Shown: positions 1 to 64,000 of the stretch, one piece after another
Numbering within the stretch: position 1 is the stretch's first letter
Layout of the letters: every line of letters starts with the position of its first letter
Assembly: GCA_009773805.1 (NCBI GenBank)
Contig: WTXA01000002.1
Location: 558,001-622,000, forward strand
Length of the DNA: 64,000 bases
Direction: 5' to 3'
From: Fusobacteriota bacterium
GTDB taxonomy: Bacteria > Bacillota > TC1
Notes under the pieces: model-generated
What the model saw: the letters and a program-made list of their open reading frames with translations, nothing else
Told to the model about the DNA's origin: nothing
The model's database searches: none
Program-made: the position numbers and the translations under genes

Positions 1-225
1 AAGCTGGTCTGTTTTATCTAAATATGAACTGACGGTTATAGCATCAAAAGGTTCACTTTTTCTGTTCAAACCAAGAATCGCATCATAAATTTTCTTATGC
101 TTGTCACTGTAGAAATCATCAATGTTGATAATTTCATATACCTTGTCAAGTGTTCTTTGATCTTGTAGAAGACAACTTAATAAAGCTTGTTCAGCGTTAA
201 GATCATGAGGTGGTATTCTATCCAA
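1..225 (-). CDS. dnaB: Replicative DNA helicase DnaB, N-terminal part (partial)
   Basis: The frame runs off the left edge, so only the first 75 codons are present. Translation from a TTG start gives RIPPHDLNAEQALLSCLLQ, typical of the helical N-terminal domain of the hexameric helicase that unwinds DNA ahead of the replisome. The ATPase domain lies outside the window. TTG at 225 is chosen because an AGGAG overlaps the rplI stop and sits 9 bases upstream, and no ATG or GTG is in frame there. The rplI-dnaB order is standard in Firmicutes, and the 12-base gap implies co-transcription. Identity is secure; the full length cannot be judged. Confidence 0.9.
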   Translation of the reverse strand, partial: MDRIPPHDLNAEQALLSCLLQDQRTLDKVYEIINIDDFYSDKHKKIYDAILGLNRKSEPFDAITVSSYLDKTDQL

Positions 226-237
226 TTCTTGCCACTC

Positions 238-687
238 CTATTCTTTAGCTTCAACCTTAACTTTGATTTCAGCTGATACGCCAGGGTAGATCTTTATTTT
301 ACAGTGTTCAACACCTAGGTGTTTGATAGAATCTTTTAAATCGAATTTTTTCTTATCTAGGTTTAAGTTGAATTGTTTGTTAACTTGTTCACAGATTTCT
401 TTATTGGTTACAGCTCCAAATAGACGGCCTTCAGTACCAACTTTTTCATGGAAGACAATTTCTTGTCCTTCAAGTTTAGCAGCTAGGTCTTTGGCATCTT
501 GAAGTTCTGCAGCTTTCTTTTTATCCAGTTTTTCCTTGATGGCTTTAACTTCTCTGATACCACCATCAGTAGCAAGGATGGCCTTTTTTTGTTTTAATAG
601 AAAGTTACGACCATATCCGTCAGCAACTTCTATAATTTGGCCTTTTTTACCTATACCTTTAATATCTTCATTTAATATTACTTTCAT
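238..687 (-). CDS. rplI: 50S ribosomal protein L9
   Basis: Large-subunit protein that binds 23S rRNA at the base of the L1 stalk and helps maintain reading frame. The 149 residues match the usual length. The N-terminal domain starts [17 protein letters not shown] and contains the signature [11 protein letters not shown] around residues 23-33, followed by a charged connecting helix (about 40-75) and the C-terminal domain. It is the third gene of the minus-strand rpsF operon, between rpsR and dnaB. The start is an ATG with a good AGGAGG upstream. Nothing is unusual in the protein. Confidence 0.97.
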
Positions 688-725
688 TATAAACCTCCTT
701 GAAACAAAAAAGGAGCATAAAGCTC

Positions 726-953
726 CTATTCGTTAGTTGTATAAGGCAATAGAGCGATATGACGAGCTCTTTTAATTGCTACAGTTAATTCTCTTTGATG
801 AGCTGCGCAACAGCCTGTAATACGACGAGGTAAAATTTTACCTCTTTCTGTTACAAAGCGTTTTAAACGATTAGCATCTTTATAATCTATTAGTGTTTTA
901 TCAACACAAAAAGAACAAACTTTCTTTTTAGGTCTTCTAACTTCACGTTTCAT
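726..953 (-). CDS. rpsR: 30S ribosomal protein S18
   Basis: Small-subunit protein that pairs with S6 on the platform of the 30S subunit. It is 75 residues, the normal size, with the typical core [17 protein letters not shown] and [20 protein letters not shown]. It keeps cysteines in the CSFC pattern, a form often associated with zinc binding in S18 (knowledge of the family; not proven here). It follows rpsF after only 24 bases. The ssb gene that usually separates rpsF and rpsR in Firmicutes is absent. Confidence 0.97.
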
Positions 954-977
954 AAAAGGATGCCTCCTTTCTTTCTC

Positions 978-1457
978 TTAGTCTTGAACAGTTTCTTGAA
1001 CTGGTTCAGAAGGGGTTTGTGTTTTAACTTCTTCAGTTGTAGTAGTAGCAGTAGCGGCAGCAGCATTAACAGCAGCCTCTTGACTTGCAGCTCTTTCAGC
1101 AGCGAATCTTGCACTTCTAGCAGCTTCTCTTTCTCTTCTCTTTTGAGCGTAGAATTCAGCTTGAGCGATTTTCTTTTCGTCAACCTTAATTACGAGAAAC
1201 TTCATAACCCTTTCATCAATTCTCAAAACACGTTCTAACTCTTTGATAAAATCAGCAGGTCCATCAAATTGGATCAGTGTATAAAAACCGTCCCATTTCT
1301 TGTTTACCTCGTAAGCTAATTTTCTTTTGCCCCAGTTGGTAGCTTCAACGATAGTAGCGTTATTCTTCACTAAATCAGTGAATTTATTAACAACTTCATT
1401 GATAACTTCAAGTTCCAAACTGGCATCAGTAACAAATATTAACTCGTATTTTTTCAT
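978..1457 (-). CDS. rpsF: 30S ribosomal protein S6 with long C-terminal extension
   Basis: First gene of the operon. S6 forms a heterodimer with S18 in the 30S platform. Residues 1 to about 95 are the S6 fold (MKKYELIFVTDASLELE, then NWGKRKLAYEVNKK and RVLRIDERVMKFLVIK). The protein then continues for about 60 residues rich in Ala, Thr, Glu and Arg, giving 159 residues against the usual 95-100. The tail looks disordered and ends in an acidic stretch. It is encoded in the same open frame with no sign of a frameshift. ATG 1457 follows a strong GGGAGGTG. A promoter and a candidate S6:S18-binding hairpin lie upstream. Confidence 0.95.
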   Translation of the reverse strand: MKKYELIFVTDASLELEVINEVVNKFTDLVKNNATIVEATNWGKRKLAYEVNKKWDGFYTLIQFDGPADFIKELERVLRIDERVMKFLVIKVDEKKIAQAEFYAQKRREREAARSARFAAERAASQEAAVNAAAATATTTTEEVKTQTPSEPVQETVQD

Positions 1458-1480
1458 TGTTTCACCTCCCTTGGATTTTA

Positions 1481-1500
1481 GCCTACTCTTCGTAAGCGGG
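1481..1500 (-). promoter_or_regulatory. Candidate S6:S18-binding hairpin in the rpsF leader
   Basis: In the transcript, CCC is followed by a stem GCUUAC / GUAGGC closed over a GAAGA loop, 23 bases upstream of the rpsF start. A CCG triplet beside a short hairpin in rpsF leaders is known as the S6:S18 autoregulatory motif, mimicking the 16S rRNA site. Assignment rests on location and the CCG-plus-stem pattern; the outer helix is not clear to me. Confidence 0.45.
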
Positions 1501-1520
1501 ATGCATTTACATGCTTAATT

Positions 1521-1549
1521 ATTCTAACATATATATATAGGTTTGTCTA
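1521..1549 (-). promoter_or_regulatory. Sigma-A-like promoter of the rpsF-rpsR-rplI-dnaB operon
   Basis: On the minus strand TAGACA (1549-1544) and TAGAAT (1526-1521) are separated by exactly 17 bases. Transcription would start near 1514, giving a leader of about 57 bases that contains the candidate S6:S18 hairpin. Confidence 0.7.
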
Positions 1550-1638
1550 TTAATCCGACTGCAATTTCGAAACTCCTTGTTTTAAAGGAAGGTAGGTAGT
1601 AAAATGATAACATATAATATCGTCGAAGGAGGGTTTAA

Positions 1639-2520
1639 ATGCAAATAAAAAATCTATTTAAAGCAATTGGCTTTACTTTAATGATATTGTTTATGTATTA
1701 CGCTATAAATATAGGTTTGGTATTCATAGCAGGGATAGGAATCACCTTCTATAACGTAAGTATAGGTGAAATACCTGATATAGTACAGATACAAAGTCAG
1801 TTAGAGAGTTTATTAATTCCTTTAATGTTACTTGGTAATCTGATGACTATGGGTTTTGTTATGTTGATTTTCCTAGCAAGGAAGGATAAGTTCACACAAT
1901 ATGTAGGCTTTAGAAAAATAAAAATAGCTGATGGAGCATTGATTCTTGCTTTTGGTGCCTTTTTCAACATCCTAATAACTGGTTTATTTGATCTAGCCGT
2001 TATATATCTACCTATAAAACAACAATTGGCAGATTATGAAAACTTGATGGAACCTTTAATGAAATCAGGTTTTATATATGTAGTCTTGGCGGTGTCAATA
2101 TCAGCGCCATTTTTTGAAGAAATAATCTTTAGAGGAATAATCTTTAATGATTTCAAAAAAGCTATGCCTGTCTGGTTGGCAATACTAACCCAGGGTTTAC
2201 TATTTGGACTTTTCCATGGGAACTGGATTCAAGGAGTCTATGCTACTTTAATCGGTATAGTTCTTGGGATTGTCTACTATAAATATAAATCAATTTGGGC
2301 TGCAATTTTATTACACTTTTCATATAATTCAATATCCTTGTTACTTGATCAATGGCTGCATACAAACTTGAACACTACCGACATACTAATATTAGGTGTT
2401 GTGGGAACAATATTGTTCGGGATGGTTATGATTAAAACATTTAATAAGGAAGCTTACTGTGATACCTTAGATTTCTGCAATTTAGAAAAAGAGGTGGAAG
2501 ATGTCAAAACTATTAATTAA
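1639..2520 (+). CDS. CPBP family intramembrane glutamic protease
   Basis: Predicted multi-pass membrane protease of the CAAX-protease / bacteriocin-processing (Abi) family, 293 residues. Three family motifs are visible in order: EEIIFRG near residue 160 (the catalytic EExxxR), FGLFHGN near 190, and HFSYNS near 227. Several hydrophobic helices span the rest. ATG 1639 follows AAGGAGGG at good spacing. The last 20 bases overlap the 8-oxoguanine deaminase gene, so the two are probably co-translated. The natural substrate cannot be read from sequence; family members act in bacteriocin self-immunity or membrane-protein processing. Confidence 0.85.
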   Translation: MQIKNLFKAIGFTLMILFMYYAINIGLVFIAGIGITFYNVSIGEIPDIVQIQSQLESLLIPLMLLGNLMTMGFVMLIFLARKDKFTQYVGFRKIKIADGALILAFGAFFNILITGLFDLAVIYLPIKQQLADYENLMEPLMKSGFIYVVLAVSISAPFFEEIIFRGIIFNDFKKAMPVWLAILTQGLLFGLFHGNWIQGVYATLIGIVLGIVYYKYKSIWAAILLHFSYNSISLLLDQWLHTNLNTTDILILGVVGTILFGMVMIKTFNKEAYCDTLDFCNLEKEVEDVKTIN

Positions 2521-3865
2521 AAATATTAAAAGCATTGTAACAGTCGATGACCAAGACAGAGTTCTAGAAGGTGAAAACATCTATATAGAAGATGGAGTTA
2601 TCAAACATATTGGTAAGGAGATTTTTCCTGCAGATGAAGTTATTGATGGTAGTAACTATTATGCCTACCCTGGTTTAATTAATACACATCATCATTTGTA
2701 TCAAACCTTCACTAGAAATCTGCCAGAGGTTCAATGTCTTGAATTGTTTCCTTGGTTAAGAGCACTTTATGAAATATGGAAGGGCTTGGATCAGGAGATG
2801 ATCTACTATAGTTCAATGACTGGTATCAGTGATTTATTGAAAAATGGTACAACAACTGTTTTTGATCATCACTATGTATTCCCAGCTGCTACATCTGGAG
2901 AATTAATTGATACACAATTTAAGATTGCCGAGGAAATGGGAATCAGATTTCATGCTTCAAGAGGTAGTATGTCAAGGAGTGTAAAAGATGGTGGTTTACC
3001 ACCGGATTCTGTGGTTCAAACTACAGACGAGATTTTAAAAGATAGTATCAGATTGATTGATAAATATCATGATCCATCGCCATTTTCCATGAGGCAAATA
3101 GTACTTGCACCTTGTTCTCCATTTAGTGTTACGGATGATTTAATGATAGAAACTGCAAAACTTGCTAGGGCCAAGGGTGTTAGACTACATACTCATTTAT
3201 GTGAAACTATTGATGAAGAAAACTACACTCTAAAAAAATTTAATTTAAGACCACTTGCCTATATGGAAAGTCTAGGTTGGGTAGGCAGTGATGTTTGGTT
3301 TGCTCATGGTATTCATTTTAATGATGATGAATTAAAGTTATTAGCTGATACACAAACTGGTGTTGCTCATTGTCCTGTATCAAATATGAAGTTATCTTCT
3401 GGTATTGCCAGAATTCCAGATATGTTGAAATTAAATGTACCAGTTGGCCTGGCTGTTGATGGTAGTGCAAGTAATGATGGCTCTAACTTGTTGGAAGAAA
3501 TTAGAGTTGGATATCTACTTCATAGACTTAATTCCAGCAATCTTGCTCCTACAGGCTATGATATGTTAAAAATTGCTACAAGAGGTGGCGCCAGGTTATT
3601 AGGTAGAACTGATATAGGTTCACTAGAAGTTGGTAAGGCTGGAGATTTATTTATGATTGACTCTAGAGATATGTCACTTATTGGTACCCATAGGGATCCA
3701 AAGTCTATTTTTGCAGTTTGTGGTTATCATAAACCTGTGGACTACACTATAGTGGCGGGCAAGGTGCTGGTACGTAACGGACATCTTGTTGGTATCGATG
3801 AGGAGTTAATTAGTAGAAAGAGCAATGAATTAGTCGATTTATTGCTAAATAAAGCCGAAAATTAA
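2501..3865 (+). CDS. Amidohydrolase, probable 8-oxoguanine deaminase
   Basis: Cytosolic metal-dependent deaminase of the amidohydrolase superfamily, 454 residues, the expected length. It carries the metal-binding HHH run near residue 63 (GLINTHHHLYQTFTRNLP), an AHGIH motif, and the late Asp in AVDGSASND. The HHLYQT and CLELFPWLRALY segments resemble the subgroup characterised as 8-oxoguanine deaminase (8-oxoguanine to urate) rather than ordinary guanine deaminase. Other possibilities are guanine or triazine-type deaminases. The gene overlaps the CPBP protease gene. It fits a purine theme with xpt nearby and the purine island at 27-39 kb. Confidence 0.75.
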   Translation: MSKLLIKNIKSIVTVDDQDRVLEGENIYIEDGVIKHIGKEIFPADEVIDGSNYYAYPGLINTHHHLYQTFTRNLPEVQCLELFPWLRALYEIWKGLDQEMIYYSSMTGISDLLKNGTTTVFDHHYVFPAATSGELIDTQFKIAEEMGIRFHASRGSMSRSVKDGGLPPDSVVQTTDEILKDSIRLIDKYHDPSPFSMRQIVLAPCSPFSVTDDLMIETAKLARAKGVRLHTHLCETIDEENYTLKKFNLRPLAYMESLGWVGSDVWFAHGIHFNDDELKLLADTQTGVAHCPVSNMKLSSGIARIPDMLKLNVPVGLAVDGSASNDGSNLLEEIRVGYLLHRLNSSNLAPTGYDMLKIATRGGARLLGRTDIGSLEVGKAGDLFMIDSRDMSLIGTHRDPKSIFAVCGYHKPVDYTIVAGKVLVRNGHLVGIDEELISRKSNELVDLLLNKAEN

Positions 3866-3935
3866 TTTTATATTAATTATATTAAACTAATTCAAATTAA
3901 ATTAAATTAAATCTAAGTTTTTATAGGAGGTTGTG

Positions 3936-4364
3936 ATGTTTGAAAATATCGATATAGAAAAAAGCTTAAAAAATGCCCAAACTAGTTTATTGATTATGAT
4001 TTTACTAACTATATTCAATATTATAGGGATGTTTTTTGGAACAGGCTTGTATGTACCATATTCGGCAATACTGCCTTCTGTCTTTGCTTTTTTTGCAATT
4101 GAGTATCAACTAGTTATATTTATATTCCTTATTCTAATAGTAATAGGGTTTTATGTAGCTGCTGCTTTGATTGCAAGGGAAAGGCCGATTTGGTATGGAG
4201 GAGCTTTTGCGCTCTATGTTATAGATAGTATAGTAATGTTTTTATGGTTCTTCTATTTCACAGAATTTAATATTATGACTATGTTAGATGTGATTTTTCA
4301 TGGTTGGATTCTAGTGTCCTTGTTCAAAGGAACCCTAACTGCATACAAGAACATGGTTGCTTGA
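3936..4364 (+). CDS. Small integral membrane protein of unknown function
   Basis: 142 residues, not recognised. After a short polar N terminus (MFENIDIEKSLKNAQ) there are about four hydrophobic segments, with a charged turn ARERPIWYGG between the second and third. It probably sits in the cytoplasmic membrane. An in-frame GTG lies at 3933, but AGGAGG at 3925-3930 spaces better with ATG 3936, so the ATG is preferred. The gene stands alone, 70 bases after the deaminase, and is closed by a hairpin terminator. No function can be proposed. Confidence 0.75.
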   Translation: MFENIDIEKSLKNAQTSLLIMILLTIFNIIGMFFGTGLYVPYSAILPSVFAFFAIEYQLVIFIFLILIVIGFYVAAALIARERPIWYGGAFALYVIDSIVMFLWFFYFTEFNIMTMLDVIFHGWILVSLFKGTLTAYKNMVA

Positions 4365-4397
4365 TACATTAAATAATATATTAATAAGTAAATGAAT

Positions 4398-4430
4398 AAA
4401 CCTTCAGTATAACTGGAGGTTTATCTTGTT
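4398..4430 (+). terminator. Hairpin terminator after the small membrane protein
   Basis: AAACCTTCAG and CTGGAGGTTT form a 10-bp stem with one wobble pair over a 5-base loop, followed by the T-rich ATCTTGTTTT. The weak T tract lowers certainty. Confidence 0.6.
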
Positions 4431-4529
4431 TTCAACCTGATTAATTATGATTAGAATGTAGAAAAATACAATAAAAGAGGGTATACTGAGTAAGTGACAT
4501 TCTTAAAATATTTTAACTAGGAGATGACT

Positions 4530-5105
4530 ATGGAAATTTTAAAACAAAGGATATTAAAAGATGGCAAAGGAATAGGAACTAGTATATTAAAAGTAGATAC
4601 CTTTTTAAACCATCAAATTGATATTGATCTTATGGAACAATTAGGACAAGAGTTCTATCAACATTTTAAAGATAAACATGTAACTAAGGTATTAACTATA
4701 GAAGCATCAGGGATTGCAATTGCAGCCTTTGTGGCCAAAGCTTTTAATGTACCTTTAGTATTTGCCAAGAAAGTAGTTTCGAAAAATCTTGAAGGTGAAA
4801 TTTTAACTGCTTCAGTGCAATCCTATACAAAAGGACTTATCTATTTAATTAACGTTTCAAAGAAATTTGTTACAGAACAAGATAATATTTTAATCATAGA
4901 TGATTTTCTAGCAAATGGTAGCGCCTTACTTGGACTTGCAGATATTGTTAAGCAAGGTGGAGCAAATCTGGTAGGTGCAGGAATTGCTATTGAAAAAAGT
5001 TTCCAACCAGGAAGAAAAAGAGCTGAAGAAATGGGAATAGAAGTCTATAGCCTAGCATGTGTAGCATCTATCAACGATAGCGATATAAAATTTAAGGAGT
5101 ATTAA
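4530..5105 (+). CDS. xpt: Xanthine phosphoribosyltransferase
   Basis: Cytosolic salvage enzyme that joins xanthine and PRPP to give XMP. The opening MEILKQRILKDGKGIGTSIL and the PRPP-binding loop NILIIDDFLANGSALLG (around residues 120-136) are characteristic of Xpt; 191 residues is the normal length. ATG 4530 is preferred to the in-frame ATG 4524 because the AGGAG (4519-4523) abuts 4524 but lies 6 bases from 4530. I looked upstream for a guanine riboswitch, common before xpt, and did not see one. The downstream FAD oxidoreductase follows after 4 bases. Confidence 0.92.
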   Translation: MEILKQRILKDGKGIGTSILKVDTFLNHQIDIDLMEQLGQEFYQHFKDKHVTKVLTIEASGIAIAAFVAKAFNVPLVFAKKVVSKNLEGEILTASVQSYTKGLIYLINVSKKFVTEQDNILIIDDFLANGSALLGLADIVKQGGANLVGAGIAIEKSFQPGRKRAEEMGIEVYSLACVASINDSDIKFKEY

Positions 5106-5109
5106 GATT

Positions 5110-6507
5110 ATGAGTGAAAAATATGATTTAATCATTGTTGGAGCAGGACCTGCTGGAATATTTACAGCACTTGAATACAAAAAACTGGCTCCAGAAAAAT
5201 CAATTCTCCTATTAGAAAAAGGCAGATCAATCGAAAAAAGGATATGTCCTAAAAGGAAAACAGGCATCTGTGTCCATTGTAAACCTTGTAATATTACTAC
5301 AGGTTTTGCAGGAGCGGGAGCCTATAGTGATGGAAAGTTATCATTATCACCTGATGTAGGTGGAGAACTACCTTCATATATTGGTTATGCCAAGACTCAA
5401 GAGCTTATTAACTACGTAGATAAAGCCTATCTGTCATATGGTGCAGATAGCACAATATATGGCCTAGATTTTCCAGAAAAAATTGCTGAAATCAGAGCAA
5501 AGGCAATTAAAAACAACCTTAAACTAATTGAGTGCCCAATAAGACACCTTGGTACTGAAATGGGTTATACAATCTATGGCAAGATCCAAAAACATCTTAT
5601 AGAACTTGGGGTTGATATCAGGTTCAATAATCCGGTTAAAGACTATATTATTGATAAAGATGGTGCTGTAATTGGAGTTGTAGCTGATAAGGAATACTTT
5701 AGTGACACAGTAGTTACTGCAGTAGGTCGTGAAGGTGCTGACTGGCTTGATAAAGTTTGCGAAAGATATGGGATTGATAGAGAAGTAGGTATAGTTGATG
5801 TTGGGGTTAGAGTTGAATGTCGTGATGATGTGATGAAGGCTCTTAATGAAAGTATGTATGAATCAAAACTTATCTACTACACAAAAACCTTTGATGATAA
5901 AGTAAGAGTTTTTTGTTCAAATCCTTCTGGTGAAGTTGCTACTGAAGTCTATGATTCAGAACTAGCTGTTGTTAACGGACATAGCTATAAAGGTGATGAA
6001 TACAAGACTAATAATACAAACTTTGCCCTTCTTGTTTCTATGAAGTTTACAGAACCATTTAGCGAACCTATAGAATATGGTAAACACATAGCAAGACTTG
6101 GAAACATGTTGGCAGGAAACAAGATCTTGGTTCAAAGGTTCGGAGACTTTAAAAGAGGTAGAAGAACAAATGATGATAGATTACTAAGAAACAATACAGT
6201 TCCAACTCTAAAGGATGCAGTTCCAGGAGATTTGTCACTAGTATTGCCTTATAGGATAATGCTGGACATCAAGGAAATGATTGAAGCACTAGATCATCTT
6301 GCTAAAGGATTAGCTAGTGATGAGACCTTATTGTATGGTGTAGAGGTTAAATTCTATTCAAACAAGATTAGGGTTAACAATAAGTTCCAAAGTAACTTAA
6401 AAAATCTAATTACAATTGGCGACGGTGCAGGTATCACCAGAGGCTTAATGCAAGCTTCTTGTAACGGTGTTGCTGTAGCTAGACAATTATTAGGTGTTAT
6501 AGAATAA
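5110..6507 (+). CDS. FAD-dependent oxidoreductase (COG2509-type)
   Basis: 465-residue flavoprotein. It starts with a Rossmann FAD-binding motif (DLIIVGAGPAGIFTALEY, GxGxxG near residues 11-16) and ends with the second dinucleotide segment TIGDGAGITRGLMQAS. Between them is a cysteine cluster, KRICPKRKTGICVHCKPC (near residues 44-61), seen in the uncharacterised COG2509 dehydrogenases; it could bind a metal or form disulfides. Substrate unknown. It sits directly behind xpt and is probably co-transcribed; a terminator follows. Whether the pairing with xpt is functional is not known. Confidence 0.8.
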   Translation: MSEKYDLIIVGAGPAGIFTALEYKKLAPEKSILLLEKGRSIEKRICPKRKTGICVHCKPCNITTGFAGAGAYSDGKLSLSPDVGGELPSYIGYAKTQELINYVDKAYLSYGADSTIYGLDFPEKIAEIRAKAIKNNLKLIECPIRHLGTEMGYTIYGKIQKHLIELGVDIRFNNPVKDYIIDKDGAVIGVVADKEYFSDTVVTAVGREGADWLDKVCERYGIDREVGIVDVGVRVECRDDVMKALNESMYESKLIYYTKTFDDKVRVFCSNPSGEVATEVYDSELAVVNGHSYKGDEYKTNNTNFALLVSMKFTEPFSEPIEYGKHIARLGNMLAGNKILVQRFGDFKRGRRTNDDRLLRNNTVPTLKDAVPGDLSLVLPYRIMLDIKEMIEALDHLAKGLASDETLLYGVEVKFYSNKIRVNNKFQSNLKNLITIGDGAGITRGLMQASCNGVAVARQLLGVIE

Positions 6508-6521
6508 TTAAAAACACTGTT

Positions 6522-6559
6522 GATGGAGGGGAGTTTATACTTCTCTCCATCATTTTTAT
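6522..6559 (+). terminator. Rho-independent terminator after the FAD oxidoreductase
   Basis: GATGGAGGGGAG pairs with CTTCTCTCCATC across a short loop and is followed by ATTTTTAT. It separates the xpt unit from the arginine operon. Confidence 0.8.
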
Positions 6560-6572
6560 AATATACAGAATT

Positions 6573-6589
6573 TATGAATAATATACATA
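6573..6589 (+). promoter_or_regulatory. ARG-box-like palindrome upstream of argC
   Basis: TATGAATAATATACATA is an inverted repeat (TATGAAT / ATACATA) one base shorter than the 18-bp ArgR consensus, located about 60 bases upstream of the argC -35 box. A weaker similar stretch (AATGAATAAATATAATA) lies near 6624-6640. ArgR/AhrC operators usually flank arg promoters, so this is a plausible but unproven operator. Confidence 0.35.
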
Positions 6590-6646
6590 AATTATACACA
6601 TAATGATACATATACCCAAATTAAATGAATAAATATAATAATTATC

Positions 6647-6675
6647 TTGTGTTTTTATTCAATTGTCTGTATAAT
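6647..6675 (+). promoter_or_regulatory. Promoter of the argCJBDFG operon
   Basis: TTGTGT (6647-6652) and TATAAT (6670-6675) are separated by 17 bases, 31 bases ahead of the argC start. Confidence 0.75.
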
Positions 6676-6706
6676 TAACCCATAATGTAAAAGGAGAAAT
6701 ATAATT

Positions 6707-7756
6707 ATGGATAAAAAGATTAAAGTAAGCTTATTTGGAGCAACAGGCTATACTGGAATCGAACTATATAGAAGATTAAAAGTCAGAGATGATATAGAGA
6801 TTATTGATCTGCCATCTAAAAGCTCACCTGGTAAAAAATATAGTGAGGTAGTTGGGACAACCTTCAACCTAAGTGATGAAATATTAGTTGATTGGAAACC
6901 TGAGGAAACTGTAAAAAAATCAGATGTTGTCTTTACAGCTTTGCCACATGGTGAAACCTTTGATATAGCCAAAGCTTGCAAGACTTATGGTAAGAAACTA
7001 ATTGATATTGGAGCAGACTATAGATTGGAAAAAGATGGTTATGCCAAGTGGTATGGTCTAGAACATCGTGAAAGTGACTTAATAGATGAAGCTGTCTACT
7101 GTATACCAGAACTTCATAGGAACAAGTTGGTTGAGGGTACCTGGTTGGTGGCTAATCCAGGTTGTTATCCAACAAGTGTTCAGTTAGGGTTAGCACCTCT
7201 TATAGAAGCTGGTATTGTTGAAACTAAGAATATAATAGTTGATTCTAAATCAGGAGTAAGTGGAGCAGGTAGAAGCTTAAAGCTGGTGACACTCTATAGT
7301 GAGCAAAACGAGAATGTTAATGCTTATGGAGTTGGGACTCACAGACATAAACCTGAAATGGAAAGACATTTACAACAATATACAGATGACAAGGTGAAAA
7401 TTATGTTTACACCACATTTGATGCCAATGACCAGAGGGATTCACAGCACAATCTACACGACCCTGAAGAGGGACGTGAACGAGGAGCAGATAAGACAGGT
7501 ATTGATTGATAAATACAAGGATGAATACTTTGTAAAAGTACTTAATAAAGGGGTTATGCCTCATACTAAATGGGTATATGGTTCAAATTTTTGTCATATT
7601 AATGTAGTGTTAGATGAGGATACAGGAAATCTAGTGATTTTATCAGCGATTGATAATCTAGTAAAAGGTGCCTCAGGACAGGCTATTCAAAATATGAATA
7701 TACTATTTGGAATTGAAGAGAAAAAGGGTATTGAAAACTATCCAATATTTCCATAG
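6707..7756 (+). CDS. argC: N-acetyl-gamma-glutamyl-phosphate reductase
   Basis: NADPH-dependent third step of ornithine synthesis. The 349 residues begin with the Rossmann motif SLFGATGYTGIELYRRL and contain the active-site cysteine in ANPGCYPTSVQLGL (near residue 149), plus HRHKPEME and HLMPMTRGI motifs. Length is typical. It opens a tight operon with argJ (18 bases away), argB, argD, argF and argG. The upstream palindrome suggests ArgR control. The AAGGAG before ATG 6707 is clear. Confidence 0.97.
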   Translation: MDKKIKVSLFGATGYTGIELYRRLKVRDDIEIIDLPSKSSPGKKYSEVVGTTFNLSDEILVDWKPEETVKKSDVVFTALPHGETFDIAKACKTYGKKLIDIGADYRLEKDGYAKWYGLEHRESDLIDEAVYCIPELHRNKLVEGTWLVANPGCYPTSVQLGLAPLIEAGIVETKNIIVDSKSGVSGAGRSLKLVTLYSEQNENVNAYGVGTHRHKPEMERHLQQYTDDKVKIMFTPHLMPMTRGIHSTIYTTLKRDVNEEQIRQVLIDKYKDEYFVKVLNKGVMPHTKWVYGSNFCHINVVLDEDTGNLVILSAIDNLVKGASGQAIQNMNILFGIEEKKGIENYPIFP

Positions 7757-7774
7757 GAAAGGATTAATAAAAAA

Positions 7775-8995
7775 ATGCAAAACAATGAACAATTTAGCAT
7801 AGTATATCCAAAAGGTTTTAAGGCGGCAGGTATACACTCCAAGATAAAGAAAAAGAAAAAAGATCTAGCCCTAATTTATAGCGATGCTCCATGTACAGCT
7901 AGTGGCACTTTCACTAAAAACTTAGTAAAAGCAGCACCAGTTATTGTTAGTGAGGAAAATATCAAGAATCAAATTAGAGCTATCATCATAAATAGTGGCA
8001 ATGCTAATGCTTGTACAGGAGAGATTGGGATGGCCAATGCCTGGATGATGGTAGAAGGTACTGCCAAGGTGCTAAATATTAGTGGTGATGAGGTGCTGGT
8101 TGCTTCTACTGGAGTAATTGGTCAACAATTGCCGATTGATAATATAATGGCTGGAATTGAAGATATTGTAGAAGAATTAGGTTCAGACAAGGACAATGGT
8201 ATTGATGCGGCTGAAGCTATTATGACTACCGATACTTTTAGAAAACAATTCGCCACTGAGTTTACTTATGAAGGTAAAGAAATCAGAATTGGAGCTATCT
8301 GTAAAGGTAGTGGTATGATACATCCCAATATGGCTACTTTACTTGGTTTTGTAACAACTGATGCGGCCATCGACAAGGAACTTCTTGATGAGATAGTGGT
8401 TGAGGGTGTTAATAAATCCTTTAACTCAATAACAGTTGATGGAGATACAAGTACTAATGACATGGTTATAGTTTTGGCCAATGGTGCTAGTGGTGTTAAT
8501 AGAATAAAAGACAAAGATGATGATCTTTACCATATATTCAAGGAAAAACTTATTGAGATATTAAAGAAGATGGCTAAAAGCATCGTAGTTGATGGTGAAG
8601 GTGCAACTAAGTTCATCGAGGTAAGAATCAAGGGAGCAAAAAATGACGACGATGCTATTAAAGCTGGTAAAGCTGTGGCCACTTCAAGTCTAGTTAAGAC
8701 CGCTGCTTTTGGTGAGGATGCCAACTGGGGCAGAATACTAGCTGCGGTTGGTTATTCTGGAATTGAGTTTAATCCTTACGAGACCAATATCTATATTGGT
8801 AGTAGTAAGGGTGAGTTGTTAGTTTGTGAAATGGGTATGGGGCTTGAATTTGACGAGGATTTCGCAAAGAAGATATTGTCTGAAAAGGAAATCTACTATC
8901 TGGTTGAAATGGAAGAAGGAAAGGGAGATGCTGTAATCTATACCTGCGATTTGTCATATGACTATGTTAAAATCAATGGCAGTTACAGATCCTAA
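7775..8995 (+). CDS. argJ: Glutamate N-acetyltransferase / amino-acid N-acetyltransferase (ornithine acetyltransferase)
   Basis: Transfers acetyl from N-acetylornithine to glutamate, closing the cyclic arginine pathway. The 406 residues include the autocleavage site in HPNMATLLGFVTT (near residue 189), where the precursor is cut before Thr into alpha and beta chains and the Thr becomes the nucleophile. Further motifs are INSGNANACTG and SLVKTAAFGEDANWGRILAA. With argJ present, no argE is needed. Whether it is mono- or bifunctional (able to use acetyl-CoA) cannot be told from sequence; no argA is in the operon. Confidence 0.96.
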   Translation: MQNNEQFSIVYPKGFKAAGIHSKIKKKKKDLALIYSDAPCTASGTFTKNLVKAAPVIVSEENIKNQIRAIIINSGNANACTGEIGMANAWMMVEGTAKVLNISGDEVLVASTGVIGQQLPIDNIMAGIEDIVEELGSDKDNGIDAAEAIMTTDTFRKQFATEFTYEGKEIRIGAICKGSGMIHPNMATLLGFVTTDAAIDKELLDEIVVEGVNKSFNSITVDGDTSTNDMVIVLANGASGVNRIKDKDDDLYHIFKEKLIEILKKMAKSIVVDGEGATKFIEVRIKGAKNDDDAIKAGKAVATSSLVKTAAFGEDANWGRILAAVGYSGIEFNPYETNIYIGSSKGELLVCEMGMGLEFDEDFAKKILSEKEIYYLVEMEEGKGDAVIYTCDLSYDYVKINGSYRS

Positions 8996-9005
8996 GGTAA
9001 TATAG

Positions 9006-9899
9006 ATGTACGAAGAGGCAAAGAAAAAAGCGGCGGTTCTAGTTGAAGCTTTACCATATATTCAAAGGTTTCAAGGTAAGATCGTAGTTATAAAATATGG
9101 TGGCAATGCGATGATCAACGAAGAGTTGAAGCAAGCTGTCTTTCAAGATGTTGTGCTGATGAAACTTGTAGGGATGAATCCTGTTCTAGTTCATGGTGGA
9201 GGTCCTGAAATTTCCGATATGTTAAAAAGATTAGGTAAGGAAACCAAGTTTGTTAATGGGCTAAGATACACAGATAAAGAAGTAATGGAAATAGCTGAAA
9301 TGGTGCTAGTTGGTAAGATAAATAAGGAGATTGTTGCTGGAATGAACTACTATGGAGCTAGTGCTCTTGGTATGTGCGGCAAGGATGGCAATATGATTAT
9401 GGCTGAAAAGTATATGCCAACTATATATGATGAGAATGGTGTTGAATCTCAGTTGGATATTGGTTATGTAGGTAAAGTGACCAAGGTGGATAATCAAGTT
9501 CTATTAGATGTTATAGGTCAAGGATATATACCAGTTATTGCACCAATTGGTGTAGGTGATGATCAACAAACCTATAATATCAATGCTGACTTTATGGCTG
9601 GTGAAATTGCTAGTTCCCTAAAGGCTGACAAGTTTGTGCTATTAACTGATACTGAGGGTATTTATGAAGGTGGCATGGATGGAGATAAGAAGATTTTTAA
9701 GAGTCTACATATAGATGATACTGAACAATTGATTAAAAGTGGAATCATTTCTGGTGGTATGATTCCTAAAATAAATTGTTGTGTGGATGCCTTAAAAAAT
9801 GGTGTAGATAGAGTGCATATAATCGATGGTAGAATACCTCATTCAATACTCCTGGAGATATTTACCAATGAAGGTATTGGTACAATGATAATTAAGTAG
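9006..9899 (+). CDS. argB: Acetylglutamate kinase
   Basis: Phosphorylates N-acetylglutamate, the regulated step when ArgJ recycles acetyl groups. It carries KYGGNAM (near residue 29), VHGGGPEI and the C-terminal GGMIPKINCCVDAL. The roughly 25-residue N-terminal helix ahead of the kinase fold (MYEEAKKKAAVLVEALPYIQ) is the feature known from arginine-sensitive hexameric kinases, so feedback inhibition by arginine is inferred. ATG 9006 starts 10 bases after argJ. Length 297 is usual. Confidence 0.96.
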   Translation: MYEEAKKKAAVLVEALPYIQRFQGKIVVIKYGGNAMINEELKQAVFQDVVLMKLVGMNPVLVHGGGPEISDMLKRLGKETKFVNGLRYTDKEVMEIAEMVLVGKINKEIVAGMNYYGASALGMCGKDGNMIMAEKYMPTIYDENGVESQLDIGYVGKVTKVDNQVLLDVIGQGYIPVIAPIGVGDDQQTYNINADFMAGEIASSLKADKFVLLTDTEGIYEGGMDGDKKIFKSLHIDDTEQLIKSGIISGGMIPKINCCVDALKNGVDRVHIIDGRIPHSILLEIFTNEGIGTMIIK

Positions 9900-9907
9900 G
9901 TGTAATA

Positions 9908-11071
9908 ATGGATTTAATGAATACATATAAACAATTTCCATATAAGATGGTTAAAGGTGAGGGTAACTACCTTATTGATGAAAATGGCAAGAAGTATTTA
10001 GATTTACTAAGTGGTATTGCTGTTAATCCTTTAGGTTATGGGAATAAAAAGATTGAAGATGCAATTATAGATCAGGTGAAGAATTTAATACATGCTTCAA
10101 ACTATTTTTATACAGAGGCACCTTTAAAGTTGGCTAAGTTGTTGGTGGATAATACTTGTTTTGATAAAGTATTTTTTTCTAATTCTGGTGCTGAGGCTAA
10201 TGAGGGTGCTATCAAGCTTGCAAGAAAGTATAGCGAGATGAAATATGACATTGATAGAAATGTAATCATATCATTTACCAATTCCTTTCACGGAAGAACC
10301 TTAGCAACGCTAACAGCAACTGGACAAGATAGCTTTCATCAGCATTTTTTTCCACTGCCTAAAGGTTTTAAGTATTGTCCTTTTAATGATATTGATGCTC
10401 TTGTCGCTATGATTGATGATAGTGTTTGTGCTATAATTATTGAACCAATACAAGGTGAAGGTGGCATAAATATTGCTAATAAAGAATTCCTATTAGGGCT
10501 TAGCAAACTAGCTAAAGAGAAGGATATTCTTCTAATCTTTGATGAAGTTCAAACAGGTCTTGGACGTACTGGAAATTTGTTTGCTTATCAGGGCTTAGGT
10601 ATCGAACCTGATATTTTAACAAGTGCTAAAGCCTTAGGTGGAGGTCTTCCACTTGGTGCCTTCATGGCCAAGGCTGATGTGGCAAGTTCCTTGGTACCAG
10701 GTGATCATGGTTCTACCTTTGGTGGAAATCCAGTCGCATGTGCCGGTGGCTGTGCTGTTTTGGAAACTGTTCTACAAGAGGGTTTCCTGAATGAAATGAA
10801 TGGTGTTGCAGAGTATTTTAGTGCAAAACTAATGGAATTAAAAGGTAAATATCCGATTATCAAGGAGTTTAGAGGGATGGGCTTAATGCTCGGTCTAGAA
10901 CTAAATATTGAGGGAGCAGATTTTGTTAAGGTGGCCTATGAGGCTGGTCTTATAATAAATTGTACTAATGTGAGAGTCCTAAGAGTCTTACCACCGTTAA
11001 CTATAAAAAAAGAGGAAATTGATATACTGATTGACTTCCTTGATGGTGAATTAAAGAGAAGGAGTGATTAA
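9908..11071 (+). CDS. argD: Acetylornithine aminotransferase
   Basis: PLP-dependent class III aminotransferase converting N-acetylglutamate semialdehyde to N-acetylornithine. The 387 residues contain FSNSGAEANEGAIKLAR, FHGRTLATLTATGQ, IFDEVQTGLGRTG and the PLP lysine in TSAKALGGGLPLG (near residue 240). Length and motifs fit ArgD rather than the longer GABA or adenosylmethionine aminotransferases. The gene follows argB by 8 bases. Its stop precedes the preferred argF start by one base. Confidence 0.95.
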   Translation: MDLMNTYKQFPYKMVKGEGNYLIDENGKKYLDLLSGIAVNPLGYGNKKIEDAIIDQVKNLIHASNYFYTEAPLKLAKLLVDNTCFDKVFFSNSGAEANEGAIKLARKYSEMKYDIDRNVIISFTNSFHGRTLATLTATGQDSFHQHFFPLPKGFKYCPFNDIDALVAMIDDSVCAIIIEPIQGEGGINIANKEFLLGLSKLAKEKDILLIFDEVQTGLGRTGNLFAYQGLGIEPDILTSAKALGGGLPLGAFMAKADVASSLVPGDHGSTFGGNPVACAGGCAVLETVLQEGFLNEMNGVAEYFSAKLMELKGKYPIIKEFRGMGLMLGLELNIEGADFVKVAYEAGLIINCTNVRVLRVLPPLTIKKEEIDILIDFLDGELKRRSD

Positions 11072-11072
11072 A

Positions 11073-12023
11073 TTGAGTTTATTAAATATGGAAACAAATC
11101 TTAAAGGAAGAGATTTCCTTAGTTTGAAAGATTTTACCCAGGAAGAAATAGTATATCTACTTGATTTTGCTGATTTTTTAAAGGCTAAGGTCAAGACTAA
11201 TCAACCTTACGAGGTGCTTAAAGGCAAGACTTTAGGGCTAATATTTGAAAAGAGTTCAACTAGAACCAGGGTTTCTTTTGAAGTAGGGATGGTTCAGTTA
11301 GGTGGTTATCCACTTTTCTTGTCTGCTAATGATTTACAAATGGGTAGAGGTGAGCCAATAAAGGATACTGCAAGGGTTTTAAGTAGATATTTAGATGCAG
11401 TGATGATTAGAACATACAATCACAGTGATGTTGAGGAGTTGGCTGCTTATGCTAGTATTCCTATCATCAATGGTTTGACTGATGCTTTGCATCCATGTCA
11501 GGTGCTTGCTGATTTACAAACTATAAGAGAACATAAAGGACATAATCTTAAGGGTATGAAATTAGCCTATATCGGCGACGGTAACAATATGGCTCATTCC
11601 TTAATGATTGGTGGCGCCAAAATGGGTATGGAGATCTATATTGCCTCCCCAAATGAGTACACACCTGATAGTCAATGGGTTAATATAGCCAAAGAAATTG
11701 CCACGGAAACTGGTGGTAAGATAGTCTTGACTAATGATATTCATGAAGCTAGCAAGAAGGCGGATGTGCTTTATGCGGATGTTTGGGCTAGTATGGGACA
11801 AGAACAAGAAGCTAAGGATCGTAGAGCCGCGCTTGAAAAGTATCAGATCAATGATGCTTTATTAAAAAAAGCTGACAAGGATGTTATAGTTATGCATTGT
11901 CTACCAGCTCATAGAGGCGAAGAGATAACAGAAGAGGTTCTTGAAGGAAAACATTCAGTAGTATTTGATGAAGCTGAGAACAGACTGCATGCACAAAAAG
12001 CTGTCTTGGCTAGCATAATATAA
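11073..12023 (+). CDS. argF: Ornithine carbamoyltransferase
   Basis: Makes citrulline from ornithine and carbamoyl phosphate. The 316 residues show the carbamoyl-phosphate loop [10 protein letters not shown], the [16 protein letters not shown] motif and the ornithine-binding [10 protein letters not shown]. Start choice: AAGGAG lies at 11059-11064, so an in-frame GTG at 11064 overlaps it, whereas TTG 11073 is 8 bases downstream. I therefore prefer the TTG, which also gives the usual family length and removes an overlap with argD. Cytosolic, and co-transcribed with the rest of the arg operon. Confidence 0.95.
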
Positions 12024-12039
12024 AGGAGGAATATATTTA

Positions 12040-13242
12040 ATGAAAAAAGTTGTTTTAGCATATTCAGGGGGATTGGATACTTCAATCATTATCCCTTGGT
12101 TGAAGGAAAATTATGGTTATGAAGTTATTGCTGTGGCTGGTGATGTAGGTCAAGGTGAAGAACTTGAGCCTTTAAAAGAAAAAGCCATAAGAACTGGTGC
12201 TTCTAAAATATATATTGAAGATTTAAAGGAAGACTTTGTATATAATTATGTTTTCCCAACACTTAAAGCTGGTGCTGTTTATGAGACAAAGTACCTACTA
12301 GGAACTGCTACTGCTCGTCCCTCAATTGCTAAGAGATTAGTAGAAATTGCTCTTGCTGAGGGTGCTGAGGCTATTTGTCATGGCTGTACTGGTAAAGGTA
12401 ATGATCAGGTAAGATTTGAGTTGACTATTAAGGCACTTGCACCTAATATGAAGATTATTGCTCCTTGGAGAATTTGGGATATTAAGTCACGTGAGGAAGC
12501 AATTGATTATGCCACTGCTCGTGGAATTGAAGTTCCTGTTAAGAAGAAGAGTCCTTACAGTATGGATAGAAACCTATGGCACTTAAGCCATGAGGGATGT
12601 GATTTAGAAGATCCATGGAACGAGCCTCAAGATGAGTTGTATCATATTGTTACTCCTCCTGAGAAAGCTCCGGATGTTGCTGAATATGTTACTATTGATT
12701 TTGAAAAAGGTATTCCTGTTGCGGTTGATGGTGTCAAAATGGGTGGTGTTGAACTTATAACATTACTAAATGAAAAGGGCGCTAGAAATGGTGTGGGAAT
12801 TGATGATTTAGTTGAGAATAGATTAGTAGGTATTAAATCTCGTGGTGTTTATGAGAATCCAGGTGGTCGTATCCTTTATACTGCTCATAATGATTTGGAG
12901 TATTTGTGTCTTGATAGAGATACTTTTCACTATAAGGAACTAGTTGCTAAGCGTTATGCGGAGTTAGTTTATTTTGGTCAGTGGTTCTCTCCTTTAAGAG
13001 AGGCTTTGGATGCTTTTGTTGATGAAACTCAACAGACTGTTACTGGTACTGTTCGTTTAAAACTTTACAAGGGTAATTGTACTATTGCTGGTACTAAGTC
13101 TCCGTATTCAATTTATGATACTGATATTGCTTCATTCACTATGGATGAGGAGTTATACAATCATAAGGATGCAGAAGGCTTTATCAATTGTTTCGGGCTT
13201 CCTCTTAAAATGAGAGCTTTGAAACTTAACAAGAAAAATTAG
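12040..13242 (+). CDS. argG: Argininosuccinate synthase
   Basis: ATP-dependent condensation of citrulline with aspartate. The 400 residues open with the PP-loop [19 protein letters not shown] and carry [15 protein letters not shown], near-diagnostic for ArgG. Codons are strikingly T-ended here compared with argC. The partner argH (argininosuccinate lyase), often next to argG, is not in this operon or elsewhere in the window; an ECF transporter component follows instead after 9 bases. ATG 12040 has a strong AAAGGAGG. Confidence 0.97.
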
Positions 13243-13251
13243 GAGGATAAC

Positions 13252-13764
13252 ATGGAAAAAGTTAACGTTCGTAGTTTAGTCATTTCAGCTATTTTAGCAG
13301 CTTTGGTAATTGTTTCTATATTTTTCATTAAGATACCAATGATTGGTCAAGGGTATTTCCATATTGCAGATAGTTTTATCTTGCTAGGTGCCCTTCTTGG
13401 ACCTTTTTATGGCTTCTTGGTTGGGGGAATTGGAGCCTTGTTAGCAGACTTGTTGTCTGGTTATGCAATTTATGCTCCTTGGAGTTTGATGGTTCACGGT
13501 TTGCAAGCTGTTTTGATGGCTCTTCTAATTGTGAAAATTGCTGATTTGACTTGGATAAAGTTCTTTATCGGTGGTTTAGTAATTAGTTTTTTGACAGTAG
13601 TATTAGGTTACGCTTTAGTTGAGTACATATTATCAGGTGGACAAATGGCTTTAGCTCTAGCTACAATTCCAATTAATTTTTTGCAGATTCTAGTTGGTAC
13701 TGCAGTTGGTACTGTTCTATATGAACCAATTAAGAAGTTATTGGCTCTAAATAAAGCTAAATAA
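13252..13764 (+). CDS. ECF transporter substrate-binding (S) component, substrate unknown
   Basis: Integral membrane protein of 170 residues with about six hydrophobic helices. The central stretch GQGYFHIADSFILLGALLGP followed by GGIGALLADLLSGYAIYAPW matches the ECF S-component family related to riboflavin and hydroxymethylpyrimidine transporters. Such proteins capture a substrate and dock on a shared EcfA-EcfA'-EcfT module, which is not in this window. It is the last gene of the arg operon with its own AGGAGG. The position invites the idea of a substrate linked to arginine metabolism, but nothing in the sequence proves it; most known substrates are vitamins. Confidence 0.8.
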   Translation: MEKVNVRSLVISAILAALVIVSIFFIKIPMIGQGYFHIADSFILLGALLGPFYGFLVGGIGALLADLLSGYAIYAPWSLMVHGLQAVLMALLIVKIADLTWIKFFIGGLVISFLTVVLGYALVEYILSGGQMALALATIPINFLQILVGTAVGTVLYEPIKKLLALNKAK

Positions 13765-13800
13765 TATTCAAAGATTAAGTAAAAATAAAAATTAAAGTAA

Positions 13801-13832
13801 ATGGAGTCGTATTAATATACGACTCCATTTTT
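13801..13832. terminator. Strong terminator between the arg operon and the converging WYL gene
   Basis: ATGGAGTCGTAT and ATACGACTCCAT form a perfect 12-bp stem over TAAT, followed by TTTTTAT on the plus strand. The reverse side is also T-rich, so it may serve both converging units. Confidence 0.9.
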
Positions 13833-13877
13833 ATTGCTTAGAACAAATTTTTTAAGTGGATAGGCTTAATTATAGGT

Positions 13878-14852
13878 CTAATCCTTTAACAAGGTTCTAG
13901 CTCTATTTTGATAGGTTTTGACTACATGTTTAGGTGCTAATATCTTAGCATCTTCTCCAAACTGGAACAACCAGCCGAAGAAGGAGGTTGAAACACAAAT
14001 ATTTATTGAAACTTGGAAATGATCATCATCAATTTTACTAATGGTCACATCCTTGCCAAACTTATCAAGAATGACGTTGATTAAATGATTCTTTAGTTTA
14101 AGATTAATCCTTTCTTCAGGACCTCTAAACATAGAAAAGGTCTTTCTGGCATAATCCCCTACATTGAAATTAATTGGAAGTGGAACAATTTCTTCATTCT
14201 GTGTTAAAACATTTTCCATTCTATCAATTCTAAAATTAGAAATATCATCATACTTTTAATGATGGGCGATAACATAATAGTTTTCGTCATCCCAAAAAAG
14301 AGCATAAGGAGAAATTATATAGGGATCACCATTTTGACGGTAAACCCTTTCCTTCTTTAGGTCATAGTCAAAATATTTAAACTTAATTTTCTTTCTTTCT
14401 GCAATTGCCAGGTTAACTGCATCAACATTGTAGTAGACTTGTTCATTAATGGTCTTGACTCTGTTATGGACAATGACGTTTCTTCTTATTTGCTTGCTTT
14501 CATGATGACTAGTAAGAAAACCTAGCTTTTTTATGAGTGTCTGGGATTTCTTCTCACTGATGAACTTGGCGCTTGCAACAGCATCAGCCAATAGTTTTAA
14601 TTCAGGTAGTTGGAAATCACGTTCACAAATATAGTAGCCTGTGGTTTTAGTCTTCTTGCAAATAATATCATGACCAAACTTATTCAAGGCCTCAATATCT
14701 GAATATACTGTTTTTCTTTCAACCTCAATATCGTATTTTTTAAGTTCGCTGATAATATCCTTGACGGTCAACATGTGATTTTCATCGGATTTTTCTGAAA
14801 GTATTTTTTGAAGATATAGAAGCTTCAACTTCTGATTAGCCGATTTTGGCAT
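13878..14852 (-). pseudogene. WYL-domain transcriptional regulator interrupted by an in-frame TAA
   Basis: The first 198 residues carry an N-terminal winged helix (KLLYLQKILSEKSDENHMLT, VERKTVYSDIEALNKFGHDI) and the start of a WYL domain ending in NYYVIAHH. A TAA at 14258-14256 stops translation. The same frame then continues KYDDISNFRIDRMENVL and on through a WYL C-terminal region to 13878, 125 further residues. Family members read straight through here, usually with Glu, so a single GAA-to-TAA change explains the break. Either the gene is recently inactivated, a truncated protein is made, the stop is read through, or the base is an error. ATG 14852 is preferred over 14855 by distance from GGGAGG. 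Confidence 0.8.
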
Positions 14853-14896
14853 CATAACCTCCCAATTAAACTTAATATTTAATACGTCTTTAATTA

Positions 14897-14902
14897 ATTA
14901 TA
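14897..14902 (-). promoter_or_regulatory. -10 box of the WYL regulator
   Basis: TATAAT reads on the minus strand 42 bases upstream of the gene, with no convincing -35 box. The inverted repeat at 14919-14942 occupies the -35 region, which would suit an activator or autoregulatory site. Confidence 0.4.
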
Positions 14903-14918
14903 CACTATGATTAATCGT

Positions 14919-14942
14919 ATTTCCTACAAAATTGTAGGAAAT
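14919..14942. repeat. Perfect 11-bp inverted repeat upstream of the WYL regulator
   Basis: ATTTCCTACAA and TTGTAGGAAAT are separated by two bases. There is no T tract, so it is more like a protein-binding palindrome than a terminator. It lies about 20 bases beyond the WYL -10 box. Confidence 0.7.
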
Positions 14943-14978
14943 CAAAATAAAAATTAATTTGCATACTAATAATATCAA

Positions 14979-15010
14979 ATAATAGTATCCAATAAACAGG
15001 ATACTATTAT
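14979..15010. repeat. Perfect 12-bp inverted repeat upstream of gyrB
   Basis: ATAATAGTATCC and GGATACTATTAT flank an 8-base loop, about 66 bases upstream of the gyrB -10 box. No T tract follows. It could be an operator or a hairpin in a longer leader. Confidence 0.7.
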
Positions 15011-15075
15011 AGAAATTACAGTCATTTTTGTATAGCATTTACCTATCTTTAACCCTATATTTCAAAGGGTTTTTA

Positions 15076-15084
15076 TGATATAAT
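15076..15084 (+). promoter_or_regulatory. Extended -10 promoter of the gyrase operon
   Basis: TGATATAAT has the TGn extension ahead of a consensus TATAAT; the -35 region is poor. A small hairpin (AACCCT / AGGGTT with a T run, near 15051-15074) lies just upstream. The gyrB start is 43 bases downstream. Confidence 0.6.
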
Positions 15085-15127
15085 ATAGAGGTATATAACA
15101 TAAAGAAAAAAGGAGAAAAAGCGATAG

Positions 15128-17047
<1,920 letters not shown>

Positions 17048-17057
17048 TGGAGATGGA

Positions 17058-18062
17058 ATGAAACCAGGAAAATTAACTATAGAACAATTAAAAAAAATTG
17101 TGTTCCCATATACGGGTATAAGAAGGCCGGAAGTTCTTGTGCATGCAGCAATTGGTGAAGATTGTGCAGTGTTAGATTTAAAAGATCAACTATGTGTCAT
17201 ATCTACTGATCCAATAACTGGTGCTAGCAAGGATAACGGCTATCTTGGCGTTCATGTAGCTTGTAATGATGTAATAGCTAGTGGTGGTAAACCACTCGGT
17301 ATTCTTGTAACTCTACTTCTAAAAGAAGAAACCACTGAGGAAGATATAAGAAGAATAATCGAAGGCACTAATAATGCCTGTAAGGAACTAGGCATAGAAA
17401 TAATTGGAGGACATACGGAAATTATCTCCAGTGTTAAAGAGAGTATTCTCTCACTTACAGCACTTGGAACTAAGGATAGAAAATATCTAGAAAATCAAGT
17501 TGCTATCGAAGAGGGAGATGAAATCATTTTGACAAAAGGCGGGGCTATTGAAGGCACCTCAATCCTCTATAGCGATTTTGAAGAGATTTTTGAAGGCAAA
17601 GTAGAGGATAAATTAATTAAAGAGGGTCAGAACATGTTAAGCTGGCTTTCAGTTTTAAAGGAAGGCGTAATAGCTATGGAACATGGTGCTAAGGTGATGC
17701 ATGACGTCACTGAAGGTGGAGTTCTTGGTGGTGTTTATGAAATAGCTGATAACACTGGTCTTGGTGTTGAGCTTCACGAAGAAAACATATACTTTCATCC
17801 AGCAACAAGAGCATTGTTAAATGTATTTCCTGATTTGGAACTATTAAGACTAATATCTAGTGGTTCCTTATTGATTGTTGCAAAAAAAAATAATGAGATA
17901 AGAAAAAAATTAAAGGAAGCTGGAATAGAAAGCTTTTCTATCGGCAGTTTCACAAAGGACATGTCAAGATTATTGCACAGAGCAAATGGTGAAGTTATTG
18001 ATATAGCTGAACCAAAAAGCGATGAACTATGGTCGATAATAGATAAACTCAAAGAAAGATAG
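17058..18062 (+). CDS. AIR synthase-related (PurM/HypE/SelD superfamily) protein
   Basis: 334-residue protein of the PurM-like ATP-binding superfamily, closest in character to HypE-type 'AIR synthase related' proteins. The N-terminal half contains [42 protein letters not shown] and [11 protein letters not shown]; the C-terminal half contains [18 protein letters not shown]. Canonical HypE ends with a carbamoylated cysteine tail (PRIC), which is absent here (end is SIIDKLKER), so it is probably not a true hydrogenase maturase. Function unknown. It sits between gyrB and gyrA (10 bases from the former, 11 from the preferred start of the latter), so all three share a transcript. Confidence 0.85.
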
Positions 18063-18073
18063 GAGTGGAGACA

Positions 18074-20575
18074 TTGGAAAATTTCACCCATGGTAAGATC
18101 TTACCAATAAACATCGAAACTGAAATGGAAAAATCATATATTGACTATGCGATGAGCGTTATAGTCGGCCGTGCTCTACCTGATGTTAGAGACGGTATGA
18201 AACCTGTACATAGAAGAATTCTTTATGCTATGCATGAACTAGGAATGGGTTCAGATAAACCTTATAAAAAGTCAGCCAGGCTTGTCGGTGACGTTTTAGG
18301 TAAGTATCACCCACATGGTGATACAGCTGTATACGATGCAATGGTAAGACTAGCACAAGATTTTGCAACTAGATACTTGTTAGTTGACGGTCATGGTAAC
18401 TTTGGTAGTATTGACGGAGACTCAGCGGCAGCGATGCGTTATACAGAAGCTAGAATGTCCAAGTTAGCTGCAGAAATGTTATCTGATATAAATAAGGAAA
18501 CGGTAAATTTTATTCCTAACTATGATGAATCATTGAAGGAACCTACAGTATTCCCAGCTAAGTTCCCTGCACTTTTAGTGAACGGATCTTCTGGTATAGC
18601 AGTAGGTATGGCTACTAACATACCACCTCATAATCTAGGTGAAGTTATAGATGGTCTTATATCTTTGATTGACGATCCAGAGGTAACAATTAATACCTTG
18701 ATGGAACACATTAAGGGACCTGACTTTCCAACAGGAGCCCATATTATTGGGATGGAGGGAATAGTATCTGCCTATAGGACAGGTAGGGGTTCAGTTCGTA
18801 TGAGAGGAAAATCCCATATTGAACATAATGAAAAAAATGGTAAGCCAAGAATTATCATTACTGAAATACCTTATCAAGTTAATAAATCCAAATTAATAGA
18901 AAAGATTGCCGATTTAGTTAGAGAAAAGAATCTTGAAGGTATAACAGACTTAAGAGATGAATCTGACAGAAGAGGTATTAGAGTAGTAATAGAACTAAAA
19001 AAAGATGCTAACCCTCATGTTATCTTAAACCAGTTATATAAACATACACAGCTTCAAGATACCTTCGGGATTATTAACTTGGCAATTGTTAAGGGTAAGC
19101 CTGAAGTATTAAACTTGAAAGAAATGCTTTATTATTATCTTGAGCATCAAAAAGAAGTCTATATTAGAAGAACACAGTTCGATTTAAGAAAGGCAGAGGA
19201 AAGAGCTCATATTGTTGAAGGTTTAAGAAAAGCTATTAACAATATTGACGAAGTTATTGAGATTATCAAGAAGTCTGCTGATATTAAAGTTGCAAGAAGT
19301 AGTTTGATGGAAAGAATTGGCTTAAGTGAAATACAAGCTAATGCTATTCTTGAAATGAGACTAAGCAAATTAACTGGTCTTGAAAGAGAAAAACTTGAAG
19401 ATGAATATAAGGATTTATTGATAAAGATAGCTTTCTTCAAGGAAATTCTTGCTGATGAAAAGTTGTTGATGTCTTTGATAAAAGATGATTTAACTGAAGT
19501 GAAAAGAAAATATGCCGATGCTAGAAGAACAACAATTCTTCCAGCTGAAGGTGATTTTGTAATTGAAGATTTGATTGCTGAAGAAGATGCAGTTATTACA
19601 ATTACTAATACTGGATATATTAAAAGAATGGCTCTTAGCCTATATAAAAGCCAACAAAGAGGTGGGGCAGGTAAAAAAGCCTTAACCAAGAAAAGTGATG
19701 ATTTTGTAGAACATCTATTTGTAACTACAACTCATAATTATTTGATGTTCTTTACTAATAAAGGTAGAGTTCTTAGACTTAAAGTTCATCAAATACCTGA
19801 TTCAAGTAGACAAGCTAAGGGTAATGCTATTATCAACTTGTTGAATATTACTGGTGATGAGAAGGTTTCTGCTATTATTCCTATTAAGGAATATGATCCT
19901 GAGAAATATCTTTTTGTAGCAACAAAAAATGGTGTTGTTAAGAAGAGTTCTTTAGCTGCTTATGATAGTCCAAGAAAAGATGGCTTGATTGCTGTAAATC
20001 TTGATGACGGTGATGAGCTGATTGGTGTTCGTCTGACAAGTGGACTGGAAGATATTATCCTTGCTACTAAAAAGGGTGTAAGTATCTGTTTCGCTGAAAA
20101 GGATGTTCGTCCAATGGGTAGAACTGCTAGGGGTGTAAAAGGTATCAATCTTGAAAAAGGTGATGAGGTAGTAGGTTTAGTTGTGGCTAAGGCTGGTTCA
20201 ACTTTATTAGTAATTACTGAGAATGGTTATGGCAAGAGAACCAAGTTAAGTCAATATAGAACACAAACTAGGGGTGGTAAAGGTTCTAGAGCTATTGCCA
20301 AGTCTTCTAGAAATGGTAATTTAGTTGGTATCATGAATGTGGATGATGGTGATGATATTATTGTTGTCTCCATGGAAGGTAAACTTATTAGAATGAGTGT
20401 TATCAGTATTTCTGTAATTGGTAGAGTTACACAAGGTGTTAAGGTAATGAATTTACCAGATACTGATAAGATTGTAGCTATTGGAAAGGCCCTTACAGAA
20501 GAAGATGGCGAAGAAATTAGTAATATTGAAGTTATTGATACTGTTGCTAACGATGGGGAAGAAGGACTGATTTAA
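18074..20575 (+). CDS. gyrA: DNA gyrase subunit A
   Basis: Breakage-reunion subunit of gyrase. It shows [20 protein letters not shown], the catalytic tyrosine in [11 protein letters not shown] (near residue 122), and a C-terminal beta-pinwheel with GyrA-box QQRGGAGKK. The quinolone-region sequence [12 protein letters not shown] has Thr where E. coli has Ser83; Asp87 is kept. Start: AGGAG at 18061-18065 overlaps an in-frame GTG (18065) but stands 8 bases from TTG 18074, so the TTG is preferred, giving 833 residues. The stop TAA overlaps the serS ATG by one base. Confidence 0.97.
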
Positions 20576-21837
20576 TGCTAGATATTAGATTGATTTTAGA
20601 AGATAGATTGAAGATAGAGGATAATCTTGCTCGCAGGGGACTAAATGTTGATTTAAGCAATATTGTTTACTTAGAGGAAGAAAGAAAAGCTAAACTTCAA
20701 CTTACAGAAGAGAAAAAAAGTATCAGAAATCAAGTTTCTAAGGATATAGGTAGACGTAAAGCTAATGGTGAAAATCCAGAAGCTATTATGGAAGAAATGC
20801 GTATTTTAGGGGATGAGATATCTGAAATTGATATTCTTATAAGGGATATTGAATTAAAGTTAAGAGATGAGTTATTACGTCTTCCAAATCTTGTTGATGA
20901 ATCTATTCCAGTTGGGGTAGATGAGTCAGCTAATGTTGAAGTGAAAAAAGTTGGAGAAATTCCAACTTTTAACTTTACACCAAAGGATCATCAGGATTTA
21001 GGTGTTGCTCTTGATATTATGGATTTTGAAAGAGCTAACAAGGTAGCTGGTCCTAAGTTTGTTTTTATGAAGGGTCTTGGTGCAAGATTAGAGAGGGCTT
21101 TAATGAATTTTATGCTTGATTATCATGGTAGTCGTGGTTACAAGGAAGTTTTTAGTCCTTTTTTGGCAAACGAAGATAGTTTTTATGGTACTGGTCAGCT
21201 TCCGAAGTTTGGTGAAGATATGTATAAGATTGAGGATTATGGTTTCTTTCTTATACCGACTGCAGAGGTTCCTCTGACTAATATGTATAGGGATGAGATT
21301 ATTAAGGAACAGGATTTACCTATTAAGTTATGTGGTTTTACACCATGTTTTAGGTCTGAAGCTGGGTCTGCTGGTAGGGATACCAAGGGTCTTATTAGAA
21401 TGCATCAGTTTAGCAAGGTTGAAATGGTGCAGTTTGTGAAGCCCAAAAATGGTGAAGCTGCCTTGGAAGAGTTGGTGGAAAGTGCCGGTGGTATTTTGTC
21501 TGCTTTGGGACTTGCTTATAGAGTAGTTGTGTTATCTACTGGTGATATTGGTTTCGGTGCTGCTAAGACTTATGACTTGGAGGTTTATCTTCCTAGTTAT
21601 GAGGGCTATAAGGAGATTAGTTCTTGTAGTTTGTATACTGATTTCCAAAGTAGAAGGTCTAGGATTAGATATAGGAATGAAAATGGCAAGAATCAGTTAG
21701 TGTATACTTTGAATGGTTCAGGTCTAGCTATTGGTCGGACTATTGCTGCTATTGTGGAGAATTATCAGCAGGCGGATGGTACTGTCAGGGTCCCAGAGGC
21801 TTTGGTACCTTATTTGGGTGTTGATATTATAGGGTAG
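20575..21837 (+). CDS. serS: Seryl-tRNA synthetase
   Basis: Class II synthetase charging tRNA-Ser. The 420 residues have an N-terminal coiled-coil arm (about 30-100) that grips the long variable arm of tRNA-Ser, motif 2 FRSEAGSAGRDTKGLIR with HQFSKVEMVQF, and motif 3 in NGSGLAIGRTIAAIVENYQQ. It is translationally coupled to gyrA through a TAATG overlap, and its substrate tRNA-Ser(GGA) lies 22 bases downstream. Third codon positions are strongly G/T-ended (about 80% in a 40-codon sample) compared with gyrB. Confidence 0.97.
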   Translation: MLDIRLILEDRLKIEDNLARRGLNVDLSNIVYLEEERKAKLQLTEEKKSIRNQVSKDIGRRKANGENPEAIMEEMRILGDEISEIDILIRDIELKLRDELLRLPNLVDESIPVGVDESANVEVKKVGEIPTFNFTPKDHQDLGVALDIMDFERANKVAGPKFVFMKGLGARLERALMNFMLDYHGSRGYKEVFSPFLANEDSFYGTGQLPKFGEDMYKIEDYGFFLIPTAEVPLTNMYRDEIIKEQDLPIKLCGFTPCFRSEAGSAGRDTKGLIRMHQFSKVEMVQFVKPKNGEAALEELVESAGGILSALGLAYRVVVLSTGDIGFGAAKTYDLEVYLPSYEGYKEISSCSLYTDFQSRRSRIRYRNENGKNQLVYTLNGSGLAIGRTIAAIVENYQQADGTVRVPEALVPYLGVDIIG

Positions 21838-21859
21838 TTGAGATAGAATAAGAGAACGT

Positions 21860-21954
21860 GGAGAAGTGGCTGAGTGGCTGATGGCGTTCGCCTGGAAAGC
21901 GGATATAGGGTGTTAAAAGCTCTATCGAGGGTTCGAATCCCTCCTTCTCCGCCA
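21860..21954 (+). tRNA. tRNA-Ser, anticodon GGA
   Basis: A 7-bp acceptor stem GGAGAAG / CTTCTCC, an anticodon loop CTGGAAA on a 5-bp stem (TTCGC / GCGGA), a long class II variable arm, a T loop with GGTTCGAATCC, and an encoded CCA end are all visible. The GGA anticodon reads UCC/UCU. It probably belongs to the serS transcript or has a promoter inside serS. Confidence 0.95.
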
Positions 21955-21955
21955 T

Positions 21956-22224
21956 GGCTGTACTAGATGGGGAACTAGCGGTTCCTTGTAACTCCAAATC
22001 CGCTATAGGGAGATCGAATACCTGCTTTGAGGGACTCGCAAAGAGAGATTTTGTCTAAAGAAGTGGTGTTGATACTTGAGCTTTTTGAAGCTGTAGCCCA
22101 TGAATCCTGTCAGGACCGGAAGGTAGCAGCAGTAAGTGGTGTCTGTGGTCTGTCGAGGATTACTTAAGGGGAGCTAACCTTTATGCATATTTCTAGTTGT
22201 TGGTTTCGAGGGTGGGGTACAGTC
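21956..22224 (+). ncRNA. ffs: Signal recognition particle RNA (large Gram-positive type)
   Basis: The conserved apical domain reads CCTGTCAGGACCGGAAGGT followed by AGCAGCAG, the Ffh-binding hairpin with its GGAA loop. The ends pair (GGCTGTAC at the 5' side, GTACAGTC at the 3' side), giving about 269 nt with an Alu domain, as in Bacillus and Clostridia. It guides secretory proteins to the membrane with Ffh and FtsY. A T-rich run follows. The usual downstream dnaX-recR block is not here. End points are approximate to a few bases. Confidence 0.93.
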
Positions 22225-22249
22225 AACTATTTTTAATAGGGGGTAGATT

Positions 22250-22567
22250 ATGGAAGATGAGAATTTGACCCAAGGTGAAAAGATAGTAGCCGGGCTTTCC
22301 TATATTATATTTTTTTTACCATATCTTAATGGCAATAAGAAGGAATTTAATAAGTTTCATGCCAATCAAGGTTTTTTGTTATTGTTAGTTATTATGTTTG
22401 CTAATGCTATAAACATTGGTGTTAGTTATTTCCCTTATTTGTATTGGGTATGTATATTTCTTTTTAATGTATATATTATTTATCTCTTTGTTTATGGAGT
22501 GCTTGGTGCCTCAGCAGGAGAGATGAGGGAGTATCCTTTTATTGGCAAGTTGAAGTTACTTAAATAG
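22250..22567 (+). CDS. Small membrane protein, DUF4870/Tic20-like
   Basis: 105 residues. An N-terminal stretch (MEDENLTQGEKIVAGLSYI) leads into about three membrane helices, with FNKFHANQGFLLLL between the first and second and a final GEMREYPFIGKLKLL. The FHANQG and PxIGxxxLL elements mark the DUF4870/Tic20-like family. The 57.1-kb protein in this window is a paralog with the same two motifs. Function unknown; the topology suggests a small pore-like or scaffold protein in the cytoplasmic membrane. ATG 22250 follows AGGGGG. Confidence 0.75.
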   Translation: MEDENLTQGEKIVAGLSYIIFFLPYLNGNKKEFNKFHANQGFLLLLVIMFANAINIGVSYFPYLYWVCIFLFNVYIIYLFVYGVLGASAGEMREYPFIGKLKLLK

Positions 22568-22618
22568 AGGCGATAAGGATCTCAAAATTAAAAAAGAATA
22601 ATTGAGCAACCTTGTGTA

Positions 22619-22649
22619 ATGGGTTCTATAAAAATAGGACTCATTTTTT
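22619..22649 (+). terminator. Rho-independent terminator
   Basis: ATGGGTTCTAT pairs with ATAGGACTCAT around an AAAA loop, followed by six T residues. Confidence 0.85.
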
Positions 22650-22712
22650 AATTTCCACTTCATTTTCTTTTAATAGTAGTATTCTTTTTGATTAAATAAT
22701 ATTGGAGGTATA

Positions 22713-23213
22713 ATGTTAAAAAATTTATTATCTAGATATCTTGTCTACATTGCATACTTTTTAGGAATAGGGATGGTATCCAGTGGTATTGTCCTTATGC
22801 CTTTTAATATGGTGAGATATGGAATTATCTTAGCCATTGGTCTAATACTTTTTTCAACAGGTTCATTTATTAATGAAGTAATTTTGGACAAAAAACAACT
22901 TAGTTTTAAAGAAAGGATTAAGTTAATAATTGTGTCGTTGACACTTGCAATTGGCATAGGTATGATCAGTGGTGGTATTGCCCATTTTAAGGAAAGTCCT
23001 AGCTATGTAGCCATTTTAATTCCAATAGGTATAATACTATCATGTGTTAGCTTTATTATAAAAAACGAGTTTAAGCTTTCTAAAAAGGAAATCTTGATTA
23101 TGACCACTATATTAATAGTGATAGCCTTTAGTGCTAATAAAGGTCTTACTTTCGGGGCACAACATTTAGAAATAGATCAAACGGGTGGGGATATATTCAA
23201 GATGGACATGTAA
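22713..23213 (+). CDS. Integral membrane protein of unknown function
   Basis: 166 residues, not recognised. Five hydrophobic segments are visible (about 10-30, 33-52, 68-90, 96-113 and 125-142), with short charged loops such as LDKKQLSFKERIK. The C terminus (HLEIDQTGGDIFKMDM) is polar and acidic. ATG 22713 follows TGGAGG. It stands alone between two terminators, so it is probably monocistronic. No family assignment can be made from motifs. Confidence 0.75.
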   Translation: MLKNLLSRYLVYIAYFLGIGMVSSGIVLMPFNMVRYGIILAIGLILFSTGSFINEVILDKKQLSFKERIKLIIVSLTLAIGIGMISGGIAHFKESPSYVAILIPIGIILSCVSFIIKNEFKLSKKEILIMTTILIVIAFSANKGLTFGAQHLEIDQTGGDIFKMDM

Positions 23214-23228
23214 GATACCTAAGTTATG

Positions 23229-23255
23229 AGAACCATTTAGGTGGTTCTTTTTTTA
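23229..23255 (+). terminator. Rho-independent terminator
   Basis: AGAACCA and TGGTTCT form a 7-bp stem with loop TTTAGG, followed by a long T run. Confidence 0.85.
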
Positions 23256-23351
23256 TTTCAGCTAAAATTCAGTTAGTAATCAGTTCTACAACATACTAAT
23301 AGTATATGGTATAGTTATAGTAATGTAAGTGAGGTTCATGAGGTGAAGAGT

Positions 23352-24038
23352 ATGGCAAGAGTATTAATATGTGATGATGAGGCTGGCTTAAGAGCTGTTA
23401 TTAAAAGATATGCTCTTTTTGAAGGTTATGAGGTTAGTGAAGCAAGTAATGGTATGGAGGCTGTGGAGATTTGTCGTAAGGAAAGTTTTGATATTATCAT
23501 TATGGATATAATGATGCCAGAACTTGATGGTTTTTCAGCAGTTAAAGAGATTAGGAAGACAAGTAAGACTCCAATAATTATGCTTTCAGCAAGAGGTGAA
23601 GAGTATGATAAAGTATTAGGCTTTGAACTTGGTATTGATGATTATGTGGTTAAGCCATTTTCTTCTAAGGAAATAATGCTGCGTATTCAAGCTATTCTAA
23701 GAAGAACAAGTGGTAGGGAAATAAATGAGATTGGTGAAGAGGATCATTTTGTTTTTCATAAAGAGGGACTTTTTGTTGATATGACAGCCTATAAGGTTTT
23801 TGTAGATGAGGTGGAAGCTAAGTTATCTCCTAAGGAGTTTGAGATTCTTTTCTTTTTGATTAGGCATAAGAATATTGCAATTCCTCGTGAGAAGTTGTTG
23901 ACTGAAGTTTGGGGTTATGACTATTTTGGTGATGATAGGACTCTTGATACTCATATGAAGCTTTTAAGAAAATCTCTTGGTGTTTATGGAGAGTTTATTA
24001 AAACCTTGCGTGGTCTTGGTTATAGATTTGAGGGATAG
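23352..24038 (+). CDS. Two-component response regulator, OmpR/PhoB family
   Basis: Cytosolic DNA-binding regulator, 228 residues. The receiver has acidic residues D8/D9, phosphoacceptor D52 in IIIMDIMMPELDGF, and the Lys in DDYVVKPFS. The C-terminal winged helix includes LSPKEFEILFFLIRH and DDRTLDTHMKLLRKSL. The start is set at ATG 23352, because GAGGTG (23340-23345) is well spaced from it and the receiver begins immediately; a GTG at 23343 lies inside that ribosome site. The sensor kinase follows after 12 bases. Target genes unknown; no resistance or transport operon is adjacent. Confidence 0.93.
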   Translation: MARVLICDDEAGLRAVIKRYALFEGYEVSEASNGMEAVEICRKESFDIIIMDIMMPELDGFSAVKEIRKTSKTPIIMLSARGEEYDKVLGFELGIDDYVVKPFSSKEIMLRIQAILRRTSGREINEIGEEDHFVFHKEGLFVDMTAYKVFVDEVEAKLSPKEFEILFFLIRHKNIAIPREKLLTEVWGYDYFGDDRTLDTHMKLLRKSLGVYGEFIKTLRGLGYRFEG

Positions 24039-24050
24039 TGAGGGTTAGTG

Positions 24051-25382
24051 ATGAAAAATTTTAGCAATAAAATCAAACTTAAATGGAGGGTATTTGGTTA
24101 TCTTCTAGGTTTTTCTGCTTTGTTGCTTGTGGTACTGTGGCTTTTTCAAACTATTTTCTTGAATGATATGTATAGAATTACTAGAATGTGGGAAATAGAG
24201 AAGGCTGTTAGTATTGTTCGGAAGAATATTGATAGTCCTGATTTAGATGAGATTATAGTTGATCTTTATGTGGAAAAGGAAATCTATATTAAAGCAACTA
24301 ACGAGTTTGCTCCTCCTCAAAGGATGATGTTTATGGAGTCTTCTGGGCATCGTATGGAAACTTTGACTAAGGAATATATTTTTGAGTTGGAAGATGGAAA
24401 GAGTCTTTCTTTAACTTTCTATGCTATTATTACTCCTGTTAATGCTACAGTGTCTACTTTGCAGTATCAATTGATTATTATTACCATCTTTATGATTATT
24501 TTATCTATTGGTTTGGCAGTTATTTTGTCACGTAAGATTTCTAAGCCTATTGAAAGGATTAATATTAGTGCTAAGAATTTGGCAAAGGGTGATTATGAGA
24601 CTAGTTTTTCTGGTGATGGTTATTTGGAGATTAGTGAGCTATCTGATACTTTGAATTATACGGCTTTGGAGTTGTCTAAGGTGGAGAAATTAAGGCGTGA
24701 TTTGATTGCTCATATTTCTCATGATTTGCGTACTCCTTTGAGTTTGATTTATAGTTATGCGGAGATGATGCATGATTTTCCTGATGAGATTACTGGTGAG
24801 CAGACTAAGGTGATTATGGATGAGACTAGTAGGTTGTCTTCTTTGGTTGATGATGTGCTTGATATTTCTAGGTTTGAGGCTGGTGTTCCTTTGTTGAATA
24901 TTAGTAGGTTTAATTTAACTAATACTTTAAAAGGTGCTGTTGACCGGGTAAGCGAATTAGTTAAAGTTGATGGTTTTTTGTTGAATTTTGTTAGTAATGG
25001 GGATGTTTTTATTAGTGCTGATGAGTTGAAGGTAACTCAGGCTTTCTATAATTTATTGATTAATGCAATTAATTATACTGGTGATGATAAGGTTGTTACT
25101 ATTAGACAAACGGCGTTTATTGACAAGGTTAGGATTGAGGTTAGGGATTCTGGTGAGGGTGTTGATCCTTTGCATTTACCATATATTTGGGAGCGTTACT
25201 ATAAGGTGGATAAGAACCACATGCGTCCTGTTACTGGTACTGGTCTTGGTTTATCTATTGTTAAGAAGATTGTTGAGTCCCATGGTGGTGAGTGTGGTGT
25301 TGATTCTATTGTTGGGAGTGGTAGTACCTTCTGGTTTGAATTGAAGTTGAATAGTGATAAGGATATTACAGGAGATAAGTAA
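24051..25382 (+). CDS. Sensor histidine kinase partner of the OmpR-type regulator
   Basis: 443-residue membrane kinase. One TM helix (about 15-37), an extracytoplasmic region of about 100 residues (NDMYRITRMWEIEK to about 140), a second TM (about 143-165), a HAMP linker (RKISKPIERINISAKNLAKG), the H box IAHISHDLRTPLSLI, N box FYNLLINAINYT, G1 RDSGEGVDP and G2 GTGLGLSIVKKI. All catalytic residues are present. ATG 24051 is chosen over the adjacent in-frame GTG 24048. The signal is unknown. The last 400 bases are very G/T-rich on the coding strand. Confidence 0.93.
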   Translation: MKNFSNKIKLKWRVFGYLLGFSALLLVVLWLFQTIFLNDMYRITRMWEIEKAVSIVRKNIDSPDLDEIIVDLYVEKEIYIKATNEFAPPQRMMFMESSGHRMETLTKEYIFELEDGKSLSLTFYAIITPVNATVSTLQYQLIIITIFMIILSIGLAVILSRKISKPIERINISAKNLAKGDYETSFSGDGYLEISELSDTLNYTALELSKVEKLRRDLIAHISHDLRTPLSLIYSYAEMMHDFPDEITGEQTKVIMDETSRLSSLVDDVLDISRFEAGVPLLNISRFNLTNTLKGAVDRVSELVKVDGFLLNFVSNGDVFISADELKVTQAFYNLLINAINYTGDDKVVTIRQTAFIDKVRIEVRDSGEGVDPLHLPYIWERYYKVDKNHMRPVTGTGLGLSIVKKIVESHGGECGVDSIVGSGSTFWFELKLNSDKDITGDK

Positions 25383-25570
25383 TGAAAATAATATTTAAAA
25401 GTGTATTGTAGCAAAAAAAATGAATAATAAGACAATTTATTTAGATGTACAAATTCAAAATAAATATATTATAAAGACAAAGAGTATAAAATTTTTTAAA
25501 ACCCTACATAAATTATTAAACAGGAGAATTTAAGTTTCATATTTTAAATCAGTATATAGAAAGGAAAATG

Positions 25571-25605
25571 TAATCTATTTTTTCTAATTTAGGGTAAATA
25601 GATTA
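25571..25605 (+). other. Hairpin just upstream of the GGDEF gene
   Basis: TAATCTATTT and AAATAGATTA form a perfect 10-bp stem over a 15-base loop, ending 11 bases before the GGDEF ATG, which has only a weak purine-rich ribosome site. The rest of 25383-25616 is AT-rich with nothing else I can assign. It could affect translation of the GGDEF gene, but this is inference. Confidence 0.45.
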
Positions 25606-25616
25606 TAAGAAAAAGA

Positions 25617-26309
25617 ATGAAAATAAAAGTTTTGTTATTATGCGCTATGTTGATTGTTGGAGTATTTTTCGGATTTTTCTATCATTATCTTGCAATGCCA
25701 ATATTTGGAGATAATGTATTTTTCCAATGTTTAGGATCAGGGGTTATATTTGGGTTTACATCCTATTTTATTGTAATTAAAATAATTAAAAAGTATTATA
25801 AACTTGAACAAGAGAATAAAAAGCTTGAGAGAGATATTGATATTGATAAATTGACTGGATTATATAATAGGAGAGCTTTTGATAAGTTTAGTAAAGTAAT
25901 ATCAAAAACCGTGTATTCATTAATTTTTATTGATATTGACAATTTTAGAAAATTTAATAATAAATATGGGCATGAAGCTGGTGATAAAGTTTTACAAAAA
26001 GTTAGTGATTCTATTAAGAATAACATTAGGGAAATTGACCAAGCTTTTAGATATGGTGGGGATGAAATTGTTGTTATATTAAGTAATTGTAATAAAGACA
26101 ATGCAATTCAAATTGGTGAAAAAATAAGAAATTGTGTTAGAGGTATTGATAATTCACCACAACCTTCAATAAATATTTCTTTAGGGGTTGCTAGTTGTCC
26201 AGAAGATGGTGATAATATTTTGGATATCATAAGGTTAAGTGATCAGGCTTTATTAGAATCAAAGAAAATCAAGGAAAATAGATTTACAAAAATTAATAAC
26301 AAAGAATAA
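25617..26309 (+). CDS. Membrane-anchored diguanylate cyclase (GGDEF domain, GGDEI variant)
   Basis: 230 residues. Two TM segments (about 5-22 and 35-55) and a short coiled linker (YKLEQENKKLERD) lead into a full GGDEF domain: DKLTGLYNRRAFDKF, FIDIDNFRKFNNKYGHEAGD, and the active-site loop RYGGDEIVV. The motif reads GGDEI rather than GGDEF; the catalytic acidic residues are kept, so synthesis of c-di-GMP from two GTP is expected. An RxxD inhibitory site (REID) precedes it at the usual distance. It is followed 9 bases later by an HD-GYP phosphodiesterase gene. Confidence 0.88.
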   Translation: MKIKVLLLCAMLIVGVFFGFFYHYLAMPIFGDNVFFQCLGSGVIFGFTSYFIVIKIIKKYYKLEQENKKLERDIDIDKLTGLYNRRAFDKFSKVISKTVYSLIFIDIDNFRKFNNKYGHEAGDKVLQKVSDSIKNNIREIDQAFRYGGDEIVVILSNCNKDNAIQIGEKIRNCVRGIDNSPQPSINISLGVASCPEDGDNILDIIRLSDQALLESKKIKENRFTKINNKE

Positions 26310-26318
26310 GGGTGACTA

Positions 26319-27206
26319 ATGTTTTCTAATAAGAATAGTTTGATAAAAAAGTTTGCAATATATAGTTTCATAGCATTTGCAATAACAGGAATCATACTTG
26401 TTATCGTCATAACAATGCATATTAAAAATGATTTTGCAATTTTTATGCCTGAATTAGAGTTTGAACAGCATATGATAGACATAAATCAAAAAATTATTAT
26501 TGTAGTATTTTTTGGTTTACTAATTCTCTATTTTTTATTTATTAGAATAATTAATACTGTATCAAAAAAACTTATTGAACAAAATCAAAGTTTAATTCAA
26601 CAAAAAACTAAATTGGAAGAGGCATATAATAAATTACAACATACGTATAGAGATACAGTATCAACCTTATCTAAAGCTGTTGATGCTCGAGATCCATATA
26701 CGGCTGGCCATTCGGAGCGGGTGGCTGTTATATCAAGTAAGATAGCTAAAGAACTTGGGTTTGTAAAGAAAGAATTAGAAAATATAGAACTTGCTGCACA
26801 GTTTCACGATATCGGTAAAATAGGAGTGCCAGATAGTATTCTTTTAAAAACTGATAAGCTTACCAATATAGAATTTGATTTAATTAAAGAACATCCTGTA
26901 ATCGGAACAAATATACTTAGTAAAATTGAATTTCTTAAAGAAACCCTACAAATGATTTTACATCATCATGAAAATTACGATGGTAGTGGTTATCCTTTTG
27001 GCATTAGTGGAACGGAAATTCCCATAGGTGCTAGGATAATTAGTATTGCAGATACTTACGATGCAATGACTTCTGACAGACCATATAGAAAAGCATTATC
27101 TCATGAAGAAGCAGTACAAGAAATTATAAGATGTAAAGGAACACAGTTTGATGCTAAAATCATAGATACAGCTTTTGAAGTTATACAAAATCTTAGGGAC
27201 TTATAA
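26319..27206 (+). CDS. HD-GYP domain c-di-GMP phosphodiesterase, membrane-bound
   Basis: 295 residues. Two N-terminal TM helices (about 10-30 and 55-75) flank a small outside loop, then a coiled coil (EQNQSLIQQKTKLEEAYNKL) and an HD-GYP domain with AVDARDPYTAGHSERVA, FHDIGKIGVPD, LHHHENYDGSGYP and SIADTYDAMTSDRPYR. The HHExxDGxGYP block is intact (here GSGYP), so c-di-GMP hydrolysis is expected. Pairing with the upstream cyclase gives a synthesis/degradation module. AGGGTG precedes ATG 26319. A terminator lies about 90 bases downstream. Confidence 0.9.
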   Translation: MFSNKNSLIKKFAIYSFIAFAITGIILVIVITMHIKNDFAIFMPELEFEQHMIDINQKIIIVVFFGLLILYFLFIRIINTVSKKLIEQNQSLIQQKTKLEEAYNKLQHTYRDTVSTLSKAVDARDPYTAGHSERVAVISSKIAKELGFVKKELENIELAAQFHDIGKIGVPDSILLKTDKLTNIEFDLIKEHPVIGTNILSKIEFLKETLQMILHHHENYDGSGYPFGISGTEIPIGARIISIADTYDAMTSDRPYRKALSHEEAVQEIIRCKGTQFDAKIIDTAFEVIQNLRDL

Positions 27207-27294
27207 TTCGCACTATACTAGTTTCGTTATATTATTAAATTATCGTATTAAAATTTATTTTTTTTTATTTAATCAATTTGAAGCAATATTTGAT

Positions 27295-27325
27295 TGGGTT
27301 CTGTAAATGCAGAACCCATTTTTTT
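27295..27325 (+). terminator. Rho-independent terminator after the HD-GYP gene
   Basis: TGGGTTCTG and CAGAACCCA form a perfect 9-bp stem over TAAATG, followed by seven T residues. Confidence 0.88.
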
Positions 27326-27414
27326 ATTTTAAATGTTGATATAAATTTATTGGAGCAAAATACAATGAATTTTAAGCGATCTTAAAAAGTTTTCAATAAT
27401 ATTTTAATTTAATA

Positions 27415-27442
27415 TTGACATAAATTTCAAATAATATAAAAT
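27415..27442 (+). promoter_or_regulatory. Promoter of the GntR-adenine deaminase unit
   Basis: A consensus TTGACA (27415-27420) and TAAAAT (27437-27442) are separated by 16 bases. The transcription start would fall within the twin operator just downstream. Confidence 0.75.
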
Positions 27443-27468
27443 AGGTAGTACCTAATAGGTATGACCTA
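27442..27468 (+). promoter_or_regulatory. Twin GntR-type operator overlapping the transcription start
   Basis: Two 13-bp palindromes stand 14 bases apart: TAGGTAGTACCTA (27442-27454) and TAGGTATGACCTA (27456-27468). Both have AGGT/ACCT arms. They start at the -10 box and sit directly upstream of a GntR/UTRA gene, so autorepression is the natural reading. About one and a half helical turns separate the centres. Confidence 0.7.
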
Positions 27469-27508
27469 TAATGTATTACTTATTAAATTTAATATTCGTG
27501 AGGTAAAA

Positions 27509-28237
27509 ATGAGTGAAAAACAACAATTATACAAAACAATAATTGAACAACTACTAAATGAAATTCAAACAGGTAAATACTCAAAATTACAAAAATTACC
27601 ACCAGAAGTTGAAATTGCAGAAGACTATGGTGTGAGTAGAACATTGATAAGAGATTGTCTAATGACTTTAGAACAAGAAGGTATAATCACACGTAAACTA
27701 GGAGTCGGTACAGTTATTAATAAACATGTATTAGATGTAGTAACTAGAATGGATTTAGAAGTTGAATTTTTTGATATGGTAGCACAAGCTGGCTACAAAC
27801 CTGGTATTGCCTTTATTAACATCAATGAAGCAGTTACTGATGAGGCAGTAGCTAAGAAATTACTTATTAATAAGAGTGACTTATTAGTAAGTGTGGAAAA
27901 AGTTATAACTGCTGATGGCAAACCTGCTATTTATTGTACAGACTATTTTCCTAAAAAACTTATAACACATAAATCACCAGATTATGAAATGCTCAAAAAA
28001 CCAATATTCGATTTCTTAAAAAAATTCTGTAACCTGGAAGTGTATATGGATTTAACAGAAGTGAAGGCAATCAATGTTGATAAGACCCTAGCAGAAAAGC
28101 TAGATGCGAAAGAGGGAACTCCAATAATATTTATGGATGAGATTGGATATTCATTTAAAGGAAAGCCAATACTACATTCTAAAGAATACTATGCTGATGG
28201 AATATTTAAACAAACTGTATTACGTAAGAAAATATAA
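27509..28237 (+). CDS. GntR family transcriptional regulator with UTRA domain
   Basis: 242 residues: an N-terminal winged helix (YKTIIEQLLNEIQTGKYSKL, EVEIAEDYGVSRTLIRDCLM, GIITRKLGVGTVIN) and a C-terminal UTRA ligand domain (about 75-240) containing VEKVITADGKPAIYCTDYFP. HutC-subfamily members bind small metabolites. Because it begins a purine operon, a purine or nucleoside effector is inferred, not shown. ATG 27509 follows GAGGT; the longer frame from 27461 starts inside the operator and is rejected. Adenine deaminase follows 13 bases after the stop. Confidence 0.9.
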   Translation: MSEKQQLYKTIIEQLLNEIQTGKYSKLQKLPPEVEIAEDYGVSRTLIRDCLMTLEQEGIITRKLGVGTVINKHVLDVVTRMDLEVEFFDMVAQAGYKPGIAFININEAVTDEAVAKKLLINKSDLLVSVEKVITADGKPAIYCTDYFPKKLITHKSPDYEMLKKPIFDFLKKFCNLEVYMDLTEVKAINVDKTLAEKLDAKEGTPIIFMDEIGYSFKGKPILHSKEYYADGIFKQTVLRKKI

Positions 28238-28250
28238 TTGGAGGAGTATG

Positions 28251-30017
28251 ATGAAATTTACTGCTGAAAATTTAAAAAATGATATAAAGGCATCAATGGG
28301 GCAAATAGATTTAGATCTAATTTTAAAAAATGTGAAATTATTAAATGTTTATACCAATGAAATCTATCCAGCCTCTATAGGAATTTTCAATAAAAAAATT
28401 GTATCGATAAATCCTAGTGAAGATACAAAAGCAAAAGAAACTATAGATTGTGGTGGTAACTATGCAATACCAGGTTTTATTGACGGACACGTTCATATTG
28501 AAACTACATTACTAACACCAGAAGCTTTAGGGGAAGTAATAGTACCATGGGGGACAACAACTATGTGTGTTGATCCTATGGAAATAGCTAATGTATCAGG
28601 AATTGATGGTTTAATGGCTTTAGTTGAAAATTCAGACAATTTACCATTCAGACTTTTTTTAGAAGTTCCATCAAGAGTACCAACAGCTCCAGGATTGGAA
28701 ACTACAGGTGGTGTTCTAGGTGTAGAAGAAGTTAGCAAGTTATTAAAAATGGATGTTTCAATTAGTCTTGGAGAGCTAGATCCATCAAAAATATTAGGTA
28801 TAAAAGAAGAGTATTTGGAAAAAATTGTTAGTAGTTTAAATCTTGGAAAAATTTGTAATGGTCACGCAATCGGACTTGGAGAAAAAGATTTAAACATCTA
28901 TGCTACTGCTCAATTATCTGATGATCATGAATCAGTCACCTATGATGAATTATTAGAAAGATTAAGATTAGGAATTAAAGCCTTAGTACGTGAAGGTAGC
29001 AGTGAAAGAAATGTTGAAGAATTAATAAAAGGTGTTGTGGAAAATAAATTATCTACAGAGAACCTTATGTTTTGTACAGATGATAAGCATGTAAATGATA
29101 TCTTCAATGAAGGACATATAAGCTACAATATACAAAAATCCATAGATTTAGGTTTAGATCCTATCGAGGCTATTAAAATTGCGACAATCAATGCTGCAAA
29201 GCATTTTAGAATAGAACATATGATAGGAAGCATTACTCCAGGTAGATTTGCTGATATTGTTATTTTAAAGGACTTGAGTATCATAAAGCCTACAATGGTT
29301 TTAAAAGATGGATTAGTGGTAGTAGATGAAAATGGCTATAGGGGTTGTGAGAAAAAGGAATATCCAAAGGAATTATTCACTACAGTTAAGCTTTCACCTG
29401 AATTTTCTCATAAAGATTTTATAATAAATTCAGAGGGGAAAAGAGTTAAGTGTAGAATTATTGATTTGGTTAAAGATCAGATTATAAATAAAGAAATACA
29501 AGAATGGATGAAGATTGAAAATAGCCAATTGATGATTGATGTGGATAGAGACATTTTAAAACTTTCTGTAGTTGAAAGATATGGTAAGAACGGTAGAGTC
29601 TCAAATGGACTAGTACATGGATTTGGTCTAAAAAGAGGAGCTTTGGCAGCATCAGTATCCCATGATCATCATAATATTGTGGTAGTAGGAACAAATGATA
29701 TAGATATGGAAGTAGCAGTAAAGAAAATAGAAAAAATGCAAGGTGGTTTTGTTATTGCCGCAGATGGAAAAGTTATAGATACCCTAGCATTGCCGTTATG
29801 TGGGTTAATGACTACTCTTCCAGCCTTAGAAGTAATGGAATTAATGGAAGAATTGAATAATAATGTTGAGTCACTTGGTTGTTCTATGAGTGCACCATTT
29901 ATGTCTTTATCCTTTATATCACTACCAACAGTTCCGGAATTGGGACTTACAGATTTTGGATTAATAGATGTGTTGAATCACAGAATAATTGATTTGATAA
30001 CAGAAGTGGAGGTGTAA
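28251..30017 (+). CDS. ade: Adenine deaminase
   Basis: Metal-dependent deamination of adenine to hypoxanthine in the cytosol. The 588 residues include GFIDGHVHIETTLLTPEAL (metal-binding HxH plus the characteristic Glu), DPMEIANVSG, LGELDPSKILG, NGHAIGLGEKDLNIYA and ATINAAKHFRI, the pattern of the long Ade family rather than the adenosine-deaminase-like type. ATG 28251 (GGAGGAG 4 bases away) is preferred over ATG 28248. Downstream are the BMP-type transporter and molybdenum hydroxylase genes, suggesting conversion of imported purines to hypoxanthine and then xanthine. Confidence 0.94.
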   Translation: MKFTAENLKNDIKASMGQIDLDLILKNVKLLNVYTNEIYPASIGIFNKKIVSINPSEDTKAKETIDCGGNYAIPGFIDGHVHIETTLLTPEALGEVIVPWGTTTMCVDPMEIANVSGIDGLMALVENSDNLPFRLFLEVPSRVPTAPGLETTGGVLGVEEVSKLLKMDVSISLGELDPSKILGIKEEYLEKIVSSLNLGKICNGHAIGLGEKDLNIYATAQLSDDHESVTYDELLERLRLGIKALVREGSSERNVEELIKGVVENKLSTENLMFCTDDKHVNDIFNEGHISYNIQKSIDLGLDPIEAIKIATINAAKHFRIEHMIGSITPGRFADIVILKDLSIIKPTMVLKDGLVVVDENGYRGCEKKEYPKELFTTVKLSPEFSHKDFIINSEGKRVKCRIIDLVKDQIINKEIQEWMKIENSQLMIDVDRDILKLSVVERYGKNGRVSNGLVHGFGLKRGALAASVSHDHHNIVVVGTNDIDMEVAVKKIEKMQGGFVIAADGKVIDTLALPLCGLMTTLPALEVMELMEELNNNVESLGCSMSAPFMSLSFISLPTVPELGLTDFGLIDVLNHRIIDLITEVEV

Positions 30018-30074
30018 ACAATAAGAATAGGTATTAGAAAGAATATTATTATTAATAAATTAGGAGGAAGAAAA

Positions 30075-31097
30075 ATGAAAAAATTATTACTAGTATTAAT
30101 GATTATGTTAATGGCACTAAGCTTTACTGTAGCCTGCGATGGGGACAATGGTGGAAGCTCTTCTGATAAGTTGAAAGTAGCTTTGATTTTACCTGGTAAG
30201 AAAGATGATTTATCCTTCAACCAATCAATGTACGAAGGAATGATGAATTATCTTGATGCTAATGAAGATAAGATGGAATTAAAAGTTACAGAGAATGTCT
30301 ATGAAGTATCAGATATTGAACCAGCCCTATTAGACTTTGCAGACCAAGGATACGATGTAATTATAGGTCATGGTTTCCAATTCATGGAACCACTAGTAAA
30401 AGTAGCAAAGCAATATCCTGATACTCATTTCGTATTAGGAACTGGTTACAAATTTGAAAAAAATTCAGCAATTTATGACGTATCACTTGATGATGGTGGT
30501 TATCAAATGGGCGTTATTGCAGGTTTAGCTACACAAACAAATAAAGTTGGTGTTATTGGTGGAGCTGATGTATCTGAAATTTATAGAGGTCATGAAGGCT
30601 TTAAATTAGGTGCTAAATCTGTTAATCCTAATATACAGATTCAAGAAGTTTACACAGGAGATTGGAATGACACTGCTGGTGCTAAAGAAGCTGCAGTTGG
30701 AATGTATGATTCTGGAGTAGATGTAATTTGGCATTCTGGTGACGGTATTGGTCTAGGTGTTGTACAAGCAGCTAAAGAAAAAGACAAGTATGTACTTGGT
30801 AATGTAGCTGATCAATTAAAATTAGCAGAAAAAAATGTATTGTCAGGAGTTGTCTATCAGTGGAAAGCTGTATTGGAAAATATTTTTGATGATATCGATA
30901 GTGGTGAATTCCTTAAACTAGCTGATGAAGAAAGATTTTATTGGATTACTGCAGAAAATGAAGGACTAAATTATTCAAAAATCAATGATTCAAAAGGTTG
31001 GTTAACAAGTGATGATTTAACAAAAATCGAATCTAGCTGGAAAGATTTAAAAGCTGGGAAAATTGATTTTTCAGTTATAAAAGAACCAACTAAATAA
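30075..31097 (+). CDS. BMP family ABC transporter substrate-binding lipoprotein
   Basis: 340 residues. An N-terminal lipoprotein signal ends in FTVAC (Cys near residue 16), followed by a Gly/Ser linker and the BMP (PnrA/BmpA-like) fold: LKVALILPGKKDDLSFNQSM, DVIIGHGFQFMEPLVKVA, GVIGGADVSEIYRGHEGF. Family members bind purine nucleosides. It is the first gene of a four-gene ABC module; a stem-loop separates it from the ATPase gene, as expected where the binding protein is made in excess. AGGAGG precedes ATG 30075. Confidence 0.92.
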   Translation: MKKLLLVLMIMLMALSFTVACDGDNGGSSSDKLKVALILPGKKDDLSFNQSMYEGMMNYLDANEDKMELKVTENVYEVSDIEPALLDFADQGYDVIIGHGFQFMEPLVKVAKQYPDTHFVLGTGYKFEKNSAIYDVSLDDGGYQMGVIAGLATQTNKVGVIGGADVSEIYRGHEGFKLGAKSVNPNIQIQEVYTGDWNDTAGAKEAAVGMYDSGVDVIWHSGDGIGLGVVQAAKEKDKYVLGNVADQLKLAEKNVLSGVVYQWKAVLENIFDDIDSGEFLKLADEERFYWITAENEGLNYSKINDSKGWLTSDDLTKIESSWKDLKAGKIDFSVIKEPTK

Positions 31098-31107
31098 ATT
31101 TTAATAA

Positions 31108-31140
31108 GAATGCGTCAGTATTTAAAATACTGGCGCATTC
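31108..31140 (+). other. Intercistronic stem-loop between binding protein and ATPase
   Basis: GAATGCGTCAGTAT and ATACTGGCGCATTC form a 14-bp stem with one wobble pair over TTAA. No T tract follows, so it looks like an mRNA-stabilising or partial-attenuation hairpin rather than a full terminator. Confidence 0.65.
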
Positions 31141-31171
31141 AAATAAGTCATTATTGAAAGGAGGTATTGTT

Positions 31172-32710
31172 TTGGAAGAATTAAGATCTAAAAATTGTGC
31201 AGTTGAAATGTATAAAATAATAAAAGAATTCAATGATGTTAAAGCAAATGACAATGTTGATTTCTTTGTAAAAAATGGTTCTATTCACGGTCTCTTGGGT
31301 GAAAATGGAGCAGGTAAAACAACTTTGATGAACGTACTATATGGGTTATATCATCCTGAACAAGGAGAAATCTGTATAAAAGGAAAAAAATGTGAGATAC
31401 CTTCACCTACAAAAGCAATTTCTCTAGGAATAGGAATGGTCCATCAGCACTTTATGTTAGCTAGACCATTTACAATAGTAGAAAATGTAATGTTAGGGAG
31501 AAAGTCTAGAAAAGGTTTCCTTTTAGATACAAAAGAAACTGCTGAAGAATTAGTCGCATTGGCCAATAAATATAAAATGAAAATTGATCCATATGCGAAG
31601 ATTTGGCAATTGTCTGTTGGAGAACAACAAAGAGTAGAAATCTTGACTGCTTTATATCAGGGTGCAGAAATTTTAATTCTTGATGAACCTACAGCAGTGT
31701 TAACACCTCAAGAAGTTGATGGCTTGTTTGAAACTTTAAGAGAAATGAAAAATGATGGTAAAGCAATAATCTTAATTACACATAAATTAGAAGAAATATT
31801 ATCAATTGTTGATGAAGTTACAGTATTACGTGATGGTGTCATGATCGGACATGTGGAAGTTGATTGTAATACAACTAAATCTTCTTTAACAAAAATGATG
31901 GTTGGAAGAGATGTTTTATTTAACTTTGATAAATCATTAGTTGAAGCAGGGGCGAAAAAATTAGTTATAAAAGATTTAAAAGTCCTGAATGACAAAAACT
32001 TTTTAGCTTTAGACGGATTCTCATTAGACATAAATGAAGGTGAAATTTTAGGATTAGCCGGTGTTGATGGAAATGGTCAAAAAGAATTGTGTGAAGCTTT
32101 AACTGGAATACGTCATGTAGAATCAGGGGAAGTTAAGCTGGATAATATTAATATTGAAAATAAACCACCCCTTTTTGCAATAGAAAAAGGGATTGCACAT
32201 ATACCAGAAGATAGGCATATTACAGGATTAGCGTTAGGCTGGAGTCTTAAAAAGAACCTTATTATAAAAACTTTCAAAGCTAATTCTAAATTTGGTTTAA
32301 TTGATGAGAAAAAAATAGAAGATAGATGGGAAAAAGCTAAGATAGCATATCAGATTAAGGCGAATTCTGGAGATGATTGGGCACGTGACTTATCTGGTGG
32401 TAATCAACAAAAAGTTATTTTAGCTAGAGAATTGGAAAATAATCCAGCTATTTTAATAGCAAATCAACCTACAAGAGGGTTGGATATTGGAGCAACAGAG
32501 TATGTTAGACAAAAAATTTTAGATGCAAAAAGTGAGGGGACAAGTGTATTGCTAGTATCTGCAGATTTAGAAGAGATACTACAATTATCAGATAGGATTG
32601 CAGTTATTTATGATGGTAAGTTGATGGGTATACTACCAAGCGGTAGTGATGTAAAAGAAATTGGAGAATTAATGATGGGTAAAAAAATGGAGGTAGAGCA
32701 TGATGCGTAA
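31172..32710 (+). CDS. ABC transporter ATP-binding protein (double NBD, nucleoside/BMP type)
   Basis: 512 residues with two fused nucleotide-binding domains, like RbsA/NupO. NBD1: Walker A GENGAGKTT, signature LSVGEQQRVEIL, Walker B ILILDEPTAVL. NBD2: degenerate P-loop GVDGNGQKELCEALTG, signature LSGGNQQKVILA, then NQPTRGLDIGA. Only NBD1 is expected to be fully active, normal for this family. The start is taken as TTG 31172, 7 bases after AAGGAGG; the longer frame from TTG 31154 begins upstream of that site. It overlaps the next permease gene by 11 bases. Confidence 0.92.
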   Translation: MEELRSKNCAVEMYKIIKEFNDVKANDNVDFFVKNGSIHGLLGENGAGKTTLMNVLYGLYHPEQGEICIKGKKCEIPSPTKAISLGIGMVHQHFMLARPFTIVENVMLGRKSRKGFLLDTKETAEELVALANKYKMKIDPYAKIWQLSVGEQQRVEILTALYQGAEILILDEPTAVLTPQEVDGLFETLREMKNDGKAIILITHKLEEILSIVDEVTVLRDGVMIGHVEVDCNTTKSSLTKMMVGRDVLFNFDKSLVEAGAKKLVIKDLKVLNDKNFLALDGFSLDINEGEILGLAGVDGNGQKELCEALTGIRHVESGEVKLDNINIENKPPLFAIEKGIAHIPEDRHITGLALGWSLKKNLIIKTFKANSKFGLIDEKKIEDRWEKAKIAYQIKANSGDDWARDLSGGNQQKVILARELENNPAILIANQPTRGLDIGATEYVRQKILDAKSEGTSVLLVSADLEEILQLSDRIAVIYDGKLMGILPSGSDVKEIGELMMGKKMEVEHDA

Positions 32711-33764
32711 TAAGCTGACTAAAAACTTGAATCAACTCTTACTTGCCATTGGAACCATAATTTTAGCATTATTAGTTGGAGCCGTAATAATTAGTTTTTC
32801 AGGAAATAGCCCAATAGAAGCTTATTTATCAATGTTTAATGGTGCTTTTGGCTCTAAACAAAGATTTATGGAAGTACTTGTTAAGATGATTCCCTTAGTA
32901 ATAATGGCTTTAGGAACATCAGTAGCATTTAAAGCCAATCTTTGGAATATTGGTGCAGATGGTCAATTTATTATGGGTTCAATATTTGCTATATTTGTTA
33001 CTATTTATAGTGGATTGCCACCAATTATCGGCATACCAGTATCAATTATAGCTGCAATGATAGGCGGTGGATTATGGGCAGGTCTAGCAGGATGGATAAA
33101 AGTTAAATTTAATGCGAATGAAGTAATTACAACTCTAATGTTAAATTATATCGCAGTTTATTTTTTATCTTTTTTAGTATATGGGCCAATGATGGATCCT
33201 GGTGGATCAAAAATGCCACAAACTAAATTGATACCCGATGCCTTTAGGTTACCACTTTTTGAAAGCGGTAATAGATTGCACATTGGAATATTTATATCTT
33301 TAATTATTGTTGTTATAATGATTTTTTTCTGGAAATCTACTTTAGGATTTAAGATTGCTTTACTAGGTCAAGGAGAAAAAGTGACAACTTACTCAGGTGT
33401 AAGTGTTAAGAAAATGATTGTATTTACAATGATAATTTCTGGATTGCTTTCTGGTATAGCAGGTTGGACAGAAATATATGGAGTTCAATATAGGCTATTA
33501 GAGGGGATAACTAGCGGGTATGGATCAATGGCGATAGTAATTGCTCTAATGGGAGGGCTTAATCCTGTAGGGATACTAATTTCTGGATTTTTCTTCTCTG
33601 CCTTATTGGTTGGTGGTGCGACTATGCAAAGAATGACTGATATACCATTTTCTATTGTTGATATAGTTCAGGGTTTAATAATAATATTCATTATAGCAAG
33701 AACTGCAATTAACTTTAAGGAAATAAAAAATAGAATAGTAAGGAGGATGGAACATGTTAAGTAA
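32700..33764 (+). CDS. ABC transporter permease (BMP/nucleoside type), subunit 1
   Basis: 354-residue membrane permease of the branched-chain/nucleoside family. About eight to nine hydrophobic helices are visible, with the motif NANEVITTLMLNYIAVYFLSF and the GIAGWTEIYGVQYRLLEG segment typical of NupP-like subunits. Start codons ATG 32700 and ATG 32703 are both possible after GGAGGT. It overlaps the ATPase gene upstream and the second permease downstream (11 bases), so the module is translated as a unit. Confidence 0.9.
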   Translation: MMRNKLTKNLNQLLLAIGTIILALLVGAVIISFSGNSPIEAYLSMFNGAFGSKQRFMEVLVKMIPLVIMALGTSVAFKANLWNIGADGQFIMGSIFAIFVTIYSGLPPIIGIPVSIIAAMIGGGLWAGLAGWIKVKFNANEVITTLMLNYIAVYFLSFLVYGPMMDPGGSKMPQTKLIPDAFRLPLFESGNRLHIGIFISLIIVVIMIFFWKSTLGFKIALLGQGEKVTTYSGVSVKKMIVFTMIISGLLSGIAGWTEIYGVQYRLLEGITSGYGSMAIVIALMGGLNPVGILISGFFFSALLVGGATMQRMTDIPFSIVDIVQGLIIIFIIARTAINFKEIKNRIVRRMEHVK

Positions 33765-34698
33765 TATTTTTACAGTAAGTTTTTTTGTAAGTTTATTTGC
33801 TAGTACAATCAGACTTGCTACACCAATTTTATTACCAGCATTAGGACAAATATATACTCAACGTGCCGGAATCCTTAATCTTAGTGTAGAAGGAATGATG
33901 ACTATTGGTGCAGTGGCAGGTTTTACAGCTGCTTTCTATTCAGGTAACTTATGGCTAGGTATATTAACAGGTATGGTTTTTGGAATGTTGTATAGTTCAT
34001 TGATGGCTATACTTAGTGTGACTTTGAGGGCAAACCAGGTTATAGCTGGTACAGCTTTAAATATTCTAGGTGCCGGATTAGCAGTATTTTTCTATAGAGT
34101 AATTTTTGGAATTCAAAGCTTACCACCACAAGTAGAATCTTTTCAAATGTTAAAGATATCAGTATTATCAGATATTCCAATAATCGGAGTAATATTATTT
34201 CAACATAATATTATAGTTTATCTAGCATTTCTAATGGTTATTTTGACCTGGTTTATATTAGAGAAAACAACATTTGGACTTAAAATAAAAGCAGTAGGTG
34301 AAAATCCTAAAGCAGCAGATTCTAAAGGAATAAGTGTTAATAAATATAGATATTTTGCCATTTTAATAGGTGGATTATATGCTGGAGCAGCAGGAGCTTT
34401 TATGTCTATCGGTTACTTGAATATTTTCACTGAATCAATTATTGGTGGCAGAGGTTTCATAGCGGTAGCTGTAGTGATATTTGCCCGTTTCCTACCAATA
34501 AGAGCAATGTGGGGTGCACTACTATTTGGATTAGCCAGTGCTTTACAGCTGCGTCTTCAAGCATTGGGAATTGGTGTGCCTAATCAACTCATGTTGATGC
34601 TTCCTTATGCATTGACTATTATCGCTTTGGTACTGGCTTCTAAAAAAGCTGAATTTCCAAGTGCATATGCACTTCCTTATTCAAGAAAGGAAAGATAA
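33754..34698 (+). CDS. ABC transporter permease (BMP/nucleoside type), subunit 2
   Basis: 314 residues, NupQ-like second permease. It has LGQIYTQRAGILNLSVEGMM near the N terminus, the family hallmark, and later LRANQVIAGTALNILGAGLA and ENPKAADSKGISVNKYRYFA. About eight membrane helices. AGGAGG precedes ATG 33754. With the lipoprotein, ATPase and other permease it completes an importer, most likely for purine nucleosides given the neighbouring catabolic genes. The stop overlaps the next start by one base (TAATG). Confidence 0.9.
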   Translation: MLSNIFTVSFFVSLFASTIRLATPILLPALGQIYTQRAGILNLSVEGMMTIGAVAGFTAAFYSGNLWLGILTGMVFGMLYSSLMAILSVTLRANQVIAGTALNILGAGLAVFFYRVIFGIQSLPPQVESFQMLKISVLSDIPIIGVILFQHNIIVYLAFLMVILTWFILEKTTFGLKIKAVGENPKAADSKGISVNKYRYFAILIGGLYAGAAGAFMSIGYLNIFTESIIGGRGFIAVAVVIFARFLPIRAMWGALLFGLASALQLRLQALGIGVPNQLMLMLPYALTIIALVLASKKAEFPSAYALPYSRKER

Positions 34699-35201
34699 TG
34701 AAAAAGATGGCTGTAGTAAAGTTAATAATTGCAGTTATGGTATTAATTACCATAGTATTTAGTATGAGTATTATCAAAGTTCTTGGTGAAAATAAACTTA
34801 CTCAAGACAATGCAGAAAAAAGAGCATTGGAATTTGCTGAGGCTGTTAACTATAGCTATAAAGATCCTAAAAAGATTTATGCCTTCTTATCCTCTGATTT
34901 TAAAGATAATATGACCGAAGAGGAATTCGTAAAGGCATTTAAAAAGGAAAGATCATATCCATATTTAACACCTTTATACATTAATTTTAGCTCAGTTGAA
35001 CTATCTGAAGATATGACTGAAGGAGAAGCAATATATTCACAAGCAGCAAGACTACCAGGTATGATTTACCAAATTGAATTAGTTTTTGAGAATAATAACT
35101 ACTATATATATGATTTCGAGGATTTTCTTGATGGTAGTTATCTAGAAAAATTTGAGAATCTAACATATTCTTTAGATAGTTATTTTGATTTTAAGAAGTA
35201 A
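34698..35201 (+). CDS. Predicted membrane-anchored or exported protein of unknown function
   Basis: 167 residues. A single N-terminal hydrophobic helix (about 5-28) without a lipobox cysteine is followed by a soluble domain that may be cystatin/NTF2-like: DNAEKRALEFAEAVNYSYKD and MTEEEFVKAFKKERSYP. It lies between the transporter and the molybdenum hydroxylase genes, coupled to the permease by a one-base overlap and 12 bases ahead of the hydroxylase gene. It is clearly part of the operon, but its role (anchor, chaperone or sensor) is unknown. Confidence 0.7.
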   Translation: MKKMAVVKLIIAVMVLITIVFSMSIIKVLGENKLTQDNAEKRALEFAEAVNYSYKDPKKIYAFLSSDFKDNMTEEEFVKAFKKERSYPYLTPLYINFSSVELSEDMTEGEAIYSQAARLPGMIYQIELVFENNNYYIYDFEDFLDGSYLEKFENLTYSLDSYFDFKK

Positions 35202-35213
35202 AAGGAGATACAA

Positions 35214-37574
35214 ATGGGAATTGGCAAAAATTTAATTAGAGTTGATGCTCTTTCAAAAGTTAAAGGCTCAACTAAGTATACAGAGGACCTTGTTCCTTCA
35301 AATGCACTAGTTGCAAAGATTCTTCATAGCACAATCGCTAATGGTTATGTTAAGGATATAGATATCAGCGAAGCCTTGAAAATCGAAGGTGTAATGAAAA
35401 TAGTTACTTGTTTTGAAGTACCAGAAACTGATTTTTCAACAGCAGGGCATCCCTATGCCTTAGATCCTTCACATGCAGATATTAAGGATAGAAAATTACT
35501 AAATAAAAGAGTAAGACACTATGGTGACGATGTGGCGGTGGTGGTGGCAATAGATTCAATTGCTGCACAAAAGGCAATAGAAGCCATAAAAGTTACCTAT
35601 CAAGAATTAGTACCAAGGGTAAATATTTATGAAAGTATTGAGATAGAACAACCTATTCATGAAAATTTTCCTGATGATGTAATGTCCAGGATGGACTTTT
35701 ACATTGAAAGTGATGGTATTGCAAAGTTCGAAAAACATGAATTGTTAGATGAATTATCAAGTAAACATAGAATAGATGGAAATCTTCCTGACACCCATAA
35801 GCCTATGGCCAAATATGAATATATACTACCTATTGTACAGCACGCTCATATAGAAAATATAGTTTGTTTTTCATATATGGATGGTAATCGGATAGTAGTA
35901 GTCAGTGCAACCCAAGTACCGCATGTGGTAAGACGTATAGTATCTGAAGCTTTGGGGATTTCAATTGGTGAAGTTCAAGTTATAAAGCCATACATAGGTG
36001 GAGGATTTGGTAATAAACAAGATATAATCTATGAACCATTAGCAGCATATTTATCAAAGCTAATGGGTGGTAAATGTATTTCGATTATTTTAAGTAGAGA
36101 AGAAACATTTATCAACAGTAGAACAAGACATGGTATGAAAATTACAACAATGATGAATACAATAGAGGGAAGTATGCGAATGGAAAATAGAGCTGCAGAT
36201 ATAGTCTCTGATCAGGGGGCTTATGCTACTCATGGTCATGCAATTGCAGCCAATGCCATTACAAATTATTTCCAACTTTATTCAGGGACAGGTCTACAAC
36301 TAGGCTCATCAACTTCAATTTTTAGTAATTTACCATCTGCTGCAGCTATGAGAGGTTATGGTATTCCTCAAATTTGTTTTGCGATGGAGTCACAGATGGA
36401 TGATTATGCAAGAGAGTATGGCTTTGATCCTATTGAATTCAGATTAGCAAATTTACTAAATGTTGGTGCAGTTGAGCCCTGTAATGATATTGCCATAAAC
36501 AGTAATGGCTTAGTTGAATGTATAGAAAAAGGTAAACAATTAATAGATTGGGATAATAAGAAAAAAGAATATGAACAATTTAATAAAGATTCAAAAGATT
36601 TGAAGAAGGGTGTAGGTATCGCGGTCTTTGCCTATAAGACAGGGGTCTATCCTATAACAGTTGAAACTAGTTCTTGTAGAATTATCTTAAATCAAGATGG
36701 AAGTTTGCAAGTCCAAGTTGGTGCAATTGAAATTGGCCAAGGCTCAGATACAGCCTTTGCCCAAATTGCCTCAGAAATTCTTTCTATTCCTGAGGGTAAA
36801 ATAAATATAGTTTCTTGTCAGGATACTGATATAACTCCTTTTGATCCAGGTGCTTATGCATCTAGACAAACATATATTGGTGGAGGAGCTGTAAAAAAAG
36901 CGGCAATTCTTTTAAAAGAAAAGATTCTTGCAAAGGCTGCTACAAAGTTAGCTTTGGATGTTAGTGGTTTGGATCTTATTGATGAATATATCGTTAATAT
37001 TGAAAGTGGAGGAAAACTAGAAGCTTTAAGAGATGTTATCCTTTATTCTATGTATAGTTTGAACAATACTGAACATTTGACTGCTGAAGCAACTTACACT
37101 GGATTAAGTAATGCTTTCGCCTATGGTGCTTGTTTTGCAGATATTTGTGTGGATGTACCACTAGGTAAAATAAAGATATATAAAATATATAGTATTCATG
37201 ATAGTGGCACAATAATAAATCCTCAATTAGCAAAAGCTCAAGTTCATGGTGGAGTAGCAATGGGTGTTGGTTATGCTATTGGTGAAGAGATGTTGTTTGA
37301 TCAAACAACAGGTAAGCCTTTAAATAATAACTTCTTAGACTATAAGATTCCAACATCAATGGATATACCTGATATTGAAGTTGCCTTTATTGAAACTTAT
37401 GAACCATCCGGTCCATTTGGTAATAAAGCACTTGGTGAACCACCTATTATAGCTCCAGCACCTGCTATTAGAAATGCAGTATTGTTTGCAACAGGTGTTT
37501 CAATTAATTCATTGCCATTGAATCCAGAAAAATTAGTTTCTGCATTTAAAAAAGCGAAGTTGCTAAATGAATAA
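35214..37574 (+). CDS. xdhA: Molybdenum hydroxylase large subunit, xanthine dehydrogenase family
   Basis: 786-residue molybdopterin-binding subunit. It has the domain a/b hammerhead start (KVKGSTKYTEDL), IGGGFGNKQDIIYEPLAAYLS, AAAMRGYGIPQICFAMES, AIEIGQGSDTAFAQIASEIL, ASRQTYIGGGAVKKAA and the active-site glutamate in FGNKALGEPPIIAPAPAIRNA. Hydroxylation of hypoxanthine or xanthine is inferred from context with adenine deaminase and a nucleoside transporter; other aza-heterocycles are possible. In purine-fermenting clostridia such enzymes may carry a selenium cofactor, which sequence cannot show. No cofactor-maturation gene lies in the window. Confidence 0.88.
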   Translation: MGIGKNLIRVDALSKVKGSTKYTEDLVPSNALVAKILHSTIANGYVKDIDISEALKIEGVMKIVTCFEVPETDFSTAGHPYALDPSHADIKDRKLLNKRVRHYGDDVAVVVAIDSIAAQKAIEAIKVTYQELVPRVNIYESIEIEQPIHENFPDDVMSRMDFYIESDGIAKFEKHELLDELSSKHRIDGNLPDTHKPMAKYEYILPIVQHAHIENIVCFSYMDGNRIVVVSATQVPHVVRRIVSEALGISIGEVQVIKPYIGGGFGNKQDIIYEPLAAYLSKLMGGKCISIILSREETFINSRTRHGMKITTMMNTIEGSMRMENRAADIVSDQGAYATHGHAIAANAITNYFQLYSGTGLQLGSSTSIFSNLPSAAAMRGYGIPQICFAMESQMDDYAREYGFDPIEFRLANLLNVGAVEPCNDIAINSNGLVECIEKGKQLIDWDNKKKEYEQFNKDSKDLKKGVGIAVFAYKTGVYPITVETSSCRIILNQDGSLQVQVGAIEIGQGSDTAFAQIASEILSIPEGKINIVSCQDTDITPFDPGAYASRQTYIGGGAVKKAAILLKEKILAKAATKLALDVSGLDLIDEYIVNIESGGKLEALRDVILYSMYSLNNTEHLTAEATYTGLSNAFAYGACFADICVDVPLGKIKIYKIYSIHDSGTIINPQLAKAQVHGGVAMGVGYAIGEEMLFDQTTGKPLNNNFLDYKIPTSMDIPDIEVAFIETYEPSGPFGNKALGEPPIIAPAPAIRNAVLFATGVSINSLPLNPEKLVSAFKKAKLLNE

Positions 37575-37589
37575 CAGGAGGAATAATTA

Positions 37590-38474
37590 ATGTATGATAT
37601 AAAAAAAATTCATCAAGCAAATAGTGTTCAAGATGTTTTAAGAATTATAGAGGAGAATCCTAATACTAAGATAATATCTGGTGGTACTGATGTTTTAATA
37701 AAGATGAAAGAAAGAAAATTAAAAGATGTAGAAATTGTCAGCATAGGTGATATTTCTGAGTTAAAGGGTATCAGTATAGATGGTAATGGCACCATAATAA
37801 TTAAGGCAGCCACTTGTTTCATAGATATTATCACTAATGCAGATATATTGAGGCATATACCTACTTTAGCTAAGGCTTGTAATCAGATTGGTAGTCCACA
37901 AATAAGGAATATAGCAACTATCGGGGGTAATTTATGTAATGGAGCAGTAAGTGCTGATGTGGTTCCAATTCTATTAGTACTAGATGCAGAGCTTCATATT
38001 AATAACGTAAATGGTGAAGTCAGAATTATCGATGTGAATGATTTACATACTGGTCCAGGGCAGACTAGCCTTGATGATGGAAAAGAAATATTGACTGAGA
38101 TTCATATAAAAAAAGTTAATTATCAAGGTTATGGGTTTGACTATTTTAAGTATGGAAAGAGAAATGCTATGGAAATTGCTACCTTAGGTTGTGCCACAGG
38201 GGTAAAACTAAATGAAGAGAAAAACAAGATAGCTGATTTCAAGATTTCATATTCAGTAGCAGCACCAACTCCAAGACGTTGTAGAAGTTTGGAAAGATTG
38301 ATAATAGGTGAAGATGTTTCACAAGATACTATCAATTTAATAAAACCTGAAAATATTGAAGAATTAAAACCTAGGGATAGTTGGAGAGCTTCAAAGGATT
38401 TTAGACTGCAATTGATTAAAGAAATAGGAAGACGTACTGCCATAGAAGCAATTAGATCTCAGGGAGGAATGTAA
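37590..38474 (+). CDS. xdhB: Molybdenum hydroxylase FAD-binding subunit
   Basis: 294 residues of the CO dehydrogenase/xanthine dehydrogenase flavoprotein family. FAD-binding motifs IISGGTDVLIKMKERK (near residues 29-44) and IRNIATIGGNLCNGAVSADV (near 109-128) are intact; the C-terminal domain begins near VAAPTPRRCRSLE. It passes electrons from the [2Fe-2S] subunit to an acceptor, probably NAD or ferredoxin. The gene lies 15 bases after the large subunit and abuts the iron-sulfur subunit gene directly. AGGAGG precedes ATG 37590. Confidence 0.9.
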   Translation: MYDIKKIHQANSVQDVLRIIEENPNTKIISGGTDVLIKMKERKLKDVEIVSIGDISELKGISIDGNGTIIIKAATCFIDIITNADILRHIPTLAKACNQIGSPQIRNIATIGGNLCNGAVSADVVPILLVLDAELHINNVNGEVRIIDVNDLHTGPGQTSLDDGKEILTEIHIKKVNYQGYGFDYFKYGKRNAMEIATLGCATGVKLNEEKNKIADFKISYSVAAPTPRRCRSLERLIIGEDVSQDTINLIKPENIEELKPRDSWRASKDFRLQLIKEIGRRTAIEAIRSQGGM

Positions 38475-38951
38475 ATGCTTAAAATTATTAAACTAAAAGT
38501 TAATGGTAAGGTTAATGAGATTTCAATTGACGATAGAGAATCTTTGACTGATACTTTAAGAAATAGACTGGGTTTAACTAGTGTTAAGAAAGGCTGCGAA
38601 GCAGGAGAATGTGGGGCTTGTACTATTCTTTTAGATGGAAAGACTATTAATAGTTGTATTTATCTAACTGTTTGGGCTGAAGGGAAGGATATTATAACTG
38701 TTGAAGGCCTAGCTACAGAAAATAATGACTTTTTACATCCTATTCAAAAGGCTTTTGTGGAAGAAGCTGCTGTACAGTGTGGTTTTTGCACTCCAGGACT
38801 GATTTTAACAACATTGGAATTGATGAATACTGGAAAAAAATATACTAGAGAAGAAACTAGAGAAGCGATTTCAGGTCACTTATGTCGTTGTACAGGTTAT
38901 GAAAATATATTGAATGCGTTAGATAAAATAGTAGGACCAGAAAAAAGTTAA
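38475..38951 (+). CDS. xdhC: Molybdenum hydroxylase [2Fe-2S] subunit
   Basis: 158 residues with two [2Fe-2S] clusters. The plant-type cluster ligands are in KKGCEAGECGACTILLDG plus the later INSC; the second cluster motif is QCGFCTPGLILTTLEL followed by GHLCRCTGYENIL. It relays electrons between the molybdenum site and FAD. Its ATG begins immediately after the FAD-subunit stop, with AGGGAGGA just upstream. It ends the purine operon ahead of a long terminator hairpin. Gene symbol usage differs between species. Confidence 0.92.
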   Translation: MLKIIKLKVNGKVNEISIDDRESLTDTLRNRLGLTSVKKGCEAGECGACTILLDGKTINSCIYLTVWAEGKDIITVEGLATENNDFLHPIQKAFVEEAAVQCGFCTPGLILTTLELMNTGKKYTREETREAISGHLCRCTGYENILNALDKIVGPEKS

Positions 38952-38971
38952 TATTTACGTACCTCTTTTGT

Positions 38972-39024
38972 ATAGCCTCACGCACCGCCCTCCTTCAAAG
39001 TAGCGGTGCGTGAGGCTATTTTAT
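38972..39024. terminator. Very long bidirectional terminator hairpin
   Basis: ATAGCCTCACGCACCGC (38972-38988) and GCGGTGCGTGAGGCTAT (39003-39019) form a perfect 17-bp, GC-rich stem over a 14-base loop, then TTTTATTT. It separates the converging purine operon and the GNAT-aminopeptidase-lyase operon. GC content is far above its surroundings. Confidence 0.9.
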
Positions 39025-39462
39025 TTATATAACTTTTTCCATTCTAATATGTGGGCAATCCCCATCAAGGTAGATATCACCGATAACCTTATAGCCATTC
39101 TTGACGTAAAAGCCCTGAACTCTACACTGGGAACATAACTCCACTGAGGTAGCACCAATCTCCTGGGCTTTTTCTTCTAATATAGAAAGTACCAAACTAC
39201 CAACATGATGATTACGATAATCAGGCAGAACAGCCACACGACCAATCATATAAACATCACTACCAGGTTCTTTTTGAAATAAACGACCAGTAGCTACAGC
39301 TATACCATCTATATATACAAGAAGATGAACAGAAATTTGATCTAAATAAACATTATCAAACTCATCTTGGAACCCCTGCTCATCTACAAAAACCTTATTC
39401 CTAATAGAACGAAGATCATCATTAAGCTCACTAAAAAATTTCTTCTCTATAACTATATCCAT
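39025..39462 (-). CDS. GNAT family N-acetyltransferase
   Basis: 145 residues. Acetyl-CoA-binding elements are visible: RVAVLPDYRNHHVGSLVLSIL (motif A-like; the usual RxxGxG/A loop reads RNHHVG) and a C-terminal VQGFYVKNGYKVIG. The opening ELNDDLRSIRNKVFVDEQGF resembles ElaA/YjcF-type acetyltransferases. Substrate unknown. Its ATG directly follows the TAG of the aminopeptidase gene, with AGGGG upstream. It is the last gene of the minus-strand operon. The plus strand here is A/C-rich, so coding-strand codons are G/T-ended. Confidence 0.88.
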   Translation of the reverse strand: MDIVIEKKFFSELNDDLRSIRNKVFVDEQGFQDEFDNVYLDQISVHLLVYIDGIAVATGRLFQKEPGSDVYMIGRVAVLPDYRNHHVGSLVLSILEEKAQEIGATSVELCSQCRVQGFYVKNGYKVIGDIYLDGDCPHIRMEKVI

Positions 39463-40923
39463 CTATATCTTCCCCTCGTTTGTTAGTATAGAATTCTTAA
39501 CCAACTTATACAACAACCTAGTACCATAACCAGTAGCACCCTTGCTGAAATAACCATCAGCCTCCTCAGTCCAAGAAGGACCTGCAATATCAATATGCAA
39601 CCAAGGAGTATCACCAACTACTGAACCAAGAAAAAGACCAGCAGTAATAGTACCAGCAAAACGACCACCACTATTATTTAAATCAGCATAAGGAGTCTCA
39701 ATCAACTTCTTAAAATCCTCATCATGAGGCAATTCCCAAACACGCTCACTAGTTTCAAAGGCAGCAGTCTTCAACTCACCCATAAACTCATCACTATTTG
39801 TAATAACAGCAGCAATCTTTTGACCAAGTGCCACTTCTGCAGCACCTGTTAGGGTAGCCATATCTACAACCTTATCAACATGCTTTTCTGTTAGTATATA
39901 GTCTAGCGCATCAATCAAAGTAAGACGACCTTCTGCATCAGTGTTAGTGATAAAGATAGACTTACCACTTCTTGAAGTAATAATATCATTAGGCCTATAA
40001 CTATTAGCAGAAACTGAATTATCACAAGCTGCAACAACAGCTATGACATTAACTTTTAATTTCCTTGAAGCAATAGCTCCCATGGCAGCAATAACGCTAG
40101 CAGCACCACTCATGTCACCTTGCATAGATAACATACTATTAGCAGGCTTTAGTGACAAACCACCAGAATCAAAAGTAATACCCTTACCAACAAGACCAAT
40201 AATTTCTCCCCCAACATTGCCCATATATTCCATTACTATGAGGCGTGGTTCATAATAGGAGCCTTGAGCAACTGCTAAGAAGGCATTCATTCTTAAGCCT
40301 GCAATTGCTGCTTTATCATAAATATCAACCTTGAAACCAGAACTTTCCCCAAGTGATCTAGCACTTATGGCCAGAGTCTGTGGGGTAACAATATCTCCAG
40401 GCTCATTGGCTAGTTCTCTTGAAAGGATAGTCATTTCCCCAAGGAGTATTCCTTCTTCTATATTTGTCTGATATTGATCAAGTTCTTGACTACTACCAAC
40501 AAGTATAAAATCTTCTATAATCTTTTCTTTTTTCTTTGTTTGATATTTATTAAAGCTATATTGGCTTAAGGTTATTGCTGTTGCAATATTTTCTAGTGAA
40601 TCTCCATTAATTAGTTGAGTTGGTAATATTATTCCAACACTATTTTCCTTGAGGGTAACAGCTTTCTTGCAGGCATTGGCAATACCGTTTCTAAGTAATT
40701 CCATATAGTTGTCTTGACTATCACCTAAACCCACGAATATATGGTGTTTTAGTTCACTACCTTGGTGTATGGAAATATGGTGTAGTGTGTTTTTTTCTCC
40801 TTTGAAAAGGTCCTTGGTTATTAGAGTGTTTAATATATTTTGCACGTCATCTACTGCTAGTTCATTCTTGAACAGAGGGTAGATTTTGACATTACTTTCG
40901 TTGCTGTTTTGTAGTTTAATCAT
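39463..40923 (-). CDS. pepA: Leucyl aminopeptidase, M17 family
   Basis: Cytosolic two-metal aminopeptidase, 486 residues. The catalytic domain (about 165-486) shows VGKGITFDSGGLSLKPA, MQGDMSGAASVIAAMGA and the family signature NTDAEGRLTLIDAL, with all expected Lys/Asp/Glu ligands; the N-terminal domain is divergent as usual. The gene overlaps the lyase gene by 8 bases at its start and abuts the GNAT gene. Composition flips strongly inside it: plus-strand G+T is about 65% near 40.6 kb and about 28% near 39.6 kb. Confidence 0.93.
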   Translation of the reverse strand: MIKLQNSNESNVKIYPLFKNELAVDDVQNILNTLITKDLFKGEKNTLHHISIHQGSELKHHIFVGLGDSQDNYMELLRNGIANACKKAVTLKENSVGIILPTQLINGDSLENIATAITLSQYSFNKYQTKKKEKIIEDFILVGSSQELDQYQTNIEEGILLGEMTILSRELANEPGDIVTPQTLAISARSLGESSGFKVDIYDKAAIAGLRMNAFLAVAQGSYYEPRLIVMEYMGNVGGEIIGLVGKGITFDSGGLSLKPANSMLSMQGDMSGAASVIAAMGAIASRKLKVNVIAVVAACDNSVSANSYRPNDIITSRSGKSIFITNTDAEGRLTLIDALDYILTEKHVDKVVDMATLTGAAEVALGQKIAAVITNSDEFMGELKTAAFETSERVWELPHDEDFKKLIETPYADLNNSGGRFAGTITAGLFLGSVVGDTPWLHIDIAGPSWTEEADGYFSKGATGYGTRLLYKLVKNSILTNEGKI

Positions 40924-42073
40924 GTGATATCTCCTTTATGGCTTTGCTTATTCTGTTTAGGCCTTCTGTTAGGACACTTTTAGGGCAACCTATATTTAAT
41001 CTTAAGTAACCATGTCCTTCTTCTCCGAATATGAGACCGTCTACTAGCATTACGTTATTCTTTATTAGTGTTTGATGAATATGTGTGTGATCTCCATATT
41101 TACTAAAGTCCAACCACATTAGAAAAGTTCCTTCTGGTTTACTTACTTTAACAGCTGGTAGATTTTCCTTTAGGTAGGAGAGGATATAGTCTCTGTTTTC
41201 TTCTAAATATATAACTAACTCATCAAGCCAAGGGTCACAGTCAGTATAGGCTGTTTCTAATGCTATGACACCAAAGGCGTTTCCTTCGTGTAATCCTAGG
41301 GCTCTAAGTTTAGTGTAGAAGCTGTAGCGTAGTTTGTCGTCTGGGATTATTGCTACTGAGGTGCTTAGTCCTGGGATGTTGAAGGTTTTGCTTGGGGCTA
41401 TCATGGTGATGGAGTTTGCTTTGGCATATTCGCTTATGTTGCTGATGGTTAGGTGTTTGTTTCCTCTGTAGATGATGTCGCTGTGGATTTCATCTGATAT
41501 TATGAGGACTGAGTATTTTTCTGCTAGTGCAACTATTTGTTCCATCTCATCTTTGGTGTAGACTCTTCCTGTTGGGTTGTGGGGGTTACAGAGTAGGATA
41601 GCTTTGGCTGTTTTCATGCCTTGTTCTAGGTTTTCAAAGTCTATCATGTATCTGTCATTTATTAGTTTGAGTGGATTTTTTATTAGTTTTCTGCCGTTTT
41701 TTTCTATTACTCTATAGAAGGGGGTGTAGACTGGGGTTTGTATTATGATGCTGTCGCCTTCTTTGGTCCAGGCGTCTATGGCGATGCCTACTCCTGACAT
41801 TACTCCTGGGGTGATGAAGATCCATTTCTTTTTTAGTTCTAGTCCGTATCTTCTTTGGCAAAAGTTTATGATGGAGTTATAGAAGGCTTGATCTAGTATG
41901 GTGTAGCCTAGTATTGGATGGGCAGCTCTTTCTATGATTGCTTCCATTATTGGTGGTGCTGTCTGGAAGTCTGTATCTGCTACAGTAAATGGGATTGAGT
42001 CTTTATTGTCTAGGGTGTCCCATTTTTCTGATTTTGTGTTTTGTCTATTTTGGATTATATTGAAATCGTACAT
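40916..42073 (-). CDS. MalY/PatB family PLP-dependent aminotransferase / cystathionine beta-lyase
   Basis: 385-residue fold type I PLP enzyme. It opens with the characteristic KWDTLDNKDSIPFTVADTDF, then LLCNPHNPTGRVYTKDEM, ISDEIHSDIIYRGNKH and the PLP lysine in APSKTFNIPGLS (near residue 235). Family members cleave C-S bonds (cystathionine or cysteine) or transaminate. Substrate cannot be decided. First gene of the minus-strand operon with the aminopeptidase and GNAT. The coding strand is A/C-rich throughout. Confidence 0.9.
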   Translation of the reverse strand: MYDFNIIQNRQNTKSEKWDTLDNKDSIPFTVADTDFQTAPPIMEAIIERAAHPILGYTILDQAFYNSIINFCQRRYGLELKKKWIFITPGVMSGVGIAIDAWTKEGDSIIIQTPVYTPFYRVIEKNGRKLIKNPLKLINDRYMIDFENLEQGMKTAKAILLCNPHNPTGRVYTKDEMEQIVALAEKYSVLIISDEIHSDIIYRGNKHLTISNISEYAKANSITMIAPSKTFNIPGLSTSVAIIPDDKLRYSFYTKLRALGLHEGNAFGVIALETAYTDCDPWLDELVIYLEENRDYILSYLKENLPAVKVSKPEGTFLMWLDFSKYGDHTHIHQTLIKNNVMLVDGLIFGEEGHGYLRLNIGCPKSVLTEGLNRISKAIKEISHD

Positions 42074-42169
42074 TGTGTTTCCTGCTCTTTCTTGGTTTCA
42101 TAGTTTCTGTTTTGGTATTTTTTCTTACTTACAAATTATACCAAAGAAATAGGTTATTTAGAATTTTTT

Positions 42170-42178
42170 TGTTATAAT
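42170..42178 (+). promoter_or_regulatory. Extended -10 promoter of the plsC pair
   Basis: TGTTATAAT combines TGn with consensus TATAAT, 20 bases upstream of the first plsC ATG. The -35 region is weak. Confidence 0.5.
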
Positions 42179-42198
42179 TTAGTTTGAGGTGATTTATT

Positions 42199-42771
42199 AT
42201 GTTTTATAGTTTTATTTGGTATTTGTGTCATTTTATTGCTTTTGTTCTTGGGGGGATTTCTTTTAAGAATAGGAAGAATATACCTGTTGAGGGTTCTTTT
42301 ATTTGTGCTGGTAATCATAGGAGTAGTATTGATCCTTTTTTGATTGGTCTTGGGATGAAGAGACAGATGGCTTTTGTGGCTAAGGATTCTTTGTTTAGGA
42401 TTCCGGTTATTAAGAATTTGTTGTTGTGGGTTAATGCGAATCCTATTGATAGGAGTGGTAGTCCTAAGTTGGTTATATCTAAGACTGTGGATATTTTAAG
42501 GGGTGGTAAGCCTATTGCTATATTTCCTGAGGGCACTAGGAATAAGGGGGAGGAGGCTTTGATGGATTTTAAGAAGGGTGCTGCTCTTCTTGCTATTGAG
42601 GCTGGTGTTCCTATTGTGCCGGTAGGTATTAAGAATTCTAGTAGGACCTTTGGTCGGAAGACTGTTATTTATGGTAAACCTATTATGCCACCAGTGGGTA
42701 ATGATAAGTTGAGTAGGGATGCTTTGACTAAGACTCTTTATGATGAGATTTTAAAGTTGTTGGTTGATTAG
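42199..42771 (+). CDS. plsC: 1-acyl-sn-glycerol-3-phosphate acyltransferase (PlsC), copy 1
   Basis: 190-residue membrane-associated acyltransferase that acylates lysophosphatidic acid in phospholipid synthesis. An N-terminal hydrophobic segment (about 3-20) precedes the catalytic HX4D motif NHRSSIDPF (near residue 38), substrate-binding FPEGTRNKGEE and GVPIVPVGI. ATG 42199 follows GAGGTGA. Codons are almost all G/T-ended from the first residue. A second PlsC gene follows after 41 bases. The two differ enough to suggest old duplication or distinct acyl preference. Confidence 0.92.
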   Translation: MFYSFIWYLCHFIAFVLGGISFKNRKNIPVEGSFICAGNHRSSIDPFLIGLGMKRQMAFVAKDSLFRIPVIKNLLLWVNANPIDRSGSPKLVISKTVDILRGGKPIAIFPEGTRNKGEEALMDFKKGAALLAIEAGVPIVPVGIKNSSRTFGRKTVIYGKPIMPPVGNDKLSRDALTKTLYDEILKLLVD

Positions 42772-42812
42772 TAGTTAGTTAATTAGTTGATTGTATATGG
42801 ATTGGGGTTCTT

Positions 42813-43403
42813 ATGGTTTATTTTGTTGTTTCTCATTTTATGAAGTTTTTGTTGATGGTGACTCGGGGTTTGAGAATTTATGGTAGGGAGAATATTCCGC
42901 GTCAAGGGGCTTTTCTTTTGATTAGTAATCATAAGAGTAATAATGATCCTTTTGTGTTGGCTGCTGCTACTTTTAGGCAGATTTCTTTTATGGGTAAGGC
43001 TAGTTTATTTAAGCATCCTGTTGCTAAGTTGGTGCTTGGTGGTGGTTTGAAGGCTTTTCCTGTTGATAGGGAGGGTAATCCTAGGATAGTTTTGAATCAG
43101 TCTGTTGATATTTTAATGAAGGGTCGTCCTACTGCTATGTTTCCTGAGGGTACTAGGAATAGGGTTGATGATTCTTTGGGTGAGTTTAAGAAGGGTGCGG
43201 CTTTAGTAGCAATTAGGGCTGGTGTTCCTGTGTTGCCTGTGGCTATTCTTGGTATTAATAGGAAGGGGAGTAAGATTTATGCCTTATTTGGTGAGCCTCT
43301 TTATCCTCCAACTAATACGAGGGAGAATGTTAATGCTTTTAATTTGGAGATGCATGATGCTGTGTCGAAGTTGATTGATGAGTTAAAGGGTAAGATGGAT
43401 TAA
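42813..43403 (+). CDS. plsC: 1-acyl-sn-glycerol-3-phosphate acyltransferase (PlsC), copy 2
   Basis: 196 residues, tandem paralog of the preceding gene. HX4D is SNHKSNNDPF (near residue 36), the anion-binding motif is FPEGTRNRVDDS, and GVPVLPVAILGINRKG follows. An N-terminal hydrophobic helix suggests membrane attachment. The ribosome site (GGGG before ATG 42813) is weaker than that of copy 1. It probably shares the promoter near 42.17 kb. Reaction as for copy 1, or a different lysophospholipid. Confidence 0.9.
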   Translation: MVYFVVSHFMKFLLMVTRGLRIYGRENIPRQGAFLLISNHKSNNDPFVLAAATFRQISFMGKASLFKHPVAKLVLGGGLKAFPVDREGNPRIVLNQSVDILMKGRPTAMFPEGTRNRVDDSLGEFKKGAALVAIRAGVPVLPVAILGINRKGSKIYALFGEPLYPPTNTRENVNAFNLEMHDAVSKLIDELKGKMD

Positions 43404-43613
43404 TTGACATAATTAATCCATGTGATATTTTATGTTCCAATATATTGGGAAGTGTTCTTTTTTTGGGATGCTTCTTTTTTGTTTTGTTGTTTGTTGGTGT
43501 GAATCATTAATATTTTACGCATATATATTGTATTTATTGGGATATAGTGGTATTTTTACTTTAGTGTAATTTGTTTTGTTAGTAAGTTATGATTATCTCT
43601 GAAAGGATATTAA

Positions 43614-44306
43614 ATGGACACTATATATAGGACGTCAGCAGAGAAAATTGATAAAATATTCTCATTAGAAGAAAATAGTAGCTTGAATGATAGTGATTGG
43701 GTAGAAATTGTAAAATTTGTGAATGATGAAGACTACGAAGTTCGATATAGGGTTTGTGAACTTTTAGGTTTATTTCCTTCGGAGAAAAGTGAAACTTATT
43801 TGCTATCATTGATAAATGATCCTGATTCTCTGGTTAGGGTTTCAGCAATTGATTCACTTTATTTTAGTGTATCTTCTGATACTATAGAGAGATTAAAAAA
43901 ATCGACTAAAGAAAAATCTATTTTAGTTAGAGGGTATGCAGCTACTACTATTGGTGATATTCAAAATAATATTGGAGTTAATAGCGAACAAACACTTTCC
44001 TTTTTATACACTTTGTTTAAAAAAGAGAAAAGTGAATGGGTGAAATTATCGATAGCGCATTCCTTGTTTCTTCTGGGAGATAGTAGTTATTTAGATTATT
44101 TAATTGAAGGTATTAATAGTAGGTATTATAGAAATCGTATTGCTGCTATTACAATATTAGAGCAACTTGAAATATGGAAAGTGGGGCATATAGTTCTTAG
44201 ATTGAAAGAAGTATTAAAACAAAGATTGAAAATTGAGAAAGCTTATGCTGTAGAGTGTACTTTAGAGAAATTACTTAGTAAATTAATGGAATATAAATCT
44301 ACATAA
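43614..44306 (+). CDS. HEAT-repeat protein
   Basis: 230 residues composed of helical repeats. Repeat-like units include DEDYEVRYRVCELLGLFP, DPDSLVRVSAIDSLYFS, KSILVRGYAATTIGDI, EWVKLSIAHSLFLLGD and YYRNRIAAITILEQLE, each with the VR..A...L spacing of HEAT/PBS-lyase repeats. No signal peptide, so cytosolic. Such scaffolds bind other proteins; a partner is not evident. Preceded by a 210-base gap in which I see only a possible weak promoter (TTGACA near 43405). ATG 43614 has AAAGGAT upstream. Begins an accessory stretch with two small lipoproteins. Confidence 0.82.
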   Translation: MDTIYRTSAEKIDKIFSLEENSSLNDSDWVEIVKFVNDEDYEVRYRVCELLGLFPSEKSETYLLSLINDPDSLVRVSAIDSLYFSVSSDTIERLKKSTKEKSILVRGYAATTIGDIQNNIGVNSEQTLSFLYTLFKKEKSEWVKLSIAHSLFLLGDSSYLDYLIEGINSRYYRNRIAAITILEQLEIWKVGHIVLRLKEVLKQRLKIEKAYAVECTLEKLLSKLMEYKST

Positions 44307-44394
44307 TCTTCAAAAAAATCTAAGAGCGACCATATAGTTGTTCAGGAATAAGCATAAACATTATTTACCAAATAATTCCTTTAAGGAGATATAA

Positions 44395-44829
44395 ATGAAT
44401 ATGAAATTACTTAATCTTTCAATTATTATATTGATAATATTATTCGCTTCAGCTTGCGTAAAGAAAGAGTTTGAGTTTACTCAACCTATTGAAAATGTAG
44501 AGAAGGTTGAGGTTATATTAATTGGTTTGCCAGTAATTGCTGAAAATAGGCATGAACAAACTATACTATATGAGTTAACTCAAAGTGAATATGGAAGTGC
44601 AATAGAAACTATATTAGATTTAGATAGTGATAGGCTATACACTTCTCCTGCTACTTTATTTCCTGATATGAAAGCTTTTAAAATAACTTATAAAAATGGA
44701 GACTACGAGATTATTAATAATTTTGCACAAGGTAGTTTAATTAAGGGTAGATATAAAGCTGAAGGGTATTATACTTTTGATATTGATGAATTCAATGATC
44801 TTATTGATAAATATATAAATATGAAATAA
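44395..44829 (+). CDS. Small lipoprotein of unknown function, paralog A
   Basis: 144 residues. Signal peptide with lipobox ASAC (Cys near residue 21), then a compact domain. The core ENVEKVEVILIGLPV and ITYKNGDYEIINNFAQGS, ending FDIDEFNDLIDKYI, is shared with the lipoprotein at 45.7 kb (KVEVILMG, IIYKNGDYEI, FDEEQFNDLVEKY). Predicted to be anchored on the outer face of the membrane. AAGGAG lies 6 bases from ATG 44395. Not a family I can name. Confidence 0.8.
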   Translation: MNMKLLNLSIIILIILFASACVKKEFEFTQPIENVEKVEVILIGLPVIAENRHEQTILYELTQSEYGSAIETILDLDSDRLYTSPATLFPDMKAFKITYKNGDYEIINNFAQGSLIKGRYKAEGYYTFDIDEFNDLIDKYINMK

Positions 44830-44871
44830 TGTAATCATACAAATACAACAATAAATTATTTGGAGTATAAT

Positions 44872-45585
44872 ATGAGAAATTTTAAACGATTAATAATCTT
44901 ATGGTTAATATTTATCTTTATTGTTGCGGTTTTTTATCTAATATTATTTCAATTTAGAGATAAGACACCGAGTAATTATCACTATGAACCTGAAACAACA
45001 GAGGTAGATACCTTAACTTACAAAAATGAAATTGATAGTGTTAACCTAAAAATATTAAAAAATGAGGTGGATACGGGTAGAATACACTGTTTTGATGTTA
45101 GTGATAATGGTCAAATTGCCATTGGATTTGATGATGCTAAAGGACAAGTGATAAAAGTTTATGATAATAATGGTAGATATATTTATGGGTATTCATTTGA
45201 TTTGTCATATGAAGTATATTTATTATTGTGGCAGAATGAAGTTCTAACTATATTTTATAATAGAAGCTACACATTTCACTATCTAGATCCAAATAGCGGC
45301 ACAATTGATGTTAGAAAATATGTTGGAAACAGAGATGTTTTTGGTTACATTGAATCTAATAATTATCCTTATAGATTACTTAATGGGAACAAATATATTG
45401 ATACTGGCAGGAAATTAACAAAAGTAAGCAGTAATGAGGAAGAGATTGTTATCTATGATGCAGGTTTATTAAGTTCTATTATAAAATATTCAATCAGGCA
45501 TTTAATTATTCCGTTATTGGCAGCTACATTCTTTGTAACTTTTATAGAAATTGTTTTTAAAAAATCCAAATATTTAAATAAATAG
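44872..45585 (+). CDS. Two-TM membrane protein with external beta-rich domain, unknown function
   Basis: 237 residues from ATG 44872, chosen because GGAG lies just upstream; a TTG at 44860 lies ahead of that site. One TM helix (about 6-26), an external domain of about 165 residues (HCFDVSDNGQIAIGFDD, VIKVYDNNGRYIYGYSF) with a beta-propeller-blade look, and a second TM (about 206-226) near the C terminus. DNGQIAI and DNNGRYIYG resemble repeat blades seen in sensor-like proteins. It lies between the two paralogous lipoprotein genes, suggesting the three products act together at the membrane. Function unknown. Confidence 0.75.
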   Translation: MRNFKRLIILWLIFIFIVAVFYLILFQFRDKTPSNYHYEPETTEVDTLTYKNEIDSVNLKILKNEVDTGRIHCFDVSDNGQIAIGFDDAKGQVIKVYDNNGRYIYGYSFDLSYEVYLLLWQNEVLTIFYNRSYTFHYLDPNSGTIDVRKYVGNRDVFGYIESNNYPYRLLNGNKYIDTGRKLTKVSSNEEEIVIYDAGLLSSIIKYSIRHLIIPLLAATFFVTFIEIVFKKSKYLNK

Positions 45586-45684
45586 AAAATTGATATGGGT
45601 AGAAAAAGTACAGTGCAAATGGGTTGAATGGCAGTTTTGGACAGTTCACTTTAGCGAAAACTGATGGAAAGTTAGGTGTTTTAT

Positions 45685-46113
45685 ATGTTGAGGATTCTTT
45701 ATCTAATTCTTATGATTTTTTTATCTCACGCTTTCATTTTGTCAAGTTGTGAAAGAGCTGAGTATCCTTTTAATCAAAATACAGAAAATATTGTAAAGGT
45801 TGAAGTTATTTTAATGGGAGAACTTCAGGGTCTTTATACTGAACATGAAGTTACAGTAATAAAAGAAGTATCATTGAAGGATAGTAAATTTCTTGATGAT
45901 TTTAGAAAAATTGAATGTAAGAGAGGATTTGGCGATCCTACAGTATTGACACATGGGGATAAAGGATTCAAAATTATTTATAAAAATGGTGATTATGAAA
46001 TAATAACATATGGAGCACAAGGAAGACATCGAAGCGATAAATATTTTAGTACAGGTTATTATAACTTTGATGAAGAACAGTTTAATGATTTGGTAGAAAA
46101 ATATTCATATTAG
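45685..46113 (+). CDS. Small lipoprotein of unknown function, paralog B
   Basis: 142 residues from ATG 45685 (AGGTG 6 bases upstream; a GTG at 45676 lies within that site). Signal peptide with a weak lipobox ILSSC (Cys near residue 21). The mature domain repeats the pattern of paralog A: NIVKVEVILMGEL, GFKIIYKNGDYEIITYGAQG, and YYNFDEEQFNDLVEKY. The central part has diverged. It ends the cassette before a bidirectional terminator. Confidence 0.77.
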   Translation: MLRILYLILMIFLSHAFILSSCERAEYPFNQNTENIVKVEVILMGELQGLYTEHEVTVIKEVSLKDSKFLDDFRKIECKRGFGDPTVLTHGDKGFKIIYKNGDYEIITYGAQGRHRSDKYFSTGYYNFDEEQFNDLVEKYSY

Positions 46114-46131
46114 AAAAAATAGCAAATAATA

Positions 46132-46161
46132 AAAATAGGGAGCTCATAAGCTCCCTATTTT
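46132..46161. terminator. Bidirectional terminator
   Basis: AAAATAGGGAGCT and AGCTCCCTATTTT form a perfect 13-bp stem over CATA, with T-rich flanks on both sides. It separates the converging lipoprotein and SDR genes. Confidence 0.9.
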
Positions 46162-46182
46162 ACATTAAAGGCTACATACCAT

Positions 46183-46884
46183 CTAAATACTATACCCACC
46201 ATCAATAACAATATTAGCACCATTAATATAAGAGGAAGAAAGAATAAAACCAATCAACTTAGCAACCTCAATAGGCTCCCCCATCCTCCCCAAAGGAATC
46301 TCACCAAGGAAAGAATCCAACTCCAAATCACCATTCATATCAGTATTGATAAGCCCTGGTGAGACTGTATTAACCCTAACCCCACAAGGACCAAGCTCTC
46401 TGGCTAATGAAGTAGTCATCTGATTAAGAGCACCCTTTGACATAGCATAAATGGTCTCACAACTAGCACCCTTATGACCCCAGACAGAACTAACATTAAC
46501 AACCTGCCCCCTACTACTAATCAAATGAGGAATAACCTTCTTCGTAAGATCGGAGGTACCCAAAATATTAACATTGATAAGACGATTAATATCCTCGGTT
46601 GAGGTTGAGGAAAACAAACCATAAAGACCAATTGCAGCATTATTTATAAGGACATCAATAGAACCGAAGGATTTAATAGCAGTATCAATCAGCTTATCAT
46701 TATCCACATTACTTTCAATAGAGCCCTTCATATATACAAAACTATTAGGATATCTTTTCTTAATATCCTCAGCTATATTATCACTATTTAAATAGTTGAT
46801 TGTCACATTATGACCTGCCTCTAGTAAGTATATAGTAGTAGCATAACCAATACCTCTAGTACCCCCAGTCAATAAAATATTCAA
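46183..46884 (-). CDS. Short-chain dehydrogenase/reductase, FabG/YmfI-like
   Basis: NAD(P)-dependent oxidoreductase of 233 residues. Rossmann motif LLTGGTRGIGYATTIYLLEA, NNAAIG, the active-site Ser in NVSSVWGHKG, and YxxxK in IYAMSKGALNQM are all present; it ends NGANIVIDGGYSI. FabG-like 3-oxoacyl reductase or YmfI-type (EF-P modification) are both possible. Start: AAAGGAG abuts a TTG at 46893; TTG 46884 lies 9 bases away and gives the usual short lead into the Rossmann fold, so it is preferred. Monocistronic. Confidence 0.85.
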   Translation of the reverse strand: MNILLTGGTRGIGYATTIYLLEAGHNVTINYLNSDNIAEDIKKRYPNSFVYMKGSIESNVDNDKLIDTAIKSFGSIDVLINNAAIGLYGLFSSTSTEDINRLINVNILGTSDLTKKVIPHLISSRGQVVNVSSVWGHKGASCETIYAMSKGALNQMTTSLARELGPCGVRVNTVSPGLINTDMNGDLELDSFLGEIPLGRMGEPIEVAKLIGFILSSSYINGANIVIDGGYSI

Positions 46885-46964
46885 AAACCTCAACTCCTTT
46901 GTTATATTATAGTCTATTTTTATTGATTATGGTATGATTTAACTATAGGAAAAGGGAGGTAGAA

Positions 46965-47978
46965 ATGAAAAAGAAAAAAATACTAAGCATATTGATTGGC
47001 TTTATAGTAATAATAGGGGTAATGGTAATAGGACTACTAATCAACACCAAACCTTTAAAAAATAGCGACCAGGGACAAAAAGATAGCGAATTCAAAATAG
47101 GTTACATCATAGATGGCAACAAAGACGACAACCAAGTATACACCTCAGCCTACAATGGAATCCTAAACCTAAAAACCGAAATGAACGCCTACTTTTCTAT
47201 GCGTGAAAATATACAGGTCGATCAACTAGAAACAAATGTTGATAAATATACAAATGATAATTTCGATATAATTATTCTAGGTGGAAATGACTATGATGAA
47301 ACAGCAAAAGCACTAGCCGACAAATACCCTGACACAGACTTTGTTGTACTAAACTCAAAAATTAATAACAACAAAAACCTAAGCTCACTAAATACCGACC
47401 TAAGAACAGCAGGCTTCATAAGAGGTATGCTAGCCGGTTACACAACAAAAAGAAATGTAGTAGCAGCCATAGGCTATACAGATGATCAACCAACAATACA
47501 TGAACTATATGGTTTCGAAATGGGTGTTAAGTACGTAAATGCTGATATCCAAATTTATGGGGAATATGTAACCAAAAGAGAAGCAAACACCAAAGCAGGA
47601 GACCTACTGAAAGAATTTGCAACCTATGGAACCGACGTAGTAATAGCAGCCTCAGGCAAGGATGACAATGAAATATTTGATATAGCTGAAAACAGTAATA
47701 TCTATGCTTTCGGTAATAACCTCAGTCTAATTGAAAACTATCCCAATACTATGATAGCAGTCTGTAGTTTCAACATAACCGGTGGAGTTGAAGACATGAT
47801 AAGAATGACCTTCGACAATGGCTTTATGGGAGAAAGTATAGCCCTAGAGTTCGACTTAGAATACAACGAAGGACTAAAAGCAAGATTACCTATACGAGGA
47901 ATAGATAGGGTGGAACAAACCTTGGAGGCTATAAGAAGCGGTAAACTTGATATCAATAAACTTGTACCAATGGAGTAG
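46965..47978 (+). CDS. BMP-family (BmpA/PnrA-like) protein with N-terminal membrane anchor, orphan
   Basis: 337 residues. A hydrophobic segment (about 6-26: ILSILIGFIVIIGVMVIGLL) lacks a lipobox Cys, so it should act as an uncleaved anchor. The outer domain follows the BMP pattern: FKIGYIIDGNKDDNQVY, NFDIIILGGNDYDETAKALA, TAGFIRGMLAGYTTKRNVVA and YGFEMGVKYVN. It differs from the lipoprotein at 30 kb, and no ABC permease or ATPase is adjacent. It could be a ligand sensor. It is followed after 4 bases by a cysteine-rich protein gene, probably co-transcribed. Coding strand is A/C-rich. Confidence 0.8.
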   Translation: MKKKKILSILIGFIVIIGVMVIGLLINTKPLKNSDQGQKDSEFKIGYIIDGNKDDNQVYTSAYNGILNLKTEMNAYFSMRENIQVDQLETNVDKYTNDNFDIIILGGNDYDETAKALADKYPDTDFVVLNSKINNNKNLSSLNTDLRTAGFIRGMLAGYTTKRNVVAAIGYTDDQPTIHELYGFEMGVKYVNADIQIYGEYVTKREANTKAGDLLKEFATYGTDVVIAASGKDDNEIFDIAENSNIYAFGNNLSLIENYPNTMIAVCSFNITGGVEDMIRMTFDNGFMGESIALEFDLEYNEGLKARLPIRGIDRVEQTLEAIRSGKLDINKLVPME

Positions 47979-47982
47979 TGAT

Positions 47983-48540
47983 ATGGAAATTAAAGAAAAT
48001 CTAAAATCAATAATAGGAAAAGACGGCCACTACCTAGCCGTCTTAAATGAAATAAATAGTTTTTTATATAATGATGAATACGTAAAATACTCTGCCTTCT
48101 ATTTCCATAGAGGGGAGAAAGACTACCTTGTTGCTTCTGTTGGAGAATGGAGTATGGTAGATACTATTAAAGTTGAATTATACAAGAGGGACGAAACTCT
48201 ACTAGGCTATTGGCTTATTGATACACATATACCAGTAGCTGACCTGATTGAAATTGCCTCCTTAATGACCAAGACACTTTTCTTTGATGAATGGGAACAG
48301 AACTACGCTTTTACACAAAACAGAGGCTGTGAGTATTTCCCTTGCCATAAGATAAAAGATGAAAATAGTTTTAATTGCTTGTTTTGTTACTGTCCTCTTT
48401 ATCCTATACCTGAATGTGGTGGCAACTTCACCTTACTAAAAAATGGCATAAAGGATTGTTCCCATTGCCTATTACCTCATAGAAAAGAAAGTTACGACCA
48501 TATAATATCCAAGTTGATATCCTACCAAGGTCTTAAATAA
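47983..48540 (+). CDS. Protein with C-terminal cysteine-rich small domain
   Basis: 185 residues from ATG 47983 (GGAG 7 bases upstream). The N-terminal ~110 residues are unassigned. The C-terminal part matches the 'cysteine-rich small domain' family: CEYFPCHKIKDENSFNCLF, then FCYCPLYPIPECGGNF and KDCSHCLLPH, eight or nine cysteines and two histidines that probably bind metal. In other genomes this domain is found near cobalamin genes; none are here. It lies 4 bases after the orphan BMP-like gene and converges on the next gene with an 8-base overlap. Confidence 0.78.
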   Translation: MEIKENLKSIIGKDGHYLAVLNEINSFLYNDEYVKYSAFYFHRGEKDYLVASVGEWSMVDTIKVELYKRDETLLGYWLIDTHIPVADLIEIASLMTKTLFFDEWEQNYAFTQNRGCEYFPCHKIKDENSFNCLFCYCPLYPIPECGGNFTLLKNGIKDCSHCLLPHRKESYDHIISKLISYQGLK

Positions 48541-49081
48541 TCTTATGGTAAATATCTTGTAGTGTCTGGCTTATATCTGCTTCAGGATTGTCCGAGGTTC
48601 TGTAAGTACTTCTTAGTTCTACATCACTTCCAAAGTTGATCTTGAAGGTTTCTGTGAATATTTTATTCTTGCTGTTATAGTAGATGGCTTTTACCTTATA
48701 TTCCTTTTGTTCAAGCTCTTGGATGAAACTTGACTTAAAGGAGTAGCTAATAGACTGAGAAGGTGCTAGGAAATTTCCTTGAAGTTTTGCAAAGATAGGA
48801 TCTCCTTGATAATCTAATAAATTCGGTTCAAAGGTTATTTCACCTAGGTGTGCACCAGTTCTACCGAAGTTCTTAATAATTAGTGTCTTGTAGTCATAAT
48901 TTGGTAGTGTGTGGTAGTAGATGGCTACATAAGGACGTTCTCTTTCTTCTGCAATTTCACGAGTCAATCTTGCAGCTCTAGCACCAATTCTTGAGCTGAC
49001 TACAAGAGATATTGTAGAAATAGTAATAGCTATAATAGGTGTTAGAATTTGAATAATAGGTATTATATTATCATAATTCAT
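48533..49081 (-). CDS. Membrane-anchored protein of unknown function
   Basis: 182 residues from ATG 49081, which has AAGGA 6 bases upstream (a TTG at 49096 lies ahead of it). One TM helix (about 8-30: IIQILTPIIAITISTISLVV) is followed by a basic helix (SRIGARAARLTREIAEERER) and a beta-rich domain (PYVAIYYHTLPNYDYKTLII, FGRTGAHLGEITFEPNLL). The RPYV start of the domain is common in phage- or defence-associated anchored proteins of unknown role. It overlaps the end of the converging gene by 8 bases. No function can be assigned. Confidence 0.72.
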   Translation of the reverse strand: MNYDNIIPIIQILTPIIAITISTISLVVSSRIGARAARLTREIAEERERPYVAIYYHTLPNYDYKTLIIKNFGRTGAHLGEITFEPNLLDYQGDPIFAKLQGNFLAPSQSISYSFKSSFIQELEQKEYKVKAIYYNSKNKIFTETFKINFGSDVELRSTYRTSDNPEADISQTLQDIYHKII

Positions 49082-49150
49082 GATGATTCCTTTCAAGGTC
49101 TGTTTTAATCACTTTTAGTATATCATTATAGGGCATAGGAGACGATAGTT

Positions 49151-50119
49151 TTGAAAAAAAGTAGAACTAATAAATTAATTATAGATAGGAAAAAGCTTCT
49201 AATAATAGTAGCTATTATTTTGTCTTTAATTATGGCAGGGATAGTTATATTTTTTAAGGTATCCAATAATAAGGATAAGCCACCTATCATAGATGATGAT
49301 GTTGATCAAGAGGTAGAACAGATTATTGGGGTTACAGAGTTGTTGGTAAATAAGGGTAGTCTTGAATTGGAGATTGGGGCTGCTTTTCAATTGGAAGTTG
49401 TTGTAAAGCCTGATGATGCTACTAATAAGGTGGTTTCCTTTATGAGTAGTAATCAGGGGATTGCTACAGTAGATACTAATGGGTTGATTTCTGCTAAAAA
49501 GGCAGGTAGTTGTAAGGTTAGTGTTATGTCTTTTAGTGGTGATGGTGTAGTTGTTGAGGTTGATATTAAGGTTAAAGAAAAGCCGGTGGTTGTTAAACAA
49601 CAAGGCAGTGTAACCTATATTCAGGGTATTTTAGTGGCTAATAAGAGTTACCCTTTGCCTTCAACCTATAATCCTGGTCTTAATGGTGAGGCTATGACTG
49701 CTTTTGAGTCTATGAAGAAGGCTGCAGCTACTGAGGGTATTAATTTGTTTATAGTATCTGGTTTTAGGTCCTATAGCCATCAGGCTACTTTGTATAAGAA
49801 TTATGTTTCTAGATCTGGTCAGGCTGAGGCTGATAGGTTTTCTGCGAGACCTGGTCATTCTGAGCATCAGACTGGTTTGGCTTTGGATCTTAATTCTGCT
49901 AGTTCTTCTTTTGCTGGGACTAAGGAGGCTATTTGGTTGGCTAATAATAGCTTTAGGTTTGGTTTTATTGTTAGGTACCCTCAGGGTAAGGAGGCTATTA
50001 CTGGCTATATGTATGAGCCTTGGCATATGAGGTATTTAGGTGTTGCTAATGCTACTAAGGTTTTTAATAGTGGTATGTGTCTTGAGGAGTATTTGAAAAT
50101 TGATTCTAAATACAAGTAG
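49151..50119 (+). CDS. D-alanyl-D-alanine carboxypeptidase (VanY family) with Big2 domain
   Basis: 322 residues. An N-terminal TM anchor (about 15-36), an acidic linker, a bacterial Ig-like Big2 domain (about 55-140: LELEIGAAFQLEVVVKPDDA, VDTNGLISAKKAGSCKVSV) and a VanY/LAS peptidase domain with GFRSYSHQATLY, the zinc motif SEHQTGLALDL and EPWHMRYLG. It trims the terminal D-Ala of peptidoglycan stems outside the cell. TTG 49151 is the start, 9 bases after AGGAG. It lies beside tRNA-Met; no van cluster is present. Confidence 0.9.
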   Translation: MKKSRTNKLIIDRKKLLIIVAIILSLIMAGIVIFFKVSNNKDKPPIIDDDVDQEVEQIIGVTELLVNKGSLELEIGAAFQLEVVVKPDDATNKVVSFMSSNQGIATVDTNGLISAKKAGSCKVSVMSFSGDGVVVEVDIKVKEKPVVVKQQGSVTYIQGILVANKSYPLPSTYNPGLNGEAMTAFESMKKAAATEGINLFIVSGFRSYSHQATLYKNYVSRSGQAEADRFSARPGHSEHQTGLALDLNSASSSFAGTKEAIWLANNSFRFGFIVRYPQGKEAITGYMYEPWHMRYLGVANATKVFNSGMCLEEYLKIDSKYK

Positions 50120-50134
50120 AAGTTGTTTTGTTTA

Positions 50135-50163
50135 TTGACACAGGTATGTGATTATGGTATTAT
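50135..50163 (+). promoter_or_regulatory. Promoter of the initiator tRNA gene
   Basis: Consensus TTGACA (50135-50140), a 17-base spacer and TATTAT (50158-50163), 11 bases ahead of the tRNA. Confidence 0.8.
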
Positions 50164-50174
50164 AAGTAATGCAT

Positions 50175-50249
<75 letters not shown>

Positions 50250-50256
50250 AATATAT

Positions 50257-50298
50257 TTGAGGCTTAGAGAATTTTCTCTGAGCCTCAACTTTTATTTT
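50257..50298 (+). terminator. Terminator after tRNA-fMet
   Basis: TTGAGGCTTAGAGA and TCTCTGAGCCTCAA form a 14-bp stem with a single wobble, followed by CTTTTATTTT. It confirms a monocistronic tRNA gene. Confidence 0.85.
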
Positions 50299-50370
50299 AG
50301 TAAGAATGACAGATAATAATAATCTGGAAAGAATGATTTTCATTCATTTTATTACAAATTACAACAAATA

Positions 50371-50404
50371 AATGATTGACTGAATCATTAGTATTTGATA
50401 ATAT
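50371..50404 (+). promoter_or_regulatory. Promoter with overlapping palindrome upstream of the antiporter
   Basis: TTGACT (50376-50381), a 17-base spacer and TAATAT (50399-50404) with TGn before it. The -35 box lies inside the palindrome AATGATT-GACTG-AATCATT (50371-50389). AATGATT-like arms recur at 50333-50345 and 50413-50437, suggesting a regulator-binding array. Confidence 0.55.
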
Positions 50405-50445
50405 TAAATTCTAATCATGCTTAAATAATTAATGATTTGAACTTT

Positions 50446-50491
50446 AGAGCCTGGCAAATAGGGATAGGATATCCCAGTACCAGACTCTTTT
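50446..50491 (+). promoter_or_regulatory. Terminator-like hairpin in the antiporter leader (possible attenuator)
   Basis: AGAGCCTGG (50446-50454) pairs with CCAGACTCT (50480-50488), with an inner stem GGGATA / TATCCC and a T run (50486-50491). It lies about 35 bases after the predicted start of transcription and 33 bases before the antiporter ATG. I do not recognise a known riboswitch class in it. Confidence 0.5.
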
Positions 50492-50524
50492 AATATATAA
50501 AAATAAAAAAAGGTGGTATAAAGA

Positions 50525-51667
50525 ATGGAACTTATCCTGCAACTGGCAATTATTATTATTGCCTCAAAACTAGCCGGAGAGATAAGCAGAAAATTAGGTC
50601 AACCTCCCGTTTTAGGTAAACTAATAATTGGCATCATATTAGGATCATCATTTCTTGGAATAGTTGATGGCAATGAACTACTTACAGAATTTAGTCTAAT
50701 CGGAGTTATTCTTTTGATGTTCATGGCTGGATTAGAAACAGATGTTGATGATTTCAAGAAGGCCTTTAAATCCTCAGCTTTTGTTGGTTTTGGTGGTATT
50801 ATAGTACCTCTTGTAACAGGTTATGCTGCAGGTAAGGTTATGAATATGAGTGATATTCACGCAATATTCCTAGGAATGCTACTTTCAGCAACAAGTGTTA
50901 GTATTTCCGTTCAAGTTTTAAAGGAAATGAAACAATTGAACAGTAAAAAAGGTGCTACAATACTTGGGGCTGCAGTTATTGATGATGTTGTTATCATTGT
51001 GGCCTTAGCTTTTCTAATGAGTTTTATAGGAGATAATGTTAATATTACTAGAGTTATTATAGAGAAGTTTGTTTTTTTCTTTATAGCTATTGCTGTAGCC
51101 TGGAAAGTTGTTCCTTGGTTTATTCATAAGTTTACAAAATTGCAGGTAACAGAAACTATCATATCATCAGCGCTTATCATATGTTTTACTTTCGCATATT
51201 TTGCTGAGTTTACTGGAGTTTCAGCAATTATTGGGTCATATATAGCTGGTATTGCAATAAGTTTGACCCACTTTAAGGATAAGGTAATTGAGAAGATTAA
51301 TCCGATTGGTTATTCTATCTTCATACCTGTATTTTTAACTAATATTGGTATTACTGCAGATTTTTCAGGAATTGGTGAGAATATTGTATTAGTTATTGTA
51401 TTTAGTATTATTGCAATTTTAACCAAGATAATTGGAGCTTCAATTGGTGCCTTATTATCTGGTTTCAGATGGATAAGTGCCTTAGGTATTGGGGCAGCTA
51501 TGATTTCTCGTGGTGAGGTTGCTCTTATTATGGCTAAGATTGGTTTGGATTCAAGCATTTTAAGTAAGGATATGTTCGCAGTTTTGATAGTAGTGGTTCT
51601 AATAACCACCATAATTACACCTGTATTGATGAAGTATCTGTTCACCTTAGATAAGAAACATGCCTGA
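50525..51667 (+). CDS. Cation:proton antiporter, CPA2 family (Kef/NapA-like)
   Basis: 380-residue membrane transporter with about 12-13 helices. Family landmarks: KLAGEISRKLGQPPVLGKLI, LLMFMAGLETDVDDFKKAF, AVIDDVVIIVALAF (the tandem Asp of the ion-binding site, near residue 155) and ISRGEVALIMAKIGLDS. It has no C-terminal RCK/TrkA domain. Na+ or K+ against H+ exchange at the cytoplasmic membrane is expected. AAGGTGG precedes ATG 50525. The structured leader suggests regulated expression. A strong terminator follows. Confidence 0.92.
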   Translation: MELILQLAIIIIASKLAGEISRKLGQPPVLGKLIIGIILGSSFLGIVDGNELLTEFSLIGVILLMFMAGLETDVDDFKKAFKSSAFVGFGGIIVPLVTGYAAGKVMNMSDIHAIFLGMLLSATSVSISVQVLKEMKQLNSKKGATILGAAVIDDVVIIVALAFLMSFIGDNVNITRVIIEKFVFFFIAIAVAWKVVPWFIHKFTKLQVTETIISSALIICFTFAYFAEFTGVSAIIGSYIAGIAISLTHFKDKVIEKINPIGYSIFIPVFLTNIGITADFSGIGENIVLVIVFSIIAILTKIIGASIGALLSGFRWISALGIGAAMISRGEVALIMAKIGLDSSILSKDMFAVLIVVVLITTIITPVLMKYLFTLDKKHA

Positions 51668-51694
51668 TAAAAAAATATAAGTTTATAGATATTC

Positions 51695-51727
51695 AAAACC
51701 CTCGAATTAATATTCGAGGGTTTTTTT
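51695..51727 (+). terminator. Rho-independent terminator after the antiporter
   Basis: AAAACCCTCGAAT and ATTCGAGGGTTTT form a perfect 13-bp stem over TAAT, ending in seven T residues. Confidence 0.92.
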
Positions 51728-51876
51728 AGTTGAAGAAAGTGATGTAAAATAAACGTTAAATATAATAAATTCAAGCTAAATAACATCAAATTTATTGTAT
51801 TTAATATATAAAGGTGATATTTTATAGATAACACCAAAATCAATTTAAAATTGAATAAATAGAAAAGGATGAAAGT

Positions 51877-52537
51877 TTGAAAAAAAGAAAATCAGGTATC
51901 AAAACTATTGCATTGAGTATATTTATATTTTTCACAGGGATGACAATTACAATTGGATGCACAAACAGTACTTCTGACAATTCAAAAAAAGAGGAAATAG
52001 TAATCTCGAGACTAGAAGGAGATTATGTTAAATCATATAATAGTACCAAAGAACTATATAAAGAAAGCGACATGGTATTTAAAGGAATAGTTAATAACAC
52101 CAATATAATAGAAAAAAATGGTACAGTAAGAACATTGATTAAATTTCAAGTAAAGGAAAACTATAAAGGAGTTAACAGTATCAGTAATGGGTGGATTAAT
52201 GGATGGTGATGACTTTATCAATTCAAATATGGGAAAGATGTTTATAGAAAAAGGTGAATCAGCGGAAAATCTTAAAAATAAATACTCAGGAATAAATGTC
52301 AGATTTGCTAGTTTTGAAGGAGAAATTATCCCTCGAAAAGGCGAAGAGTATATAGTATTTACTGTTAACTCGGGAATTGATGATGATTTAAACTATATTT
52401 TAGGTGGCGGTTATGAACAAGGATTATTACCAGTCATTAGTAGTAGTAAAGTAAAGGAATATAACCCAGATAAGAGAAAAGAAAAATTAGAATCAAATGT
52501 CATAAGCATTGACCAATTGATTAAAGATAGCAATTAA
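51877..52537 (+). pseudogene. Lipoprotein gene broken by an apparent one-base frameshift
   Basis: Frame 1 starts at TTG 51877 (AAAAGGA upstream), with a lipoprotein signal ending ITIGC, and runs to a stop at 52209 after IKFQVKENYKGVN. The frame one base to the right continues the protein: upstream of its ATG (52187) it reads TVSVMGGLMDGDDF, then IPRKGEEYIVFTVN and on to 52537. Joined, they make one lipoprotein of about 215 residues. The shift is near 52160-52185, not in a long homopolymer. Either one base was inserted, two separate products are made, or the base is a sequencing error. Function unknown. Confidence 0.7.
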
Positions 52538-52567
52538 AAAGACTTGAAGAGAAATCCTCAAGTCTTT
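52538..52567. terminator. Bidirectional terminator
   Basis: AAAGACTTGA and TCAAGTCTTT form a 10-bp stem. T-rich tracts lie on both sides, the better one in the minus (osmC) direction. Confidence 0.75.
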
Positions 52568-52585
52568 CATTTTATTATAGTTTTG

Positions 52586-53020
52586 TTAACCTAATTCAAT
52601 TGAAACAGAGGTAGGATTAGTCAAGTTATCACTAACAGGACATCTTTCCTTTACTATCTCAAGCCATTTTGCCAGAACTTCCTCATTTGCATCAGCATCA
52701 GGAATTATTTTAACACTAATTTCGCTATAACCTGCCCTTTTTTCTGATGAAGTACCAAAAAGTTTACCAGGGTGTAAAGTACCCTCCAACTCAAACTCGA
52801 TACCTCTTAAAACAAAACCTAATTCACTAGCAATCATATGACCAACCACATTCAAACAACCAGCCAAAGCAGCAAGAACATACTCAACAGGATTAGCACC
52901 ATGATCTGTGCCACCTAAAGATTCTGGCTCGTCAATAATAATCTTGAAACTTCTAGTTTCCACAACAGTTTTTGCAGGACTTTCACTAAATGCCCTAGCA
53001 GTAAATTTCAAATCACTCAT
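52586..53020 (-). CDS. OsmC family peroxiredoxin-like protein
   Basis: 144 residues of the OsmC/Ohr superfamily, thiol-dependent peroxidases acting in the cytosol. The two conserved cysteines are in LAALAGCLNVVGHM (near residue 55) and KERCPVSDNL (near 127). The sequence GGTDHGANPVEYVLAALAG is typical of the YhfA/OsmC-like branch rather than classical Ohr. ATG 53020 follows AGGAGGT. Monocistronic, with a predicted promoter about 35-60 bases upstream. Substrate (organic peroxide or other thiol chemistry) not decidable. Confidence 0.9.
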   Translation of the reverse strand: MSDLKFTARAFSESPAKTVVETRSFKIIIDEPESLGGTDHGANPVEYVLAALAGCLNVVGHMIASELGFVLRGIEFELEGTLHPGKLFGTSSEKRAGYSEISVKIIPDADANEEVLAKWLEIVKERCPVSDNLTNPTSVSIELG

Positions 53021-53054
53021 ACAATAACCTCCTAGTTATTAAATATTAATATTT

Positions 53055-53083
53055 TCCTTATCTTTACTTTATCTTCTTGTCAA
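53055..53083 (-). promoter_or_regulatory. Promoter of the osmC gene
   Basis: On the minus strand, consensus TTGACA (53083-53078) and a poorer TAAGGA (53060-53055) are separated by 17 bases. Confidence 0.5.
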
Positions 53084-53233
53084 TTCATATATTTCAGATA
53101 GGATAACCATATAATAATATATAAACTAAGATAAGTCAATAGAAATAAAAGAATATTAATTGATATAATCAAATAATTAGAGTATTCTTTTTTCATAGAT
53201 TGCAAAAAAAACAAGATTATTTAAAATAACTTA

Positions 53234-53264
53234 TTGACACTCCCCTAAGGGGAGATTATAGACT
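53234..53264 (+). promoter_or_regulatory. MerR-type promoter with operator in a 19-bp spacer
   Basis: TTGACA (53234-53239) and TAGACT (53259-53264) are 19 bases apart, and the spacer holds the perfect palindrome CTCCCCT-A-AGGGGAG (53240-53254). Overlong spacers with a central palindrome are the hallmark of MerR-activated promoters, and the sequence resembles BmrR/Mta-type sites. The downstream gene is a MerR regulator, so autoregulation is likely. Confidence 0.85.
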
Positions 53265-53303
53265 AAACCTAGGACAGTCAAAGAAAGGCAGAAAGGAGAG
53301 ATT

Positions 53304-54113
53304 ATGTATAAAATTGGACTATTTTCCAAAATATCAAAAACAACAATTAAAACACTAAGATACTATGATGAAGTTGGACTTCTAAAGCCGGCAATGATTG
53401 ATGAAGACAACGGATACCGTTACTACACCTCTGATCAACTAAGCCAGCTTCATGACATAATAGCCTTACGACAACTAAGCTTCTCTGTTGATGATTGTAT
53501 ACAAATAATTAGGGTCGGAGAAATAGACGAAGTACTAGGAGACAGAAAAAAAGAAATAGAAACCAACCTTAATGAACTCCAAGATCGCCTAAGCAGACTG
53601 AACCACTATATTAGTGAAATCAAGGAGGGAAGAAAAATGACCTATAGCCCAGTAATCAAACAAACACCAGAATGTATAATCTATTCCAAAAGAATGATAG
53701 TACCAAACTACGACAGCTACTTCCAAATCATACCCAAAATAGGAGAAGAAGTAACAGCAACCAATCCTGACCTAAAATGCGCAATACCTGAATATTGCTT
53801 CATAATCTACCATGATGGCGAATACAAAGACCATGACATTGATGTAGAATACTGTGAAGCAGTCGACGAATTTGGACAGGACACTGATAGTATTAAATTC
53901 AAAAAGATTCCTAGCATCACAGTTGTATCTGTTATGCACAAAGGAGTCTACAGTGGACTAAGAGATGCATATGCCTATGCATTTCGCTGGATAGAAGATA
54001 ATAACTACACCATCACAGACAACCCAAGAGAAAGCTATATCGATGGTATCTGGAACAAAGAAAACCAAGAAGAATGGCTAACTGAATTACAAATACCAGT
54101 TACAAAGAAATAG
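53304..54113 (+). CDS. MerR family regulator with GyrI-like effector-binding domain
   Basis: 269 residues. N-terminal MerR winged helix (MYKIGLFSKISKTTIKTLRY, KPAMIDEDNGYRYYTSDQL), a coiled dimerisation helix (about 80-108) and a C-terminal GyrI/BmrR-like ligand domain (about 115-265: YDSYFQIIPKIGEEV, VSVMHKGVYSGLRDAYAYAF, NPRESYIDG). Members sense hydrophobic drugs or cations and activate exporters. No efflux gene follows, so it may act on itself or on distant genes. GAAAGGAG precedes ATG 53304. Confidence 0.93.
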   Translation: MYKIGLFSKISKTTIKTLRYYDEVGLLKPAMIDEDNGYRYYTSDQLSQLHDIIALRQLSFSVDDCIQIIRVGEIDEVLGDRKKEIETNLNELQDRLSRLNHYISEIKEGRKMTYSPVIKQTPECIIYSKRMIVPNYDSYFQIIPKIGEEVTATNPDLKCAIPEYCFIIYHDGEYKDHDIDVEYCEAVDEFGQDTDSIKFKKIPSITVVSVMHKGVYSGLRDAYAYAFRWIEDNNYTITDNPRESYIDGIWNKENQEEWLTELQIPVTKK

Positions 54114-54141
54114 GACTTCAGATAACCATAATCAAAAATAT

Positions 54142-54170
54142 AAAAGGGATATAATAAATATCCCTTTTAT
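54142..54170 (+). terminator. Terminator after the MerR regulator
   Basis: AAAAGGGATAT and ATATCCCTTTT form an 11-bp stem over AATAA. The T tract is provided by the stem end. Confidence 0.75.
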
Positions 54171-54205
54171 ATTGCCTTCTTATATGGACAAGATTAAATA
54201 AAAAA

Positions 54206-54211
54206 TATAAT
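54206..54211 (+). promoter_or_regulatory. -10 box placing transcription start at the ylmH ATG
   Basis: TATAAT ends 8 bases before ATG 54220, so the expected transcript would begin about two bases before the start codon. TGGACA at 54185-54190 could be a poor -35 at 15 bases. There is no ribosome binding site in between. Confidence 0.45.
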
Positions 54212-54219
54212 ATAAAACT

Positions 54220-54972
54220 ATGGAAGAAAATATATTAAAAAACTACATTGAAGATCAAGTCGAAAAAGCCCATAAAAATGGAATTGGAGCAACCAAATTT
54301 CTAACACCAACAGAACAATCAGAAGCACTAAGCTACATCACACATCACAAATATAATAAGAAAGTTGATATAATTAAAAAAGGTGGCTATGAAAGTGCAG
54401 AGAGAGCAAGACTTATATTCCTAAACAAACAATGGGGAGAATATCAGAATGATCAGATACTAAAAGCATTAGTAATAGAACATAGAAAACAAGACAAAAT
54501 AGGTCATAGAGATATTCTAGGTGCTTTAATGAACATGGGGATAGAAAGAAACACCATAGGTGACATAGAAACTAAGGGTACACAACCAACCCTAGTATGC
54601 CTACCGGAAATTAGCCAATATATTTTGGATAATTTGACGAAGATTGGAAATATAGGAGTTGCTGTAAGGGGAATACCATTAGAAGAACTAGGCTCAAGAA
54701 TTGAAGAATTAGAAACGATGCATATTATAGCATCATCTATGAGAATAGATTGCCTAGTTGCTGAAATATTCAATATATCAAGAAATGAAGCATCAAACCT
54801 TATTCAACAAGGAAAGATTAGTCTTAATCACAAATTAGTGACCAAACAAGACGATAATGTAGTAGAGGGAAATACTATAGCACTTAGAGGTAAGGGTAAG
54901 GCTAAAATATTAGTCATTGATGGAAAAACAAAAAAAGATCGGATTAAGTTAGTTATAGGGAGATATGTATAG
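54220..54972 (+). CDS. ylmH: RNA-binding S4-domain protein, YlmH/RqcP2-like
   Basis: 250 residues. The N-terminal domain (about 1-85) includes [16 protein letters not shown] and ERARLIFLN; the middle holds [17 protein letters not shown]; the C-terminal S4 RNA-binding domain starts near [20 protein letters not shown] and includes [14 protein letters not shown]. YlmH binds stalled 50S complexes and has been linked to ribosome-associated quality control; it usually sits in the sepF-ylmG-ylmH-divIVA cluster, which is not here. No ribosome site precedes the ATG and a -10 box abuts it, so the mRNA may be leaderless. Followed by ybjQ after 11 bases. Confidence 0.88.
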
Positions 54973-54983
54973 GAGGAAAGATT

Positions 54984-55304
54984 ATGATTATTACAACAAC
55001 ACCAACAATTGAAGGCAAGAAAATTACCAACTACAAAGGAATAGTTTTTGGAGAAGTAGTAGCTGGGGTAGATTTTATTAAGGACTTCGCGGCCGGAATA
55101 AGTAATTTCTTCGGTGGCAGATCTGGTTCTTATGAAGGAGAGCTAATCAGAGCTAGAGAAGAAGCAATAAGTGAAATGAGCAATAGAGCAGAAAAACTAG
55201 GAGCCAATGCTATAGTGGCAATCGATGTAGACTATGAAGTCCTAGGACAAGGAAACAATATGCTAATGGTAACTGTCTCAGGTACAGCGGTAATTGTTGA
55301 ATAA
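54984..55304 (+). CDS. YbjQ/UPF0145 family protein
   Basis: 106 residues, with the family pattern [59 protein letters not shown] and [15 protein letters not shown]. Members form pentameric assemblies of unknown role and are sometimes called heavy-metal-binding domain proteins. Probably cytosolic. AGGAGG precedes ATG 54984. The next gene begins at the base after its stop, so translational coupling is likely. Length is typical. Confidence 0.9.
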
Positions 55305-55751
55305 ATGAAAATATTAATAGATGCAGATGGCTGTCCGGTAATGGATATTACACTAAGTATGGCAAAAGAAAGGGATATTGAAACAATCATACTCTGTGAT
55401 ACAGCTCATATTATCAATAAGGAAGGAGTCGAGACTATTACTGTATCAAAAGGTAGTGATAGTGTAGACTTTAGTCTTTTGAAGTTGGTTAAGAAGGGCG
55501 ATCTTGTAGTAACTCAGGATTATGGACTAGCAGGAATGGTATTAGCTAAAGGTGGTCTAGCCATCAGGCAAGATGGGCTCGTCTACAATGATTACAATAT
55601 TGACAGACTACTAGAAGAAAGACATAATGCCAAGAAATTAAGAAAAAGCGGTGCCAGATTTAAGGGACCTAAGAAAAGAACCATAGAAGATGATACTAAA
55701 TATACAAATGAATTAAAAAAACTTCTAGGAGAGAATAGTGAGAAGAGATAA
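55305..55751 (+). CDS. YaiI/YqxD family (DUF188) protein
   Basis: 148 residues with the conserved start MKILIDADGCPV, SDSVDFSLLKLVKKGDLVVT, QDYGLAGMVLAKGG and a basic C-terminal region (RFKGPKKRTIEDD). The fold is PIN-like, with conserved Asp residues that could bind a metal, so a nuclease-like activity has been suggested for the family; function is not established. It abuts the ybjQ stop without a separate ribosome site of note, and overlaps the capA-like gene by 14 bases. Cytosolic. Confidence 0.9.
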   Translation: MKILIDADGCPVMDITLSMAKERDIETIILCDTAHIINKEGVETITVSKGSDSVDFSLLKLVKKGDLVVTQDYGLAGMVLAKGGLAIRQDGLVYNDYNIDRLLEERHNAKKLRKSGARFKGPKKRTIEDDTKYTNELKKLLGENSEKR

Positions 55752-57030
55752 CTACGATAAAAGGAAAACAAAAAAAAACAAAAGAAAAACTAAGGATAAG
55801 ACCAATGTATACATTATTATCCTAATGATAGTTATCTTTGTTCTATCATCAACTGCCTTTTTGCTAGCTAATAAAAATGGGCGTGAGAAGTTGGTTGATT
55901 TTGGAGTTCTTCCAGTAGAGGTGAAGACTGCAACCATAGGTGCCATGGGTGATTTACTATTACATCCTCAAGTACAAGAAGGAAGCCAGACTGGAGATGA
56001 CACCTATGATTTTAATCCGATGTTTCAATATATAAAGCCATATATTGAAGAATTAGATTATAGTGTTATAAACTTTGAAGGCACTTTAAGTACCAAGGAT
56101 TGGGGTTATTCAGGCTATCCATTGTTCAAATATCCTGAAAATGTAATAGATAGTACAATGGCAACTGGTTTTAATTTGATGTTGACTGCTAATAATCATA
56201 TAGGTGATGGGAAACCCTCTGGTTTTCAGCACACTCTTAATCTTTTTGAACAAAAAGGTGCAGACTATGTTGGAAGTCGAAAGGATGCTACTGGCAAACA
56301 GTATTTAGTTAAGGAAATTAATGGTATAAATGTTGGCATGGCTAATTGGACTTATGGGGTGATTGCTGATAATGGTAGAGTTAGTGTTAATGGTATACCA
56401 GTTACTACTAAAGATGAGATGTTGGTTAATGTTTTTGATTATGGTAAGTTGGACTTGTTTTATCAGCAGGTGCAAAAGGATATTGTTGATATGAAAAATG
56501 AAGGTGCAGAAATTATAGTCTATTACATGCACTGGGGTGATGAGTATAGGATAGTAGAAAATGACTATCAAAACCTGATGGCTCAGCAATTGTGTAATAT
56601 GGGTGTTGATGTTATTGTCGGTGGACATCCCCATGTACTACAGCCTATAGAATATTTAACATCTGGGGACGGACAGCATAATACAATTAGTATCTATTCT
56701 TTAGGGAATGCGGTATCGAATCAGAGGATGAATTTTATGGACCGTAAAACTGGGCATACTGAAGATGGAGTGCTTTTCAGGTTTACTATTACCAAAGAAG
56801 GTAAGGAAAAGGCTTATGTTAGTGGAGCCTCATATTTACCTACTTGGGTTAATTTAAGAACAGAGGGTAGTAAGCGTGTGTATGAGATTATACCTTTAGA
56901 CATTGAAAAAGGTTGGAAAAGTTATTTTAAAACGCAAGCAGAAATCGATTCTGCAAAGGGTTCTTATGACAGAAGTAAGGCTATTTTAGAAGAAGGTTAT
57001 AATTCTTTAGTATTTAAATCAGAGTTATAG
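55738..57030 (+). CDS. CapA family protein (poly-gamma-glutamate capsule-like metallophosphatase fold)
   Basis: 430 residues. A highly basic N terminus (RRDNYDKRKTKKNKRKTKDK) precedes a TM anchor (about 25-46), then an extracytoplasmic PGA_cap domain with AMGDLLLHP, INFEGTLS, LTANNHIGDG, YYMHWGDEY and VGGHPHVLQPIEY, the metal-site motifs of calcineurin-like enzymes. Other pgs capsule genes are absent, so a role in polyglutamate synthesis is doubtful; surface polymer handling is a guess. GTG 55738 is 7 bases after AGGAG and overlaps the yqxD end. Confidence 0.88.
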   Translation: MRRDNYDKRKTKKNKRKTKDKTNVYIIILMIVIFVLSSTAFLLANKNGREKLVDFGVLPVEVKTATIGAMGDLLLHPQVQEGSQTGDDTYDFNPMFQYIKPYIEELDYSVINFEGTLSTKDWGYSGYPLFKYPENVIDSTMATGFNLMLTANNHIGDGKPSGFQHTLNLFEQKGADYVGSRKDATGKQYLVKEINGINVGMANWTYGVIADNGRVSVNGIPVTTKDEMLVNVFDYGKLDLFYQQVQKDIVDMKNEGAEIIVYYMHWGDEYRIVENDYQNLMAQQLCNMGVDVIVGGHPHVLQPIEYLTSGDGQHNTISIYSLGNAVSNQRMNFMDRKTGHTEDGVLFRFTITKEGKEKAYVSGASYLPTWVNLRTEGSKRVYEIIPLDIEKGWKSYFKTQAEIDSAKGSYDRSKAILEEGYNSLVFKSEL

Positions 57031-57124
57031 GTTATTTTAACTTTTTATGTAGTAAGTTTATATTCTATATGCTACAATTACTTCATATTTAAGAATATAA
57101 ATTATTATCAGGAGGTTTATTAAG

Positions 57125-57451
57125 ATGAACGAAAACAACCAAGTCTTTAGTAATGAGGACATTGAACAAAACAAGGTTATTGCTGCATTGGCATATCTAA
57201 TTTTCTTTTTACCGCTAATAGCTGCCAAGGATTCAGCATTCGGTAAATTTCACGCTAACCAAGGCTTGGTGTTATTTATAGCTTTCGTAGCAATTAGTAT
57301 ATTTCAGGTAATACCAATATTAGGATTTATCATATTTTGGTTAGGCTATGTTGCTTTAGTAATTATTGGTATTCTTGGAGCAGTAAGTGCCTACAATGGT
57401 AAAGCAGAAGAACTACCTGTAATTGGTCAGTTCAACTTAATCAACAAGTAG
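57125..57451 (+). CDS. Small membrane protein, DUF4870/Tic20-like (paralog of the 22.2-kb protein)
   Basis: 108 residues with about three TM helices. It shares FGKFHANQGLVLFIAF and ELPVIGQFNLIN with the protein at 22.25 kb, as well as the N-terminal amphipathic DIEQNKVIAALAYLIFFL. Function unknown; members are widespread small membrane proteins in Firmicutes. AGGAGG stands well placed before ATG 57125. A perfect terminator follows, so the gene is probably monocistronic. Confidence 0.82.
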   Translation: MNENNQVFSNEDIEQNKVIAALAYLIFFLPLIAAKDSAFGKFHANQGLVLFIAFVAISIFQVIPILGFIIFWLGYVALVIIGILGAVSAYNGKAEELPVIGQFNLINK

Positions 57452-57481
57452 TATTATTACAATAATCTATATATTGTAGTT

Positions 57482-57515
57482 AAGGAGTCTAGTATATACT
57501 AGACTCCTTATTTTT
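57482..57515 (+). terminator. Rho-independent terminator
   Basis: AAGGAGTCTAGTAT and ATACTAGACTCCTT form a perfect 14-bp palindrome, followed by ATTTTTAT. Confidence 0.85.
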
Positions 57516-57656
57516 ATAGGTATTTACTATGTTTTTTATGTAGAAAATTAGAGCTCAAACTGTTATAATGTTGTAGTTAGGTCTTTTACGAATCGCAATA
57601 ATTATATTATTAATTATTTTTGTATAGACTAATTATTTTTTTTAAGGAGGAAAATC

Positions 57657-58883
57657 GTGGAAAAACAAAAAAAAACCAAACCCCTTTTAATTCTAGCCGC
57701 TGCGACTGGAATTAATCTAACACTAGGAGTATTATACTCTTGGAGTGTTATATCCAAGGCTTTGACTTCAATGCCTTCTCCTTGGACAAACCAAGAAGCA
57801 TCATTGCCTTATACTGTAGCAATTATTGTATTTGCAATAACCTTGTTAATAGCAGGAGTATTGCAAGATAAAATGGGTCCTAAGAGATTCGTTGTTATGG
57901 GAGTAGTATTAGTAGGAGCAGGCTTAATTGCTTCAAGCTTTGCTACAACATCATTATTGATGATTCTGTCCTACGGAGTTCTTGTTGGTGGAGGAATTGG
58001 CTTTGGCTATTCTTGCGTAACACCAGCAGCAATGAAATGGTTTCACAGAGACTATAAGGGCGTAGTAACAGGACTTGTAGTAGCAGGTTTTGGTGTTGCA
58101 GCAGTTTATGTTGCACCAGCAACATCTTTATTAATCGACAATTTTGGAATATTCCCAACATTTAGAATATTAGGAGTATTTGTATTGGTAGTGGGCCTAC
58201 CTTTATCTATGTTGATAAAAAACCCACCAGCTGATTATGTGGCACAACCACCAGCTGTTAAAGCTAATCAAGAGCCAAAAGCTGTTATCAAAGGTTGGAA
58301 TTACAACTGGGTAGAGATGATTAAAACACCTCAATTCTGGTTCTTGTGGATTATGTTTGCATTAGCATCATCAGCTGGTTTGATGATCATTGGAAACGTA
58401 TCTAAGATTGCAAAACTACAAGCTAACTTTGAAGCAGGCTTCGTACTAGTTATAGTATTAGCAATTTTCAACGCACTAGGCAGAATCGGAGGAGGTTACT
58501 TCTCAGATAAAATTGGTAGAATACGTACATTACAATTAGTAATTATTATTCAAGCTATTAATATGGCTTTGTTTGTTATGTATACTTCACCACTTACAAT
58601 CGCAATCGGAACAGCTGCAGCTGGTTTAGCTTATGGCGCATTGTTAAGTATCTTCCCTTCACTAACATCAGACTATTATGGAATGAAGGCATTTGGTAAT
58701 AACTATGGAGTTCTATATACTGCATGGGGCTTAGCAGGAGCAATTGGTCCTGTGATTGCTGCTTCAGTAATTGACTCTACAGGTAACTTTAGTCAAGCTT
58801 ATGTTATTTCTGCAGTACTATTAATTGGTACTTTAGTAGTAAGTTTCCTAGTTAGACCAGTAACAGGAAAAAAAGAAGCATAA
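57657..58883 (+). CDS. MFS transporter, oxalate/formate antiporter (OFA) family
   Basis: 408 residues with about 12 TM helices. The N-terminal GINLTLGVLYSWSVISKAL is typical of OFA carriers, followed by the MFS motif LQDKMGPKRFVVMG, GFGYSCVTPAAMKWFHRDYK, and, in the second half, GRIGGGYFSDKIGRIR. Monocarboxylates or dicarboxylates are likely substrates; which one cannot be decided. The start is GTG 57657, 8 bases after AAGGAGG. A strong terminator follows immediately. The first third of the coding strand is A/C-rich. Confidence 0.9.
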   Translation: MEKQKKTKPLLILAAATGINLTLGVLYSWSVISKALTSMPSPWTNQEASLPYTVAIIVFAITLLIAGVLQDKMGPKRFVVMGVVLVGAGLIASSFATTSLLMILSYGVLVGGGIGFGYSCVTPAAMKWFHRDYKGVVTGLVVAGFGVAAVYVAPATSLLIDNFGIFPTFRILGVFVLVVGLPLSMLIKNPPADYVAQPPAVKANQEPKAVIKGWNYNWVEMIKTPQFWFLWIMFALASSAGLMIIGNVSKIAKLQANFEAGFVLVIVLAIFNALGRIGGGYFSDKIGRIRTLQLVIIIQAINMALFVMYTSPLTIAIGTAAAGLAYGALLSIFPSLTSDYYGMKAFGNNYGVLYTAWGLAGAIGPVIAASVIDSTGNFSQAYVISAVLLIGTLVVSFLVRPVTGKKEA

Positions 58884-58899
58884 TTAATATTAAAATTTA

Positions 58900-58932
58900 C
58901 GAGGAAGTCATTGGATGACTTCCTCGTTTTTT
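58900..58932 (+). terminator. Rho-independent terminator after the OFA transporter
   Basis: CGAGGAAGTCAT and ATGACTTCCTCG form a perfect 12-bp stem over TGG, followed by TTTTTT. Confidence 0.92.
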
Positions 58933-58933
58933 A

Positions 58934-58962
58934 TTGTATCGTTGTTGATTAAGTGTTATAAT
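58934..58962 (+). promoter_or_regulatory. Promoter of the metallophosphoesterase gene
   Basis: TTGTAT (58934-58939), a 17-base spacer and TATAAT (58957-58962), with TGn before the -10 box. The predicted start is near 58969. Confidence 0.7.
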
Positions 58963-58986
58963 ACAATGAATTATGAAGGTGGATAA

Positions 58987-59016
58987 ATGTACGTGAAGGG
59001 TATTAAAGTTAATTGA
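58987..59016 (+). CDS. Candidate 9-codon leader peptide coupled to the metallophosphoesterase
   Basis: GAAGGTGG is followed after 5 bases by ATG and the codons for MYVKGIKVN, ending in TGA that overlaps the next ATG by one base (TGATG). The downstream gene has no good ribosome site of its own (GAAGGG is 15 bases away), so re-initiation after this short frame is plausible. Evidence is positional only. Confidence 0.35.
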   Translation: MYVKGIKVN

Positions 59017-59858
59017 TGAAATTTTCGAGATATGTAAAATATAGTCTAATTGCATTTCTGACTATGGTCGTCATCCTGGTTGGTGTATACAATATTTGGA
59101 ATAATAATCGAGTAGAACTTACAGAAATAGAAATTACAAGTAATAACATTCCTGAAGAGTTTAAAGGTACAAGAATTGTACAAGTTTCTGATTTTCATAA
59201 TTCAATGTTCGGAAAAGATCAATCAAAAATATTGGAAAAGTTAAATGAAGCAAAACCTGATTTTATACTAATAACCGGTGATTTGATTGATAGAAGAAAC
59301 ACCAAAATCGATGTTGCAGTAAGTTTTGTCGAGGAAGCTATAAAAATAGCTCCAATATATTTTGTAACTGGCAATCATGAAATGTTAGCAGAAGATTACA
59401 ATATATTAAGAAATAAACTAATCGATGAAGGAGTTATAGTTTTGGACAATGAGTCTGTAATATTAAAGTCGGGGCAATCGACTTTGAAATTATCTGGAAT
59501 CATTGACCCTGGTAAGACTGAAGGGAGTGGTAAAGTCAAGAAAGTTAATGCATCGTTAGCTAGCATAGAAGGTGAAAGTGCTGATTTTAGCATACTATTA
59601 GCCCATAGACCTGATTTATTTAAGGTTTATGCAAAATATGACTATGATATAATATTTTCTGGTCATGCTCATGGTGGTCAATTTCGTTTTCCCTTTATAG
59701 GTGGTTTGTTAGCTCCAGATCAGGGATTTTTCCCCAAATATGATTCCGGTCTTTTTAGATTGGGCAAGACAACAATGATTGTTAGCAGAGGTCTAGGCAA
59801 CAGTTTATTTCCCTTTCGACTCTTTAATGGGCCTGAGTTGATCATAGTGGAACTATAG
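59016..59858 (+). CDS. Membrane-anchored metallophosphoesterase, YkuE-like
   Basis: 280 residues. One N-terminal TM helix (about 8-27) is followed by a calcineurin-like domain with the full metal-site set: QVSDFHNSMFG, LITGDLIDRRN, VTGNHEM, ILLAHRPDLF and FSGHAHGGQFRFPF. Related proteins such as YkuE act outside the membrane on nucleotides, lipids or cell-wall precursors. Start: ATG 59016 is preferred over the adjacent TTG 59013; coupling to the tiny upstream frame is proposed. It lies 47 bases before the FolB-like gene, which has its own AAGGAGAG. Confidence 0.88.
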   Translation: MKFSRYVKYSLIAFLTMVVILVGVYNIWNNNRVELTEIEITSNNIPEEFKGTRIVQVSDFHNSMFGKDQSKILEKLNEAKPDFILITGDLIDRRNTKIDVAVSFVEEAIKIAPIYFVTGNHEMLAEDYNILRNKLIDEGVIVLDNESVILKSGQSTLKLSGIIDPGKTEGSGKVKKVNASLASIEGESADFSILLAHRPDLFKVYAKYDYDIIFSGHAHGGQFRFPFIGGLLAPDQGFFPKYDSGLFRLGKTTMIVSRGLGNSLFPFRLFNGPELIIVEL

Positions 59859-59905
59859 TTGTACTATACTAAATTTGATTATTTACGTGAAGGAGAGATT
59901 TTAAA

Positions 59906-60625
59906 ATGAATTACAAAATGTATAAAAATTGCATAATATTTGCTACTCATGGAGACTGTCAGCAAGAAAGAGAACTAGGACAAAGATTTGTTCTTGACAT
60001 TTATCTATTAGGAAGAGACTTAAATAAAGTATGTAACGCAATCAGCGATGAAGCAGTTGAAAAAGCTGTTAAGGAAGTTGCTGTTGACACTCACTATGAC
60101 TTAGTACAAGCAGTAGTATACAACTTAAGCAACAGAATACTATCAGAATGTACAGAGGATGTACTGGAAGTTAAAATAGAATTAAGAAAACCATGTTCAA
60201 CCCTACGTGTAGGACCTCCAGGAGGCTTAATCAAGCATATTGGATCTCATGGAAGTGCAAGAAGAGAAGGCTATAAGACTGAATACACAAATATGGAAGA
60301 TTATAGATACACTAGAGTTGACGCTGCTAGAATCTTTAACAAAGATGTTAAGTTTGAAGTTGATGTTGATGTTGCCTTCCCGATGGAAGACTCAATCAGA
60401 GAAGATAATGTAGCCTATTCATTTAGCTACACTACAATTTATGATACAGCTGTTGATACAACACTAGCTAATAAGGACAAAAGCCCTGAAGATATTCTTC
60501 AAGAAATAGTGAATAATATCTACAAGATTAATCCTAAAGTCTATAAAGTTAGAGCGACAATTAGAAATCTATTACCAGAAAACAATATGTCAATTGACTG
60601 TATGGAATATCAATTTGTAAAATAA
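59906..60625 (+). CDS. Tandem dihydroneopterin aldolase-like (FolB) T-fold protein
   Basis: 239 residues, twice the size of normal FolB. The first half (about 1-115) carries FolB hallmarks: FATHGDCQQERELGQRFVLD with the catalytic Glu, DTHYDLVQAVVYNLSNRI, and the Lys in IELRKPCSTLR. After a linker (RVGPPGGLIKHIGSHGSARR), the second half looks like another T-fold unit (KFEVDVDVAFPMEDSIREDN, YDTAVDTTLANKD, YKVRATIRN) but lacks the HGxxxxER motif. No other folate gene is nearby. It may make dihydroneopterin products or act on another pterin. AAGGAGAG precedes ATG 59906. Confidence 0.75.
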   Translation: MNYKMYKNCIIFATHGDCQQERELGQRFVLDIYLLGRDLNKVCNAISDEAVEKAVKEVAVDTHYDLVQAVVYNLSNRILSECTEDVLEVKIELRKPCSTLRVGPPGGLIKHIGSHGSARREGYKTEYTNMEDYRYTRVDAARIFNKDVKFEVDVDVAFPMEDSIREDNVAYSFSYTTIYDTAVDTTLANKDKSPEDILQEIVNNIYKINPKVYKVRATIRNLLPENNMSIDCMEYQFVK

Positions 60626-60734
60626 GACTAAGTAAACGGAAGGCTGGAATTATTCTAGTCTTTCTTTATGTCTTTTACTATTTAGTCATACATGATATCA
60701 TATAAGTAATAATTAATTGGAGGACACCTACTAA

Positions 60735-62057
60735 ATGGAAATACTGCTACTAATCTTACTTATAGCATTAAACGCTTTTTTCGCAGCAACAGAAATAGCA
60801 TTAATATCTTTAAATGATAATAAGATAAAACAAATGGCCGAGGACGGAAATAAAAAGGCCAAAAACTTGGTGAAGCTATTAGGGGAGCCAAGTAGGTTTC
60901 TTGCAACTATTCAAATTGGTATAACACTGGCTGGTTTTCTTGCCAGTGCTTTTGCAGCAGGTAGCTTTGCTGAACCTTTGGTTAATTTCTTAAAAAGTTT
61001 TGGTATACCTATACCTATTGCTGTTCTCACACCAATTGTCGTTGTAATAATAACCATGATTCTAGCTTATTTTACTTTGGTTCTTGGAGAACTTGTGCCA
61101 AAACGAATCGCTATGAACAAGTCAGAGAGCATTTCCTTTGCTGTGGTGGGACCTTTGATGATTCTTTCTAAGCTTACTTTTCCTTTTGTAAAGTTATTGA
61201 CTATATCAACTAATTTTTTTGTAAGATTATTAGGAGTAGATCCTAATTCTGTAGATGATGATGTAACTGAAGAAGAGATTAGAATGATGGTGGATGTTGG
61301 TGAAGAAAAAGGTACAATAGACAAGCAAGAAAAGTTTATGATAAACAATGTATTTGAGTTTAATAATAAAACAGCAGGAGATATTATGACACACAGGGTA
61401 GAGCTAGTTGCTGTACCTATAGAAACTGAACTACCTGAACTGGTGAGTATAATCAATCAAGAGCATTATACAAGAATACCTGTTTATGAAGGGAATGTTG
61501 ATAATATAGTTGGGGTTTTGCATGTTAAGGACTTATTAAGATTATTGGATGATGGCTTATCAGATTCTTTTGATTTGGTTGAAAATATCAGAAAACCTCT
61601 ATATATACCTATACTTAAGAAAACTAATGAGATATTTGTAGAAATGAAATTAGCCCAAACTCATATGGCTATTGTTCTTGATGAATATGGTGGTACAGCT
61701 GGAATCATTACTATTGAAGATTTACTTGAAGAAATTGTTGGTAATATTTTTGATGAGTATGATGAAGAAGGTGATATTGAATTGAAAAAAATCGCTGAGG
61801 ATGTTTATGAAGCTAGCGGTTTAATTAGCTTATCTGAATTAGAGGGAACTTTAGGGATTGATTTGCCTATAGATGATTATGATACCTTAAATGGGTTTTT
61901 AATAAACTTATTCGGGCATCTACCGACGGGGAAAGTAGGAGAAGCAGTAAAATTTGGAAATGTTGAATTCCAGGTGCTGAAAGCAACCTATAAGAGGATA
62001 GAAAGAGTTAAGATTCATATCTATCATGATAATATTGGTATCAATGAGTTTGAATAA
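60735..62057 (+). CDS. CNNM/hemolysin-family membrane protein (DUF21, CBS pair, CorC domain)
   Basis: 440 residues. The DUF21 membrane domain (about 1-190) includes [17 protein letters not shown] and [20 protein letters not shown]; then come two CBS domains (about 205-330: [55 protein letters not shown]) and a C-terminal CorC_HlyC domain (about 350-432). Family members move Mg2+ or Co2+ across the membrane. The old name 'hemolysin' does not imply toxicity. GGAGG before ATG 60735. Plus-strand G+T rises from about 43% at the start to about 67% in the middle of the gene. Confidence 0.92.
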
Positions 62058-62077
62058 TTTAAGGTTAATGATATAAT
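62050..62077 (+). promoter_or_regulatory. Promoter of the amino-acid ABC transporter operon
   Basis: TTGAAT (62050-62055), a 16-base spacer and TATAAT (62072-62077), preceded by TGn. The -35 box overlaps the stop region of the upstream gene. Confidence 0.65.
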
Positions 62078-62120
62078 TAATTATTAGATGTAAAGAGAAT
62101 ATATAGTAGGAGGAATAAAA

Positions 62121-62873
62121 GTGAAAAAATTTGGAATTTTATTAGTATTAATTATGATGATGTTATTTGTTGTTGGTTGTGGTGCCAAGAATGAGAAGTT
62201 GTTGAAAGTTGGTACAGAACCAACGTTTCCTCCATTTGAGTTTACCGATGAGAAAACAGGTAAAATTGATGGATTTGATATAGCGTTGATTACTGCAATG
62301 GCAGAAAAAGCAGGCTATGAAGTAGAGATTACAAGTGTTGCTTTTGATGGTTTGATTGCTGCGTTACAATCAGGAAACATTGATATCGTTGCAAGTGCAA
62401 TGTCAATTACTCCTGAAAGAGAAGAAAGTGTAAAATTTTCTGATCCATATATAGATGCAGGTCTAACAATTGCTGTTACACAAAAAAATAATGATATAAA
62501 AGGTGAAGCTAATCTTAAAGGTAAAGTTGTGGGTGTTCAAATTGGAACTACTGGAGCGGAAAAAGCTAATGAGCTAAAAGCTAGTGGTTTAGTTAAAGAG
62601 GTAAAGACCTACAATACTATTGACGTGGCTTTTCTTGATTTATTAAATGGTGCTATTGATTGTGTAATCAATGATGGTCCTGTTAATGAAGCCTATATGA
62701 ATAAAAATGAAGGTAAGATAAAGACTGTTGGTGATACGCTAGTAAGTGATCAATATGGTTTTGCAGTTGCTAAGAGTAATGATAAATTGATTGGTGAATT
62801 AAATAAGGCCTTAAAGGAACTTATCGAAGATGGTACTTATGATACATTGGTTGCAAAATATTTCGGGGAATAG
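62121..62873 (+). CDS. Amino-acid ABC transporter substrate-binding lipoprotein
   Basis: 250 residues, family 3 solute-binding protein. Lipoprotein signal with lipobox VVGC (Cys near residue 20), then LKVGTEPTFPPFEFTDEKTG, KIDGFDIALITAMAEKAGYE, DGLIAALQSGNIDIVASAMS and IGTTGAEKANEL. Polar amino acids (glutamine, cystine, arginine) are usual substrates; which one is not evident. It starts at GTG 62121 after AGGAGG. A terminator-like hairpin separates it from the permease gene, consistent with excess binding protein. Confidence 0.92.
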   Translation: MKKFGILLVLIMMMLFVVGCGAKNEKLLKVGTEPTFPPFEFTDEKTGKIDGFDIALITAMAEKAGYEVEITSVAFDGLIAALQSGNIDIVASAMSITPEREESVKFSDPYIDAGLTIAVTQKNNDIKGEANLKGKVVGVQIGTTGAEKANELKASGLVKEVKTYNTIDVAFLDLLNGAIDCVINDGPVNEAYMNKNEGKIKTVGDTLVSDQYGFAVAKSNDKLIGELNKALKELIEDGTYDTLVAKYFGE

Positions 62874-62882
62874 TTAAATTCG

Positions 62883-62918
62883 GGATGCAACATCTATGTA
62901 TGTTGCATCCTTTGTTTT
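62883..62918 (+). terminator. Intra-operon hairpin (partial terminator) between binding protein and permease
   Basis: GGATGCAACAT and ATGTTGCATCC form a perfect 11-bp stem over CTATGT, with TTTGTTTT directly after. The permease ribosome site GAGGTG begins at the next base. Confidence 0.8.
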
Positions 62919-62930
62919 GAGGTGAAGAGT

Positions 62931-63611
62931 ATGTCTTTTTTAGATCATGCATTAAGGGTATTACCTCTACTGTTAGAGGGTCTTAAGTTATCTATTATGG
63001 TAACTGTTATTTCAGCTATTATTGGTATTTTTCTAGGGCTTTTTCTAGGTCTTGGAAGACTTTCAAAGAACAGCATTATTAAATGGTTAGCTTCTGTTTA
63101 TGTGAATTTTATCAGAGGAACTCCGCTTTTGGTTCAATTGTTGATTATTTATGCGGGTATTCCTCAGATTTTTATGTTTATTACAAATCAACCAAGCCCA
63201 ATGTCTCCAATAGTTGCGGCTATTGCGGCTTGTAGTTTAAATAGTGCTGCTTATGTTGCGGAGATTTTTAGAGCTGGTATTCAGTCTATTGACAATGGTC
63301 AGATTGAGGCTGCTCGTTCCTTAGGCTTAACCAAGAATCAAGCAATGGCTCAGGTAATCTTGCCACAGGCTTTTAGAAGGATCATTCCTCCACTAGGAAA
63401 TGAGTTGATTACTCTTTTGAAGGAGACTTCAATTCTTTCAGCTATTGGTTTAGAGGAAATGATGCGTAAGGGGCAGTTGTATGTGGCTAATACTTTTCAG
63501 CCATTCCCAGTATATATTACTGTGGCTCTTTGTTATTTTGTTATAGTGCTTATAATTTCTAAGGGCTTATCTCTATTAGAGAGGAGGTTGAGGATTAGTG
63601 TTGAAGATTAA
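62931..63611 (+). CDS. Amino-acid ABC transporter permease (HisM/GlnP type)
   Basis: 226 residues with about five TM helices. The family motifs SVYVNFIRGTPLLVQLLIIY and the EAA loop EAARSLGLTKNQAMAQVILP (near residues 128-147) are clear, followed by FRRIIPPLGNELITLLKETS. ATG 62931 is chosen; GTG 62922 lies inside the GAGGTG ribosome site, the same arrangement as in the response regulator gene. It overlaps the start of the ATPase gene by 14 bases. Confidence 0.92.
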   Translation: MSFLDHALRVLPLLLEGLKLSIMVTVISAIIGIFLGLFLGLGRLSKNSIIKWLASVYVNFIRGTPLLVQLLIIYAGIPQIFMFITNQPSPMSPIVAAIAACSLNSAAYVAEIFRAGIQSIDNGQIEAARSLGLTKNQAMAQVILPQAFRRIIPPLGNELITLLKETSILSAIGLEEMMRKGQLYVANTFQPFPVYITVALCYFVIVLIISKGLSLLERRLRISVED

Positions 63612-64000
63612 TAATTTACATAAAAATTTCAAGGATTTGAAGGTGCTTAAGGGTATTACAACTGAAATTCATACTGGTGAAGTTGTTTGCGTCATTGGAC
63701 CTAGTGGTAGTGGTAAGAGTACATTTCTTCGCTGCTTGAATAGGCTTGAGGAAGCCACTTCCGGTGATATTTTGGTTGATGGTATTAATATCAATGACAA
63801 GGGTGTAGATATTAATAAAATTCGGGAAGAAATGGGTATGGTGTTTCAACGTTTTAACTTATTTCCTCATATGAAGGTTATTGATAATATTATGCTAGCG
63901 CCGATGAAGGTAAAGAAGTTGAGTAAGGAAGATGCTAGAACGTTAGCTCTTGCTCTTTTAGATAAGGTTGGTTTGTCTGATAAGGTTGATAGTTATCCTG
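63598..64000 (+). CDS. Amino-acid ABC transporter ATP-binding protein (partial)
   Basis: Only the first 134 codons are present; the gene runs off the right edge. Walker A is GPSGSGKST (near residue 38), followed by FLRCLNRLEEATSGDILVDG and the Q loop MVFQRFNLFPHMKVIDNI, closest to GlnQ/HisP-type subunits. The signature motif and Walker B lie outside the window. Start codon: GTG 63598 is 10 bases from GAGGAGG; TTG 63601 is the alternative. It couples to the permease by overlap. Confidence 0.9.
   Translation, partial: MLKINNLHKNFKDLKVLKGITTEIHTGEVVCVIGPSGSGKSTFLRCLNRLEEATSGDILVDGININDKGVDINKIREEMGMVFQRFNLFPHMKVIDNIMLAPMKVKKLSKEDARTLALALLDKVGLSDKVDSYP

Follow-up and report, generated by a model that had tools for sequence, protein, structure and literature searches.

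The leader described here lies in a 64,000-nucleotide stretch of contig WTXA01000002.1 (hereafter the window, whose numbering is used throughout), ahead of a gene for a CPA2 antiporter. Upstream are a tRNA-Met gene (50175–50246) and, between it and the leader, a strong terminator identified by a terminator scan (50257–50288). The AT-rich stretch that follows this terminator contains a promoter-like site on the + strand, TTGACT-17-TAATAT with a TG before the second hexamer (50376–50404). The original prediction called this a good promoter; the site is present and a hairpin lies about 35 nt downstream of the start expected from it, although it is a 9/12 match and promoter-like sites in the 6-kb region are not above chance in number (34, versus 27.1 ± 5.3 in shuffles). 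The ribosome-binding site, AGGTGG (50511–50516, +), is outside the hairpin. In another part of the window, at 21958–22222, a large bacterial SRP RNA (RF01854) adjoins a tRNA.

The antiporter gene (50525–51667, +; ATG at 50525) encodes a 380-aa protein that matches Pfam Na_H_Exchanger (1.8e-73) and falls slightly under the cut-off of the NCBIfam CPA2 model TIGR00932 (232.4 versus 238.3). Its closest solved relatives in the PDB copy searched are NapA chains (9.8e-46 to 8.6e-45), the match to KefC in the same search being 9.6e-15, and its IDD motif aligns with the IDD of NapA. Because the NapA matches exceed that to KefC and the IDD motifs align, this NapA-like protein is more likely to exchange Na+ for H+ than to exchange K+; the earlier proposal was that the gene moves Na+ or K+.

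The hairpin is 43 nt long (50446–50488) and has a minimum free energy (MFE) of -15.4 kcal/mol (z -2.71), a value equalled by three of 200 shuffles; over the full leader, folding does not exceed that of shuffles (z -0.74). In the computed fold an outer stem is formed by a 5' arm, GAGCCTGG (50447–50454, +), which agrees with GAGYCTG, a conserved part of the Bacilli motif described below, and a 3' arm, CCAGACTC (50480–50487, +), with one C-A mismatch. The inner stem pairs GGGATA with TATCCC around a 3-base loop (50461–50475, +). A short U run follows, UUUU (50488–50491, +) and then AAUAUAUA, and the run, UUUUAAUAUAUA, is only four U long. Thus the predicted hairpin ahead of the antiporter ATG is real, but the U run in which it was said to end is short, and among the features of an intrinsic terminator the stem is present whereas the U run is weak and the terminator scan does not list 50446–50488.

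No Rfam family matches the window leader at E values up to 10, which agrees with the earlier placement of the leader outside the nhaA, ydaO, yybP and ykkC classes. The c-di-AMP (ydaO), Mn2+ (yybP-ykoY), guanidine (ykkC) and Li+ riboswitches can be set aside for want of any Rfam covariance match to this leader, the scanned library presumably including all of these families. The Na+-I riboswitch (DUF1646 motif, RF03071) is likewise rejected, with no match at gathering score in the window leader and nothing over the cut-off in 22 genomes including the window's. Five instances of the motif described below were also scanned (L003, L008, L009, L260 and L096), and no Rfam 15 family matches the motif in them.

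When the GTDB contig collection was searched at the protein level with the window antiporter, three loci were obtained, two with antiporters 73–74 per cent to the window protein (L001 and L002) and one from a Paenibacillaceae strain at 50 per cent (L003). The gene order at L002 is that of the window, with the end of a VanY-like gene, a tRNA, a terminator, the leader and the antiporter. Both sister leaders carry GGUGGAGUCUGCAUCAAGGG at the same place, within a hairpin whose 3' arm is GGACUC or CAGACUC and which is followed by a U-rich run longer than the UUUU of the window. Another sequence, ATGATTTG (50432–50439, +), is common to the window and the two sister leaders. Across these three same-genus leaders, the only ones of the window's genus in the genomes searched, 95.2 per cent of the outer stem is paired as compared with 23.8–52.4 per cent when the arms are slid; two positions change on one side and none changes on both. 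A competing structure had been proposed between AATCAT (50413–50418, +) and ATGATT; since both sister leaders are without AATCAT and keep only ATGATT, this pair is not conserved and we reject the proposal.

The related motif is most readily seen in a Paenibacillaceae-like family (f23), in which a protein search of 148 genomes found NapA at E 1e-90 or better in 87. We read 32 f23 NapA-type leaders (L008, L009 and L035–L064); GGAGGAGCCUGUCACCAAGGG or a close form is present in 22 and no motif is visible in the other 10. A search with the pattern GGAGGAGYCTGYNMMC (GGAGGAGYCUGYNMMC) gave hits in 103 of these genomes, at 135 places in all, whereas the reversed pattern gave 16. An Na+/H+ antiporter gene of the NapA, NhaD-like, Mrp or NhaP type follows at 102 of the 135 places ('NhaD-like' being a label coined in this analysis). 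We inspected 110 of the places as loci and placed the other 25 by coordinates; 24 of the latter are just upstream of NapA matches, and one is a second copy in L159. A U tract is found at 87 of the 110 inspected places, 77 of which lead to NapA, MrpA/E, NhaD-like or NhaP genes, counting 15 that have a universal stress protein (Usp) gene first and MrpA next. By gene, the 87 places comprise NapA (24), MrpA (18), NhaD-like (16), Usp then MrpA (15), ABC ATPase (3), MrpE (2), NhaP (2) and others (7). Among the 23 places without a U tract, one leads to NhaP and 22 match no reference gene and are mostly inside reading frames. The 33 places without an antiporter are therefore these 22, the three with an ABC ATPase, the second copy in L159 and seven at which the U tract is followed by some other gene or by none that is clear (L128, L130, L144, L145, L159, L214 and L216). 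Pfam assignments of one representative each support the gene labels (CitMHS/ArsB for NhaD-like, MNHE, Proton_antipo_M, Na_H_Exchanger, Usp and ABC_tran).

Several of the f23 loci have features of their own. In many genomes (L129–L138 and L241–L248) the motif is followed first by a gene for a universal stress protein and then by mrpA, and MrpA behind Usp was confirmed at all 15 Usp-first places; L130 has a Usp fragment with no MrpA within the locus. This gene order suggests that Usp may belong to Mrp operons. The motif and a terminator precede a small open reading frame at L144 and L145 (93 aa at L144, with no Pfam match), possibly a new member of the regulon. Two of the U-less places, L125 and L153, are motif-like by eye, and the sequence at L153 precedes a gene for a 177-aa membrane protein with no Pfam match. 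Alpha/beta-hydrolase-like genes, identified by eye, lie behind the motif at L128 and L159 and are an unexpected partner for a Na+ regulon.

The Bacilli motif occurs in two forms. Short forms read GGAGGAGCC-UGYCAMCA-GGGCUC-UUUUUGUCUUUUUU, while in long forms the same 5' strand is kept, a second hairpin is inserted and the 3' arm is tens of bases away. A fully complementary 3' arm is found nearby in 90 of 103 nonredundant instances (null 0.117); a second, far 3' partner was seen in 31 of the 103 against a null of 0.245, and we do not claim one as a general feature. In three loci (L047, L157 and L159) a short form and then a long form stand in tandem before one gene, at about 201–240 and 276–335. 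Exact TATAAT sequences peak 30–45 nt upstream of the motif (47, as compared with a mean of 13.4 and a maximum of 25 in 200 shuffles), and because of this concentration we place the motif early in the RNA. About 12 nt before the strand there is a second conserved element in Bacilli, AAnnGAAUA, with a peak position of -25 to -17; its log-likelihood in 121 nonredundant sequences is 122.8, versus 16–22 in three shuffles that preserve composition and not dinucleotides. The region before the terminator contains no conserved helix (alifold -0.06 kcal/mol, 105 sequences), and its median MFE is -3.7 as compared with -17.8 for the hairpin.

Pairing is kept in 92.1 per cent of the stem cells of long forms, versus 22–54 per cent when slid; the changes are mostly to G-U on the 3' side, and a two-sided change occurs in only one cell. 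A covariation search of homologous leaders, suggested with the original prediction, thus finds little covariation because changes in the 5' arm are rare, but it does find that pairing is kept, mainly through one-sided (wobble) changes. The classical test is a weak one here because the 5' arm hardly changes, an invariance that arises in part by selection, both the pattern and the sequence-only model described next selecting on the 5' arm. A near-fixed 5' arm opposite a 3' arm that varies and yet pairs would be the signature of an attenuator in which the 5' arm has a second job.

To follow the motif beyond f23 we used a sequence-only model (R1) of 42 short forms, built without gene information. 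At E 1e-4 or better R1 matches 88 of 398 genomes, in 31 of 145 genera, of the class that contains genome G030, and a scan of the phylum gave strong matches in another family, f51. The weaker matches of the phylum scan (E above about 1e-4) are, as we read them, mostly chance, and several of those that were opened sit in coding sequence. We examined 50 loci (47 from the class-wide search and three from the phylum scan), 46 of them outside f23 and in about 15 further families. At every one of the 50, a reference-antiporter homologue lies on the same strand within 2.5 kb, of the NhaD-like (23), NapA (22), NhaP (3) or MrpA (2) type. Since R1 carries no gene information, this association of motif and gene is independent of how the model was built. 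The antiporter is the first gene at most of the 50 loci; it starts 702–2317 bases away in L288, L289 and L301, and in L306 a NapA-like gene comes first and the gene with the best antiporter match follows it. Within f51, the motif precedes each of two neighbouring NhaD-like genes at L173, and at L170 it precedes a YitT-like gene (by eye) and an NhaD-like gene.

How the window leader relates to this motif is best judged through its sisters. R1 finds neither the window nor the sister leaders, with seven bases of the window matching it. A second model (R2), for which 12 long forms from Bacilli were used and none from the window's genus, scores 17.5 bits on the sister leader L006 (E 4.3e-4 within the leader) and 14.7 bits on the sister leader L002 (E 0.0015 within the leader), in each case exactly at the hairpin; over 54.8 kb the corresponding E values are 0.1 and 0.34. 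The window leader scores -0.5 bits, the best R2 score in the whole 64-kb window being 10.1. Local alignment with the conserved Bacilli 5' strand (GGNGGAGYCUG..AAGGG) gives 28 for both sisters, a value reached by none of 539 background blocks, and 22 for the window, a value reached by 14 of them. The pattern GAGYCTGN{2,6}AGGG, which was devised after these leaders had been inspected, has 12 matches in six genomes. Two of these are in the window's genome, one being the leader copy, GAGCCTGGCAAATAGGG (50447–50463, +), outside any long open frame, and the other inside one. Among the nine matches listed, seven are in open frames of at least 165 codons (one strand), and the remaining two are the window leader and the opposite strand of a sister leader's hairpin. 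No motif-pattern match lies near two adjacent, more distant CPA2 antiporters (34–36 per cent) in the window's genome (G000:C1:528620-531049). In the window, then, the diverged strand builds a hairpin in a short leader with a Na+/H+ antiporter gene next. Because the sisters score with the Bacilli model while the window copy does not, we recognise the window leader by way of its sisters as what appears, from these comparisons, to be a diverged copy of the motif.

The reading that we favour, and consider probable, is that the window leader belongs, in diverged form, to a family of transcription attenuators controlling Na+/H+ antiporter genes in Bacillota. By comparison of leaders, the near-invariant strand early in the leader (GGAGGAGCCUGUCACCAAGGG in Bacilli, GGUGGAGUCUGCAUCAAGGG in the sisters) is the 5' arm of a hairpin, usually with a U tract next and then the antiporter reading frame. 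By default this hairpin would terminate transcription. In high Na+ or alkaline medium something else would capture the 5' arm ahead of synthesis of its 3' partner, so that no terminator would form and the exporter would be made. Several observations count against this reading, namely the R2 score of the window, the few bases that it shares with R1, the sisters' R2 E values over 54.8 kb, the small number of leaders from the window's genus (three), the short U tract of the window, the near absence of compensatory covariation and the fact that the 5' arm is what the pattern and R1 select on. For the window alone, a simple hairpin or remnant that regulates nothing would also account for the short U tract, for the failure of both models to find the window copy and for the 14 of 539 background blocks that align equally well. 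We think this unlikely, as R2 finds both sister leaders at the same place, pairing in the outer stem reaches 95 per cent across the three leaders, as against 24 to 52 per cent with slid arms, and the window copy is the one of the two pattern matches in its genome that is outside a long open frame.

If the family is an attenuator, the sensor may be either the leader RNA or an RNA-binding protein that acts in trans, and we give these nearly equal weight because the exporter genes argue for Na+ as the signal and the missing conserved fold argues against an ordinary aptamer. An antitermination site, at which a rise in Na+ or pH would cause a protein to bind the 5' arm in its unpaired state, is a tentative but plausible proposal; it would explain a near-invariant linear sequence with no alternative fold, and the retention of the same strand whether the 3' partner is near, as in short forms, or far, as in long ones, although the binding protein is hypothetical. 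A new small Na+-sensing riboswitch, in which the strand and AAnnGAAUA fold non-canonically around Na+ and block the terminator, is a shade less plausible to us. Its genes are almost all Na+/H+ exporters, resembling the Na+-I gene set as given in PMC9337991, and the upstream element is conserved at a nearly fixed distance, but the absence of a conserved helix before the terminator weighs against it. The layout of an attenuator or ion-responsive riboswitch that was originally proposed is therefore borne out to the extent that leaders homologous to this one stand before genes for Na+/H+ antiporters in many Bacilli and match no Rfam family in the scans made, while for the riboswitch part a trans-acting factor is as likely. 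We regard as very improbable a DNA operator for a repressor just past the promoter, with the hairpin as its dyad. The short forms are indeed inverted repeats and the site is close to the promoter; however, drift of the 3' arm to G-U pairs would break a DNA dyad, long forms shift the 3' arm by tens of bases, and U tracts come after the hairpin. A near-fixed 5' arm, with 3' changes that keep G-U pairs, argues for action as RNA.

Four other ideas were considered and rejected. For a leader peptide behind GGAGG, none of the instances inspected by eye offers a suitably spaced start codon; a G-quadruplex is disfavoured by the presence of only three G runs (by eye); and pairing of the loop with GGAG in a pseudoknot did not work in several instances, again by eye. 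No small RNA with a full complement to the strand was found on either strand of the 148 genomes, since the places without an exporter mostly lack a U tract and lie largely in reading frames; an RNA with an imperfect complement may exist.

The motif shares features with several known RNAs. The Na+-I riboswitch is also found before napA/kefB-type antiporter genes, and its terminator expression platform overlaps the conserved RNA (PMC9337991). Its consensus, GGUUGGGC..GCUUUCAAGA with two stems, is unrelated in sequence. Li+-I, Li+-II and Na+-II (nhaA-I, nhaA-II and variants) are likewise associated with alkali cation transporter genes, and Na+-II with transcription termination (PMC9646797); Na+-II is defined by its authors as nhaA-I variants (PMC9337991, PMC9646797). 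These classes differ from the window leader in that none matches it by Rfam at E up to 10. We take the Rfam library to include all three families. The nqrA-II motif, too, is a candidate riboswitch before a Na+-pumping enzyme, but it has four stem-loops and occurs in Pasteurellaceae, and the sections seen of its report describe no terminator arm of the motif sequence (PMC11109978).

No occurrence of four 14–16 letter forms of the motif, and no description of it, was found in the openly accessible literature. A 2017 report is said to contain 224 candidate RNAs. Protein-dependent antitermination leaders (RAT/LicT, TRAP, HutP and PyrR) have a conserved RNA that overlaps or controls a terminator, as here; we know of none among them that has the GGAGGAGCCUGUCA strand. 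On the favoured reading, the motif defines a family of attenuators for Na+ export that seems not to have been described before.

To our knowledge, Na+ sensing and the induction of Mrp, NapA or NhaD in most Gram-positive bacteria are largely open questions. The only validated Na+-selective protein regulator, according to the authors of the Na+-I paper (PMC9337991), is NhaR of E. coli. We suggest, with somewhat less than even confidence, a Bacillota-wide regulon of about 16 families and the window's genus, in which one short leader element switches on all the main types of Na+/H+ exporter (NapA, NhaD-like, Mrp and NhaP) upon a rise in cytoplasmic Na+, through either a near-helix-free aptamer or an undiscovered Na+-responsive antiterminator protein. 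With a leader element common to all these exporters, a single reporter and a single in vitro transcription assay are enough to test the question of Na+ sensing, and there is a sequence tag for locating the whole Na+ regulon. It may be through this motif that the cells switch on their export of sodium.
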